A stretch of 48,071 nt of DNA, from contig ONRL01000039.1 of NCBI GenBank assembly GCA_900320225.1, forward strand, positions 1-48,071, written 5' to 3'. The stretch's first letter is position 1, and every line of letters starts with the position of its first letter. The DNA is from an uncultured Lentisphaerota bacterium. GTDB lineage: Bacteria; Verrucomicrobiota; Kiritimatiellia; RFP12; UBA1067. Shown piece by piece: positions 1 through 48,071 of the stretch. The position numbers and the translations under genes are program-made. Under the pieces are notes generated by a model that saw only the letters and a program-made list of their open reading frames with translations, searched no databases and was not told where the DNA came from.

Positions 1-53
1 AGCCGCCGCCTGTGCGCGGAACGCGGCCACCTGGCTTTCCGCAGGGATTTCCT

Positions 54-2213
54 TCACCAGCTCACGGACGACCCCGCCGTGGACGAACTCTGCGAGTTGG
101 CAAGCAGGGCGTTGACGACCTTGGCGTAGGAATCGACGACGACCGCGCCGGTGATTTTCTCGGCCAGTGCGCGTTTCGCGTCCGTGTCGGAGACGACCAC
201 GAGCCGTCCGCCGTTCGCGACGAACTCGCGGAGGCGCGGCGAGTCGTCGTCTTTTCTCGGCGAGGGGACCACGATGGCGTCGAGATGCGGGATGTCGTTG
301 GCGTCGATGCTCGAGGCGGCCCGCACGTCGAAGCGCCTGTCGCGGAGGAGCGTCCCGAAGTAGAACTCCGCCGACTTCTTGTCCTTCGCGACGCGGAAGA
401 ACACGGACAGCGCGTCGCGCGTGCGGGTGGTGTCCACCTCGCTCGGCGCGACGCCCGTGAGGAAGCGGATGCCGCCGCGCACGATGTCGAAGTTGGCCTC
501 GCTCTTCTCGGGATGCGGACACGAGACGAACACCTTGCCCTTGCCGACGCGTCCGCCGACGAACGCGGCCTTGCCGAGCATGTCCGCCACGGGCTTGGGC
601 GAGCACGTGTTGATGAGGCGGCCGCCGTAGCGTCCGAACACCTTGACGTCCGTATCCGCGTCCGGCTTGCCCGGGATGAGCGCGGGGCCGCCCCAGTACA
701 TGACGGTGCGGTTGGTGAGGGACGCGCCGAGCGCCTCGCGTCCCTCGTCGGTGAAGTCGACCTTGATGGGCGCCCAGCCCCGGTAGTGTGCGGGCTCGTC
801 GTCGCGGAAAGGCACGAGCCCCACGCGGCAGCGGCTGAACTTCGTGGCGTCGTAGGGCTGGGAGGCGAGGAACGCGCCTGCGCAGATGCCGTAGTAGCGG
901 CCGCCGCCGGTCACGAAGCGCCGCAGCGCCTCCACGCCGGTCGGGCCGAGGTGTTCGTACTGCGCCCGGCAGCCGCCGCCCGGCTGGACGAGAAGATCGA
1001 CGTTTGCGAGCGCGCCCGCGCGGTAGTCCGCCGCGTCGAGGATCGTCAGCTCGTACTCCGGCGCGAGCGCCAGCAGCGCGGCGACGGGGAAGCACGAGCC
1101 GCCCGTGTCGTTGTAGATTGCCGCGCGGAGCGGTTTCGCGACTTTCTTCGGGAACGGCGCGGGCGCGGGGGCGGGTTCCGCCGCGAGACGCCGCAGGGAG
1201 GCGAGCGCCGCCGTGCCGTCGTCTGTGAACGTGGCGGGGTCGATCACCGTGTCGAGATGCCGGCGCGCCCCCTCCTCCAGCGTGGCGGCCGAAACCGGCA
1301 CCACGTCGAACTCCGCCGCGCGGACGAGCCGCTGGATGAACCGCGCGGACGCGATGCCGAACTTGTTGCCGCACCGGCACCCGACGGTCAGCTGTCCGCG
1401 CCGCCGCTGCGGATACGTCCACGTGACCTCGCGTCCCGTTACGTAGCGGAACGCGCCGCGCAGGGCGGAATGGTCGTCTACGTCCATTTCGGGATGGACG
1501 GCGAACACGAAGACGCGTCCCTTGCCGTATGTCCCCGCCAGCGCCGCCGCCTGTCCGGCCTTCGACGGACGCTGCTTGTCCGTCTGGGCGTTGATGTCGC
1601 CCGCGTAGGTGGCGACGACCTCGATCGCGTCGTTCGTGGCCGTACGCGCCGGCACGGGCACGGGGCCGCGGCTGAACTTGATGCGCATATTGCCTTTTTT
1701 GATGCCGGCGAGCGCCTCGGCGCGTTCGTTGAAGTGAATGTTCAGCTCGGCCCGGTCCTGTCCGCCGCCCGCCGCGCCGAAGGTGTACGGCACGAAGCCG
1801 AGCATCACCGGGCGGGCCTTGTTCGGCGCCATGACGAGGCAGCAGCCCGCGCACGTGCCGATGTAGCCGCCCCCGCGCGCGACGAATTTCTTGATTCGGT
1901 CCCGCCCGGCCGCGCCCAACGTCTTGGCCATGGTGACGGAACTGCCGCCGGGCACGATCAGCGTATCCACGCCGTCGAGCGCGCCGCCGCGAATGGCGTC
2001 GGCGTCCACGGGAACGGTCTCCGCGTCCTTGGCAAGGGCCGTGAGCTCGAGCCACCGGAACACGCCGATTCCGCGCGCGCCGTCACCGACGTAGACGGCC
2101 AGCCGCAACGGGCGTTCCGGCGCGGAAACCGGTGAAAAGGCGCAGCAGCCGCCGATTGCCAATAGCGCCGCCGCGAGGACGGCAATACCGGCATGTCGTC
2201 TCGTTGTCAACAT
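54..2213 (-). CDS. Lipoprotein with tandem BPL_N (glutamine amidotransferase-like) domains
   Basis: Exported protein of unknown substrate. The start at 2213 was chosen because GGGAGG lies about 10 nt upstream and the next residues form a signal peptide ending in a lipobox (LLAIGGC). Two copies of the class I amidotransferase-like fold follow, each with a PGG loop and a nucleophile-elbow cysteine: V-P-G-G-S then GTCAGCCL in the first, V-Q-P-G-G then GICAGAFL in the second. A third, shorter copy (IVVPSPRKDD, then FVANGGRLVVVSD) lacks the cysteine elbow. Such BPL_N domains resemble the N-terminus of eukaryotic biotin-protein ligase, and bacterial secreted copies have no settled function. The C-terminus is odd: after ...VVNALLAN the annotated frame stops quickly at 54, whereas another frame stays open to base 1 and reads like protein (REFVHGG-like, then ELVKEIPAESQVAAF). 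The gene is therefore probably frameshifted near 85-105 and continues past the window edge. Confidence 0.75.
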   Translation of the reverse strand: MLTTRRHAGIAVLAAALLAIGGCCAFSPVSAPERPLRLAVYVGDGARGIGVFRWLELTALAKDAETVPVDADAIRGGALDGVDTLIVPGGSSVTMAKTLGAAGRDRIKKFVARGGGYIGTCAGCCLVMAPNKARPVMLGFVPYTFGAAGGGQDRAELNIHFNERAEALAGIKKGNMRIKFSRGPVPVPARTATNDAIEVVATYAGDINAQTDKQRPSKAGQAAALAGTYGKGRVFVFAVHPEMDVDDHSALRGAFRYVTGREVTWTYPQRRRGQLTVGCRCGNKFGIASARFIQRLVRAAEFDVVPVSAATLEEGARRHLDTVIDPATFTDDGTAALASLRRLAAEPAPAPAPFPKKVAKPLRAAIYNDTGGSCFPVAALLALAPEYELTILDAADYRAGALANVDLLVQPGGGCRAQYEHLGPTGVEALRRFVTGGGRYYGICAGAFLASQPYDATKFSRCRVGLVPFRDDEPAHYRGWAPIKVDFTDEGREALGASLTNRTVMYWGGPALIPGKPDADTDVKVFGRYGGRLINTCSPKPVADMLGKAAFVGGRVGKGKVFVSCPHPEKSEANFDIVRGGIRFLTGVAPSEVDTTRTRDALSVFFRVAKDKKSAEFYFGTLLRDRRFDVRAASSIDANDIPHLDAIVVPSPRKDDDSPRLREFVANGGRLVVVSDTDAKRALAEKITGAVVVDSYAKVVNALLANSQSSSTAGSSVSW

Positions 2214-2250
2214 GATACGCAACCTCCCGTCTTTCGTTCGGATGGCGATG

Positions 2251-2281
2251 AGTATACCATGTCTGACCTGCCGCATGTCAC
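2251..2281 (-). promoter_or_regulatory. Promoter of the BPL_N lipoprotein gene
   Basis: Reading leftwards, GTGACA (2281-2276) is followed after 19 bp by TATACT (2256-2251) with the TGG extension seen at other promoters here. The predicted start lies about 30 nt before the ribosome-binding site. The GTGACATGCG stretch around the -35 recurs at the promoter near 36430. Confidence 0.5.
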
Positions 2282-2334
2282 CGCAATGTCACTCGCCGGA
2301 ATCCTGTTCTTTTTAGGTAATCTTCAATTCGCGC

Positions 2335-2363
2335 TTGCATGGGCCGCAAGTTTTTGGTATATT
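2335..2363 (+). promoter_or_regulatory. Promoter of rpsL-rpsG
   Basis: TTGCAT (2335-2340), a 17-bp spacer, then TATATT (2358-2363) preceded by TGG. It is followed by a leader of about 30 nt with an AAGTAAGGA ribosome-binding site before rpsL. Confidence 0.65.
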
Positions 2364-2401
2364 ATGCGCTCCGTTTTGGAAAAGTAAGGAAAAAAACATT
2401 C

Positions 2402-2785
2402 ATGCCGACAATTAATCAGCTGATCCGCAAGGGACGTCATCCCCTTGCCACGCATTCGAAATCGCCGGCGCTGAAGGCTTGCCCCCAGCGCCGCGGTGTT
2501 TGTCTGGTCGTCAAGACCATGACGCCCAAGAAGCCGAACTCCGCCCTCCGCAAGGTCGCCCGTGTGCGCCTCACGACCGGCGTCGAAGTGACGGCCTACA
2601 TCCCCGGCGAGGGCCACAACCTCCAGGAGCACAGCGTCGTGCTCGTGCGCGGCGGCCGTGTGAAGGACCTTCCGGGCGTTCGTTACCACATCGTGCGTGG
2701 CGTGTTGGACTCGCTGGGCGTCTCCGGGCGCAATCGCAGCCGTTCCAAATACGGCGTGAAGCGTCAGAAGGAAGAGAAGAAGTAA
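2402..2785 (+). CDS. rpsL: 30S ribosomal protein S12 (uS12)
   Basis: Core small-subunit protein of the decoding centre. The start [12 protein letters not shown] is the universal S12 N-terminus, so upstream in-frame codons are not used. The conserved blocks [30 protein letters not shown] and [28 protein letters not shown] are all present, including the lysines of the streptomycin-binding loops. The 127-residue length is normal. A gap of only 10 nt separates it from rpsG, so the two form one transcript. The fusA/tuf genes that usually follow are absent: a terminator comes directly after rpsG. Confidence 0.98.
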
Positions 2786-2795
2786 GGGTTAAGCC

Positions 2796-3317
2796 ATGTC
2801 CAGACGCGCAAAGAAGATTGAGAAGCGGGTCTCCGTCGACCCGAAGTACAATTCCGAGCTGATCGCCCACATCATCCGCATCATCATGAAGGATGGCAAG
2901 AAGACGACGGCCGAGAAGATCGTATACGGCGCCATTGAGAAGATCAAGGCCGAAGTCGAGAAGAGCCCGGACAAGTTCGTGGCGGGCGAAGGCGACCAGA
3001 AGGCGGCCGTCACCGATCCGCTGGAGATCATCTCCGCCGCCATCGAGAACATGAAGCCGAAGGTCGAGGTGAAGACCCGTCGCGTGGGCGGCACCACGTA
3101 TCCGGTTCCCGTGCCGATCAACGAGGTGCGCCAGCTCTCGCTCGCGCTCCGCTGGATGACCACGTTCGCTGCCGGTCGCCACGGCATGGGCATGCCCGCC
3201 GCCGTCGCCGCCGAGATCGTGGATGCGTTCCAGGGCCAGGGCAACGTCATCAAGAAGCGCGACGACGTCCACAAGATGGCGGCCGCGAACAAGGCTTTCG
3301 CGCACTACGCGTGGTAA
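2796..3317 (+). CDS. rpsG: 30S ribosomal protein S7 (uS7)
   Basis: Primary rRNA-binding protein that nucleates assembly of the 30S head. It begins MSRRAKKIEKR and carries the S7 core (family motif AIENMKPKVEVKTRRVGG, then YPVPVPINEVRQLSLALRW). At 173 residues it exceeds the usual 156, mainly through an acidic/lysine-rich insert after the first helices (around residues 54-70, KSPDKFVAGEGDQKAAV). It is the second gene of the rpsL transcript and the last one: a stable hairpin follows 25 nt downstream. Confidence 0.97.
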   Translation: MSRRAKKIEKRVSVDPKYNSELIAHIIRIIMKDGKKTTAEKIVYGAIEKIKAEVEKSPDKFVAGEGDQKAAVTDPLEIISAAIENMKPKVEVKTRRVGGTTYPVPVPINEVRQLSLALRWMTTFAAGRHGMGMPAAVAAEIVDAFQGQGNVIKKRDDVHKMAAANKAFAHYAW

Positions 3318-3341
3318 GCCGGAAGGCACTTTTCCAAAACA

Positions 3342-3384
3342 GCGAAGAAGCCGGGGCGTTGGCCTCGGCTTCTTTCGCATTTCT
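3342..3384 (+). terminator. Hairpin terminator after rpsG
   Basis: A stem of about 16 bp (3342-3357 with 3362-3378) with a GTTG loop, one G-T wobble and one bulged T. It is followed by ATTTCT. The stem is GC-rich near the loop and the tail is weakly T-rich, consistent with Rho-independent termination of the ribosomal operon. Confidence 0.6.
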
Positions 3385-3400
3385 AGCCGAGGGAATTTTA

Positions 3401-3472
3401 GCCGCAAAGAACACAAAGAGCACAAAGACTTGGGTAGACTTTGACCTATGTGATCTATGTGTCCTTTGTGGC
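3401..3472. repeat. Imperfect inverted repeat built of CACAAAG words
   Basis: The left arm (3401-3430) is made of 9-nt units of the type ACACAAAGA. The right arm (3444-3472) is an imperfect inverted copy (GCCACAAAGGACACATAGAT on the other strand). The two arms could fold into a long hairpin between rpsG and the end of rsmA, and the right arm abuts the rsmA stop codon. Similar CACAAAGAA-word hairpins are, to my knowledge, dispersed in environmental bacterial genomes; I cannot check copy number here. Confidence 0.5.
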
Positions 3473-4311
3473 TAGATGCCCTGGGGTTCCAAGTTGTCCA
3501 CGAAGGCGATCCAGTCGGCGTTGGAGAGCTGTTCGGCGCGGGCGGTTGACTGGACGAGGCCCTTGAAGATCGCGCCGAGCTGTTTGCGGCGGTGCTCGAA
3601 GGCCTGTTTCGTGATTTGACGGAAGCGTGCTCGCCATTCGGGGAAACGCGCATCGTTGCGGTGGTGGCGCGTGAGGCGCACCACGGTGGAACCGATTTCG
3701 GGTCGCGGCCAGAAGCAGGAAGCCTTGACGGCACGTACGAGCTGGACGTCGTAGTCGAGCTGCACCCACACGCCCGCGAGACCGCGCGCCTTGGAGCCGG
3801 GGCCGGCCGCGAGTCGTTCTGCGACTTCCGTCTGCACGAGCACGACGGCGGTTTCGGGGGCGGCGGACGCGCCGGATTCGGACGCGCAGGAGCGCGTCCC
3901 TCCCGTGCGTTGCGTGAGTTCGAGGAGGATGCGCGTGCCAGCCTGGTAGGGGAGGTTGGAAACGAGGGAGGGGAAGCCGTCGCAGGCGCCTTCCTTGATG
4001 AGGTCGAGTGCGTCGCCGGCGCGGACGGTGAGGTCGGGCGGGTTGCCGAGCGCCTCGGCGAGACGTTCGGCGAGCACGGGGTCTTTCTCGATGGCGGTTA
4101 CGGCGTAGCCGCGGCGGAGCATCTCCTCCGTCAGCACGCCGAGACCGGGGCCGATTTCCAGCACGCGCGCGCCGGGTGGGAGCGCGGCGGCGTCCACGAT
4201 GGCCTCGAGGGCGTTGCGGTCCACGAGAAAATTCTGCCCCAGCACCTTGTTCGGGTGGAACCCGTGGTCGATGCACCACGCCTTGACCTGACTGGGGCTC
4301 GTCAGGTTCAT
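3472..4311 (-). CDS. rsmA: 16S rRNA dimethyladenosine transferase
   Basis: KsgA-family methyltransferase that dimethylates two adjacent adenines in the terminal helix of 16S rRNA. It shows the family start VLGQNFLVD, the SAM-binding motif VLEIGPGLGVLTEEML, the acidic residue in VTAIEKD and the catalytic SNLPY. The start ATG at 4311 overlaps the stop of the upstream isomerase gene by one base (TGATG), so the two are translationally coupled; the surA-rsmA pairing is also known in enterobacteria. An unusual loop, LTQRTGGTRSCASESGASAA, sits right after the NLPY strand. It is encoded by a copy of the dispersed palindromic repeat at 3877-3905. The frame stays open, so the protein tolerates the insert. 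Confidence 0.95.
   Translation of the reverse strand: MNLTSPSQVKAWCIDHGFHPNKVLGQNFLVDRNALEAIVDAAALPPGARVLEIGPGLGVLTEEMLRRGYAVTAIEKDPVLAERLAEALGNPPDLTVRAGDALDLIKEGACDGFPSLVSNLPYQAGTRILLELTQRTGGTRSCASESGASAAPETAVVLVQTEVAERLAAGPGSKARGLAGVWVQLDYDVQLVRAVKASCFWPRPEIGSTVVRLTRHHRNDARFPEWRARFRQITKQAFEHRRKQLGAIFKGLVQSTARAEQLSNADWIAFVDNLEPQGI
3877..3905 (-). repeat. Palindromic repeat module inside rsmA
   Basis: Identical over 29 nt (reverse orientation) to 11461-11489 in purN. It consists of CGGGAGG, then a hairpin with stem GGACGCGC/GCGCGTCC and loop TCCT, then GAA. In rsmA it is translated as G-G-T-R-S-C-A-S-E. Confidence 0.85.
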
Positions 4312-5270
4312 CACTTGTCTTCGGGGAAGGGGTATATCTTGATGAACGCGGCGTCGCGGAGGCGCTGGATCCAGGCCCGGTAGGCCTCTTTCCCGAGTTT
4401 CTTCTTCACGTTGCGCTCGACGTCTTCGTAGGCTTCGGCGAACGAAAGCTCCTGGGCGGCGGTTTCGGCGTCCTTGCGCACGATGAAGCCCCAGCCGTCG
4501 AGGTCGACGAGCTTGGAGAACTCGCCTACCTTGAGCGAGGCGATCGTCTTGGCGATTTCCGGGCGGAACGCCTCCTCGGGGTTGACGTCCTTCCACGCGC
4601 CGCCGTCCTTCGCATGGGAGTCGGCTGAGAACTGGCGGGCGAGGTCCGCGAAATCCTCTCCCTTCTCGAGGCGGGCGAGGATCTCCTCGCCGCGGGTGGA
4701 GACCGGCGGGGCCTTCTTGTCTCCGGCGTCGGCTGGCTTGAGCAGGATCACGCTCACCGAACTCTTCGCCTCCTTGCGGTAGAGGTGCTTGTTCTCCTTG
4801 TACTCGCGGGCCATGTCCGCCGGCGTGGCGGTGACGTACTTTTCCACGAACTGCTGGCGCATGGAGGTCACGATCATGTCGTCCCGGATCATGTTGCGCC
4901 ATTCGGTGAGGGGCGTCTTGATCTGCGTGAGCATGGCGTTGAGCTTGTTCATGTCGCCGTCGAACTTTTCCTTCACGATGTCGCGGATGCGCCCGTCGAC
5001 CACCCATTCCGGGAAAGTCACCTTCTTTTCGGCCGCGAGCTGGAGGATGAGCCGGCGCTCGACGAGGAACTCCACGGCGTTGCTGTAGACGGCCTTGAAG
5101 TCGTCGCCCGGCGCGGGAAGCGCGCCGCGGCGCTTCATGTCGCCGATCGCGGTGCCGACGTCGTCCACGGTGATGACCGCGTCGTTGACTTTGGCGGCCA
5201 GGCCGTCGAGAACCACGCCGTGCGCGCACGCGCAGGCGAGGAGGGCTAATGTGAGGAACGCTGTTTTCAT
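4311..5270 (-). CDS. Periplasmic parvulin-type peptidyl-prolyl isomerase (SurA/PpiC-like)
   Basis: Exported chaperone/prolyl isomerase for envelope proteins. The N-terminal signal peptide is MKTAFLTLALLACACAHG. A SurA-type N-terminal chaperone region follows (LAAKVNDAVITVDDV ... VEFLVERRLILQLA), then one rotamase domain (VSVILLKPAD ... GEDFADLARQFSADSHAKDGGAWKDV ... GWGFIVRKD). At 319 residues it has a single parvulin domain where E. coli SurA has two. The start at 5270 is preferred over 5279 because the latter lies inside the -10 box. The promoter places transcription initiation at about 5271, so the mRNA appears leaderless. rsmA follows with a one-base overlap. Confidence 0.85.
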   Translation of the reverse strand: MKTAFLTLALLACACAHGVVLDGLAAKVNDAVITVDDVGTAIGDMKRRGALPAPGDDFKAVYSNAVEFLVERRLILQLAAEKKVTFPEWVVDGRIRDIVKEKFDGDMNKLNAMLTQIKTPLTEWRNMIRDDMIVTSMRQQFVEKYVTATPADMAREYKENKHLYRKEAKSSVSVILLKPADAGDKKAPPVSTRGEEILARLEKGEDFADLARQFSADSHAKDGGAWKDVNPEEAFRPEIAKTIASLKVGEFSKLVDLDGWGFIVRKDAETAAQELSFAEAYEDVERNVKKKLGKEAYRAWIQRLRDAAFIKIYPFPEDK

Positions 5271-5277
5271 GGCGCGC

Positions 5278-5307
5278 ATTATACCATTTTCGCCCGCTTG
5301 CGCGCAA
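5278..5307 (-). promoter_or_regulatory. Promoter of the PPIase-rsmA operon (leaderless)
   Basis: TTGCGC (5307-5302), an 18-bp spacer, then TATAAT (5283-5278) preceded by TGG. Seven bases separate the -10 from the ATG at 5270, so the start codon is essentially the first codon of the transcript. Confidence 0.65.
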
Positions 5308-5312
5308 GCCCC

Positions 5313-5341
5313 TTGCGCGCACGACGTAATTCTGGTAAACT
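5313..5341 (+). promoter_or_regulatory. Promoter of hisG
   Basis: TTGCGC (5313-5318), a 17-bp spacer, then TAAACT (5336-5341) with TGG before it. It lies back to back with the PPIase promoter. A TTTCGGAGAAA ribosome-binding region precedes the hisG ATG. Confidence 0.6.
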
Positions 5342-5373
5342 ATGCGCTTTCAGGTTTCGGAGAAATTTAAGAA

Positions 5374-6243
5374 ATGGCAATCGTACTCGGCCTGCCGAAG
5401 GGCAGTTTACAGGAATCGACCTTCGCGCTGTTCAAGCGCGCGGGGTTCACCGTCACATGCTCGTCGCGCTCCTACATCCCCTCGATCGACGACCCGGAGA
5501 TCAAGTGCCGGCTGCTGCGTCCGCAGGAGATGAGCCGCTACGTGGAGCTCGGACTCCTCGACGCGGGCATCTGCGGGTACGACTGGGTGTACGAGAACGG
5601 CAGCGACGTGCAGGAGGTGTGCGAGCTCAACTACTCCAAGGCCACGTCCAACCCCGTGCGCTGGGTGCTCGCGGTGCCGAACGACTCGAAGATCAAGAGC
5701 GTGAAGGACCTCGCGGGCAAGCGCATCTCCTCCGAGGCGGTGGGCCTCGTGAAGCGCTACCTGAAGCAGAACGGCGTGAAGGCGGACGTGGAGTTCAGCT
5801 GGGGCGCCACCGAGGTGAAGGCCCCGGAGCTCGTGGACGCGATCGTGGACCTCACGGAGACGGGCAGCTCGCTGCGCGCGAACAACCTGCGCATCGTCGA
5901 CACGATCCTCACGTCCACCACGCGCCTGATCGCGAACAAGAAAGCGTGGAAGAACCGGGCGAAGCACGCGAAGCTCGAGCAGCTGAAGATGCTGCTTCTG
6001 GGCGCGCTCGACGCGCAGAAGCGCGTGCTCCTCAAGCTCAACGCCCCCGCGAAGAAGCTGGACAAGGTCACGGCCGCGCTGCCGGCCCTGCACGCCCCCA
6101 CGGTGAACAAGCTCAACGACGCGGACTGGTTCGCCGTCGAGAGCGTGGTGGAGGAGCGCCTGGTGCGCGACCTCATCCCCGTCCTGCGCGCCGCCGGCGC
6201 CACGGGCATCATCGAGCTGCCGCTCAACAAGGTCATTTTCTAA
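5374..6243 (+). CDS. hisG: ATP phosphoribosyltransferase, long form
   Basis: Catalyses the first step of histidine synthesis, joining ATP and PRPP. The N-terminus MAIVLGLPKGSLQ matches the family, and the PRPP-binding loop is visible as VDLTETGSSLRANNLR (around residues 166-181). The 289-residue length and the C-terminal ACT-like extension (KVTAALPALHAPTVNKLND ... GATGIIELPLNKVIF) place it in the long, histidine-feedback-regulated class that does not need HisZ. No other his gene is nearby. A bS22-like gene follows 41 nt downstream, probably on the same transcript. Confidence 0.95.
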   Translation: MAIVLGLPKGSLQESTFALFKRAGFTVTCSSRSYIPSIDDPEIKCRLLRPQEMSRYVELGLLDAGICGYDWVYENGSDVQEVCELNYSKATSNPVRWVLAVPNDSKIKSVKDLAGKRISSEAVGLVKRYLKQNGVKADVEFSWGATEVKAPELVDAIVDLTETGSSLRANNLRIVDTILTSTTRLIANKKAWKNRAKHAKLEQLKMLLLGALDAQKRVLLKLNAPAKKLDKVTAALPALHAPTVNKLNDADWFAVESVVEERLVRDLIPVLRAAGATGIIELPLNKVIF

Positions 6244-6284
6244 CAACCTCAAATCTGAACAACAAACCAGAAAAGGAGAACGCG

Positions 6285-6374
6285 ATGGGTTCCATCAAGA
6301 AGAAGCGCCGCAAGAAAATGTCGAAGCACAAGTACGACAAGCGGATGAAGGCGCAGCGCCACAAGAACAAGTAA
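6285..6374 (+). CDS. bS22 / AURKAIP1-COX24-type mini ribosomal protein
   Basis: A 29-residue, extremely basic protein beginning MGSIKKKRRKKMSKHKYDKR. It matches the short AURKAIP1/COX24 family (mitochondrial mS38; called bS22 in mycobacterial ribosomes), whose bacterial members start MGSV-KKRRKRM-KKKHRK. Those proteins bind rRNA near the decoding region. AAAAGGAG lies 7-8 nt before the ATG. The gene is short enough to be missed by length-filtered annotation. The hisG upstream gene shares direction and probably the promoter; a paired hairpin region follows. Confidence 0.85.
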   Translation: MGSIKKKRRKKMSKHKYDKRMKAQRHKNK

Positions 6375-6383
6375 GCCCGTCGC

Positions 6384-6490
6384 GGGAAGCGGCAAGAGTG
6401 CCGCTTCCCCGAGGTGTGCAGTTCTCAGGGTTCTTGCAAGAAGGGCTAAGAAGGGCCCATTTTTCGGGGAAGCGGCACTCTTGCCGCTTC
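6384..6490. terminator. Pair of inverted hairpins between convergent genes
   Basis: Two near-perfect hairpins face each other. At 6384-6409, GGGAAGCGGCA is paired with its complement around loop AGAG. At 6469-6490, GAAGCGGCA is paired with its complement around loop CTCT. The second is the reverse complement of the first. They separate the bS22-like gene from the convergent L,D-transpeptidase gene and could terminate both. The same unit recurs at 36642-36710, so this is also a member of the dispersed repeat family. Confidence 0.6.
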
Positions 6491-6497
6491 TCTTGTT

Positions 6498-7496
6498 TTA
6501 CTCGATCACCACGCTGGTGCCGACGTCGCAGAGTTCGCGGAGGCGTACGGCGTTCCAGTTGGAGAGGCGGAAGCAGCCGTGCGATTCCGCGCGGCCGATC
6601 TGCTCGGGCCAGGGCGTGCCGTGGATGCCATAGGTAGGCAGCGAGAGACCGATCCACGCGCGTCCCACGGGGTTGTTGGGACCTGGCGGGTAGATGTATT
6701 TCGAGCCGGTACCGGGCGTGTCGGGCGTATAGGTGTAGTTGGGGTCGGGGATCACCGTGACCACCTGTATCTCGCCGGCGGGCGGACGCTTGTTCTTCTC
6801 GGTCGCGATCGAGCAGGGGAAGAGCGCGAGCAGTTTCCCGTGGCGGTCGAACGCCGTGATCTCGCGGCGGGCGAGCGACACGCGCAGGATGTCCGCCAGC
6901 ACGCGCGGCGCACCGCGTTTCCGGGGCGGTTGGGGGAAGAAGGGAATCTGGATGGCGGTGCCAACGGGCGGATTGGGCCAGCGAACGCCCGGATTGAGGG
7001 CGCGGAGCGTGGCCTCGGCGAGGTGTCCGCGCTCCGCGTACATCTCCAGGAGCGACTGGTAGCCCATCGCGGGAAGGGCGGCCTTCTCGGCGGGTGTGCG
7101 CGGGATGCGCACGAGCGCGCGGCGGTCCTCGGGCGTCACGTAGATCGTCGTGAACAGGTTCGTCTCGCCGGGGAACAGCGTCTCCCACGCCTTCGCCTGG
7201 GCGCTCCGGTCCGGGAAGGGGATCCCTTTCACGGCGCAGTAGGTGGCGAGGGCCACGTCCGTCTTGCGTCCGCACTGGCCGTCGAGCGCGTTTGCCGAGA
7301 AGCCGCGGCGGTCGAGGCAGATCTGGAGCGCGAGGATGTGCCCGCCCGGATACGGCAGGTTCGCCGCAGGGCCGAGCTCGGCGAATGCGGCCTGCGAGGA
7401 GAGACGCACTCGTACGCGCCCGCTTGGCAGGGCGGTCGCCCCACGACCGCCACCAACCAACGCGAGTGCCGCCAGAAAAAGTATGAGGTGTTTCAC
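6498..7496 (-). CDS. L,D-transpeptidase (YkuD family) with peptidoglycan-binding domain
   Basis: Secreted cell-wall enzyme that forms or remodels 3-3 peptidoglycan cross-links. The N-terminal signal peptide is MKHLILFLAALALVGGG. A peptidoglycan-binding domain 1 type segment follows (HILALQICLDRRGFSANALDGQCGRKT) and then a LysM-like stretch (LRALNPGVRWPNPPVGTAIQIPF). The catalytic YkuD domain ends with the HG...SHGCFRL signature, containing the nucleophilic cysteine (YGIHGTPWP, then SHGCFRLSNWNAVRL). The start is GTG at 7496, only 7 nt after the -10 box, so the message appears leaderless. It diverges from metY. Confidence 0.9.
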   Translation of the reverse strand: MKHLILFLAALALVGGGRGATALPSGRVRVRLSSQAAFAELGPAANLPYPGGHILALQICLDRRGFSANALDGQCGRKTDVALATYCAVKGIPFPDRSAQAKAWETLFPGETNLFTTIYVTPEDRRALVRIPRTPAEKAALPAMGYQSLLEMYAERGHLAEATLRALNPGVRWPNPPVGTAIQIPFFPQPPRKRGAPRVLADILRVSLARREITAFDRHGKLLALFPCSIATEKNKRPPAGEIQVVTVIPDPNYTYTPDTPGTGSKYIYPPGPNNPVGRAWIGLSLPTYGIHGTPWPEQIGRAESHGCFRLSNWNAVRLRELCDVGTSVVIE

Positions 7497-7503
7497 GGTT
7501 TGT

Positions 7504-7534
7504 AGTTTACCAAATCGGCCGGATGGTGTAAAAT
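7504..7534. promoter_or_regulatory. Face-to-face overlapping divergent promoters, L,D-transpeptidase / metY
   Basis: Leftward: TTTACA (7532-7527), 17 bp, TAAACT (7509-7504), then 7 nt to the GTG of the L,D-transpeptidase. Rightward: TTTACC (7506-7511), 17 bp, TAAAAT (7529-7534), then metY about 40 nt further on. Each promoter's -10 overlaps the other's -35, so only one polymerase can occupy the region at a time. Confidence 0.6.
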
Positions 7535-7573
7535 TCGCATTTCAATTTTTTCGAAAAGAAGGAGAACTGAGAA

Positions 7574-8848
7574 ATGACAGTCGATACGTTGTGCGTCCAG
7601 GGCGGTTGGCAGCCCAAGAGGGGCGAGCCGCGGCAGGTGCCGGTGTACTCCAGCACCACGTTCCGTTACGAGACGTCGGAGCAGATGGCGGACCTCTTCG
7701 ACCTGAAGGCGCCGGGCTACTTCTACACGCGCCTCGCGAACCCCACGAACGACGCCGTGGCGAAGAAGATCGCCGCGCTCGAGGGAGGCGTGGCCGCGAT
7801 TCTCACGAGTTCGGGGCAGGCCGCGTCGACCTTCGCGATCCTGAACCTCTGCCAGGCGGGCGACCACGTGGTCTCCAGCGCGCAGATCTACGGCGGCACG
7901 TTCAACCTCTTCGCCGTCTCGCTGAAGAAGCTCGGCATCGAGTTCACGTTCGTCGATCCCAACGCCTCCCCGGCCGAGATCGCGAAGGCGTTCCGCCCCA
8001 ACACGAAGTGCGTGTTCGGCGAGACGGTGGCGAACCCCTCGGGCGTGGTTCTCGACATCGCGAAGTTCGCGAAGGTCGCGCACAAGTTCGGCGTGCCGCT
8101 CATCGTGGACAACACGTTCCCCACGCCCGTCCTCTGCCGTCCGTTCGAGTTCGGCGCGGACATCGTGACGCACGCCACGACGAAGTACATGGACGGCCAC
8201 TCCTCGCAGGTGGGCGGCTGCGTGGTGGACAGCGGCAACTTCGACTGGTCGAAGTACCCCGAGCGCTTCGCGGGCCTCGTCGCCCCCGACGAGTCCTACC
8301 ACGGCCTCTCCTACGTGAAGGCGTTCGGCAAGCTGGCGTACATCGTGAAGGCGACGGCGCACCTCATGCGCGACTTCGGGTCCATCCCCTCGCCGTTCAA
8401 CGCTTTCCTCCTGAACCTCGGCCTCGAGAGCCTGCACGTGCGCATCCGCCGCCACGCGGAGAGCGCGCTGACGATCGCGAAGTGGCTACGGAAGCAGCCG
8501 AAGGTGGCGTGGGTCAACTTCGCCGGCCTTTCCGACTCGCCGTACCACAAACTCGTGAAGAAGCAGTTCAAGGGCCCCAGTCCCTGCGGCGTGATGACGT
8601 TCGGCATCAAGGGCGGGCGCGCGAAGTCCATCAAGTTCATGGATTCGCTCAAGGTGATCGGCATCGTCACGCACGTGGCCGACGCCTGGAGCTGCGTGCT
8701 GCACCCCGCCTCGCACACGCACCGCCAGCTCACGGACGCGCAGCTGAAGGCCGCCGGCATCCCGCCGGACCTCATCCGCTTCTCCGTGGGCCTCGAGGAC
8801 CCGCAGGACCTCATCGCCGACCTCAAGCAGGCCCTCGCGAAGATCTAA
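7574..8848 (+). CDS. metY: O-acetylhomoserine sulfhydrylase (Cys/Met metabolism PLP enzyme)
   Basis: PLP-dependent enzyme that makes homocysteine from an acylhomoserine and sulfide. Visible family features are TLCVQGGWQPKRGEPRQVPVY at the N-terminus, YTRLANPTND, the SSGQAA cofactor-phosphate loop, the PLP lysine in HATTKYMDGHS and the MetY-type HPASHTHRQL near the C-terminus, which favours MetY over cystathionine gamma-synthase. The length of 424 residues suits the family. An AAGGAGAA site lies upstream. Neighbours give no pathway link beyond the shared divergent promoter with the L,D-transpeptidase. Confidence 0.88.
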   Translation: MTVDTLCVQGGWQPKRGEPRQVPVYSSTTFRYETSEQMADLFDLKAPGYFYTRLANPTNDAVAKKIAALEGGVAAILTSSGQAASTFAILNLCQAGDHVVSSAQIYGGTFNLFAVSLKKLGIEFTFVDPNASPAEIAKAFRPNTKCVFGETVANPSGVVLDIAKFAKVAHKFGVPLIVDNTFPTPVLCRPFEFGADIVTHATTKYMDGHSSQVGGCVVDSGNFDWSKYPERFAGLVAPDESYHGLSYVKAFGKLAYIVKATAHLMRDFGSIPSPFNAFLLNLGLESLHVRIRRHAESALTIAKWLRKQPKVAWVNFAGLSDSPYHKLVKKQFKGPSPCGVMTFGIKGGRAKSIKFMDSLKVIGIVTHVADAWSCVLHPASHTHRQLTDAQLKAAGIPPDLIRFSVGLEDPQDLIADLKQALAKI

Positions 8849-8862
8849 TCGGCGTGTCCAAA

Positions 8863-8910
8863 TGACACAGTTGTGCACAATTGACACAATCGACGACGAA
8901 TCGCAAATCT
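8863..8910 (+). promoter_or_regulatory. Candidate operator/promoter of grpE-dnaJ
   Basis: Two direct TGACACA repeats (8863-8869 and 8882-8888, 19 bp apart) flank a perfect 10-bp palindrome TTGTGCACAA (8871-8880). The second repeat overlaps a TTGACA -35 (8881-8886) with a weak -10 candidate, CAAATC or AAATCT, 17-18 bp on. This is not the classical CIRCE sequence, so heat-shock control here may use another regulator; that is an inference. Confidence 0.4.
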
Positions 8911-8981
8911 AAATTCCCTCTTTGGGCCACTGGCAAGGATTCTGCTACATGTTTGGTTTTGGAAGGAAGAAAAGGCGTACA

Positions 8982-9644
8982 ATGAACGAAGAAGAAGAGA
9001 AGAAGGGCTCTGAGGCCGAGGAGAAGGCTTCTGCCGAGCCGTCGCCAGAGGCAGCGGCTGCCGAGGCGGAGACGGAGCAGGAAGCGGCGTCTGCCGACGC
9101 GGCGGACAAGCCGGAGGAGACCAACGCCGAAGCGGCGGGTGCCGAAGGGAAGCCGGAAGAGGCGGAGTCCGCTCCTGAAGAGAAAGCGGAGGAGCCGCCG
9201 GCCGAGCCGGACTGGAAAGACCGGTACGCGCGCTTGCTTGCGGACTTCGACAACTATCGCAAGCGCGTGGCGCGCGACCGCGAGGAGCTTGCGCAGTTCG
9301 CCGCGAAGGACATCCTCAAGGACCTCTTGCCCACCGTGGACAACCTCGCCCTTGCCCTTGAAAAGGCCGAGAACAAGGAAGACCCCTTCGTGCAGGGCGT
9401 GAAGCTCGCCTACGACGGTTTCCTCAAGGCGCTTGCCGACCATGGCGCCACGCCGCTCGACTCCGTCGGCGAGCCGTTCGACACCAACTTCCACGACGCG
9501 CTTGCGCAGCTGCCCTCGACCGACGTGGCGGAAGGAATCGTGATGAACGAAGTGAAACGTGGTTGGCTGCTCCACGGCAAGCTCCTGCGTCCCGCGCAGG
9601 TGGTGGTTTCCAGCGGCGCGCCGGCGCAACCGGCGGAGGCGTGA
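8982..9644 (+). CDS. grpE: GrpE, nucleotide exchange factor of DnaK
   Basis: Co-chaperone that releases ADP from DnaK. A long, acidic, alanine-rich N-terminal tail ([15 protein letters not shown]... to about residue 75) precedes the conserved GrpE core: [19 protein letters not shown], then [20 protein letters not shown] and the C-terminal beta part [23 protein letters not shown]. The start at 8982 is preferred, with AGG a few bases upstream; an in-frame ATG at 8949 would add MFGFGRKKRRT. The stop codon is 1 nt before dnaJ, so the pair is one operon. dnaK itself is not in the window. Confidence 0.92.
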
Positions 9645-9645
9645 G

Positions 9646-10842
9646 ATGGCCGAAAAACGCGACTACTACGAGGTCCTGGGCGTTTCCAAGACGGCGAGCG
9701 CGGACGAGATCAAGAGCGCGTACCGCAAGCTCGCGATGAAGTGGCATCCGGACCGCAACCCCGATAACCCCGAGGCGAAGTCAAAGTTCCAAGAGGCGTC
9801 CGAGGCGTACGAGGTGCTGTCCAACCCCGAGAAGCGCCAGCGGTACGACCAGTTCGGACACCAGGGCGTGAACTTCGGCCCCGGCGGATTCGACTTCGGC
9901 CGCGACTTCTCGCATTTCCAGGACGTGGACCTGAACGACATCCTCGGCGCGTTCTTCGGCGGCGGGGGCGGCGGCTTCAGCGGCTTCGGAGATTTCTTCG
10001 GCGGCGGTCGGCGCCGTCGCGCCGCCGATCCCAACGGACCGCAGCCCGGCGCGGACATGACGATGGAGATGGAGATCGACTTCGAGGAAGCCGTCTTTGG
10101 CAGCGAGCGCACGATGAACCTCACCGTGCCCGACCAGTGTCCCGACTGCCACGGCACGGGCGCGGCGAGCGGTTCGAAACGCATCACGTGCCCGACCTGC
10201 CACGGACGCGGCGCGGTGATCGGCGGCGGCGGGTTCTTCCAGATTCGCCAGACGTGTCCGAAATGCGGCGGCAGCGGAACGGTCGTGGAGAACCCCTGCC
10301 GGACGTGCAGCGGTTCCGGACAGGTTCGCATGCCCCGCACGATCACGCTGCGCATCCCCAAGGGCGTGGACACCGGTTCGCGTCTGCGCCTTTCCGGCAA
10401 GGGCGCGGGCGGCCTGCGCGGCGGCGCGCCGGGTGACCTCTACGTGGTCCTCAGCGTGCGCGACAGCGACATCTTCGAGCGGGACGACACGGACCTCTAC
10501 GTGACGGTGCCGGTCTCGCCCGTCCTGGCGGCCATCGGCGGCAGCGTGGACATCCCCACGCCCGAAGGCGTCGCCACGGTGAGCCTGCCTGCCGGCACGC
10601 CGAACGGCAAGCAGCTGCGTCTGCGCGGAAAGGGCATGCCCGACCTGCGCGGCGGCCCTGTCGGCGACCTCGTCGCGCGCATTGTCTTCGAGGTGCCCAC
10701 GCGCCTCACGGGCAAGCAGCGCGGCATGCTTGAAGATCTCGCCAAGTCCCTCGACGGGAGCAATTTCCCCGAGGCCCGCGCGTTTGACGACCGGCTCAAG
10801 ACTTTCTACAATCGCCGCGACAAACTTCAGAAGAAGGGGTAG
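9646..10842 (+). CDS. dnaJ: Chaperone DnaJ (class A)
   Basis: Hsp40 that delivers substrates to DnaK and stimulates its ATPase. The J domain (residues 1-70) contains [10 protein letters not shown] with the HPD triad. A Gly/Phe-rich linker follows ([17 protein letters not shown]). The four zinc-finger repeats [24 protein letters not shown] and CRTCSGSG identify a class A DnaJ. The C-terminal substrate domains are complete ([20 protein letters not shown] ... [13 protein letters not shown]). The ATG at 9646 directly follows grpE, and purN follows within 6 nt. Confidence 0.97.
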
Positions 10843-10847
10843 TGTCC

Positions 10848-11501
10848 ATGCAAAAACTGAAACTGGGCGTCCTGGGTTCGGGCGCGGGCTCGAACATGCA
10901 GTCGATCGTCGACGCGATCGACAAGGGCGAGCTGGATGCCGAAATCCGCCTCGTGCTGGCCGACGTGCCGGACGCGAAGATCCTCGACCGCGCGCGGCGG
11001 CACGGCATCCCGTGCCAGTACCTCGACTGCGCGCCGTGGAAGACGAAACTGGAAGGACCCGCCGAGGACCGGTGCATCCAGCTCCTGAAGGACGCGGGGT
11101 GCGACGTCGTGGTGCTCGCCGGTTTCATGCGCATCGTGAAGCCGAAGCTGCTCGCCGCGTTCCCGATGCGCGTCCTCAACATCCACCCCGCGCTTCTGCC
11201 GGCCTTCCCCGGCGTCCACAGCTGGACGCAGGCGCTCGACTACGGCTGCAAGGTGGCGGGCGTGACCGTGCATTTCGTCGACGCCGGCACGGACTCCGGC
11301 CCGATCATCGTGCAGAAGTGCGTGCCCGTCCTCGAGGACGACACGCCCGAGTCGCTCCACGCGCGCATCCAGGTGCAGGAGCATCTCGCGTTCCCGGAGG
11401 CGCTTCGCCTCCTCGCGGCCGGCCGCCTCTCCGTCGAGGGCCGCCGCGTGCGCATCGCCCCGGGAGGGACGCGCTCCTGCGCGTCCGAAACCACTACTTG
11501 A
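10848..11501 (+). CDS. purN: Phosphoribosylglycinamide formyltransferase
   Basis: Purine-pathway enzyme that formylates GAR using 10-formyl-THF. The fold start LGVLGSGAGSNMQSI, the cofactor/active-site segment VVLAGFMRIV, the NIHPALLPAFPGVHSW catalytic Asn/His motif and the aspartate in GVTVHFVDAGTDSGPII are visible. The start ATG at 10848 is chosen for its spacing from AGAAGGGG; a GTG at 10842 would overlap the dnaJ stop. The last 13 residues, PGGTRSCASETTT, are not family sequence. They come from a palindromic repeat copy at 11461-11489 that has replaced or extended the natural C-terminus after EGRRVRIA. Confidence 0.93.
   Translation: MQKLKLGVLGSGAGSNMQSIVDAIDKGELDAEIRLVLADVPDAKILDRARRHGIPCQYLDCAPWKTKLEGPAEDRCIQLLKDAGCDVVVLAGFMRIVKPKLLAAFPMRVLNIHPALLPAFPGVHSWTQALDYGCKVAGVTVHFVDAGTDSGPIIVQKCVPVLEDDTPESLHARIQVQEHLAFPEALRLLAAGRLSVEGRRVRIAPGGTRSCASETTT
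11461..11489 (+). repeat. Palindromic repeat module at the 3' end of purN
   Basis: A 29-nt match to the copy inside rsmA (3877-3905, inverted). CGGGAGG leads into a stem GGACGCGC/GCGCGTCC with loop TCCT. It is translated in the same frame as in rsmA, as G-G-T-R-S-C-A-S-E, and the purN stop codon comes 12 nt after its end. Confidence 0.85.
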
Positions 11502-11510
11502 GACCGCATC

Positions 11511-14039
11511 ATGAAGCATGCCCTTTTCTCCGCCGCCGCCGTCCTCGCCGCCGCGTCCGCCCTCGCGGGCGGCGGCTGGGTGAAGTACCCGGGCAACCCC
11601 GTGATGGGGAGCCCCGAGCTCGGCACGTGCTTCGACCTGAACGTGGTGCCGTGGGGTCCCGCGAAGTACAACAACTACTTCTCCTGGCGTCCGCAGAGTT
11701 GCATTGCGTTTTCGCGGAGCGAGGACGGCATCCACTGGACGCCGCCCGTGAAGTGCCTGGAGGTAGACGAGACGTCCGGCTGGGAGGACAACATCAACCG
11801 CGCGTCCGTGTGGTTCAAGGACGGCGTCTACCACATGTGGTACACGGGCCAGGCGCGCGGCTACTCGAAGATCGGCTACGCCACCTCGCGCGACGGCATC
11901 CGCTTCACGCGCGTCTCGCGGATGCCGGTGCTGATCCCGGAGCGTCCGCACGAGGGGTTTTCCGTGATGAACCCCTACGTACGCTGGGACGACGCGCGCG
12001 GCGTGTGGCGGATGTGGTACGCGAGCGGCGAGACGTACGAGCCGAACGTGCTGTGCTACGCCGAGTCGAAGGACGGACTCGTCTGGGAGAAGTCGCCCCT
12101 CAACCCCATCTTCGTGAAGGGGAGCGGCTGGGAGAAGGACCGCATCGGCGGCTGCGAGGTGCATCCGCTTCCGGACGGGAGCTGGGCGATGTTCTACATC
12201 GGCTATTCGGACATCCACACGGCGCGGATTGGCTGCGCCGTGTCGCCGGACGGCATCACGCAGTGGAAGCGCCTCGCGGCGAACCCGCTCGTGGAGCCGA
12301 CGCCCGGCGCGTGGGACTCCGCGGCCGTCTACAAGCCGTCCGTCGTGCGCGACGAGGCGAACGACCGCTGGCTCCTCTGGTACAACGGCCGCACGGGCGG
12401 ACGCGAGTACATCGGCCTCGTCGAGCACAAGGGCCTCGACCTCGGGCCGACGGAGCGTCCCGCCGCGTGCGTGCTGAAGGAAGAGCTCGTGCGCCGCCGC
12501 TTCGACCGCTTCAACCTCGACGACGAGGAACTGTACACGAACGCCTTCCCCAACAGGGCGGCGCTCTGGTCGATCGGCCGGGAGATCCCGCTCTTCGAGT
12601 GTCCCGACGAGGACATCGAGCGGACGTACTACTTCCGCTGGTGGACGTACCGCAAGCACCTGCGCCGCACGAAGGACGGCGGCTGGGCGGTGAGCGAGTT
12701 CCTGCCGGACGTCGGCTGGGCGGGCGCGGACAACACGATCGCGTGTCCCTTCGGCCACCACGTGCGCGAAGGGCGCTGGCTGCGCAACCGCACGTATGTG
12801 GACGGCTACATCGCGCACATGCTCGCGAAGGGGAACATCAGCGGTCCGCGCGCCTATGCCAACTGGCCGGCGTGGAGCGCGTGGGAGCGCGCGAAGGTGA
12901 CGGGCGACTTCGCCTTCCCGCGCAAGCACCTCGCGGAGTTCGCGCAGAACTGGGAGACGTGGGCGAAGGGCTGGACCGTGACCGGGCTCAGCCTGAAGGA
13001 CGTGGAGAACAAGCAGGGCGCGAAGGGCGTGCCGATCAAGACCGGGTTCCGCGAGGACCGCGGGCTCTTCGACTACGCGGGCGACCGCGAGGGGAGCGAG
13101 TTCGCGCTCTCGAGCGACGGGGCGCGCCCGATGGTGAACGCCGCGATGTGGGCGGAGGCGACGGCGATCGCCGCGCTCGCGCGCGCGTCGGGCGACGCCG
13201 CGCTTGCGGAAAAGTTCGCGTCGCGCGCACGCGTGCTTGAAAAGAACATCAAGGAGCGCCTCTGGAACGCGAAGAAGTCGTTCTTCTGCGCGCGGTCGGT
13301 CAAGGGCGAGCTGGACGACGTGTGCGAACTGCACGGCTACGCGCCGTTCTACTTCGGGATGCCGCTTGGCGCCGCATACGCCGCCGCGTGGAAGCCGCTC
13401 ATGAAGGAGACGGGCTTCTCGGCGCCGAAGGGACTCACGTTCCCGGCGCGCGACACGCCCGGGTTCGACGTGTCCTACGACCTCTCGCGGCACGAGTGCC
13501 TCTGGAACGGCCCGAGCTGGCCGTACGCGACGTCCGTCGCGCTCACCGCGCTTTACGAGACGCTGCAGGGGGCGGACGCGTCCGTGCTCCCGGTGAACGC
13601 CGAGGACTTCGCCGCGCTCGTGAAGCAGTATGCGGCACAGCAGGTGCGCACGCTGCCGGACGGGCGGAAGGTGCCGTGGATCGACGAGAACCTGCACCCG
13701 TTCACGGGCGAGTGGCTGGCACGGAAGATCCTGATCGACTGGGAGGCGAAGGGCATCCGCAAGTGCCGTCCGCGCGAGCGCGGCAAGGACTACAACCACT
13801 CGACGTTCTGCGACCTTGTGATCGCGGGCCTCTGCGGCATCGTGCCGCAGGCGGACGGCGCAGTCGTGGTGAAGCCGCTCGCGCCGGCGGCGTGGGACTG
13901 GTGGTGCGTGGACGGCGTGCGCTACCACGGGCATGACCTCACCGTGCTCTTCGACCGCGACGGCACGCGCTACGGGCGCGGGAAGGGTCTCGTGGTGCTC
14001 CAAGATGGTAAGCCGTGCAAGCCGGTGGGGCGTCCCTAA
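11511..14039 (+). CDS. Secreted two-domain glycoside hydrolase: beta-propeller plus (alpha/alpha)6 domain
   Basis: Signal peptide MKHALFSAAAVLAAASALAGG. Residues of about 20-330 form a five-bladed propeller of the GH43/GH130/GH32 type, with blade motifs such as GVYHMWYTGQARGYSKIGYA, WRMWYASGETYEPN, WAMFYIGYSDIHTARIGCA and WLLWYNGRTGGREYIGL. The rest resembles the (alpha/alpha)6 mannosylglycerate-hydrolase-like/GH63 barrel: FALSSDGARPMVNAAMWAE, ERLWNAKKSFF, FYFGMPLG, ECLWNGPSWPYATSVALTAL and DYNHSTFCDLVIAGL. Putting two glycosidase folds in one 842-residue exported chain suggests stepwise trimming of one glycan. The substrate is unknown. A CstA transporter gene follows 51 nt downstream. Confidence 0.75.
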   Translation: MKHALFSAAAVLAAASALAGGGWVKYPGNPVMGSPELGTCFDLNVVPWGPAKYNNYFSWRPQSCIAFSRSEDGIHWTPPVKCLEVDETSGWEDNINRASVWFKDGVYHMWYTGQARGYSKIGYATSRDGIRFTRVSRMPVLIPERPHEGFSVMNPYVRWDDARGVWRMWYASGETYEPNVLCYAESKDGLVWEKSPLNPIFVKGSGWEKDRIGGCEVHPLPDGSWAMFYIGYSDIHTARIGCAVSPDGITQWKRLAANPLVEPTPGAWDSAAVYKPSVVRDEANDRWLLWYNGRTGGREYIGLVEHKGLDLGPTERPAACVLKEELVRRRFDRFNLDDEELYTNAFPNRAALWSIGREIPLFECPDEDIERTYYFRWWTYRKHLRRTKDGGWAVSEFLPDVGWAGADNTIACPFGHHVREGRWLRNRTYVDGYIAHMLAKGNISGPRAYANWPAWSAWERAKVTGDFAFPRKHLAEFAQNWETWAKGWTVTGLSLKDVENKQGAKGVPIKTGFREDRGLFDYAGDREGSEFALSSDGARPMVNAAMWAEATAIAALARASGDAALAEKFASRARVLEKNIKERLWNAKKSFFCARSVKGELDDVCELHGYAPFYFGMPLGAAYAAAWKPLMKETGFSAPKGLTFPARDTPGFDVSYDLSRHECLWNGPSWPYATSVALTALYETLQGADASVLPVNAEDFAALVKQYAAQQVRTLPDGRKVPWIDENLHPFTGEWLARKILIDWEAKGIRKCRPRERGKDYNHSTFCDLVIAGLCGIVPQADGAVVVKPLAPAAWDWWCVDGVRYHGHDLTVLFDRDGTRYGRGKGLVVLQDGKPCKPVGRP

Positions 14040-14040
14040 A

Positions 14041-14075
14041 AAGTTGTTTCAAGTTGTTAAAGTTGTTTTCAACTC
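14041..14075 (+). repeat. AAGTTGTT word repeat upstream of cstA
   Basis: Three imperfect copies of AAGTTGTT in 35 bp, with TTTCAACT at the end able to pair back with AAGTTG words. It fills most of the gap between the glycosidase and cstA. It has the same style as the TTAAGTGG word repeat at 21718. Confidence 0.5.
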
Positions 14076-14090
14076 AAAAGAAGGCTAATC

Positions 14091-15809
14091 ATGAACGGAT
14101 TGACATTGCTTCTCGGTGCGACGGCGCTGTTCCTCGTGGGCTACGCCGTGTATTCGAAGTTCCTCTCGCGCGTGCTGGGCATCGACCCGTCGCGTCCCAC
14201 GCCCGCGCACACGCGTCAGGACGGCTGCGACTACGTGCCCGCGCACCCGACGGTGCTGTTCGGCCACCACTTCGCGGCCATCGCGGGAGCGGGGCCGATC
14301 GTGGGGCCGGTGCTGGCGGCGGAGTTCGGATGGGCGTCGGTGACGCTCTGGATCGTCTTCGGATGCATTTTGATCGGCGCGGCGCACGACATGATCGCCC
14401 TGTTCCTCTCGGTGCGGCACGACGGCGAGTCGATCGGGTCGGTGATCGGGACGATCCTCGGCCGGCCGGGGAAGGTCCTCTTCCTCCTCTTCTCGTGGTC
14501 GGCGCTGATCCTCGTGGTGGCGGAGTTCAACCGGCAGATCGCGGGAACGTTCGTGGCGGACCCGGCGATCGCCACGGCGTCGCTCCTCTTCATCGGCGAG
14601 GCGATCCTCTTCGGACTCTGCGTGTACCGCTTCAAGATGCCCGTCCTTTGGGCGAGCCTCATCTTCGTGCCGCTCATGTTCGCGTTCGTGTGGATCGGCA
14701 ACGTGATCCCGTTCGACATCGTGAAGCTGCTCGGCATCACGCCCGAGACGGCGGGGATGGTGTGGATCTTGACGCTGCTCGTCTACTGCTTCTTCGCGTC
14801 CACGTGCCCCGTGTGGATCCTCCTCCAGCCGCGCGACTACCTCAACGCCTACCTCCTCTACGCGATGATGGCGCTCGGGTTCCTCGGCGTGTTCATCGCG
14901 CACCCGACGCTCAACATCGACGCGTTCGCGGGGTTCTCGGCGGTGGGCCGGAGCGGCGGGACGGACATGCTCTTCCCGTTCCTCTTCGTGACCGTCGCGT
15001 GCGGCGCCTGCTCGGGCTTCCACGCACTTGTCGCCTCCGGCACCACGGCGAAGCAGCTCTCGAGCGAGAAGTCGATCCGCCCGATCGCCTACGGCGGAAT
15101 GCTGCTGGAGGGCGTGCTCGCGATGATCGCCCTCATCGGCGTGGCGGGCACCTACCTCAACCAGGCGGACTACGTGGCGGCGGTGCAGGCGAAGGAACCG
15201 GTGCAGATGTTCGCGTCCACGATCGCGGGCTTCTGCGTGAAGCTGTTCACCGGGCTCGGGCTGGGCACCGAGACGGGGAAGCGGATCGCGGAGAGCTTCA
15301 TGCTGCTCTCCGTCTCGGCCTTCCTCATGACGACGGTTGACGCGGGGACGCGCCTCGCGCGGTTCAGCTGGCAGGAGCTCGTGTCGGCCTTCCGCGGCGG
15401 CGAGGAAAAAGAGGCCGCGACACGCGCGGCCAGTCCGGCCTACAAGGTCTGCCACAACATGTACGTGGGCACGTTCGTGGTGGTGGCCCTCGCGGCGGCG
15501 CTGCTGCTCGGCAACCCGAAGGCGGCGAAGCAGCTGTGGACGATCTTCGCGAGCGCGAACCAGCTCCTCGCGTCGCTCACGCTCCTGGCGGCGACGCTCT
15601 GGTTCATCAAGAACCGCAAGCCGTGCTGGATGACGGCCGTGCCGATGGTGCTCATGCTCGGCGTCTCGTCGTGGGCGCTCTCGGCGATTCTCCTGAAGGC
15701 ATGCCGCGGCGGGGCCTGGACGCTCGCGGCGGCGTCCGCCTTCCTCATCGCGGTCGCGGTGGCGCTCGTCTGCTTCGCGGTGAACAAGTTCTGCCGCCGC
15801 GAAAAATGA
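14091..15809 (+). CDS. cstA: CstA-family carbon starvation protein (peptide/pyruvate transporter)
   Basis: Polytopic inner-membrane transporter; characterised CstA and its paralogues import peptides or pyruvate. It shows the family start LFLVGYAVYSKFLSRVLGID, the HPTVLFGHHFAAIAGAGPIVGP signature, GAAHDMIALFLSVRHDGESIG and the late CGACSGFHALVASGTTAKQL loop. At 572 residues it is shorter than E. coli CstA (about 700) but within the shorter family class. At least a dozen hydrophobic segments are visible. It follows the glycosidase on the same strand. Confidence 0.9.
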   Translation: MNGLTLLLGATALFLVGYAVYSKFLSRVLGIDPSRPTPAHTRQDGCDYVPAHPTVLFGHHFAAIAGAGPIVGPVLAAEFGWASVTLWIVFGCILIGAAHDMIALFLSVRHDGESIGSVIGTILGRPGKVLFLLFSWSALILVVAEFNRQIAGTFVADPAIATASLLFIGEAILFGLCVYRFKMPVLWASLIFVPLMFAFVWIGNVIPFDIVKLLGITPETAGMVWILTLLVYCFFASTCPVWILLQPRDYLNAYLLYAMMALGFLGVFIAHPTLNIDAFAGFSAVGRSGGTDMLFPFLFVTVACGACSGFHALVASGTTAKQLSSEKSIRPIAYGGMLLEGVLAMIALIGVAGTYLNQADYVAAVQAKEPVQMFASTIAGFCVKLFTGLGLGTETGKRIAESFMLLSVSAFLMTTVDAGTRLARFSWQELVSAFRGGEEKEAATRAASPAYKVCHNMYVGTFVVVALAAALLLGNPKAAKQLWTIFASANQLLASLTLLAATLWFIKNRKPCWMTAVPMVLMLGVSSWALSAILLKACRGGAWTLAAASAFLIAVAVALVCFAVNKFCRREK

Positions 15810-15821
15810 CCGAACAGCATT

Positions 15822-15850
15822 TTGCGCAACGGACGTTTTTATGGTATGAT
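15822..15850 (+). promoter_or_regulatory. Promoter of the kinase-symporter-sugar operon
   Basis: TTGCGC (15822-15827), a 17-bp spacer, then TATGAT (15845-15850) with TGG before it. The kinase ATG is 44 nt beyond the -10, after GAAGGAACGAGAAAG. Confidence 0.65.
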
Positions 15851-15893
15851 ATGGGCAACCTTTTGAGGACAAGTTTCTGAAGGAACGAGAAAG

Positions 15894-18737
15894 ATGGCTG
15901 AAAACGACGAACCGATGATTCAGACGCCTGCCGATTTCGGGCACTTCGTGCTTGAAAAGGAGCTGGGGCACGGCGGCATGGGCGGCGTGTACCTTGCGCG
16001 CGACAAGATGCTGGACCGGCGCGTGGGCATCAAGGTGATGCTCAAGAGCCTCGGCGCGGACCCGAAGTTCGTCGAACGCTTCCAGCGCGAGGCGCAGGCC
16101 GCCGCGCGCCTCAACCACCCGAACATCGCGCAGATCTATTCCTTCGGCCAGGAGCAGGGCATGCCCTACATCGCGATGGAGCTCGTTCCCGGCGGATCCC
16201 TCGACAAGGAAATGGAGGCGAACCCCGGCACGCTCGACGTGGCGTACGTGATGCGCGTGGGCCAGCAGGTGGCGGACGCCCTGGCGCTCGCCGCCGAGAG
16301 CGGCCTCGTGCACGGCGACGTGAAGCCGGAGAACGTGCTGTTCGACTCGGACGGCAACGCCAAGCTCGTCGACTTCGGGCTTGCGGCGATGCAGGGCGAC
16401 TCGGACGAGATCTGGGGCACGCCGTTCTACATCTCGCCCGAGAAGGTGCGTCGTCAGAAGATCGACTACCGGGCGGACATCTACTCCCTGGGCGGCACGC
16501 TCTACCATGTGCTGACGGGCGTTCCGCCGTTCGACGGGCCGGACCCGACGGCCGTCGTGAAGGCGCGCTTCGAGGGACCGCCGAAGAAGCCGAGCGAGAT
16601 TCGTCCGGACATCCCGCCGGAAGTCGACGCGATCATCATGCGCATGCTCGAGCTCGAGCCGTCGATGCGCTACCCCACCTACCAGTCGCTGCTCGGCGAT
16701 TTCAAGCGCTATCTCGCGAAGGCGGGCCCCGCGAAGGGCGGAAAGTCCTCCGGGCCGAAACTCAAGTTCAAGGGCATGAAGCCCAAGCTGTCCCTCTCCA
16801 GCACGGGGAACAACCTGCCGGTGGACGGCGAGGTCGCCGACCTCCAGCCGATCGACGACTTGAACGGCGGCGAAGAGGAAAAGAAGGGCATGGGCGTGGG
16901 CGCGATGGTCGGCATGGTGGTCGGCGGCATCGTGTTGCTGATCCTGCTCGTCGCCGGCGGCCTGTGGTGGTACGTGAGCAGCACGAAGGCGGCGGAGGAG
17001 GCGCAGAACGTCCAGCAGATCGTCGACAAGCAGAACAAGGCGCGCCAGTCGATCCAGAAGACCGTCAAGACCGTGCAAGAGGACTACGCGGAGTTCCACA
17101 AGCTCGTCCTGAAGGGCGACGCGGCCGTGGAGCAGGCCGTGCGCGAAGTCAAGAAGGTGCTGCCGGAGGAAATGCAGGCGGCGGCCGCCGCCGTGCTCGC
17201 GCCCGCGCCGTCGCCCTTGATCGCGGACGCAGTGGCCTTCACGAACGCGCTGTTCGGCGTCAAGGCCCCGCCGCCGCCCGAAGCGAAGCCCGCCGCAACG
17301 AACGCGACCGAGGCGGCCTCCGCCGAGAAGAAGGACGCGGACAAGAAGGATGCGGACAAGAAAGCGGACGCGAAGAAGGCCGACGACAAGAAGGATGCGG
17401 ACAAGAAGGCGGACGCGAAGAAAGACACGAAGAAGGCCGACGGCAAGAAGAAGGCGGACGCGAAGAAAGACGCGAAAAAACCGGAGGCGAAAAAGGACGC
17501 CGACGAAGAGGACAAGGACGCCCAGGCCGAGAAGGAGCAGGAAGAGGCCGAGTCCAAGGCCGAGGGCAAGGAGGCGAAGAAGCCTGACAAGAAGGACGCG
17601 AAGAAACCCGACAAGAAGGAGGAGAAAGAGGAAGAGGCGCCAGCCGACGAAGAGAAGAAGGAGGACGATTCGGAGGACGAGAAGCCGGCCGAGGAGGCGA
17701 AGCCCGCGTTGGCACTGCCGTCGTCCGTGAACAACTTCCTGAAGCTCTGGGACGACGTCTACCAGTGCCGCGCGGCCGACATCAAGTTCCATGGAAGCAT
17801 GCTCAAGCTGATCGAGAAGTCCAAGGAGGCCAACGCCCTCACGGCGCAGGACGAGGAGACGACCGCGAAACTCGCCAAGCTCGCGAACGACCTCGTGGAC
17901 GAATACAACCGCCTCAAGGGCGAGAAGTGGCTGACGGACGCACGGCGGAAGCTGCAGGGCGTCGACGCGCGCGCCCGCACCTTCCGCGAGGACGCCGTCA
18001 AGAAGATCAACCTCGCCGTCGAGCGTCGCGCCCGCGCGGAGGCCGAGAAGCGCGCCGCCGAGGAGAAGGCCGCTGCCGCCGCCGCCGCTGCCGAGAAGCT
18101 CAAGGAGCAGGTCGCGGAGGAGCAGCAGAAGGCGCAGAGCGAGTTCGAGGCGCTCTCGCGCGACATCAAGCGCATCGAATGGGAGCGATGTACGAAGCAT
18201 CTCACGCGCCTGAAAGACGGCATGAAGACGCGCGAGGGGAAAGACGCGGCGGAGGACCTGATCAAGAAGATCAAGTTCATGGAGGGCATGCAGAACCACT
18301 TCATCAAGCACGCGAACCACTTCAAGTTCAAGACCTCCCGCGGCGCGCTGCTGGCCATCGTGACGAAGGTCGACGACAAGGCGTTGACGATCCAGAAAGC
18401 CAAGTACGTGAAGGGGAAGCCCGTGCCGGACAAGGAAAAGCGCGAGGAATGGGTCCGCTTCTACGGTCTCCGGGAAAAGGATTACCTCGGCTACATGAAC
18501 CAGTTCATCAACGAACTTGTGATCAAGGGGCGCGAAACCACGAAGATCGGGCCGCTGGAGTGGAGCGAGCACATGCTCGGCGCCGCGCTGACGCTCCAAT
18601 GCCTCTACGGCGAGGAGAAGGGCGTGGACAAGTTCATCCCCGTGCTGGTGAAGAAGGCCGTGAAGGAATTCGAACCCTGCCGCAAGTGGGCCGTGAAGTG
18701 GTTCCCGGACGTCGAACTTGAGGATCCTGTCGAATGA
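15894..18737 (+). CDS. Transmembrane Ser/Thr protein kinase (PknB-like) with charged repeat region
   Basis: The cytoplasmic kinase domain (about residues 15-275) has the glycine loop GHGGMGGVY (25-33), lysine in VGIKVM (47), catalytic loop HGDVKPENV (140-148) and DFG (160-162), so it should be active. HGD instead of HRD makes it a non-RD kinase. One membrane segment spans about 333-361. The region beyond it contains a lysine/aspartate/alanine low-complexity array (about 479-605; units like KKDADKK and ADAKK) and an alanine/glutamate-rich coiled coil (about 690-750). The C-terminal 150 residues match nothing I recognise. Its stop overlaps the symporter start (ATGA), tying signalling to the transport/sugar genes downstream. 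Confidence 0.85.
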   Translation: MAENDEPMIQTPADFGHFVLEKELGHGGMGGVYLARDKMLDRRVGIKVMLKSLGADPKFVERFQREAQAAARLNHPNIAQIYSFGQEQGMPYIAMELVPGGSLDKEMEANPGTLDVAYVMRVGQQVADALALAAESGLVHGDVKPENVLFDSDGNAKLVDFGLAAMQGDSDEIWGTPFYISPEKVRRQKIDYRADIYSLGGTLYHVLTGVPPFDGPDPTAVVKARFEGPPKKPSEIRPDIPPEVDAIIMRMLELEPSMRYPTYQSLLGDFKRYLAKAGPAKGGKSSGPKLKFKGMKPKLSLSSTGNNLPVDGEVADLQPIDDLNGGEEEKKGMGVGAMVGMVVGGIVLLILLVAGGLWWYVSSTKAAEEAQNVQQIVDKQNKARQSIQKTVKTVQEDYAEFHKLVLKGDAAVEQAVREVKKVLPEEMQAAAAAVLAPAPSPLIADAVAFTNALFGVKAPPPPEAKPAATNATEAASAEKKDADKKDADKKADAKKADDKKDADKKADAKKDTKKADGKKKADAKKDAKKPEAKKDADEEDKDAQAEKEQEEAESKAEGKEAKKPDKKDAKKPDKKEEKEEEAPADEEKKEDDSEDEKPAEEAKPALALPSSVNNFLKLWDDVYQCRAADIKFHGSMLKLIEKSKEANALTAQDEETTAKLAKLANDLVDEYNRLKGEKWLTDARRKLQGVDARARTFREDAVKKINLAVERRARAEAEKRAAEEKAAAAAAAAEKLKEQVAEEQQKAQSEFEALSRDIKRIEWERCTKHLTRLKDGMKTREGKDAAEDLIKKIKFMEGMQNHFIKHANHFKFKTSRGALLAIVTKVDDKALTIQKAKYVKGKPVPDKEKREEWVRFYGLREKDYLGYMNQFINELVIKGRETTKIGPLEWSEHMLGAALTLQCLYGEEKGVDKFIPVLVKKAVKEFEPCRKWAVKWFPDVELEDPVE

Positions 18738-20497
18738 AGACCGTGACGAATCTTGACTGGACGATCATCGCCGCCTTCCTGGCCAGCGTGATCGTGATCG
18801 GCGCTTGGGCCGCGAAGCGCGCCTCGAAGAGCGCGGAGGACTTCTTCCTCTCCGGACGCTCCATGCCGTGGTGGCTCCTGGGCGTCTCCATGGTGGCCTG
18901 CACGTTCTCGTGCGACACGCCGAACCTCGTCACGGACATCGTCCGCACGAACGGCGTCGCGGGCAACTGGGTGTGGTGGGCCTACCTGCTCACGGGCATG
19001 ATGACGGTGTTCATCTACGCGAAGCTCTGGCGGCGCTCGGCCCTGAACACTGACCTCGGCTTCTACGAGTTGCGCTACTCGGGCCGTCCGGCGGCCTTTC
19101 TGCGCGGTTTCCGCGCCGTGTACCTCGGGCTCTTCTTCAACGTGATCATCATGGGAACCGTGTCGCTCGCGGCCATCAAGATCGGCGCGGCGATTTTCGG
19201 CCTCTCCCCCGCGGTCACGCTCGCGATCGCCCTGACGGCCGTAGGCGTGTACGCGACGCTCGGCGGCCTCACGGGGTCCATCTGGGCGGACTTCTACCAG
19301 TACACGGTGGCGATGGTGGGCGCGGTCGCGGCGGCCTACTTCGCGGTGAAGATGTGCGGGCCGGACGGCACGGGCTCCGTTGGCGCGAACGGCAGCCTTT
19401 CGCTGTTCATGACGCTCCTCGTCCTGCCCGTCGCCGTGCAGTGGTGGGCCACGTGGTACCCCGGGGCCGAGCCCGGCGGCGGCGGCTACATCGCCCAGCG
19501 CATGCTGTCCGCGAAGGACGAGCAGAACGCCGTGGGTGCCACGCTCCTCTTCAACTTCCTCCACTACGCGCTGCGCTCCTGGCCCTGGCTCATCGTGGCC
19601 CTCGCCTCGATCGTGGTGATCCCCGACATGGCCTCGCTGCAGGCCTCCCTGCCGGCCGAGTGCGCGCGGTTCATCAAGGAGGACATGGCCTACCCCGCGA
19701 TGATCGCGAAGCTGCCGTCGGGGTGGCTGGGGCTCGTGGTCGCCTCGTTGATCGCCGCCTACATGAGCACGATCGCCACGCAGATCAACTGGGGTTCCTC
19801 CTACCTCGTGCAGGACTTCTACGCGCGCTTCCTCAAGAAGGACGCCTCGCCGAAGAACCAGGTGCTCGTGGGCCGGCTGATCATGGTCGCGCTCCTCATC
19901 TGCACCGCCGGCATGGCGCTCGTCCTCGAAAACGCCAAGGGCGGCTTCGACCTCATGCTCCAGATCGGCGCCGGAACCGGCCTCCTCTACGTGCTGCGCT
20001 GGTTCTGGACGCGCATCAACGCCTGGAGCGAGATCTCCGCGATGGTGATCTCCTTCCTCGTGGCCTGCTTCTTCGCGTTCGGGGCGCAGCATTGCGGCCT
20101 CATCACGCCGGAGGGTTCGGAAACGGTCACGGGCTGGCTCGAGACGGGCTGGCGCGCGAACGTCTTCGACCTCGGCGCATGGAAACTGCTCCTCGGCGTG
20201 CTCGTGACCACCGTGGGCTGGATTCTCGTGACCTTCCTCACGCCCCGCGAGAAGGCGGAGGTGCTCGGCGCCTTCAACGCGAAGATACACACGGGCAAGA
20301 CGAACTTCCCCGCCGCGATCCTCTGCATGGTCTTCGGCTGCCTCGCGGTGTGGAGCTGCCTGTTCGGCTGCGGCTATCTGATCTACGGATACGGCGGCGT
20401 CGCGAACGGCTACGCGCTCGGCGGCGGCCTTCTCGCGGTGTCGGCCGTGGCCACGTTCGTGCTGATGAAGCTCGTGGGCAAGGTGAAGCTTTCCTGA
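18734..20497 (+). CDS. Sodium:solute symporter (SSF family)
   Basis: Integral-membrane secondary transporter of about 13 helices. Family features are the N-terminal DWTIIAAFLASVIVIGAWAAKR, the SAEDFFLSGRSMPWWLLG segment and the core AAYMSTIATQINWGSSYLVQDFY corresponding to the sodium-site helix. The start overlaps the kinase stop by 4 nt. Genes downstream encode isomerase-, kinase- and aldolase-like enzymes, so the substrate is probably a sugar or sugar derivative; this is inferred from context only. Confidence 0.88.
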   Translation: MKTVTNLDWTIIAAFLASVIVIGAWAAKRASKSAEDFFLSGRSMPWWLLGVSMVACTFSCDTPNLVTDIVRTNGVAGNWVWWAYLLTGMMTVFIYAKLWRRSALNTDLGFYELRYSGRPAAFLRGFRAVYLGLFFNVIIMGTVSLAAIKIGAAIFGLSPAVTLAIALTAVGVYATLGGLTGSIWADFYQYTVAMVGAVAAAYFAVKMCGPDGTGSVGANGSLSLFMTLLVLPVAVQWWATWYPGAEPGGGGYIAQRMLSAKDEQNAVGATLLFNFLHYALRSWPWLIVALASIVVIPDMASLQASLPAECARFIKEDMAYPAMIAKLPSGWLGLVVASLIAAYMSTIATQINWGSSYLVQDFYARFLKKDASPKNQVLVGRLIMVALLICTAGMALVLENAKGGFDLMLQIGAGTGLLYVLRWFWTRINAWSEISAMVISFLVACFFAFGAQHCGLITPEGSETVTGWLETGWRANVFDLGAWKLLLGVLVTTVGWILVTFLTPREKAEVLGAFNAKIHTGKTNFPAAILCMVFGCLAVWSCLFGCGYLIYGYGGVANGYALGGGLLAVSAVATFVLMKLVGKVKLS

Positions 20498-20528
20498 AAC
20501 GGATATTAAACCCTCAAAGGAGCAAAAG

Positions 20529-21350
20529 ATGACAATGAAGACAATCGCCGGTGCGGCGGCCATGGTGGCCGTCGCCGGAATGATGGCAGGTTGCTGCCAG
20601 GAATGCGGAAAAAAGGAAGTGAAAATGTACACGAACAATGAATTCTACGCCGGCGGCTCGTTTGACGCGGACGGCATCAACAAGGACGGCAAATTCGACG
20701 CCGCGAAGGGCAAGGAGGCCTATTTCGACCTCATGCGCCGCTTCGGCTATCCCGTCTTCCCGTCCTTCAAGGACGACAAGCTCACGAACCCGAAGGACGG
20801 CTCCCAGTACCTCGGCTTCTGGGCCACCGACTTCGCGAAGGGCGACTTCATGAAGTTCGGCATGGGCGGCGTGATCTGGGTGGACGAGATCAAGGAGGAG
20901 TACTTCGGCCACGACATCTTCCTGCTGCCGTTCCAGTCCATCGCCGAGCACAGCCACGTGGCGGGCAGCCCCGTGGACAAGAGCGTCTCCACCGACCGCT
21001 GGACGGGCGAGGTGTTCAACAAGAACATCCCCGCGAAGATGGAGAGCTGGCTCGTGCGCCACGGCTCCGTGTATTCGTTCTCCGAGGTGGGCGAGCCCAA
21101 CCTCGACAAGTTCCCCGAGGCGAAGAAGAACCTCTCCGCGCTCCTCTTCGACCACAAGGCCGACAAGCCCACGCTCCTGAAGTCCCTGCACGTCGAGAAG
21201 TGGACGGCGGACGGCGTGGCGCACAAACTGCCGCGCGTGGGCAGCTGGCACTTCATGATGGGCGGCGAGGAAGGCGCGATCGTGAGCGAGTTCGCGAACT
21301 TCCACGACAGCACCTGCAATCGCTACACGGTCCCGAACGTCGGGTTCTGA
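20529..21350 (+). CDS. Cupin-fold lipoprotein, resembling D-lyxose isomerase-type sugar isomerases
   Basis: Signal peptide with lipobox (AVAGMMAGC), so probably membrane-anchored. The body has paired cupin metal-site motifs: IFLLPFQSIAEHSHVAGS followed by KMESWLVRHGSVYSFSEVGEP, and a late GAIVSEFANFHDSTCNRYTVP that mirrors the E-x-S-x-x-H-D strand of D-lyxose isomerase-like cupins. Assignment as a sugar isomerase is tentative because I compare motifs from memory. AAAGGAG lies before the start. It sits between the symporter and the VOC-like gene. Confidence 0.5.
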   Translation: MTMKTIAGAAAMVAVAGMMAGCCQECGKKEVKMYTNNEFYAGGSFDADGINKDGKFDAAKGKEAYFDLMRRFGYPVFPSFKDDKLTNPKDGSQYLGFWATDFAKGDFMKFGMGGVIWVDEIKEEYFGHDIFLLPFQSIAEHSHVAGSPVDKSVSTDRWTGEVFNKNIPAKMESWLVRHGSVYSFSEVGEPNLDKFPEAKKNLSALLFDHKADKPTLLKSLHVEKWTADGVAHKLPRVGSWHFMMGGEEGAIVSEFANFHDSTCNRYTVPNVGF

Positions 21351-21387
21351 TACGCAAACCCCAATCTTAACCGAAAGGAGAATGACG

Positions 21388-21717
21388 ATGGAAAAGACCT
21401 ACATGCACACGGGCATCCCCGTGAAGGCGAAGCTGGACGGCATGAACTACATGGCCGGACTCAAGGTGTGGATATCCTACAACAAGCCGTATGACATCGA
21501 GTACCTCTACTGGGAGCCGAACACCCCGTGCGCGTGGCGCATGGTGGCCGAGACGCACGTCGCCTACAAGGTGAAGGACGTCCAGGCGGCCGTCGACGAG
21601 GCGGTGGCCGAGGGCGCGGACGTGCTGCTGCCGAAGTACTCGCTCGGCGGCACGTGCGCGATCGCCTATGTAGGCTATCCCAACGGCGGCCCGCAGGTGG
21701 AGTTCTTCCAGGATTAA
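21388..21717 (+). CDS. Small VOC/glyoxalase-fold protein
   Basis: A 109-residue cytoplasmic protein with one beta-alpha-beta-beta-beta-like half: VAETHVAYKVKDVQAAVDEAVAEGADVLLPKY, then ETHVAY-type metal-site histidine and PQVEFFQD at the end, where VOC proteins carry a glutamate ligand. The second of two nearby ATGs (21388) was chosen because AAAGGAG is 7 nt upstream of it. The role in the operon is unknown; an epimerase/isomerase-type activity would fit its neighbours. Confidence 0.5.
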   Translation: MEKTYMHTGIPVKAKLDGMNYMAGLKVWISYNKPYDIEYLYWEPNTPCAWRMVAETHVAYKVKDVQAAVDEAVAEGADVLLPKYSLGGTCAIAYVGYPNGGPQVEFFQD

Positions 21718-21785
21718 GTGATTAAGTGGTTAAGTGGCCGCTTCGCGGCCTAAGTAGGACTTAGGGCGCGAAGCGTCCGCTTATC
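21718..21785. repeat. TTAAGTGG word repeat and GGCCGC hairpin
   Basis: Three TTAAGTG units in tandem (from 21716) lead into a GGCCGC-TTC-GCGGCC hairpin. An inverted relic (GACTTAGGGCGCGAAGCGTCCGCTTA) follows. It fills the 79-bp gap between the VOC-like gene and dhaK. No terminator-type T tract is seen, so the operon may read through it. Confidence 0.5.
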
Positions 21786-21796
21786 GGAGACAAGAA

Positions 21797-22770
21797 ATGG
21801 CTATGAAGAAGTTTATCAACGACCCCGCGAACCTCACGAGCGAGCTGCTGGACGGCCTCGTGCAGTGCTACCCGAACCAGCTCGCGCTGAAGAACGAGCG
21901 GATCGTCGTGCGCGCGAACCCGAAGCCGGCCGACAAGGTGGCCATCGTGACGCTCGGCGGCACGGGCCACGAGCCGGCCCTCGAGGGCTTCGTGGGCGAG
22001 GGCATGCTGGACGCGTCCGTCGCGGGTGACATCTTCGCCGCCCCCGGCGGCGAGAAGGTGTTCGAGGCGCTTGAGATGTTCAACCGTCCGGCCGGCGTGC
22101 TGCTCGTGACGCTCAACCACAACGGCGACCGCATGAGCGCGAACAAGGCGCTCCGCAAGGCCGCGAAGGCGGGCCTGAACGTGAAGGAGATCGTGATCCA
22201 CGAGGACATCGCGCAGGGGGACTCGGCGGCTGCATCCCGTTCATCAAGGTGGTCGGCGCCGCCGCGGAGGAGGGCAAGAGCCTCGACGAGATCGTCGCGC
22301 TCGGCGAGAAGTTCAACGAGGGCATCGCCACGCTCTCCGTCGCGCTCAAGACCGCCACCCATCCGCAGAACGGACAGGAGATCGGCTCGATCGACGACGA
22401 CAAGATGGAAGTGGGCATGGGCCAGCACGGCGAGGGCGGCGGCGGCGTGATGCCGGTGAAGACCGCCGACGAGACGGCCGCGCTCATGATCAAGAGCCTC
22501 GTGGAGGCGACGGGCGTCAAGAGCGGCGACAAGGCGTTCCTCGCCATCAACGGCTCGGGCGCCACCACGCTCATGGAGATGCTCATCGTCTACCGCGCGG
22601 CCAAGAAGGAGCTGGAGGCGCTCGGCGTCTCGGTGCTCCCCGGCAAGTGCACGGAGCTGCTCACCGTCCAGGAGATGGCGGGCTTCCAGATGATCCTGTG
22701 CAAGTGCTGCGACACGTGCGCGAAGTACCTCGCGGCGCCTTCGGACACCCCCTACTGGACCACCCGCTAA
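21797..22770 (+). pseudogene. dhaK: Dihydroxyacetone-kinase DhaK-like subunit, frame broken
   Basis: DhaK binds the ketone substrate for phosphorylation. The first frame (21797 to about 22222) has the family start KKFINDPANL, the GGTGHEPALEGFVGEGMLDASVAGDIFA motif and VTLNHNGDRMS, ending in VIHEDIAQGD. The second frame (about 22220 to 22770) resumes with LGGCIPFIKVVGAAAEEGKSL, MEVGMGQHGEGG with the histidine expected to bind substrate covalently, and the C-terminal SGATTLMEMLIVY. Relatives have about 10-12 residues (D-R-x-x-P-x-x-R-R-G type) at the join, so roughly 28 nt seem to be missing out of frame. It may be a decayed gene or an assembly gap. dhaL follows 12 nt on. Confidence 0.8.
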
Positions 22771-22782
22771 GCGCAGGTTGAC

Positions 22783-23382
22783 ATGACACTCGACCAGTTC
22801 AAGCAGGTCTGGGCGCGGGCTGCGGCGAAGGCCGCCGCCCGCGAGAAGGACTATTCGGCGCTGGACGCCGCCGCCGGCGGCGACGGCGACCACGGCGAGG
22901 CGATCGTCGCGGCCACGCGTGCGCTCGCCGCCGCGCAGGGCGCCGACTTCAAGTCGCTCCTCTCCGATATGGTGGAGCACCTCGAATCCGACGTCTCCGG
23001 CTCCACGAGCTCGCTCTACGGCACGCTCTTCGAGGGCATGGCGGACGCCGTGGACGCGGGCGTGACGGAGCTGGACGCGACGGGCGTCGCGGACCTCTTT
23101 GCGGCCGGCCTCGAGGAGCTCGGCTTCGCCACGAAGGCGAAGGTGGGCGACAAGACGTTCATGGACGCGCTCATCCCGGCGGTCGAGGCGCTCAAGTCCC
23201 ACGCCGCCGAGGGCGAGCCCGCGATGTTCGCCGCCGCCGCCGCCGCCGCGAAGGCCGGTTGTGAGGCGACCGCGCAGATGCAGGCCCGCTACGGGCGCGC
23301 CAAGAACCTCGGCGAACGCTCCATCGGCCCGATCGACGCGGGTGCCGCCTCCAACGCCGATATCTGGAGCTGCTTCGTTTGA
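22783..23382 (+). CDS. dhaL: Dihydroxyacetone-kinase DhaL-like (ADP/ATP-binding) subunit
   Basis: The nucleotide-binding half of a two-subunit DHA-type kinase. The metal-binding aspartates are in AAAGGDGDHGEAI (about residues 30-42). The GSTSSLYGTLFEGM helix cap, VGDKTFMDALIPAVEAL and the C-terminal ARYGRAKNLGERSIGPIDAGA are all family hallmarks. With DhaK it would form either an ATP-dependent kinase or, with DhaM, a PTS-coupled one; no dhaM is in the window. Related kinases act on erythrulose and other short ketoses, so the substrate is not fixed by sequence. The frame is intact, unlike its partner. Confidence 0.88.
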   Translation: MTLDQFKQVWARAAAKAAAREKDYSALDAAAGGDGDHGEAIVAATRALAAAQGADFKSLLSDMVEHLESDVSGSTSSLYGTLFEGMADAVDAGVTELDATGVADLFAAGLEELGFATKAKVGDKTFMDALIPAVEALKSHAAEGEPAMFAAAAAAAKAGCEATAQMQARYGRAKNLGERSIGPIDAGAASNADIWSCFV

Positions 23383-23390
23383 CAACCGAC

Positions 23391-23410
23391 GGGGGAGGCC
23401 CGCCTCCCCC
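23391..23410. repeat. GGGGGAGG hairpin between dhaL and the aldolase gene
   Basis: An 8-bp perfect stem (23391-23398 with 23403-23410) around a CCCG loop. It is followed by GAACC, not by a T run, so it is an unlikely terminator. GGGAGG next to a palindrome and a trailing CGAA recall the dispersed repeat family. Confidence 0.45.
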
Positions 23411-23443
23411 GAACCCCCTCAAAGAAGAAAGGTTAATTTAATC

Positions 23444-24293
23444 ATGGCCGACATGGATGGATTCAAGGATGCCGCCGCCTACGGCATCGGAACGCCGCAG
23501 AAGAACGAGGCGTTTTTCCTCAAGGGCAACGAACCGCCTCTCGCGCATCTTCAATCCGAAGAGCGGGCATACCGTGATGCTCGCGTTCGACCACGGCTTC
23601 ATCATGGGTCCGACAAGCGGACTCGAGCGCGTGGACCTCACGATCAACCCGCTCATCGAGTACGCCGACTGCCTCATGTGCACGCGCGGCGTCCTGCGCA
23701 GCGTGGTGCCTCCCACCACGTCCAAGCCCGTGTGCCTGCGCGCGGACGGCGGGACGTCGATCCTGACGGACCTCAACCTCAACCGCCTCTACGACATCGA
23801 GGACGTGCTGCGCGTCAACGCGAGCGCGATGGCCCTGATGGTGGCGTGCGGCGACAAGGCGAGCGAGCAGATCACCACGCACAACCTCGTGCAGGCCGTC
23901 GACTTCGGCGAGAAGTACGGCATTCCCGTGCTCGGCGTGACGGCGGTGGGCAAGGACATGGCGCGCGACGCGCGCTACTTCCGCCTCGCGACGCGCATCT
24001 GCGCGGAGAACGGCGCCTCGTTCGTGAAGACGTACTACACGGAGGAGGGCTTCGAGACGGTCGTCGCGCAGTGCCCGGTGCCGATCGTGATCGCGGGCGG
24101 CAAGAAGCTGCCCGAGGAGAAGGCCCTCGAGCTCGCCTACAAGGCCATCCAGGCCGGCGCCGCCGGCGTGGACATGGGCCGCAACGTGTTCCAGAGCGAA
24201 AAGCCCCTCGCGATGATGAAGGCGATTTCCGCCGTCGTCCACCAGGGCCTCAACGCCCAGGACGCCTTCCAACTTTACAACGACGAAAAGTAA
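23444..24293 (+). pseudogene. lsrF: LsrF-like class I aldolase/thiolase, frame broken
   Basis: LsrF belongs to the DhnA/DeoC class I aldolase fold and cleaves phosphorylated AI-2 in enterobacteria; homologues can act on other ketose phosphates. From 23444 the frame reads [28 protein letters not shown], like the LsrF start. The family sequence then resumes one base out, at about 23532, with [23 protein letters not shown] and continues intact: [51 protein letters not shown] and [11 protein letters not shown]. About 23 nt encoding a G-x-L-D-W-G-M-type stretch appear missing. AAGAAGAAAGG precedes the start. The catalytic lysine region is retained in the second part. Confidence 0.8.
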
Positions 24294-24308
24294 AAGGAGA
24301 AAAACACC

Positions 24309-25211
24309 ATGATGGACCGCCGTTCATTCCTCGGCCTGGGCGCGCTTGCGATGCTCGCGGCCGGTTGCCAATCCGCCGGTGCCGGCAAGACCTGCTGCGC
24401 CGCGAAGAAGTGCAAGAAGGTGCCGTTCAAGCTCGGCGTCGCCGGCTACACCTACAACAAGTTCAGCATCGACGAGACGCTTGCCTTCCTCGAAAGGCTC
24501 GACGTGCACTACCTCTGCATCAAGAACTTCCACCTGCCGTTCGACTCCACGCCCGCGCAGATCGCCGAGTTCAAGAAGAAGTGCGCCGACCACGGCGTGA
24601 CCGGCTACGGCGTGGGCCCGATCTACATGTCCTCGAACGAAGAGGCCAAGAAGGCGTTCGACTACGCCGCCGCCATCGGCGTGAAGACGGTCGTCGCCGT
24701 GCCCACCGAGGAGAAGGAGATGGAGGTCAACGGCAAGAAGAAGAAAGTGCGCTTCCACAGCCGCGCCCGCTGCGAGTACCTCGAGGGGCTCTGCAAGCAG
24801 TACGACATGCGCATCGCCATCCACAACCACGGCCCGGACATTCCGTACTGCTTCCCGACCGGCGAGAGCGCCTTCAACATGGTGAAGGACCTCGACGCGC
24901 GCATGGGCCTCTGCCTCGACATCGGCCACGACTTCCGCGCCGGGCAGAACCCCGCGGACTCCATCCGCAAGTACGGCAGCCGCATCTACGACATGCACAT
25001 CAAGAACGTCAAGTTCGACGCGAAGAAGAACATCGCCGTTCCGATGCCGCGCGGCGATATGGACATGTGGGAGATCGTCAAGGCCCTCGTCGAGGTGAAC
25101 TACACGGGCTGCTGCTCGCTTGAGTACGAGCGCGACTTCAAGGACAACCTCGCGGGCGTGGCCGAGTCCATCGGCTACTTCAAGGGCCTCATCAAGGCCG
25201 TCGAGGGCTGA
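24309..25211 (+). CDS. Exported xylose-isomerase-like TIM-barrel lipoprotein
   Basis: The N-terminus MMDRRSFLGLGALAMLAAGC combines a twin-arginine-like start with a lipobox. The remainder is a sugar phosphate isomerase/epimerase-type AP endonuclease 2 barrel: KLGVAGYTYNKFSIDETLAFLERLDVHYLC, MRIAIHNHGPDIPY, MGLCLDIGHDFRAGQ, RIYDMHIKNVKF and CCSLEYERDF, whose His, Asp, Glu residues match the metal ligands of the family. Its catalytic residues appear intact. It ends the run of sugar genes begun by the symporter. Its activity and substrate cannot be read from the sequence. Confidence 0.8.
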   Translation: MMDRRSFLGLGALAMLAAGCQSAGAGKTCCAAKKCKKVPFKLGVAGYTYNKFSIDETLAFLERLDVHYLCIKNFHLPFDSTPAQIAEFKKKCADHGVTGYGVGPIYMSSNEEAKKAFDYAAAIGVKTVVAVPTEEKEMEVNGKKKKVRFHSRARCEYLEGLCKQYDMRIAIHNHGPDIPYCFPTGESAFNMVKDLDARMGLCLDIGHDFRAGQNPADSIRKYGSRIYDMHIKNVKFDAKKNIAVPMPRGDMDMWEIVKALVEVNYTGCCSLEYERDFKDNLAGVAESIGYFKGLIKAVEG

Positions 25212-25218
25212 GGAGCTG

Positions 25219-26295
25219 TTGAAACGGATCGTCCTCCTCGGAGCCACCGGGTCCGTCGGGAGCGGCGCGTGCGACGTCGTGCGCGCCCATCCCGACGCGT
25301 TCAAGGTGGTGGCGTTGGCGGCGCGGGCAAACCGCGCCGCCGCCGATTCCCTTGCGCGCGCGTTCGGCGCGCGCGCGTACGTGGGGGAGGACGCCGCCCT
25401 GCGCGCCGTCGAGGAGAACGATGCGGACCTCGCGTTCGTGGCGACCGTGGGACTCTCCGGCCTCGCGCCGACGCTTGCGGCGATTGAGAAGGGGATGACG
25501 GTTGCGCTTGCCACGAAGGAGGTGCTCGTGGCGGCCGGTGCGCTCGTGACGGCGCGTGCGCGGGAGAAGGGCGTGCGCATCCTGCCCGTGGACAGCGAAC
25601 ACAGCGCGATTTTTCAGTGCCTTCAGGCTTCTGGCCGCGCGTCAATTGACCGCCTCGTTCTCACGGCGTCGGGCGGTCCGTTCCTGAATGACCCCGCCGA
25701 CCTCTCCGCCGTCACGCCGGAGCGGGCGCTCGCGCACCCGGTGTGGAAGATGGGCCCGAAGGTCACGGTGGATTCCGCGACGATGATGAACAAGGGGTTC
25801 GAGGTGGTCGAGGCGCACTGGTTGTTTGGCGTGCCGTATGACCGGATCGACGTGGTGGTGCACCCCGAGTCGGTCGTCCACTCCCTCGTCACCTTCACGG
25901 ACGGCGCCACGCTCGCGCAGCTCTCGCCGCCCGACATGCGCGTGCCCATCCAGTACGCGCTTTCCTGGCCGGACCGTCTGCCGGCCGCGCGCGCGCGGCT
26001 CGACCTCGCCCAGCTCGGCGCGCTCACGTTCCGCGCGCCGGACGAAGGTCGCTTCCCGTCCCTGCGCATCGTGCGTGCGGCGGCGGAGGCCGGGGGGACG
26101 CGGACGGCCGCGCTTTCGGCGGCGGACGAGGTGGCCGTCTCCCGCTTCCTCGCGGGCTCGATTTCGTACACGGACATCCCGCAACTCGTCGCGGACGCGG
26201 CGGACGCCGCGCCGGACCTGCCGTGCGACTCGGTAGAAAACATCCTCGCCGCCGACGCGGCCGGAAGAAAGTTGGCAGAAGAATGGAATTCCTGA
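25219..26295 (+). CDS. dxr: 1-deoxy-D-xylulose 5-phosphate reductoisomerase
   Basis: Second enzyme of the MEP isoprenoid pathway. The NADPH-binding LLGATGSVGSGACDVV, ALATKEVLVAAG, the PVDSEHSAIFQCL metal-site motif, LTASGGPF, ATMMNKGFEVVEAHWLF and HPESVVHSLV are all present. The start is inferred as TTG at 25219, because the conserved N-terminal strand KRIVLLGATG begins right there. AGGAG is only 3 nt upstream, so translation may be weak or coupled to the preceding gene, which ends 7 nt earlier. The last 13 nt overlap rseP. The order dxr-rseP-ispG matches the common bacterial arrangement. Confidence 0.93.
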   Translation: MKRIVLLGATGSVGSGACDVVRAHPDAFKVVALAARANRAAADSLARAFGARAYVGEDAALRAVEENDADLAFVATVGLSGLAPTLAAIEKGMTVALATKEVLVAAGALVTARAREKGVRILPVDSEHSAIFQCLQASGRASIDRLVLTASGGPFLNDPADLSAVTPERALAHPVWKMGPKVTVDSATMMNKGFEVVEAHWLFGVPYDRIDVVVHPESVVHSLVTFTDGATLAQLSPPDMRVPIQYALSWPDRLPAARARLDLAQLGALTFRAPDEGRFPSLRIVRAAAEAGGTRTAALSAADEVAVSRFLAGSISYTDIPQLVADAADAAPDLPCDSVENILAADAAGRKLAEEWNS

Positions 26296-27548
26296 TTACC
26301 GTACTGGCGATCATCGCCTGCATCCTCCTGTTCTCGTTCGCGATCTTCATCCACGAGTTCGGGCACTTCCTCGCCGCGAAGTTGCTGGGCTTCCAGGTGG
26401 ACACGTTCTCAATCGGTTTCGGTCCCGCGCTGTGGAAGAAGACGATCAAGGGCGTGGAATACCGCATCTCCGCCATTCCGTTCGGCGGGTACGTGGCCCT
26501 GCCGCAGCTCGACCCCGCCGGCACGGCGGGCGTGCAGGGTTCGCAGACAGAGGGGGACGGCGACAAGAAAGACGGCGACGCCGTGCCCGTCGCCCCGATG
26601 GCGAACTGGAAGAAGATCGTCGTGGCGTTCGCGGGCCCGTTCGGCAACATCGTGTTGGCGGTCGTACTCGCCTTTGTCCTTTCCTGCGCTTCTGGTGCGC
26701 GCTTCGGGAAGCTCTCCGCCGAGATCGGCGATCTGGTGGAGGATGGCCCTGCGGCCAAGGCCGGGATGCGGGTGGGGGATGTCGTGGTGTCCGTGAACGG
26801 CAACGCCGTGAAGACGTGGCCGGACTTGATGACGGAGATTCAGATCGCGGGCGAGCGCGCGGCGGAGTTCGTCGTGGAGCGCGCCGGCACGAACGTGGTC
26901 CTTACCATTACGCCTGAACGCGATGCGGTGACGGGAGGCTGTCTCATCAAGGCGCTCTCCACCACGAACGCCGCACGCTACGCTGCGTGGATGCCCGACC
27001 GTAATCCGTTCCAGCAACTCGCGTGGGATGCGGGGTCGATGGCGCGCGTCCTCAAGGCGCTTGTCACGCCGAAGGAGTCGGGTTCTACGGCCAAACAGCT
27101 TGGCGGCCCCGTGATGATCGCCGAGGGGCTCTACCGCCAGGTACGTCACGACGGCTGGGACGCAATCGGATTTCTGCGTTTCCTCAACGTGAACCTCGCC
27201 GTGCTGAACCTCCTGCCGATTCCCGTGTTGGACGGCGGACTCATCCTCTTTTCGCTCATTGCGATCATTTTCCGCCGCCCCGTTCCGCGGAAGGTCGTAG
27301 ACGGGCTTTCAATGGTGTTCATGTACCTCTTCCTCGCGCTCATGATTACGCTCGTGTGGCGTGACGTGGCGCGCAGCCGCCGCATGAGCAAGGCGCGAGG
27401 CGAACTTGAGCAAAAGCTCAAGGTCGAAGAACAACGGCTGAAACGGATCGAGAATTTCAAGCCGGCCTTCGACCTCGGCACGCTACCCGAACCCGCCGAC
27501 AGGGCGCGGCCCCCGGACGCGCCGTCCGAGAAAGAACCAACGAAATAA
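26283..27548 (+). CDS. rseP: Site-2 intramembrane metalloprotease RseP
   Basis: Zinc protease of the inner membrane that cleaves transmembrane anti-sigma factors or signal-peptide remnants. HEFGH in the first membrane helix supplies the zinc ligands and catalytic glutamate. GFGPALWK and IPFGGYVAL follow, then one PDZ domain (SAEIGDLVEDGPAAKAGMRV GDVVVSVNG), and late in the chain LLPIPVLDGG provides the third ligand. The ATG at 26283 lies inside the end of dxr. At 421 residues it has a single PDZ domain, where E. coli RseP has two. A charged C-terminal tail is present. ispG follows after 3 nt. Confidence 0.93.
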   Translation: MEFLITVLAIIACILLFSFAIFIHEFGHFLAAKLLGFQVDTFSIGFGPALWKKTIKGVEYRISAIPFGGYVALPQLDPAGTAGVQGSQTEGDGDKKDGDAVPVAPMANWKKIVVAFAGPFGNIVLAVVLAFVLSCASGARFGKLSAEIGDLVEDGPAAKAGMRVGDVVVSVNGNAVKTWPDLMTEIQIAGERAAEFVVERAGTNVVLTITPERDAVTGGCLIKALSTTNAARYAAWMPDRNPFQQLAWDAGSMARVLKALVTPKESGSTAKQLGGPVMIAEGLYRQVRHDGWDAIGFLRFLNVNLAVLNLLPIPVLDGGLILFSLIAIIFRRPVPRKVVDGLSMVFMYLFLALMITLVWRDVARSRRMSKARGELEQKLKVEEQRLKRIENFKPAFDLGTLPEPADRARPPDAPSEKEPTK

Positions 27549-27551
27549 CTT

Positions 27552-28595
27552 ATGCTTACGCGGGCCCAGACGCGCATGCTGCGCATCGGGAGCCTGCCGC
27601 TCGGCGGCGGGGCGCCGGTTTCGGTGCAGACGATGGCCACCGCCGACCCACATGACGCTGCGGCGCTCGCCGCCCAAATCGCGCGCTGCGCCGAGGCGGG
27701 CGCCGATCTCGTGCGCCTGACGGTACCGGATCTCGCCGCCGCGCGCGTCCTCGGCGAGGTGCGCAAGACATCGCCTGTTCCGCTCGTGGCGGATATCCAC
27801 TTCGACTACCGCTGCGCCCTCGCGTCCATCGAGGCCGGGGCGGATGCCCTGCGTCTCAACCCCGGCAACATCGGCGGCGCGGAGAACGTCCGTGCCGTGG
27901 CGCGCGCGGCCCAGGCGAAGGGCGTGCCGATCCGCGTGGGCGTGAACGGCGGCAGCCTCGAGAAGGGCGAAACGCTTGTCTCGTCCGCATTGAAGCACGT
28001 GAAGCTGTTGGAGGACGAAGGGTTCCGCGACATTGCGATTTCGGTGAAGGCGAGCGACGTGCCGCGCACGGTGGCGGCGTACCGCGAATTGGCGGAACGG
28101 ACGGACTGTCCGCTTCATCTCGGCGTGACGGAGGCGGGCACGTTCCTGCCGGGCACGGTGCGTTCGTCGGTCGCGCTTGGCATCCTGCTTGCCGAGGGTA
28201 TAGGCGACACGATCCGCGTGTCGCTCACGGACGAACCGGAACGCGAGGTGAAGGTGGGGCTGGAGATTCTTCGTGCGTTGGGCTTGCGCGCGCCGGGACC
28301 GTCCGTGACGAGCTGCCCCACGTGCGGCCGCACGCGCGTGGACGTGCGCCGCGTGGCCGAGGAGGTGGAGGTAGCCCTCGAACGTTATCGTCGCGAACAT
28401 GCGGATGCCGTCTTGCCGCGCGTGGCCGTCATGGGCTGCGCGGTGAACGGTCCGGGCGAGGCGAAGGACGCCGACGTCGCGCTCTGCGGCGGAAACGGCG
28501 AGTTCCTGCTCTATGTGCACGGCCAGCCCGCCCGCAAGGTGTCGCCTTCCGAGGCCGTCGCCGCCGTCCTCGCCTGCCTGCCGTGCCCGAAATGA
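27552..28595 (+). CDS. ispG: 4-hydroxy-3-methylbut-2-enyl diphosphate synthase
   Basis: Fe-S enzyme of the MEP pathway, acting downstream of Dxr. It shows VSVQTMATADPHD, PLVADIHFDYRCALASIEAGADALRLNPGNIG, VRIGV-type strand IRVGVNGGSLEKG, LHLGVTEAG, and the cluster-ligand segments TSCPTCGRTRVDV and VMGCAVNGPGEA. The 347-residue single-chain length is the short bacterial type. It is separated from rseP by 3 nt, so dxr, rseP and ispG are one operon. AAAGGAGAG after its end belongs to the next gene. Confidence 0.95.
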   Translation: MLTRAQTRMLRIGSLPLGGGAPVSVQTMATADPHDAAALAAQIARCAEAGADLVRLTVPDLAAARVLGEVRKTSPVPLVADIHFDYRCALASIEAGADALRLNPGNIGGAENVRAVARAAQAKGVPIRVGVNGGSLEKGETLVSSALKHVKLLEDEGFRDIAISVKASDVPRTVAAYRELAERTDCPLHLGVTEAGTFLPGTVRSSVALGILLAEGIGDTIRVSLTDEPEREVKVGLEILRALGLRAPGPSVTSCPTCGRTRVDVRRVAEEVEVALERYRREHADAVLPRVAVMGCAVNGPGEAKDADVALCGGNGEFLLYVHGQPARKVSPSEAVAAVLACLPCPK

Positions 28596-28611
28596 AAGGA
28601 GAGCAAAACAG

Positions 28612-30406
28612 ATGAAGAAGATCAGCTTTTGGACGTGCGTGGCGGTGGTCGCGACAAGCGCGGCCCTCCCGGTGCAGGACGCCATGAAGACCCCGCGTCT
28701 GCGGGACGTGCGCCTGAAGGGCGTGCCCGCGGCGAAGATGAACGACCTCATCCGCGCGCGGCTGACGAGCGACTTCGCGAAGCTGAACGTGTTCGCCGAG
28801 GCGCGGCGCGCGTTCGTGGACCGCGACGACGACGTCAAGGGACACGGCGGCGTGTGGCGCGGCGAGTTCTGGGGCAAGCAGATGCTCTCCGCCGCGCGCG
28901 TGGCCGACTACCTCGCCGACCCCGCGTTCACGAAGTTCGTGCAGGAGGAATGCCACCGCCTCATGGCCACGCAGGATCCCGACGGCTATCTCGGCAGCTA
29001 CAAGGACAAGGAGCTTGTCTCGATTACCGACCCCGAGCAGACGCGGAAGACCTACGGCTGGTATCCCGTCTGGAACATCTGGAACCGCAAGTACGCGATG
29101 TGGGGCATGCTGATGGCGTACAAGGCGACGGGCGACAGGGAGATCTTCGCCTCGGTCGAGCGCCAGATGAAGCAGCTGATCGGCATGCTGCACCGCCGGA
29201 ACCTGAAGCTCCACGACACGGGCACGCTCACGATGCACGGCCTTCCCTCGATGTCGATCCTCAAGCCGCTCGTGATGCTCTACGAGGAGACGGGCGACCG
29301 CGCCTACCTCGACTTCGCCGCCGAGATGCTGCCCGACTGGGACCGCGCCGACGGCGAGTGCCCCAACTTCTTCAGGAACGCGACGCGCGAGCCGCTCCAC
29401 GAGTGGTATCCGGATCCCAGCGACTGGGCGAAGACGTACGAGTTCCTCAGCTGCGTGGACGGCTTGATCGAATACTACCGCGCGACGGGCGACGCGCGCT
29501 GCCTCGAGACGGCGAAGGCGATCCGCGACAACCTCCAGCGCAACGAGCTGAACGTGTTCGGGTCCGTCGGCTTCGGCGACAAGATCATCGGCGCGTCGCT
29601 CTACTGCAACGCGCTCAACGAGGTCTGCGACGTGATCCACTGGATCCGCCTCAACGTGGACCTCTTCCTCGTGACGGGAGACGTGAAGTACCTCGACATC
29701 GTGGAGGTGGCGTACTTCAACGGCTACCTCGCCGGCATCTGGCGCGGCGGCGCGTGGGGTCCGTTCTTCATCCGCGGACACAAGCGCCACTCCGAGCAGC
29801 GCCAGTGCGGCTACGCCTACAACCACTGCTGCGTCAACAACCTGCCCCGCACCTTCATGGACATGGCCTCGGTCACGGTCACGCGCGACCGGAAGGGAAC
29901 CTTCCACGTCAACTTCTACCAGGACGCGTCGGTGGAGCTGGACGGCGTCCGCTTCGAGATCGCGGGCAACTACCCGGTCGGGAACGTCGTGAAGGTGTCG
30001 GTGAGCGATCCCGCCGCCAAGGTCGCGTCCGGAGACCGACAAGGCCGCCCGCGAGAAGAGCTGGGCGTTCCGGCGGTATCCCGACAACGCCCAGGCCAAC
30101 CGCGACCTCATCCCGAGCTACCGCACGCAGCCGGCCGCCTACGTGATGCACGGGCCGCTCGTCCTCGCCAAGTCGCGCGTGATCGGCAACGCCCCCGCCG
30201 AGCTGGAGTCCGAGCCGGGCATCAACGGCAAGGGCTACCGCGCGCGGGTCACGCCACTTCCGGGCGACGGCCTCACGTGGGGCCTCTGGCGTCTCGACCT
30301 CACGAAGGATGGCGCGCCGACGATCTCCACGAAGGTCTGCGACTTCCAGAGCGGCGGCGACATGGACTGCGGCTCCGGCGGCAACCTCTTCTCGATCTGG
30401 TTCTAA
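28612..30406 (+). pseudogene. GH127/DUF1680-type beta-L-arabinofuranosidase-like hydrolase, frame broken
   Basis: Secreted hydrolase of the (alpha/alpha)6 family. MKKISFWTCVAVVATSAALP is a signal peptide and AAAGGAGAG precedes the start. The catalytic apparatus of HypBA1-like enzymes can be recognised: ALNEVCDVIHW gives the E-x-C pair, and AYNHCCVNNLPRTF gives the Cys-Cys pair that with it holds zinc and supplies the thiol nucleophile. The first frame then runs off at about 30030. Family sequence resumes one frame over with TDKAAREKSWAFRRYPDNAQ and YVMHGPLVLAKSRV to a stop at 30406. The strand block usually found between (L-R-I-P-x-W-type) is missing, suggesting a loss of about 100-150 nt. 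The catalytic half is intact but the C-terminal domain is damaged. Confidence 0.75.
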
Positions 30407-30427
30407 CCCCTCATCACCCGACACGAC

Positions 30428-32245
30428 ATGAAAACGAAGACCTTCTTTGTCCGTCTCTTGGCGACAGCAGCGCTGGCGATGTCGAGCGCCGCATCGGCCA
30501 TCGACGTGACGTTTGAAATCGCGATGAAGGACGGCCGGTTCCGCAGCGAGCAGGCCGCGCTGGAGCGGAAGGACGGCGCCGTGACGTTCCGCCTCGCCCG
30601 CGCCGCCATCCCCAAGGACGTGAAGTACGTGAAGCTGAAGCCGGACTTCGCCCGCGCGAAGGTGGGCGACGATGGCTACTGGGTGAACTCCGACGGCGAG
30701 CTCGGCACGTTCAAGGCGCGCGAGAAGGACGCCGTGCGCGTCAGCAAGCGCCCGCACATGCCGTTCTTCGGCATGAAGACGCCGCGCGGGACCTGGGTGG
30801 CCATCGTGAAGGGAATGTCCTGGAACTACTCGCTCGCGGTCGAGCTGAAGAACGGATACTACACGCTCGCGCCGACGTTCGAGTACCACCTCGCCGAGGC
30901 GAAGGAGGACCTCGAGGTGGAGTTCCGCTGGCTGACGGGCGACGACGCCGACTACAGCGGCATGGCGAAGGCGTACCGCGCATGGCAGCTCGCGCGCAAG
31001 GAGGTGGAACCGCTGACGGAACGCGTGAAGAAGCAGCCGCTCCTCGACTACATGGTGAAGTGGCCCGAGGTGCGCGTGCGCCTCGCGTGGAAGCCGGTGC
31101 CGAGTCCCGTGCCGGAGCAGACCGTGAAGGACGAGCCGCCGGTGAAGCCGGTGATCACCTTCGACCGGTTCAAGCGGATCGTGGACGAGTTCAAGGCGCA
31201 GGGCGTCGGCGGCGCGGAGTTCTGCCTCGTGGGGTGGAACGTGGGCGGACACGACGGCCGCTGGCCGCAGATCTTCCCCGTGGAGCCGCTGCTCGGCGGC
31301 GAGGCGAAGCTGAAGGAGGCGATCGCCTGGGCGCAGACGAACGGCTACTACGTGGTGGCGCACTGCAACCACCGCGACGCCTACATCATCGCGGACTCCT
31401 GGGACGCCGAGTACATCGTGGAGAAGAACCCCGACGGTTCCCTGCGCCGCGGCAAGGGCACGTGGGGCGGCGGGCGGGCGTACACGATCTGCCCCCGGCG
31501 CGCGTACGAGCGCTTCGTGACCAAGGACATGCCGATGGTGGCCGCGATGGGCTTCCGCGGCCTCCACTATCTCGACGTGTTCAGCTGCGTGCCGCCGCCG
31601 TTCTGCGACGACCCGCGCCATCCCGTCAACGAGCGCGACGGCATCAAGTGGGTGGGGCACATCCTGCAGCTCGGACGCGACACGTTCGGCGGCATCGCCT
31701 CCGAGGGCGGCTACGACCAGAACGCGGGCCAGCTCGACTACGTGCTCTACACGTCGTTCTCGCAGCCGCTTGATCCGTCCAAGTACCCCGCGCTCGTGGA
31801 CCGCTACGTCCCGCTCTTCGAGATCGTCTACAACGGCATCATCCTCTCGAACCCGTTCACGACCACCGTCAACGCGCCGATCAAGGGACGTCCGAGCGAG
31901 CTCAAGACGGTCGAGTTCGCGGCACGTCCCTCGTTCTACTTCCACGCGAACTTCCTCTCCACCGGACGGAACTGGATGGGCGACACGGACCTCGAGTGCT
32001 TCACGGACGAGCAGCTTGTCGCGAGCGTGGCGGCGATCAAGCGCGGCGTGGACGCCTACCGCGACCTCGCGCGTCTCCAGTACCGCTTCATCGACCGCCA
32101 CGCGGAAGTGTCGCCCGGCGTGTTCCTCACGCAGTACGACGACGGCACGAAGGTGTACGTGAACTACAACAAGGAAGCCGCGTCCATAGACGGCACCACG
32201 ATCCCCGCCGAGGACTGGCGCCTCGTCGTGACGGAAAAGAAGTGA
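30428..32245 (+). CDS. Secreted DUF5696-like protein, putative glycoside hydrolase
   Basis: Signal peptide MKTKTFFVRLLATAALAMSSAASA, then a beta-sandwich-like N-terminal region (about residues 25-190) and a TIM-barrel-like core with FKAQGVGGAEFCLVGWNVGGHDGR, GYYVVAHCNHRDAY, MGFRGLHYLDVFSCVPPPFCDDP and FGGIASEGGYDQNAGQLDYVLY. These blocks resemble DUF5696 proteins, which are distantly related to GH101-type enzymes. The acidic residues in LHYLDVF and ASEGGYD are candidate catalytic positions by analogy only. It starts 21 nt after the GH127 gene and likely shares its transcript. Confidence 0.6.
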   Translation: MKTKTFFVRLLATAALAMSSAASAIDVTFEIAMKDGRFRSEQAALERKDGAVTFRLARAAIPKDVKYVKLKPDFARAKVGDDGYWVNSDGELGTFKAREKDAVRVSKRPHMPFFGMKTPRGTWVAIVKGMSWNYSLAVELKNGYYTLAPTFEYHLAEAKEDLEVEFRWLTGDDADYSGMAKAYRAWQLARKEVEPLTERVKKQPLLDYMVKWPEVRVRLAWKPVPSPVPEQTVKDEPPVKPVITFDRFKRIVDEFKAQGVGGAEFCLVGWNVGGHDGRWPQIFPVEPLLGGEAKLKEAIAWAQTNGYYVVAHCNHRDAYIIADSWDAEYIVEKNPDGSLRRGKGTWGGGRAYTICPRRAYERFVTKDMPMVAAMGFRGLHYLDVFSCVPPPFCDDPRHPVNERDGIKWVGHILQLGRDTFGGIASEGGYDQNAGQLDYVLYTSFSQPLDPSKYPALVDRYVPLFEIVYNGIILSNPFTTTVNAPIKGRPSELKTVEFAARPSFYFHANFLSTGRNWMGDTDLECFTDEQLVASVAAIKRGVDAYRDLARLQYRFIDRHAEVSPGVFLTQYDDGTKVYVNYNKEAASIDGTTIPAEDWRLVVTEKK

Positions 32246-32457
32246 TGCGCTTCTGCGGCGCCCTGCAGGCTGTTACGTAGCGCTCCGCTCGGTGACGCGG
32301 GGCGGAAGAAGCGGGCGGGGGAGGTCGCCGATGGAACGGCGGCCCAACCGTGTGGTGCGGCGGTAGGGACGGCGTTCCATCGCCGTCCGCCCCGCGACCG
32401 CCGCCTGAAAGGCGGCTTTCCCAGTTAGGCGGTTGCGACCCTCCCCACCGCGTCCCC
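32246..32457. repeat. Mosaic of palindromic repeat modules between convergent genes
   Basis: The 212-bp gap holds several palindromes and no gene: a CGATGGAACGGCGGCCC module (32330-32363, near-copy of 36559-36593), a GGACGGCG/CGCCGTCC hairpin (32367-32388) and GCCGCC-TGAAA-GGCGGC followed by TTTCCCAGTT (32400-32426). A GGTTGCGACCCTCCCC edge is the inverse of the GGGAGGGTCGC module. It separates the converging DUF5696-like and FISUMP genes. Confidence 0.65.
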
Positions 32458-35400
32458 TTAGTTGAGCGGCACGATGATGACGATATCGTCACCCCCTCCA
32501 TCGTCTACTGGCACGAAGACTTCGACATGCTGCTCCACCCGAAGGCGGAAGAAACGCGTAGTGTTGCCGTTCTGCGGGATCGTCGTGCTGCCGGAAGGGT
32601 CGAGCGGGTAGGTGGAAACACCTTCGCCATCGGGCGTGCCGGTAAGGGTGGGAGTGGCGAGGATCGAGATGTCGAAGTCCGTGGCCGAGGGATTGAGCGG
32701 CGGGGTGTGGATCACCGGATTGCCGGAGGCGTCGAACGAGATCGAGAGCAGCGGCGGGTTCGTGAACGCGCCCGTCGGGACATCGAAGAGGTAGCGGAAC
32801 ACGTTGTGGACGCCGCTCGCGTCGGCGGCGTCCCACGCGCCAAGGCCGTTCGCGGCGGCCCAGAGGTCGTAGATGACCGGGAAGTCGCCGGTGACTGTCT
32901 TGTCGCCGAAGTTCAGCACATAGCGCTTGACGTCAACCCCCGCCTGGAGGTCGTTCAGCTGGAGATAGGCGCGGCAGGCGTTGAGGTAGTACTTGCCATC
33001 GGCATTGTTCGCGCTGTTGGTATAGCAGATAGCGCTGTCGGCATTGAGGAACAGCTTTCTTGGGTCATTGACAGTAAATCCCATGGAGCTGAACGTGCCC
33101 ACGAACTGCCCGCCGGTGAAAGAGACGGCCGTCCCGGCGTCGGCATCGATCGTCACGTCGTTGAATACAGGGTTGTCGATGATTTCTGTTGCATGGGCGT
33201 CCGTAATGAGGCCATCGGCCAACTGCCACTTCACAATATATGGCTTGCCCGCCTCGATGCTTGTGGCATTCTTGAAGTTCAGCGTCAGTGTGCCGTTGCC
33301 GTCAAGGTTCGACGTCTCTTCATTCAGCTCTTTGACGATAGCGCCATCCAATGGCGTATCTGTGAAACCGTTCACATTGAACGGCAGGCACAGCGTCTGC
33401 CAGGAGCCGTCCTTGCGGAGCGTTCGACCGGCGAGCCGCACGGAGAGGGTCATGCCGTCGGCTGCGGCGATGACGGCGGAGTTGTCGGCGTTATCGACCA
33501 GGTCTAGGGCGGAAGAAACGGAGGGGGACCATACGGGGCGAATGGGTAACCCATTGTATATATTAGCAGCACCCTTTCGGATGATGTTGGAATCGAAGAA
33601 GATGTAACTCGCACCTGCTATGGTATTGACCTCGATCGGGGTGGACGCCCATATTCCGCCACTCGAACCCGCGTCGTTGAGTAAAGACGCGCTGCCGTAG
33701 CCGGTGGCGGGGAGGAAGATGCTGGCATCCACGAAGTTTCCGCGGCCGCGCACTAGGCATCCACTGACGCCGTTCATCGTCGTCCACACCCAATCGCAGT
33801 TGTTGAAAAGATCGCGCAGCTCTTGATCGGTCGGCATGCGCCAGTCGCCGCCCCAGTGCGCCTGTGCCGCGTCGTGCTCCGGCGCGAGGACGTTGTCCGT
33901 CGTGATCCACCCTTCGCTCAGCAAGGTGGCGATGTCCTTGCCGTAGGTCGAATCGAACGAAAAATTCGACGCCGAGCCGTCGCTCGCCACCCAGGCGCCG
34001 TTTTCCAGCTTGTGGCCGAGGGTGTCGCCCCACCAGAAGTAGTAGCCGTATTCCCACGGCTCGTCCGCGCCGACGTTCGTCTCGGCCCAGTACGGCCCGC
34101 CTTCCCAGAGCTGGATCTTGCCGCGCGTGTCGGCCGTCCAGTGCGCGTAAAGCGTGGTGGCCGATGCGGGAACGATGTCGGCCGCCGTCACCTGCGTGCC
34201 GCCGCTCGCCTCCGTGAACCAACCCGCAAACGCATAACCCGCGCGCGTCGCGGCAGGCAGGGAACCGTATGCCTCGTCCGGTGTGCACAACAGCGACGAC
34301 GGCGACACGGTGCCGCCGTTGGCGCTGAACGTAACCTTAACTGTACTGGCTGGCGTTTGGACGGGGCGAACGAACTCCGCGTTGGAGCGCCAGTGGTTGT
34401 ATTCCGAGCCGATATTGTCGGAAAAGAAGAGGAGACCGAACGCGCATTCGGAATCGCCCCCGTGCGGGACGGCCGACCAATAGCCGCCGTCACCGTTACC
34501 CCACAAGCCGGAGGCTGGAAGGAAGATGCTGGCTGCGGAATAGTCGCCCCGTCCCCGCACGACATAGCCATTCACGCCGTTTAGCGTCGTCCACGTCCAA
34601 TCGCAGTTGTTGACAAGATCGGCCAGCTCCAGATCCGTCGGCATGCGCCAGGCGCCGCCCCAGTGCGCCTGCGCCGCGTCGTGCGCCGGCGCGAGGACGC
34701 CGTCCGCCGTGACCCACCCCTCGCTCAGCAAGGTGGCGTTGTCCTTGCCAAATGTCGGTCTGCTTATGTCCTCGAAACAAAAGTCGAAAAGCGAGAAGCT
34801 GGAATTCGATCCGTCGCTCGCCACCAAGGTGTCGTCGTTTTCCAACCTGTAGCCGAGGGTGTCGCCCCACCAGAAGTAGTAGCCGGACTCCCACGGCTCG
34901 TCCGCGCCGACGTTCGTCTCGGCCCAGAACGGCGCGCCCGCCCAGAGCCGGACCTTGCCGTGCGTGCCGGTCGGTGTCCAGTTCGCGTTCACGACGACGG
35001 GTCCGTCGGGCATCGATAGCGTCCAGGCGCTCCCGATCTGCGTGAGGGTTCCGGCGCTGGCGGCGTAGGCGTCCAATATCATGCCGGAGGGCGGGGTGGC
35101 GGAGAGGGCCAGCCGTACGGAGTCGCCCTCGGCGGCGTAGAACGTGCCGGAAGAGGCGGTGGGGGCTCCGCTTCCCCGATAGGCCAGGCCCGTCGGGTAG
35201 GCGGTGATGCGGGTCGTGCCGTAGGTCGCCGAGGGCGCGCCGAAGCCGATCGCCACGCCTTCGCCCGCCGTCACGGCGTACGCCCGCTTGCCGCGCTTGC
35301 CTTCGCTCCACAGGCGCTCCCCGTTGCCGAAATTCTTGGATGCGAGGTAATACGTGTTGGAGACGCATGCGGCGTCGGTGCCGCGCCCGATGGGCTGGGC

Positions 35401-36373
35401 GCTCGCGCTCGCGTCGAGGCAGTCGATGAGCGTCGTCGTCGCGCCGTCGTCGCTCCAGCCGCTGAACGTGGCGACGTAGGTTCCGCCGGAGAGGCTGCCG
35501 GAGAACACGCACCCGCGCAACGTCACCGCGTAGGTGACGCTGTGGCCGATGAAGCCGCCGAAGTGGGACTCCGAGGAGGAGATCGCGGCGACGACCTCGC
35601 AGTTCTCGATCAGGTTCGTCCCACCGACGACCTCGCCGACGAGTCCGGAACAGTGGATCGCGCCGGAGACCGTGCCCGCGACCTTCAGATTCCGGATCGT
35701 CGCGCCGGAAATGCGAAAGAACGGCGCGATAGCCCTGTCCGAGCCGGACAGGGCGACCGTCAGCGTGTTCGACCCGCCGTCGAAGGTGCCGGCAAACGGA
35801 TGCTCCGCCGTGCCGACGGGAACGGTGACGGAGCCTATGTCCGCGCCAAGGCGGTAGCAGGAGTTGGAATCGAAGCCGGCGCTGATGTTGGAGGCGAAGA
35901 TGTTCCAGTCGGCGGCGGACGAGATGCGGTAGGGGTCGGCGGGCGTGCCGGAGCCGGGGAGTCTGGGCGCCGGTCACGTCGACTGCGACGACCTGCACCC
36001 AGTAGGTTCCGGCGGGTACGGAAATGTCGGCGTCGAAGCCGTGGTCTCCCACGACTCCCAGCGCCTGGTTCACGTCGGGCCTCGGCAGGGCGGCAGCCAG
36101 AATGAAGCCGGTGAGGCTGCTGCCGTATTGGTGCGTGAGGGCCGAGTCGGTGTAGAGATAGACCTGGACGGCGGTGGACTGCGACGAGACGTCGGGGTCG
36201 AAGGTCCAGCCCGTGACGTGGACGGCGAGCGGCTTGCCGTAGCATTCGTCGAGGGCCCCCTGCGGCTTGCTTCCGCCGCGCGCGGGCGCGGCGGCGAGGA
36301 CGAGCGCCGCGAACGCCGTCATTGCGGCGGCGGAGAGACTGTTGAACGTCTTGCGAGAGGATCTTGCATTCAT
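32458..36373 (-). pseudogene. Large secreted FISUMP-domain surface protein, frame broken near N-terminus
   Basis: The start at 36373 has AAGGAGG upstream and a signal peptide (NSLSAAAMTAFAALVLAAAPARGG). The first frame reaches VVAVDVTGAQTP near 35965. The second, from GSGTPADPYRISSAADWNIFA, continues to the stop at 32458. That frame holds GLUG-like strands (VSGAIHCSGLVGEV), then two copies of a Fibrobacter major-paralogue (FISUMP) domain (AHWGGAWRMPTDLELADL ... DYSAASIFLPASG and AHWGGDWRMPTDQELRDL ... IFLPATGYG). Each is preceded by GYYFWWGDTLG, and an InlB-type repeat (ATRAGYAFAGWFTEASGG) lies between them. The two FISUMP units are also very similar as DNA, pointing to recent duplication. 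Likely role: cell-surface adhesion or display. No sorting signal is evident at the C-terminus. Confidence 0.75.
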
Positions 36374-36401
36374 GCTGCCTCCTTGTGCTGGTTGGTGGAA
36401 A

Positions 36402-36430
36402 AGTCTACCAGTTTTCTCGGCGCATGTCAC
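36402..36430 (-). promoter_or_regulatory. Promoter of the FISUMP protein gene
   Basis: GTGACA (36430-36425), a 17-bp spacer, then TAGACT (36407-36402) with TGG before it. AAGGAGG and the ATG follow within 30 nt. GTGACATGCG around the -35 is shared with the promoter at 2281. Confidence 0.55.
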
Positions 36431-36790
36431 GCGGAAAGGGGGGGCGGAGGCGACGGAGCGCGGCCGCGGCCGCCGCCAAGATGGCGGCTTTCCCAGTTGG
36501 TGCGGCCCGCTCGGCGAGCGGGCCCTACCACGGGAGGGCCGCGCTCCTGCGCGGCCGCCGATGGAACGGCGGCCCTACCATGGGGTGCGGCGGAGCGCGA
36601 CCCTCTCGGGGCGGCTCGGCGGGACGCCTCGTCCCACCGGGGAAGCGGCACTCTTGCCGCTTCTGACGATAGCTTAGCCAATGCGGGAAGCGACAGGAGT
36701 GTCGCTTCCCCGAGAGGACGGTCGCAATGGGCGAGACGCCCGTTGTCCCAGTGCGCCGCCTTCCAGGCGGCAGCCAGTTCAAGGGCAAGT
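36431..36790. repeat. Large mosaic of palindromic repeat modules
   Basis: This gene-free stretch between divergent surface-protein genes is packed with modules. In order: GCCGCC-AAGAT-GGCGGC plus TTTCCCAGTT (36472-36498); GCCCGCTCGGCGAGCGGGCCC plus TACCA (from 36505); CGGGAGG plus hairpin GGCCGCGC/GCGCGGCC, loop TCCT (36531-36557); CGATGGAACGGCGGCCC (36559-36593); GGGACG-CCT-CGTCCC (36621-36635); two GAAGCGGCA-type hairpins (36642-36663 and 36685-36710); GGGCG-AGA-CGCCC (36729-36741); and GCCGCC-TTCCA-GGCGGC plus CAGTT (36755-36779). Compared with other copies, stem changes are paired. Confidence 0.7.
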
Positions 36791-36805
36791 TTACTAGGTT
36801 TGCAA

Positions 36806-36835
36806 TTGACAGGGGAAGGGGGCAAATGGTAAGAT
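36806..36835 (+). promoter_or_regulatory. Promoter of the beta-strand repeat protein gene
   Basis: TTGACA (36806-36811), an 18-bp spacer, then TAAGAT (36830-36835) with TGG before it. TAAGGAG lies 11 nt before the ATG at 36868. Confidence 0.65.
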
Positions 36836-36867
36836 TTGCAGAAATTGATTTAAGGAGAAGTTGCGCC

Positions 36868-39800
36868 ATGTCAAGAATCCGAAGCCGAATCGTCTTCTTG
36901 TCGACCGTCTGCGCGTTGTGCGCGGGGGCCGCGGACATCTACACCGTGACCACGACCATCCCCTCGGGCGGCATCGACCTGACGGCCCTCGGCGACGGCT
37001 ACCGGCAGGACGCCATCGCCGGCCAGGCCGCAGGCGCGAACCTCCCCATCGCTGTGACGGGCCGCGTGGTGCACGCCTCGGGCCTCACGCCGGCGAATCC
37101 GTTCATGGTGTCGAACACGGTCGCGAATTCCTACTTCATCCTCAAGGACGCCGGGCTCGTGGGCGAAGTCCCGCTTCTCGTGGCGGGCACGGGCACGACG
37201 TACTTCCCCGGCACGACCCTCACGAACGACGGCGTGGCGGCGAACGGACTCTTCAGCGCGCGCGCCGACTCGCAGATCGACGAACTCGTCGTGGCGGGCA
37301 AGACGACGCCGGGCATGATGTACATGACGAACAAGGCGTTCTACGTCCGCAACAACACGTACATTGGTCGCGACGGCGGATCCGGCAAGATCTATTCCAC
37401 CGCGCCGTGCCTCGGCCGCCGCAACAGCGGAGGTACAACGGACAAGGATTTGCCGTGGCTCGGACAGCGCAGCTCGGCAAATCTCTATTTCGGCTCCTCG
37501 TCCGCCAAGGGGAAGGGCTTTGCCTCGGGGACGCTTCATCTCAAGGGAAACTCCTCCGCTTCGGCCTGGTCCCTCTATTTCGGAAGTGCCAACAACGACC
37601 TCCCCCCCGACGACGGACAGGAACACTACGCCGGCGAACTCATACTGGACGGCTCAAGCAGCGTTTTCGTTCTCCTCAACGGCCATGTCGACGGTGCGAC
37701 GGACTCCATCATCCGCTTCAGGGGCGGGAGGCTCTCAAGCCATGGCTGGGGGACGTATCTCGCGTTCGATAAGAATTCCTCCGCGAACCTCATCTGCCAG
37801 GGCGAGGACGGCAATGTCATCGACCTCTACATGAACAAGTGGTCCGATTTCGTCTCGTGGGGTTCCGACTCCACCGGGCATCTCATAATGCGCGGCGACA
37901 GCGATGTGTACCTCTACGGCGGCGACGGGAAGGGACAGTCTGGCACTTGGACGCTGGAAGACGGCAGCACATACACGGACACCTTGGGCGGCATGCGTAT
38001 CAAAGACCCCAACCATCGCATCGACTGGCAGCAGACGGGTGGCTTGAAGCTCAGGTCGTACGCCTCCAACTCCTTCAACATAATCAAGGTGCTCTCCTCC
38101 TATCTCTTCCCCAGCAACTCGTGGAACGGCGGCGTGGACGTCGATGGGCGATACCCCGCATATTTCCACGTGAACCTTATCGGCACCTCGCAGGCGTGCA
38201 ATTCGCTGACGGGCGGCGGCAAGCTCACGAACGGCGTCGCGCGGGCGTCCACCATCTACATCGGCGCGCACGGCAACGCCTGCGAGTTCGACGCCACGCT
38301 CTGCGACGGCGGGGCGATCGACATCGTGAAGCGCGGCGCGGGCATGATCACGCTCAAGAAGCCCATCCCCTACACGTTCACGCTTGAGGCGGGTTCCGCG
38401 ATCGTCCCTGCCAGCTCCACGTTCACCACGCCCGGCGCGCTCGTGACGGCCGCCGGCACCTCGATCACCTTGCAGGGCAGCACGTTCGCGCCGCCGGTCG
38501 GCTACGACATGAACGCCGCGGCCACCGCGTTCTTCTCCCTCGCCACCTCCGGCAGCACGCTCGTGGTGGGCGGCGACGGCGCGGACCAGACGGTCGACTT
38601 CTCCAAGATCGCCGGGGTCGGCGTCCTCCGGAAGGTCGGCGCGAACACGGTGACGCTCGTGAACGCCTCGTCCTTCAACGGCGCGTTCGAGGTGGAGGGC
38701 GGCACGCTTGCGCTCACGTCCGACGCCGGGACGCTCTTCCTCGGTTCGGTGTCGGTCGCCGCCGCCGCCACGCTCTCCCTCGCGGACGGCGTGCGCGTGA
38801 ACGCGGCGGCTCTCACCGTGCGCGGCACCTCGGGAACGCCCGACGTCACGTACGGCGGCGCGGAGGGCGCGACGGCGGTTGACGGCCTCGCCGGCGCGGG
38901 CGTCGTCTTCGTCGTGCCCGCCACCGCCACGTGGACCGGCGCGGTGGACGACGATCCCGAGAACCTCGCCAACTGGACGGGGATTTCGCACACGGACGTG
39001 CTGCTGTCGGGTCTGGTCACGGTGACCTTCTCCGCGGCCGATCCAAACGGCGCGTGGAACGTGGCGAAGGCGTATTCGCTGAAGGGGATGAACTTCGACG
39101 CGGGCGTGACCGGGTTCGCGTTCAACAAGACGTCCGACGCCGCGAAGATCGCCGTCGGCGCGGGCGGGGTGTCCATCGCGGACAACCGCGCCGCCGACAG
39201 CTACTTCGACTTCAACACGCCCGTCGACTTCACGGCGGGCTGGACCACGCTCGACTGCGGCACGAACGTGCGCGTGCGCCTCCACGCGCCGCTGGGCGGC
39301 ATTGCGAACGGCGGGCAGACGGTCGCGAAGGTCGGCGGGGGCACTCTCTACCTCTACACCACCAACTCCACGTACGACGGATCGTTTGCGATCTCGAACG
39401 GCTACGGCAACGCCTACGGCAACGAGCCGTTCGGGCCGATCAACGCGGGCGGGACCTCGCAGGTGTACGTGGACGGCTTCACCGGCGCGCGGCTCTACCT
39501 CGCCAACATGCTGACGTCCAAAAACGTCAAGCTCCACAACGACGCCAGCCACCGCACGGCGCTCTATTCAACGGCCAACACGACCAACACCATCACGGGC
39601 AACGTCTCGTGCGGCACCGTGTGCAAGATTGACGTCGCGGCCGGATCGGTCCTCTATCTGGACGGCGGCTACGGCACGGCGGCCAATCCCACCGCCGAGT
39701 ACGTCAACTGGTCCGGGGACGGCATCTACGTGTTCCGCGACAAGCCGCTCTACTGCGGCACGATGGAGGCGGCCCTCAGGAACCTGCATCTCCTCTGCCC

Positions 39801-40536
39801 CGGCAACAAGATCGGTTCGATTTTCGCCTGGGCGGACTGGAACAATGGCGGCGACCCGTACAACCCCTGGGACGGGGCGCTGAAGTTCGGCGCAGACTGG
39901 GCGCTGGACATGCCCGGGGGATACTTGTTCATCCGCAGAACCATGGACTTGAACGGGACCGAGCAGCGCATCGGCGCGTTCCGCACGATGGGGACGGTCA
40001 GGAGCCTCAATGCGCCGGGGACGTTGCACATTGCCTGTTCGTCGGGCAAGGCGATCTCCAACAGTCATGGCAACCTGAACACCGTGCCGCCGTCCACCGG
40101 CGATTTCGTGGGGCTCGTGAACCTGATCGTGGAGGCGAACGACGGCTTCACGTTCGGCATCACGAACCGCGCGATCTCCGCCACCGGCAACGTGGAGGTG
40201 GCGAGCGGCACGCTGAAGTTCTGCGGCACGGCGTCATGGCTCGGCGCGACGAACGTGACGGTGTCCGGCGGTACGCTCGTGGTGCCGCACAGCAACGTGC
40301 TGGGACGGTACACGGACGTGCATCTGTCGGGCGGGTCGCTGCAGCTCGACGCGGGCGTGGAGCAGAAGGTCGGCTGGCTGTATCTCGACGGCGCGGCGCG
40401 GCATGCGCCGAACGGCCGCTACGGCGCGCTCGACAACACCTCCGTCCCGGCGGCGAACCGCACCGCGCGCATCACGGGCCCCGGCGTCCTCAACGTCCTG
40501 GGCGACGGCGGCGGACTTACGCTGATTTTCCGCTGA
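36868..40536 (+). CDS. Secreted beta-strand repeat protein (autotransporter passenger-like, no barrel)
   Basis: Signal peptide MSRIRSRIVFLSTVCALCAGAAD. The 1,222-residue mature chain is a long beta-helix type with autotransporter-associated repeats such as GVLRKVGANTVTLVNASSFNGAFEVEGGTLAL and GGTLYLYTTNSTYDGSFAISNG. An ITGPGVLNVLGDGGGLTLIFR C-terminus replaces the usual outer-membrane barrel. Late LYLDGAARHAPNGRYGA is the closing unit typical of such proteins in this bacterial group. It likely sits on or leaves the cell surface and may bind glycans; no catalytic motif is seen. It has its own promoter, and the next gene starts 9 nt later. Confidence 0.7.
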   Translation: MSRIRSRIVFLSTVCALCAGAADIYTVTTTIPSGGIDLTALGDGYRQDAIAGQAAGANLPIAVTGRVVHASGLTPANPFMVSNTVANSYFILKDAGLVGEVPLLVAGTGTTYFPGTTLTNDGVAANGLFSARADSQIDELVVAGKTTPGMMYMTNKAFYVRNNTYIGRDGGSGKIYSTAPCLGRRNSGGTTDKDLPWLGQRSSANLYFGSSSAKGKGFASGTLHLKGNSSASAWSLYFGSANNDLPPDDGQEHYAGELILDGSSSVFVLLNGHVDGATDSIIRFRGGRLSSHGWGTYLAFDKNSSANLICQGEDGNVIDLYMNKWSDFVSWGSDSTGHLIMRGDSDVYLYGGDGKGQSGTWTLEDGSTYTDTLGGMRIKDPNHRIDWQQTGGLKLRSYASNSFNIIKVLSSYLFPSNSWNGGVDVDGRYPAYFHVNLIGTSQACNSLTGGGKLTNGVARASTIYIGAHGNACEFDATLCDGGAIDIVKRGAGMITLKKPIPYTFTLEAGSAIVPASSTFTTPGALVTAAGTSITLQGSTFAPPVGYDMNAAATAFFSLATSGSTLVVGGDGADQTVDFSKIAGVGVLRKVGANTVTLVNASSFNGAFEVEGGTLALTSDAGTLFLGSVSVAAAATLSLADGVRVNAAALTVRGTSGTPDVTYGGAEGATAVDGLAGAGVVFVVPATATWTGAVDDDPENLANWTGISHTDVLLSGLVTVTFSAADPNGAWNVAKAYSLKGMNFDAGVTGFAFNKTSDAAKIAVGAGGVSIADNRAADSYFDFNTPVDFTAGWTTLDCGTNVRVRLHAPLGGIANGGQTVAKVGGGTLYLYTTNSTYDGSFAISNGYGNAYGNEPFGPINAGGTSQVYVDGFTGARLYLANMLTSKNVKLHNDASHRTALYSTANTTNTITGNVSCGTVCKIDVAAGSVLYLDGGYGTAANPTAEYVNWSGDGIYVFRDKPLYCGTMEAALRNLHLLCPGNKIGSIFAWADWNNGGDPYNPWDGALKFGADWALDMPGGYLFIRRTMDLNGTEQRIGAFRTMGTVRSLNAPGTLHIACSSGKAISNSHGNLNTVPPSTGDFVGLVNLIVEANDGFTFGITNRAISATGNVEVASGTLKFCGTASWLGATNVTVSGGTLVVPHSNVLGRYTDVHLSGGSLQLDAGVEQKVGWLYLDGAARHAPNGRYGALDNTSVPAANRTARITGPGVLNVLGDGGGLTLIFR

Positions 40537-40545
40537 GGGCGAACC

Positions 40546-42069
40546 GTGGCAAAGACGAATGCATTTGGGCGCGGGCGCAGCGTGGTCGGATTGCTGGCGC
40601 TGGCGGGCGCGTGCCTTGTCCATGCCGAGAGCGCGGAGGAGGCGTATGCGGCCATCCGCGCCAAGGCCGACCGGCGCATCGCGGAGATCCGCGCCGCACC
40701 GAACGGAGCGGTGCCTGAAGGCGCGCCCGTGCGCTATCTCTCGGAACGCGCCGGCAGCGACGATGCCGACGGCAAGACGCCTCAGACGGCCTGGAAGACG
40801 ATCGGCCGCCTGAACAAGGAGCCGCTCAGGCCGGGCGCGTACGTGCTCTTCGAACGCGGCGGCCTCTACCGCGGCTGCGTCGCCGCCAGGCCGGGCGTCA
40901 CCTACACGGCGTGGGGCGAGGGGCCGAAGCCGCGCGTCTACGGCTCGCCGGAGGACGGGGCCAATCCGGCCAAGTGGGAGCGGACGGACAATCCGCGCGT
41001 GTGGGCGTACGCGGTCGGGCACAACGACGTGGGCACGCTCGTGTTCGACGGCGGCGCCGCGCACGCGATCAAGATCGTCATTCGCACGGACAAGAAGACG
41101 AAGGAGACGTTCAACAAGTACACCGGCAAGCCGTTCAAGTCCTACCGCGATCTTGACGGCGACCTGCACTTCTGGCACGACTACTACAAGGACGGCACCG
41201 GCAAGGTGTACCTCTACAGTGAGAAGAACCCCGGCGAGCGGTTCAAGTCCATCGAGTTCAGCGTCAAGACGTGCGGGTTCCGCGTGGGCGGCGCGGCTGG
41301 CGTGACGATCGACAACTTCACGGTCAAGTACGTGGGCGTCCATGGCGTCTCGGCCGGCAACTGCCGCAACCTGACGGTGAGGAACTGCGAGTTCGGCTGG
41401 ATCGGCGGCTCCATCCAGGCCGAGGGCATCTACGGACGCGACTATCCCACGCGACTCGGCAACGCGGTGGAGGTCTACGGCGGGTGCGACGGCTACGTCG
41501 TCGAGGACTGCTACATCTGGCAGGTGTACGACGCCGGCGTCACGCACCAGTTCAACATTCCGAAGGGCGCCGGGATGAAACGGTTCGACCAGAAGAACGT
41601 GCGCTACTCCCGCAACGTCATGGAGAAGTGCAACTACTCCATCGAGTACTTCCTCACCGCGTACGACGGCAATCCCAGCCGGATGGAGAACGTCCTCTTC
41701 GAGGACAACTTGATGTTCAACGCCGGGTACGGCTTCTGCGAACAGCGCGCCGACCGGGGCTGCGCCTCGCACGTGAAGGCGTGGTTCAGCCCGGTGCGCA
41801 ACCGCGCGAAGAACTACGTGATCCGCAACAACGCGATGTGCTTCGGCCAGGACGTGCTCATCCAGGTCTGCAGCGGGCTGAGGAACCCCGACGGCTCGTC
41901 GTCCCTGCCGGTTCTGGAGGGCAACGTGTTCGTCGGCCGCCCCGGCGACGGCTTCGGAACGGTCTCCGAAACGTCTGGCAAAACGCGGACGTACGGTCCC
42001 GACACGCAGGCGTTCGTGGACGCATTCGGCGCGGGGAACCGCTGCTACTTCATAGAAGAAAGGAAATAA
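40546..42069 (+). CDS. Secreted right-handed parallel beta-helix protein (pectate-lyase-like fold)
   Basis: GTG start with GAGGG 5-6 nt upstream; signal peptide VVGLLALAGACLVHA. The early part contains the DUF1565-like RYLSERAGSDDADGKTPQTAWKTIGRLN followed by RPGAYVLFERGGLYRG, as at the start of many polysaccharide-lyase-like helices. Rungs such as NFTVKYVGVHGVSAGNCRNLTVRNCEFGW and NVRYSRNVMEKCNYSIEYF follow. Catalytic residues cannot be assigned. It lies 9 nt after the beta-strand repeat gene and is cotranscribed with it, suggesting joint work on a polysaccharide. Confidence 0.75.
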   Translation: MAKTNAFGRGRSVVGLLALAGACLVHAESAEEAYAAIRAKADRRIAEIRAAPNGAVPEGAPVRYLSERAGSDDADGKTPQTAWKTIGRLNKEPLRPGAYVLFERGGLYRGCVAARPGVTYTAWGEGPKPRVYGSPEDGANPAKWERTDNPRVWAYAVGHNDVGTLVFDGGAAHAIKIVIRTDKKTKETFNKYTGKPFKSYRDLDGDLHFWHDYYKDGTGKVYLYSEKNPGERFKSIEFSVKTCGFRVGGAAGVTIDNFTVKYVGVHGVSAGNCRNLTVRNCEFGWIGGSIQAEGIYGRDYPTRLGNAVEVYGGCDGYVVEDCYIWQVYDAGVTHQFNIPKGAGMKRFDQKNVRYSRNVMEKCNYSIEYFLTAYDGNPSRMENVLFEDNLMFNAGYGFCEQRADRGCASHVKAWFSPVRNRAKNYVIRNNAMCFGQDVLIQVCSGLRNPDGSSSLPVLEGNVFVGRPGDGFGTVSETSGKTRTYGPDTQAFVDAFGAGNRCYFIEERK

Positions 42070-42161
42070 GTTGAAGCGCCGCCCAGATGGCGGCGTTCCC
42101 AGTCAATGCGCCCCGCTCGGTGGGCGGGCCCTACCACGGGAGGGTCGCAGTTTACTGCGAC
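42070..42161. repeat. Palindromic repeat modules interrupted by the IS element
   Basis: Order as in the 36.5-kb mosaic: GCGCCGCCCAGATGGCGGCG plus TTCCCAGT (42075-42103), CCCCGCTCGGTGGGCGGGCCC plus TACCA (42110-42136), CGGGAGG (42137-42143) and hairpin GTCGCAG-TTTA-CTGCGAC (42144-42161). The repeat resumes at 44044 on the other side of the insertion with CAGTTTACTGCGAC then CGCCGA, restoring the family pattern. Confidence 0.75.
42148..42161 (+). repeat. Left copy of the 14-bp target-site duplication
   Basis: CAGTTTACTGCGAC, immediately before the left inverted repeat; identical to 44044-44057. Confidence 0.85.
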
Positions 42162-42186
42162 TGTCACTTGCAGAACTAAACGCAAG
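42162..42186 (+). repeat. Left terminal inverted repeat of the IS
   Basis: 25 bp matching the complement of 44019-44043 with three mismatches. It ends in the word AACTAAACGCAAG, which recurs internally. Confidence 0.85.
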
Positions 42187-42338
42187 TTCGCGAAAGTAAG
42201 CGCAAGTTTAGTGCTAAACTTTGCCCTTTAACGATTTGCTGAGAGATGGGGAATGTCGGGAAAGATCGACCTCGGCAGGTTCCGACCGGTTTTTCCGCTT
42301 TTCTTGTCTTTGAGGTGGCGTTGGGCGCGGCGTTTTGG

Positions 42339-42430
42339 TACAATGCTCCCGCTGCCCGTCCCGCAGGTCGAAGTTGCGTTTGTTGCTGCGAGCAGGCTGT
42401 TTTGTTGCCCTCCTTTCGGAGGGCTATTTC
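42339..42430 (+). ncRNA. Possible small RNA at the left end of the IS
   Basis: An extended -10 promoter, TTTTGGTACAAT (-10 at 42339-42344), is followed about 65 nt later by a strong terminator: GCCCTCC-TTTC-GGAGGGC (42407-42424) then TATTTC. There is no convincing -35 at 17 bp. The implied transcript runs from about 42351 to 42430, is about 80 nt, has no obvious open frame, and lies antisense to the 3' untranslated end of the transposase message. Confidence 0.35.
42407..42430 (+). terminator. Rho-independent terminator inside the IS
   Basis: A 7-bp GC-rich perfect stem with a TTTC loop and a TATTTC tail, oriented rightwards. It could stop either the putative small RNA or read-through into the element from the left. 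Confidence 0.6.
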
Positions 42431-42436
42431 ATATCC

Positions 42437-43831
42437 CTATTTTCCCGTCGTCGTACCTTTCTCTTCCTTGATGCCTGCCTTTCTGAGGATGGCCTTGTCT
42501 GCGAGCTTCTGGAACTTCTGCCCCAGCAGGAACGGGTGGAGCGTGACTTCGTTGTTCGGGATCCTGCGCACGCCGAGTTTGTCGAGGAACTTGCGTCCGG
42601 GCTCGCCGTGCTTCTCGACGAACAGGTCGTACGCGCACCTGTCGCCGAGCGTCGGGCGCGTGTAGCTGTTGACGTGCGACATGATGAGGTTCACCCCGTC
42701 CTGCGTGAGCGGGTTGAACGAGACTCCCTTGACGAGCACCCTGCGGATCTCCTCGTGGACGCGCTCGACGTGCGGCTTCTGCGTGGCGCAGTACGGGTCC
42801 GTGAACCAGACCCTGACGCCGCGCGGCTCGATGCGCGTGGGGTTGTGGTCCGGGTCGGGGCGCCAGTTCTCGATCATGTACGGGTCGCTGAACTCCGGGC
42901 CGTTGTCGGTGAGTATGGCCTTGAAGAGCGCGACGAACAGCGCCGGTCCCGCGACGCCCCACAGCATGTTGAACAGGCGCGTCGTGGTCTGCGCGGTCCT
43001 CCTGTTCCGGAGGAACGCGAGCGCGAGGCCCGTGGCAGGGAAGATCATCGTGTAGAGGACCTTCCCGCTGATGGACCCGATGACGGTGTCGAGCTCGCAC
43101 GCCACGACGCCGACATGCTCCTTGAGCCACTCCCACATCTCGCGGATGGTCCGCCCCACGCGGCACTTGGCGTCGGTCTTCGTCTCCTGCACCTTCTCCG
43201 GCCTGCCGCCGCGCGAGCAGGCGAAGGGCTGGTCGTGCCGCTTCGCGTGGAACAGGCCCCCGTTGATCCAGTCGTAGACCGTGCGCACCTTCGTCTTCCC
43301 GAACGTGCCGGGGTTGTTCGCGACGACGTTGCGGACGGACTGCCCCTTGCGGATGCAGGGCGACAGGACCGCGTCCATCGCCGCGACGGCCTCCTCTCCC
43401 ACGCGCACGCCGAGGCGGCTGTTGACGAGCGTGCCCTCGTAGTTGGCCTGGGCGCCGGGGGCGAGATAGTACTTCTTGCGCATCGGGCAGTTGCGCTCGG
43501 ACTCGCACCCGTTGCAGACGTACGGGGACCTCGCGAGGCGCGGGCAGTGCGACTCGAAGAAGTCCGGGCACGTCTCGAAGCAGCGCGGCTGGTTCTTCCG
43601 CAGCCGCTCGCCGAATCCCGTGAAATCCTTGCGCATGCACTCGTCGAAGCGCGAGCACAGCCTGTTGGAGCATCCGAGGCGCTTGTCGCTGTCGATGCGC
43701 CTGGCGATGATCTCGCGCACCACGGTGGAGTCGGGACGCCCGACCTCCACGGCGATCTGCGCGACCTTCATTCCGCATCCGAGCAGGAACTCGATGCGTT
43801 TCCTTTCGTCGATTCCCATGTGCTTTGCCAT
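42437..43831 (-). CDS. IS30-family transposase with N-terminal Cys-rich region
   Basis: 464 residues. An N-terminal helix-turn-helix typical of IS30 (IDERKRIEFLLGCGMKVAQI, then GRPDSTVVREI) is followed by nine cysteines between residues 54 and 115, including YVCNGCESERNC, a zinc-binding-like cluster known in one IS30 subgroup. The catalytic DDE residues are the aspartate in CELDTVIGS, the aspartate in LTDNGPEF and the glutamate in HVERVHEEIRR. The frame is intact, so the element may be active. The start at 43831 has AAGGAGAA upstream. It serves only mobility and is unrelated to its neighbours. Confidence 0.95.
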   Translation of the reverse strand: MAKHMGIDERKRIEFLLGCGMKVAQIAVEVGRPDSTVVREIIARRIDSDKRLGCSNRLCSRFDECMRKDFTGFGERLRKNQPRCFETCPDFFESHCPRLARSPYVCNGCESERNCPMRKKYYLAPGAQANYEGTLVNSRLGVRVGEEAVAAMDAVLSPCIRKGQSVRNVVANNPGTFGKTKVRTVYDWINGGLFHAKRHDQPFACSRGGRPEKVQETKTDAKCRVGRTIREMWEWLKEHVGVVACELDTVIGSISGKVLYTMIFPATGLALAFLRNRRTAQTTTRLFNMLWGVAGPALFVALFKAILTDNGPEFSDPYMIENWRPDPDHNPTRIEPRGVRVWFTDPYCATQKPHVERVHEEIRRVLVKGVSFNPLTQDGVNLIMSHVNSYTRPTLGDRCAYDLFVEKHGEPGRKFLDKLGVRRIPNNEVTLHPFLLGQKFQKLADKAILRKAGIKEEKGTTTGK

Positions 43832-44018
43832 GATTGTTCTCCTTGTTCGTTGTCCGCGGGCCGCCAGCAGGGCACGCGCCCCTGTCCCGGTGGCCAGACG
43901 GCGAACATGATGCGACTTCGCGGAACTAAACGCAAGTCCCTCCCCGGGGAGGGAAGGAGGGGTTTCCCGTCACTTCTCGACTCAACCCCTGTAACCAAAG
44001 GAGTAAACGCAAGCCATT
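43832..44018. other. Right subterminal region of the IS
   Basis: No gene. It holds the transposase leader, a direct copy of the internal word GGAACTAAACGCAAG (43922-43936), a CCTCCCCGGGGAGG palindrome (43938-43951) and AGTAAACGCAAG (44002-44013). I see no convincing promoter for the transposase here beyond weak matches. Confidence 0.5.
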
Positions 44019-44043
44019 CTTGCGTTCAGTTCCGCAAATGACA
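44019..44043 (-). repeat. Right terminal inverted repeat of the IS
   Basis: 25 bp, complement of 42162-42186 with three transitions; ends AAATGACA at the element boundary. Confidence 0.85.
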
Positions 44044-44057
44044 CAGTTTACTGCGAC
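44044..44057 (+). repeat. Right copy of the 14-bp target-site duplication
   Basis: CAGTTTACTGCGAC, immediately after the right inverted repeat and identical to 42148-42161. It is followed by a second hairpin, GCGACCG-CCGATT-CGGTCGC (44053-44072). Confidence 0.85.
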
Positions 44058-44079
44058 CGCCGATTCGGTCGCAACGCGA

Positions 44080-44108
44080 TTGCCACCGGGCGGTGAATGT
44101 GGTATGAT
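44080..44108 (+). promoter_or_regulatory. Promoter of the DUF4838 gene
   Basis: TTGCCA (44080-44085), a 17-bp spacer, then TATGAT (44103-44108) with TGG before it. It lies outside the IS, so the insertion 37 bp upstream leaves the core promoter intact. AAAAGGAG precedes the ATG at 44165. Confidence 0.65.
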
Positions 44109-44164
44109 AGGCGCGTGCGCACAGGGTGAGGTATGGCTTGTGTGCCGAAAAAAGGAGCGCGAAG

Positions 44165-46462
44165 ATGAAAAGGACGATGAGACGGTCTGTGGTCGGACTG
44201 GTTGCCGCGGTGGTTGCGTTTGCGGCTGCTGCGCAGGGTGCGCAGGCGCTCGTGCTGGCGGAGCGGGGGAAGCCCGCCGCATGTGCCATTGTGGTGGCGA
44301 AGGACGCCGGGCCGTCGTTGAAGTACGCGGCCGAGGAGCTGCAGTTTTACGTGAGGAAGTTGACGGGCGTGGAGTTGGCGGTGGAAGCCGCCAAGATGGC
44401 GGTTCCCCATACGGCTACGATCCGCCTGGAGCAGACGGACGACTACGGGACGGACGGCTTCCGCCTGACGGCGCGTCCGCCCGACCTCGTCATCCGCGGC
44501 GGCGTGCGCGGCTGCCTGTACGGCGTGTACGAGCTGCTGGAGACGTATGGCGGCGTGGGCTGGTACGCCTCGTGGCGCACCGTAGTGCCGAGGCTGGACC
44601 GCCTCGCGGTGCCGGCGGACCTCGACGACGAGCAGCGTCCCGCGTTCAAGATGCGCATGACGAGCTGGCTCGACGCGACGCACGGCGACTTTGCGGCGCG
44701 TCTGCGCCTGAACGGCGCGCGCGCCCACCTGCAGGAGAAGCACGGCGGGGCGGTGTGCCGTTTCGGGAAGCACATGGGAAGTTGCCACACGTTCAGCTTC
44801 CTCCTGCCGCCGAAGAAGTACTTCGCGGAGCATCCCGAATACTTCGCGATGCGCGACGGGAAGCGCGAGCTGCACGAGAAGAGCGCGCGGTGGGGCTACA
44901 CCCAGCCGTGCCTCACGAACCCGGACGTGCTGCGGATCGTCACCTCCAACGTGCTGGAGGCGATCAAGGCCGACCCCACGGCGGGCATCTACGGCGTGAG
45001 CCAGAACGACAACCGCCTCTACTGCCAGTGTCCCGCGTGCGCGGCGGTGGACGAGGAGGAGGAAAGCCACGCCGGCACGGTCGTGCGCTTCGTGAACGCC
45101 GTCGCGGAGGAGGTGGAGAAGCACTATCCCGACGCGATCATCGAGACGCTCGCCTACCAGTACTCGCGCAAGCCGCCGAAGAAGACGCGCCTGCGGCACA
45201 ACGTGATGCCGTGCCTCTGCTCCATCGAGTGCGACTTCCACAAGCCGCTCGACGTGAGTCCCTTCAAGAGCAACGTCGACTTCGTGGAGGACATCCGCGG
45301 CTGGACGCGCCAGACGGACATGCTCTACCTCTGGGACTACACCACCAACTTCCGCAACTACCTCCACGCCTTCCCCAACATCATGGCCCTGCAAGGGAAC
45401 CTGAAGTTCTTCCGCGCGAACAACGTGAAGTACATGTTCGAGCAGGGCGACTCGCTCGGCCTCCACGCCGACTTCGGCGAGCTCCGCGCCTGGCTGCTCG
45501 CGAAGTGGATGTGGAACCCCGACGCGCCGATGGCGCCGCTCCTCGACCGCTTCTTCAAGGGCTACTACGGCGCGGCCGCGCCGCACGCGCGGAAGGTGTT
45601 CGACGACCTCTACTCCCTGCCGCGCGACTCCGTGACGCAGCGCCTCGGCATCTACGAGGTCGTGACGAGCACGAACATCCCCACCGCGTTCTTCGAGCGC
45701 GCGGAGAAACACTGGCTCGCCGCCGCCGAGGCGGTGAAGGGCGACCGCATCTGCGCGCGGAACGTGGAGGCGGCGTATCTCTCCACGATGTTCTCGCTCC
45801 TGTATCGTCTGCCGCGTCCGCGCACCGTGTGGGTGACGCGCCATCCCGAGAACTTCAACTACGACCGCTGCCGCGCCTACGCGCAGCGTCTCCTCGCCGC
45901 GCGCAAGCCGTTCAACCTCCGCTTCGCGGAGAGCGGCGAGCGGGAGAAGGCCTTCCGCGAGGAGATCGCGGCGATGGCGGCGGCGACCGTGCTGACGACG
46001 GGGTGCGACCGCGCGGAGGTGCCGGCGTCGCGCCTGCGGCTGTCCGTGCCGGGCGTGCGGGGCGAGTACGCGAAAGACGCCGGCACGCTCAACGGCACGG
46101 CGATCAAGCTCTTCAACACGCACTACGAGTGGAGCGTGCGGCTCGACCTCGCGTCGGTCGCGTACGATCCCGACGTCATGTACAAGGTGCGCGTGCGCGT
46201 GCGGGTGGAGAAGGAGCCGGACGCGAAGGGCGAGGCGTTCTGGGCGGGCGTGTACGACACGCCGGCGAAGAAGGGCCGTGGCAGCATCTCGGTGAAGGCG
46301 GAGAAATGCGGCGACGGATACGTATGGTACGACGTCTGCAAGTGGAAGCCGAAGGACGGCCAATATTTCTGGCTGGGTCCGGGCCGTTTCAAGAAGGATG
46401 GCGGCGTTTCGGCGATCAAATCCGTGTGGGTCGACCGCGTCGAAATCTCCCGCGTGGACTAG
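44165..46462 (+). CDS. Secreted DUF4838 protein, GH67-like putative glycoside hydrolase
   Basis: The start at 44165 has AAAAGGAG 8 nt upstream and a signal peptide (MKRTMRRSVVGLVAAVVAFAAAAQGAQA, split here only by its charged start). The N-terminal alpha-glucuronidase-type domain reads AAEELQFYVRKLTGVEL ... DGFRLTARPPDLVIRGGVRG CLYGVYELLE. The DUF4838 core follows: HPEYFAMRDGKRE, GIYGVSQNDNRLYCQCPACAAVD, ETLAYQYSRKPPKK and MLYLWDYTTNFRNYL, with acidic residues in SQND and the C-x-x-C pair. A C-terminal carbohydrate-binding-like domain is likely. The segment VEAAKMAVPHTATI near residue 80 is encoded by a palindromic repeat module. Substrate unknown. Confidence 0.75.
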   Translation: MKRTMRRSVVGLVAAVVAFAAAAQGAQALVLAERGKPAACAIVVAKDAGPSLKYAAEELQFYVRKLTGVELAVEAAKMAVPHTATIRLEQTDDYGTDGFRLTARPPDLVIRGGVRGCLYGVYELLETYGGVGWYASWRTVVPRLDRLAVPADLDDEQRPAFKMRMTSWLDATHGDFAARLRLNGARAHLQEKHGGAVCRFGKHMGSCHTFSFLLPPKKYFAEHPEYFAMRDGKRELHEKSARWGYTQPCLTNPDVLRIVTSNVLEAIKADPTAGIYGVSQNDNRLYCQCPACAAVDEEEESHAGTVVRFVNAVAEEVEKHYPDAIIETLAYQYSRKPPKKTRLRHNVMPCLCSIECDFHKPLDVSPFKSNVDFVEDIRGWTRQTDMLYLWDYTTNFRNYLHAFPNIMALQGNLKFFRANNVKYMFEQGDSLGLHADFGELRAWLLAKWMWNPDAPMAPLLDRFFKGYYGAAAPHARKVFDDLYSLPRDSVTQRLGIYEVVTSTNIPTAFFERAEKHWLAAAEAVKGDRICARNVEAAYLSTMFSLLYRLPRPRTVWVTRHPENFNYDRCRAYAQRLLAARKPFNLRFAESGEREKAFREEIAAMAAATVLTTGCDRAEVPASRLRLSVPGVRGEYAKDAGTLNGTAIKLFNTHYEWSVRLDLASVAYDPDVMYKVRVRVRVEKEPDAKGEAFWAGVYDTPAKKGRGSISVKAEKCGDGYVWYDVCKWKPKDGQYFWLGPGRFKKDGGVSAIKSVWVDRVEISRVD
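44387..44410 (+). repeat. GCCGCC-AAGAT-GGCGG module inside the DUF4838 gene
   Basis: GCCGCCAAGATGGCGG followed by TTCCCCAT, matching the intergenic modules at 36472 and 42076 (GATGGCGGCTTTCCCAGT type). It is in frame, encoding A-A-K-M-A-V-P-H. Confidence 0.6.
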
Positions 46463-46560
46463 GCAGCCACCCCATACGGGCGCAACAAGTTGCGCCCCTC
46501 CCGCGTGGGCCGAAACGGGAGGGGCGCAATTTATTGCGCCCGAAAACGGCGCATGGGCCG
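46463..46560. repeat. Inverted pair of GGGAGG-hairpin repeats
   Basis: Right-reading unit 46516-46545: CGGGAGG, stem GGCGCAA/TTGCGCC, loop TTTA, then CGAAA. Left-reading unit 46477-46503: the same with loop CAAG. The opposed arrangement resembles bacterial BIME (paired REP) units. It fills the gap between the DUF4838 gene and the next promoter and may stop transcription, though no T tract is present. Confidence 0.7.
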
Positions 46561-46568
46561 AAACGGGC

Positions 46569-46598
46569 TTGCCTACGGGGATGGGATTATGGTAAGAT
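46569..46598 (+). promoter_or_regulatory. Promoter of the terminal beta-strand repeat gene
   Basis: TTGCCT (46569-46574), an 18-bp spacer, then TAAGAT (46593-46598) with TGG before it. AAAAGGAG (46611-46618) lies 6 nt before the ATG. Confidence 0.6.
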
Positions 46599-46624
46599 AC
46601 TGACGATTTCAAAAGGAGTTGGCG

Positions 46625-48071
46625 ATGACGAATACGAATAAAGCATGTTGGTTGGTGCTTACTGCCCTGTTTTTTGCGGCAAATGCTACCGCCAAGACAT
46701 GCACGTGGACCGTGCAGGGCGGCAATTGGGCCGATTCGGCGAACTGGGCGGACGGCGCCGTGCCGGAGGACGGCGACAGCGTGGAGTTCGCAGGATCGGG
46801 AGGTGGCGGCTTCATCCAGCTGCAAGGCGGGGCGACGGCCGCGCTCGCGGGCATCCTCAATGCGGACTCGAGTTCCGGATGGTCGCTCACGGACGGCACG
46901 GTCAACTGGGCCGACGGCACGGTGGTCTTTGAAAACGCGGCGAACTTCAAGATATACGCGCAGCTCGCCTCGTCCGACACGACGACGTTCGTGAAACGCG
47001 GCGCCGGCTCGCTCTTCCTCTACGCCACGAACACGGCGCTCAGATGCGCCTTCGTCGTGGAAGGGGGGCGCATCCTCCCCGTGGACGACCTGTCGTTCGG
47101 CGGCGTGCCGGAAACGCTTCGCGCCGACGCGATCACCCTGCGCGGGGGGGCGCTTTTCAACGGCGACGCGGGGAACCTCGTCACGATCGCGCCGACGCGC
47201 GGCGTCACCGTGGACGGCCTCGGGTATTTCGCGGGACGGGCCCCGGATACGCTCGTCGTCGCCTCGCCGATCACGGGGAACGGCGACGTGTGCGTCCTCC
47301 AGCAAAGCGGCGCCGTGCGCTTTGACGCCGCCAACACCTACACGGGCGAAACCGTGCTCGGCGACACGCAGCACCCGTTCAAGTTCGGCCCTGACCTCAA
47401 TTTCTCCGTCGGTGCCGACGGCGCGTTGCCCGCGACGACGCGCCTGCGCAGCGTCATCGGCGGCGCAAGGCTCTCCCTCGACGGCACCATGCAGCGGATC
47501 GCGGGCCTCGACGGCGGCGCGAAACTCGCCGTGAACGGACCCGGCACGCTCCGCTTCGGCGCGGCGGACGACGGCGCGCTGTCGCTCACGAACGTCTCGC
47601 TCGCGGCGGATGCCGCGCTCGTCTACGCGGGAGCCGGTGTGCTGGACGTGAAGCTCTCCTCGGCCGTGACGGGCACGACGTTCCGCCTCGATTCGGGCAC
47701 GCTCGCGCTGAACGCGGCGAACGCGCTCGGCACGGCGACGCTCTCGCTCTACGACGGCGCGGCGGTGACGGTCGGGACGGGCGTCCTGCGCAACCTGCTC
47801 GTCCTCGACGGCGCGGCCTCCGTCACGGCAACGGAAGCGGTGCGCTTCGCGGAGGGCGTTTCGGGCGGGACGACGCTGACGCTCGCCGGCGACCAGGCGT
47901 ACACGTTCGGCACCGCCGACGGCATCCTCCGCCCGCTGGACGCGACGCCGTCCCCGCAAGGCGCCTCCACCGTCACGCTCGACGGCTGGCTCGCGACGAC
48001 GCAGGACGTCTCGTCGTTCGCGAAGACGGCGGACTGCGTGGTCTTCACCACGCTGACGCCGGGCGACCAGA
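46625..48071 (+). CDS. Secreted beta-strand repeat protein, truncated by the window edge
   Basis: Opens MTNTNKACWLVLTALFFAANATA, a signal peptide, followed by CTWTVQGGNWADSANWADGAVPEDGDSVEF, the W-x-G-x-x-x-N-W opening unit common to autotransporter-type beta-strand proteins. Repeats such as TTFVKRGAGSLFLYATNTALRCAFVVEGGRIL and SGAVRFDAANTYTGETVL continue to the last base without a stop. The architecture is that of the protein at 36868, but the sequence is clearly different. 482 codons are visible. The C-terminus, and whether it has a barrel or sorting signal, lies outside. Confidence 0.7.
   Translation, partial: MTNTNKACWLVLTALFFAANATAKTCTWTVQGGNWADSANWADGAVPEDGDSVEFAGSGGGGFIQLQGGATAALAGILNADSSSGWSLTDGTVNWADGTVVFENAANFKIYAQLASSDTTTFVKRGAGSLFLYATNTALRCAFVVEGGRILPVDDLSFGGVPETLRADAITLRGGALFNGDAGNLVTIAPTRGVTVDGLGYFAGRAPDTLVVASPITGNGDVCVLQQSGAVRFDAANTYTGETVLGDTQHPFKFGPDLNFSVGADGALPATTRLRSVIGGARLSLDGTMQRIAGLDGGAKLAVNGPGTLRFGAADDGALSLTNVSLAADAALVYAGAGVLDVKLSSAVTGTTFRLDSGTLALNAANALGTATLSLYDGAAVTVGTGVLRNLLVLDGAASVTATEAVRFAEGVSGGTTLTLAGDQAYTFGTADGILRPLDATPSPQGASTVTLDGWLATTQDVSSFAKTADCVVFTTLTPGDQ

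Follow-up and report, generated by a model that had tools for sequence, protein, structure and literature searches.

Palindromic REP families in mosaic arrays and within genes of a putative Kiritimatiellae gut genome, with a main family probably spread by its own RAYT

Palindromic modules in the window

The window, that is, the whole stretch of 48 071 nucleotides analysed here, is contig C105 of a draft genome of 5.2 Mb in 351 contigs that is 95% complete. Kinship with relatives holding the same element points to a Kiritimatiellae-type gut MAG as its host; the named relatives are mostly ruminant-gut MAGs of Kiritimatiellae, Victivallales and Verrucomicrobia, and all genomes compared were fragmented MAGs. 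Between two divergent genes, the stretch from 36.43 to 36.79 kb combines at least five REP-like classes as a mosaic. Besides a main class with the head GGGAG, four extra palindrome classes share such arrays, namely GTAG-headed, ACTGG-headed, GGGGAAG (class D) and GGTGG-headed modules. The modules of this array and their counterparts elsewhere in the window are as follows.

36472 to 36497, minus strand: ACTGG-headed module (ACTGGGAAA + GCCGCCA-tct-TGGCGGC), within a 72-nt block 88% identical to 42077-42148
36504 to 36528, minus strand: GTAG-headed REP (GTAG + GGCCCGCTC-gcc-GAGCGGGCC), fold -12.0 kcal/mol
36532 to 36557, plus strand: GGGAG-headed main-class REP with a C-G variable pair
36553 to 36578, minus strand: GTAG-headed REP (GTAG + GGCCGCCG-ttccat-CGGCGGCC), overlapping the end of the main-class REP at 36532 to 36557
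36621 to 36638, minus strand: GGTGG-headed module (GGTGGGACGAGGCGTCCC), of the class with which the RAYT ORF of contig C178 is filled
36639 to 36663, plus strand: class D module GGGGAAGCGGCA-ctct-TGCCGCTTC
36685 to 36710, no strand assigned: class D variant with a paired change, GGGAAGCGACA-ggag-TGTCGCTTCCC
36726 to 36752, minus strand: ACTGGGACAAC-headed module (stem GGGCG-tct-CGCCC), weak fold (z -2.0)
36755 to 36778, minus strand: ACTGGCT-headed module (GCCGCCT-gga-AGGCGGC)
6382 to 6410, no strand assigned: class D palindrome
6464 to 6491, no strand assigned: class D palindrome, inverted relative to 6382-6410 (27 nt, 100% complementary)
32363 to 32388, plus strand: GTAG-headed REP (GTAG + GGACGGCG-ttccat-CGCCGTCC)
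32400 to 32425, minus strand: ACTGG-headed module (GCCGCCT-ttc-AGGCGGC)
42138 to 42162, plus strand: GGGAG-headed REP, CGCAG-TTTA stem type
46478 to 46502, minus strand: GGGAG-headed REP, CGCAA-CTTG stem type
46517 to 46541, plus strand: GGGAG-headed REP, CGCAA-TTTA stem type

A sequence-only reading of the window had described a family of palindromes recurring at 6.4, 32.3, 36.5, 42.1 and 46.5 kb, combined as a mosaic that goes beyond a single REP type. The modules are present at these places, within one array several REP classes intermingle, and all stems quoted in that reading were found in the window sequence. The stem GGACGCGC/GCGCGTCC lies at 11467-11486 and its paired counterpart GGCCGCGC/GCGCGGCC at 36537-36556; GCGGCA/TGCCGC falls within 36642-36663 and GCGACA/TGTCGC within 36685-36710. 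The stems with a TTTA loop, GGTCGCAG-TTTA-CTGCGACT at 42143-42162 (outermost pair G-T) and GGGCGCAA-TTTA-TTGCGCCC at 46522-46541, have the lead CGGGAG in common.

The main-class unit and its copy number

The main-class unit, 26 nt long, opens with a GGGAG head and closes with a single G; between them lies a perfect 8-bp stem with a loop of 4 nt. Profiling 127 copies gave GGGAG+GGNCGCGC-TCC(T/C)-GCGCGN'CC+G with sharp ends and near-random flanks, the central letters being set by the search pattern, which leaves the ends and the N:N' columns as the profile's only informative parts. The 5.2 Mb genome contained 513 copies with at most three mismatches (reversed-pattern control 0), and a looser pattern gave 417 exact matches genome-wide (reversed control 0), which excludes a chance origin of the class. 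Repeats confined to the few copies seen in the window would have told against the sequence-only reading; there are hundreds, exceeding the 100 copies of a short palindrome per genome that are expected of a REP. Same-genus genomes held 0 to 275 copies of the looser pattern, several of the pattern counts made outside the sampled part of the host genome being inflated since loci were retrieved with the same pattern. The main class lacks the 5' head GT(A/G)G of REPs, its own head being GGGAG, that is, GGAG; a smaller class with a true GTAG head sits in the same arrays.

Hairpins as such are of little weight in this GC-rich window, where those with stems of at least 8 numbered 28 against 9-16 in three Markov-resampled controls; the count is only mildly raised, and the significance lies in the repeats. 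A tRNA-like origin of the palindromes was considered and rejected, none being found.

Paired changes in the stem

The variable pair N:N' is Watson-Crick in 149 of 162 main-class copies, compared with 59.6 expected if the two sides were independent (selection of copies being on the 5' side only). In an alignment of 66 distinct copies, pairing of the stem was found in 94.3% of cells (79.3 when shuffled) and the covariation score was 0.413 (0.139 shuffled, at most 0.176 in slid versions), both above all 500 shuffles, in an alignment that left out unalignable sequences and so somewhat favours pairing, and with counts that are of sequences and not of events. Two of five measures were within the shuffle range, namely the number of pairs with both-side changes (58/500) and the number of pair types (308/500). 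Several of the further classes have paired stem variants of their own.

Covariation is therefore significant, as the sequence-only reading had expected of repeats that must fold. Its step from paired change to a folded form is upheld to that extent, although most of the variants could represent a handful of spread subfamilies instead of compensation in place. According to this alternative, the paired changes reflect a few old subfamilies (T-A, A-T and C-G), each copied, and hence few events instead of selection in place. We consider it plausible, if rather doubtful. The three types, each of them common, cover nearly all copies, tandem neighbours share the same type in 35 of 38 cases, and the inner stems are all of few kinds, as subfamilies would predict. 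Both-side changes nevertheless affect five of the eight stem pairs, over several loops and genomes, and at one and the same loop the stem type differs among orthologous RAYTs (see below). Each stem subfamily needed at least one paired change to arise; their spread limits the number of events, not the constraint. Compensatory stem changes have already been described for REPINs (PMC3116915), so that the paired changes alone do not exceed the known kind.

A RAYT gene that holds main-class REPs

Roughly twelve Y1/RAYT-like reading frames were found in the genome, each scoring under the NCBIfam cut-off, in line with the suggestion in the sequence-only reading that a RAYT/Y1 transposase be sought. 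One of them, on contig C293, has ten main-class copies in its open frame and three just 3' of it, and its locus is by far the densest main-class site. The HUH and catalytic tyrosine signatures (MPDHIHFF and EYVRNNPVRKGL) are conserved. The best PDB sequence match of the RAYT family profile was 4er8, the E. coli TnpA-REP (1.7e-11), which was also the best fold match of an AlphaFold model of the C293 RAYT. The model has a mean pLDDT of 60.9 and a confident core; pLDDT was below 50 in the REP-encoded stretches 1-103 and about 190-240, consistent with predicted disorder there. All 12 members of the RAYT family matched NF047646 at E below 0.001; the match of the host genome's RAYT is split in two by the REP insert and scores 67.8, short of the curated cut-off of 80.

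REPs of either orientation occur within the RAYT core, on its 5' side and also 3' of the gene. Given an uncertain start codon, the N-terminal REPs could precede the true start and thus flank the gene; the central group is truly inside it, its position being between the HUH and tyrosine motifs. The core is under purifying selection, with dN 0.022 and dS 0.838 (dN/dS about 0.03) between the host genome (G000) and G004 and dN 0.042 and dS 0.334 (about 0.13) between G000 and G003, and all three genomes have the central REP insert in mid-gene.

The stem type held at the same two places differs among orthologues: CGCGC-TCCT in G000 and G004, CGCAA-TTTA/CTTG in G003, CGCGCTCCGTCGCG in G009 and G032 (N-terminal only) and CGCAA in G023. 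Genome-wide copies of the TCCT, CGCA and CTCCGT types, respectively, numbered 417, 67 and 14 in G000, 275, 118 and 8 in G004, 129, 209 and 6 in G003, 7, 2 and 60 in G009, 0, 1 and 20 in G032 and 9, 30 and 78 in G023. The type held by the RAYT is thus the commonest of the three counted in G000, G004, G003, G009 and G032; G023 is the exception, as CTCCGT copies outnumber those of the CGCAA REPs in its RAYT (78 vs 30).

Three other loci, L031, L032 and L033, were rejected as cognate RAYTs of the main class, carrying other palindromes. L032 (contig C294, 1290-2600) is a RAYT-like gene with a TrmB-like C-terminal domain, flanked and ended by a different palindrome, TTGCAAAACAGGTctgACCTGTTTTGCAA. 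L031 (contig C277, 1120-2300) is a third RAYT-like gene, with GGCAGCGcaagCGCTGCC repeats upstream and inside its 3' part that are rare elsewhere in the sample. A second RAYT-like frame, on the minus strand of contig C178 near 9.6-10 kb (L053), has in-frame GGTGG-headed copies. The RAYT orthologues L163 and L172 (G006 and G002) contain other coding repeats, GEGERPREP and ARVDARPP, which seem to derive from imperfect palindromes like GGGAGGGCGAGCGTCC.CGCGAGCCG, and L170 and L171 (G013 and G011) are filled with another repeat pair, GGSRLSRP and AATSAALPP.

Copies within genes

The sequence-only reading placed modules inside three genes. Two of these hold, rsmA and the 3' end of purN; the third was unconfirmed.

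3472 to 4311, minus strand: rsmA/ksgA, rRNA adenine dimethyltransferase (PF00398, 2.6e-44), host of an insertion
3870 to 3905, minus strand: 36-nt in-frame insertion in rsmA with a main-class REP of the A-T type at 3880-3904; three related genomes lack the insertion
10848 to 11501, plus strand: purN-like formyltransferase (PF00551 to residue 188) with a REP in its C-terminal tail
11462 to 11486, plus strand: main-class REP of the A-T type, within the final codons of purN

The rsmA orthologues of G005, G009 and G013 (86-87% protein identity) are without the 36-nt insert, and in G006 another palindrome occupies this site. Solved RsmA structures lack residues at the position of the insert. The end points of the insert vary by a few bases among alignments, and this is the only empty site resolved cleanly at base level. 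Neither terminal inverted repeats nor a target duplication was seen at the rsmA insertion.

In a sample of 0.68 Mb out of 5.2 Mb, with gene calls from a home-made fourth-order Markov gene finder, 94 of 153 main-class copies lay wholly inside predicted genes, a rough fraction given that part of the sampled contigs was picked for high REP copy number. The class is not, then, mostly intergenic as REPs are expected to be. Counted by cluster, 45 of 79 were inside predicted genes, compared with 74% of random 25-mers, so that the main class avoids genes mildly, unlike the near-absence from genes reported for classical REPs (PMC3686654). For class D the in-gene count was 6/20, and for the GTAG class 0/8. 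With sense copies limited to one per gene, 18 of 23 genes used a single frame (GGSRSCAT or GGTRSCAS; P=2e-5). For antisense copies, again one per gene, the frame counts were 6, 2 and 6, with no significant bias, and their commonest reading by copy was ADAQERVPP. Pfam matches were found for all ten host genes tested, among them two MFS transporters, a pyruvate formate-lyase-like enzyme, a radical-SAM methylthiotransferase-like protein and an outer membrane efflux protein. Both MFS proteins carry their inserts near the middle, and the radical-SAM protein carries its insert between domains; these sites are probably loops.

In-frame insertion into many genes, here seen in the rsmA empty site and the frame bias, is the hallmark of Rickettsia-type coding palindromes (RPE; PMC3733652), and the elements might be of that kind, or be MITEs, and owe their spread to another enzyme; the RAYT would then be just one among many genes hit. 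The 79 copies in G005, a genome searched for a close RAYT orthologue with none found, would fit. This is improbable given the concentration of copies in and beside the C293 RAYT, the own stem type held there by each orthologous RAYT and the bare ends of the rsmA insertion; nor is there the CGTC tag of Rickettsia palindromic elements, the unit being GGGAG...G. Still less likely is that the hairpins act as RNA, as terminators or mRNA-stabilising structures spread or kept for that function: they are strong and some arrays follow gene ends (6.4, 42.1 and 46.5 kb), but an Rfam search of the window gave no match, no poly-T tract adjoined the hairpins inspected, the main array lies between divergent genes, and most sampled copies are in reading frames, where termination would harm.

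Inverted dimers

Two inverted REPs in one hairpin, the arrangement of a REPIN, occur as 39 heads-out dimers in G000. The two REPs are non-identical in 38 of the 39, where 11.8 identical pairs were expected, and the same variable pair N occurs in both in 1 dimer vs 16.4 expected. Among 74 dimers listed from relatives the REPs differ in 73 (1 identical vs 6.6 expected). A rule that the third pair always differs had to be rejected, as 10 of these 74 share it (27.5 expected), the difference then lying in the inner stem or loop. The long hairpin of a heterodimer has two mismatches and folds at -32.9 kcal/mol, against -39.5 kcal/mol without them. The spacers of 34/39 dimers in G000 and 65/74 in relatives have lengths of a single class modulo three (26/31 and 56/64 after dropping repeated dimers), most likely because many dimers live in reading frames.

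The dimer rule could come partly from descent of one asymmetric dimer; read functionally, it may mean that perfect long palindromes are avoided or that the enzyme needs two different arms. That the rule and the in-gene copies are artefacts of short-read metagenome assembly or gene calling is highly unlikely: sequencing can lose perfect inverted repeats and the genomes are all fragmented, but the same patterns recur in independently assembled genomes, the rsmA insert lies in a gene whose orthologues are 86-88% identical, Pfam domains support most tested hosts, and near-perfect dimers with two mismatches assemble well, so that perfect ones should not wholly vanish.

Discussion

The elements are very probably REPs of several families in BIME-like mosaic arrays, the main family being spread by its own RAYT. 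Their anatomy is well supported and is that of a REP/RAYT/REPIN system with RPE-like coding insertions; from it we infer the mechanism. The main-class REP most likely spreads as a folded single strand, which the HUH/Y1 RAYT of contig C293 would recognise and recombine. Stem letters would change in matched pairs with the hairpin having to fold for use; among RAYT orthologues the type of stem and loop does vary. New copies would land in spacers and in genes, those in genes surviving if the frame is kept and the site is a tolerant loop, linker or tail. The arms of inverted dimers are almost always non-identical, usually at the third stem pair, which keeps the dimer from being a perfect long inverted repeat. 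A more specific version, which we regard as tentative and close to evenly balanced, is a gene-adapted REPIN lineage whose REPs are open in six frames and have preferred frames, with compensated-pair heterodimers, codon-step spacers and source copies in the transposase gene.

The system resembles REP/RAYT systems (REPtrons) of the group 3 type in Stenotrophomonas and Marinomonas, which have a short head and perfect palindrome in hundreds of copies, an HUH/Y1 RAYT with its own REP type and several RAYT-REP pairs per genome (PMC2817692, PMC3686654, PMC8266576). It differs in having the head GGAG in place of GT(A/G)G, REPs inside the RAYT reading frame and not only around it, and many intragenic copies, where published accounts place REPs almost only between genes. 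In Marinomonas, changes at stem positions two and three left cleavage unaffected (PMC8266576), and the free third stem pair here would fit with a similar tolerance. With the REPINs of Pseudomonas fluorescens it shares inverted REP doublets, a long hairpin and compensatory changes (PMC3116915), although here a stem pair nearly always distinguishes the two REPs and spacer lengths follow steps of three, and described REPINs are extragenic. As in the BIMEs of E. coli (Y and Z REPs), different REP types alternate in mosaic arrays (PMC8266576); unlike in those, the stems are perfect, without internal bulge, and the two arms differ mainly in one base pair. Short in-frame palindromes in unrelated genes also characterise Rickettsia palindromic elements and the intragenic REPs of Opitutus terrae (PMC3733652), a member of the same superphylum as the window's putative host; rickettsial RPE-4 and RPE-6 differ in having the CGTC tag and no known transposase. 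We found no report of REPs filling a RAYT gene in the Rickettsia and Opitutus literature, none of a REP-filled RAYT frame, of mostly intragenic REPs or of dimer or spacer rules in the open-licence literature, and nothing relevant there on palindromic repeats in Kiritimatiellae.

The accepted view places REPs outside genes and on either side of their transposase genes. RAYT frames that hold their own REPs, with a stem type differing by orthologue, form a natural series on how a RAYT reads a hairpin, and the dimer rule poses the question whether two non-identical arms are a need of the RAYT or are just tolerated by the cell. Through in-frame insertions such as those in rsmA and further genes, proteins would steadily acquire new peptide stretches.

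Other features of the window

A tiny basic ORF, MGSIKKKRRKKMSKHKYDKRMKAQRHKNK, lies at 6285-6373 between hisG and the class D palindromes and perhaps encodes a small ribosomal protein. A lysine/aspartate-rich low-complexity repeat (KKDADKK-like) occupies 17300-17700 within ORF 15894-18737. ORF 32458-35526 has List_Bact_rpt/InlB-type repeats and contains, at 33699-34973, two direct repeats, of 252 and 141 nt, that are 83-89% identical.
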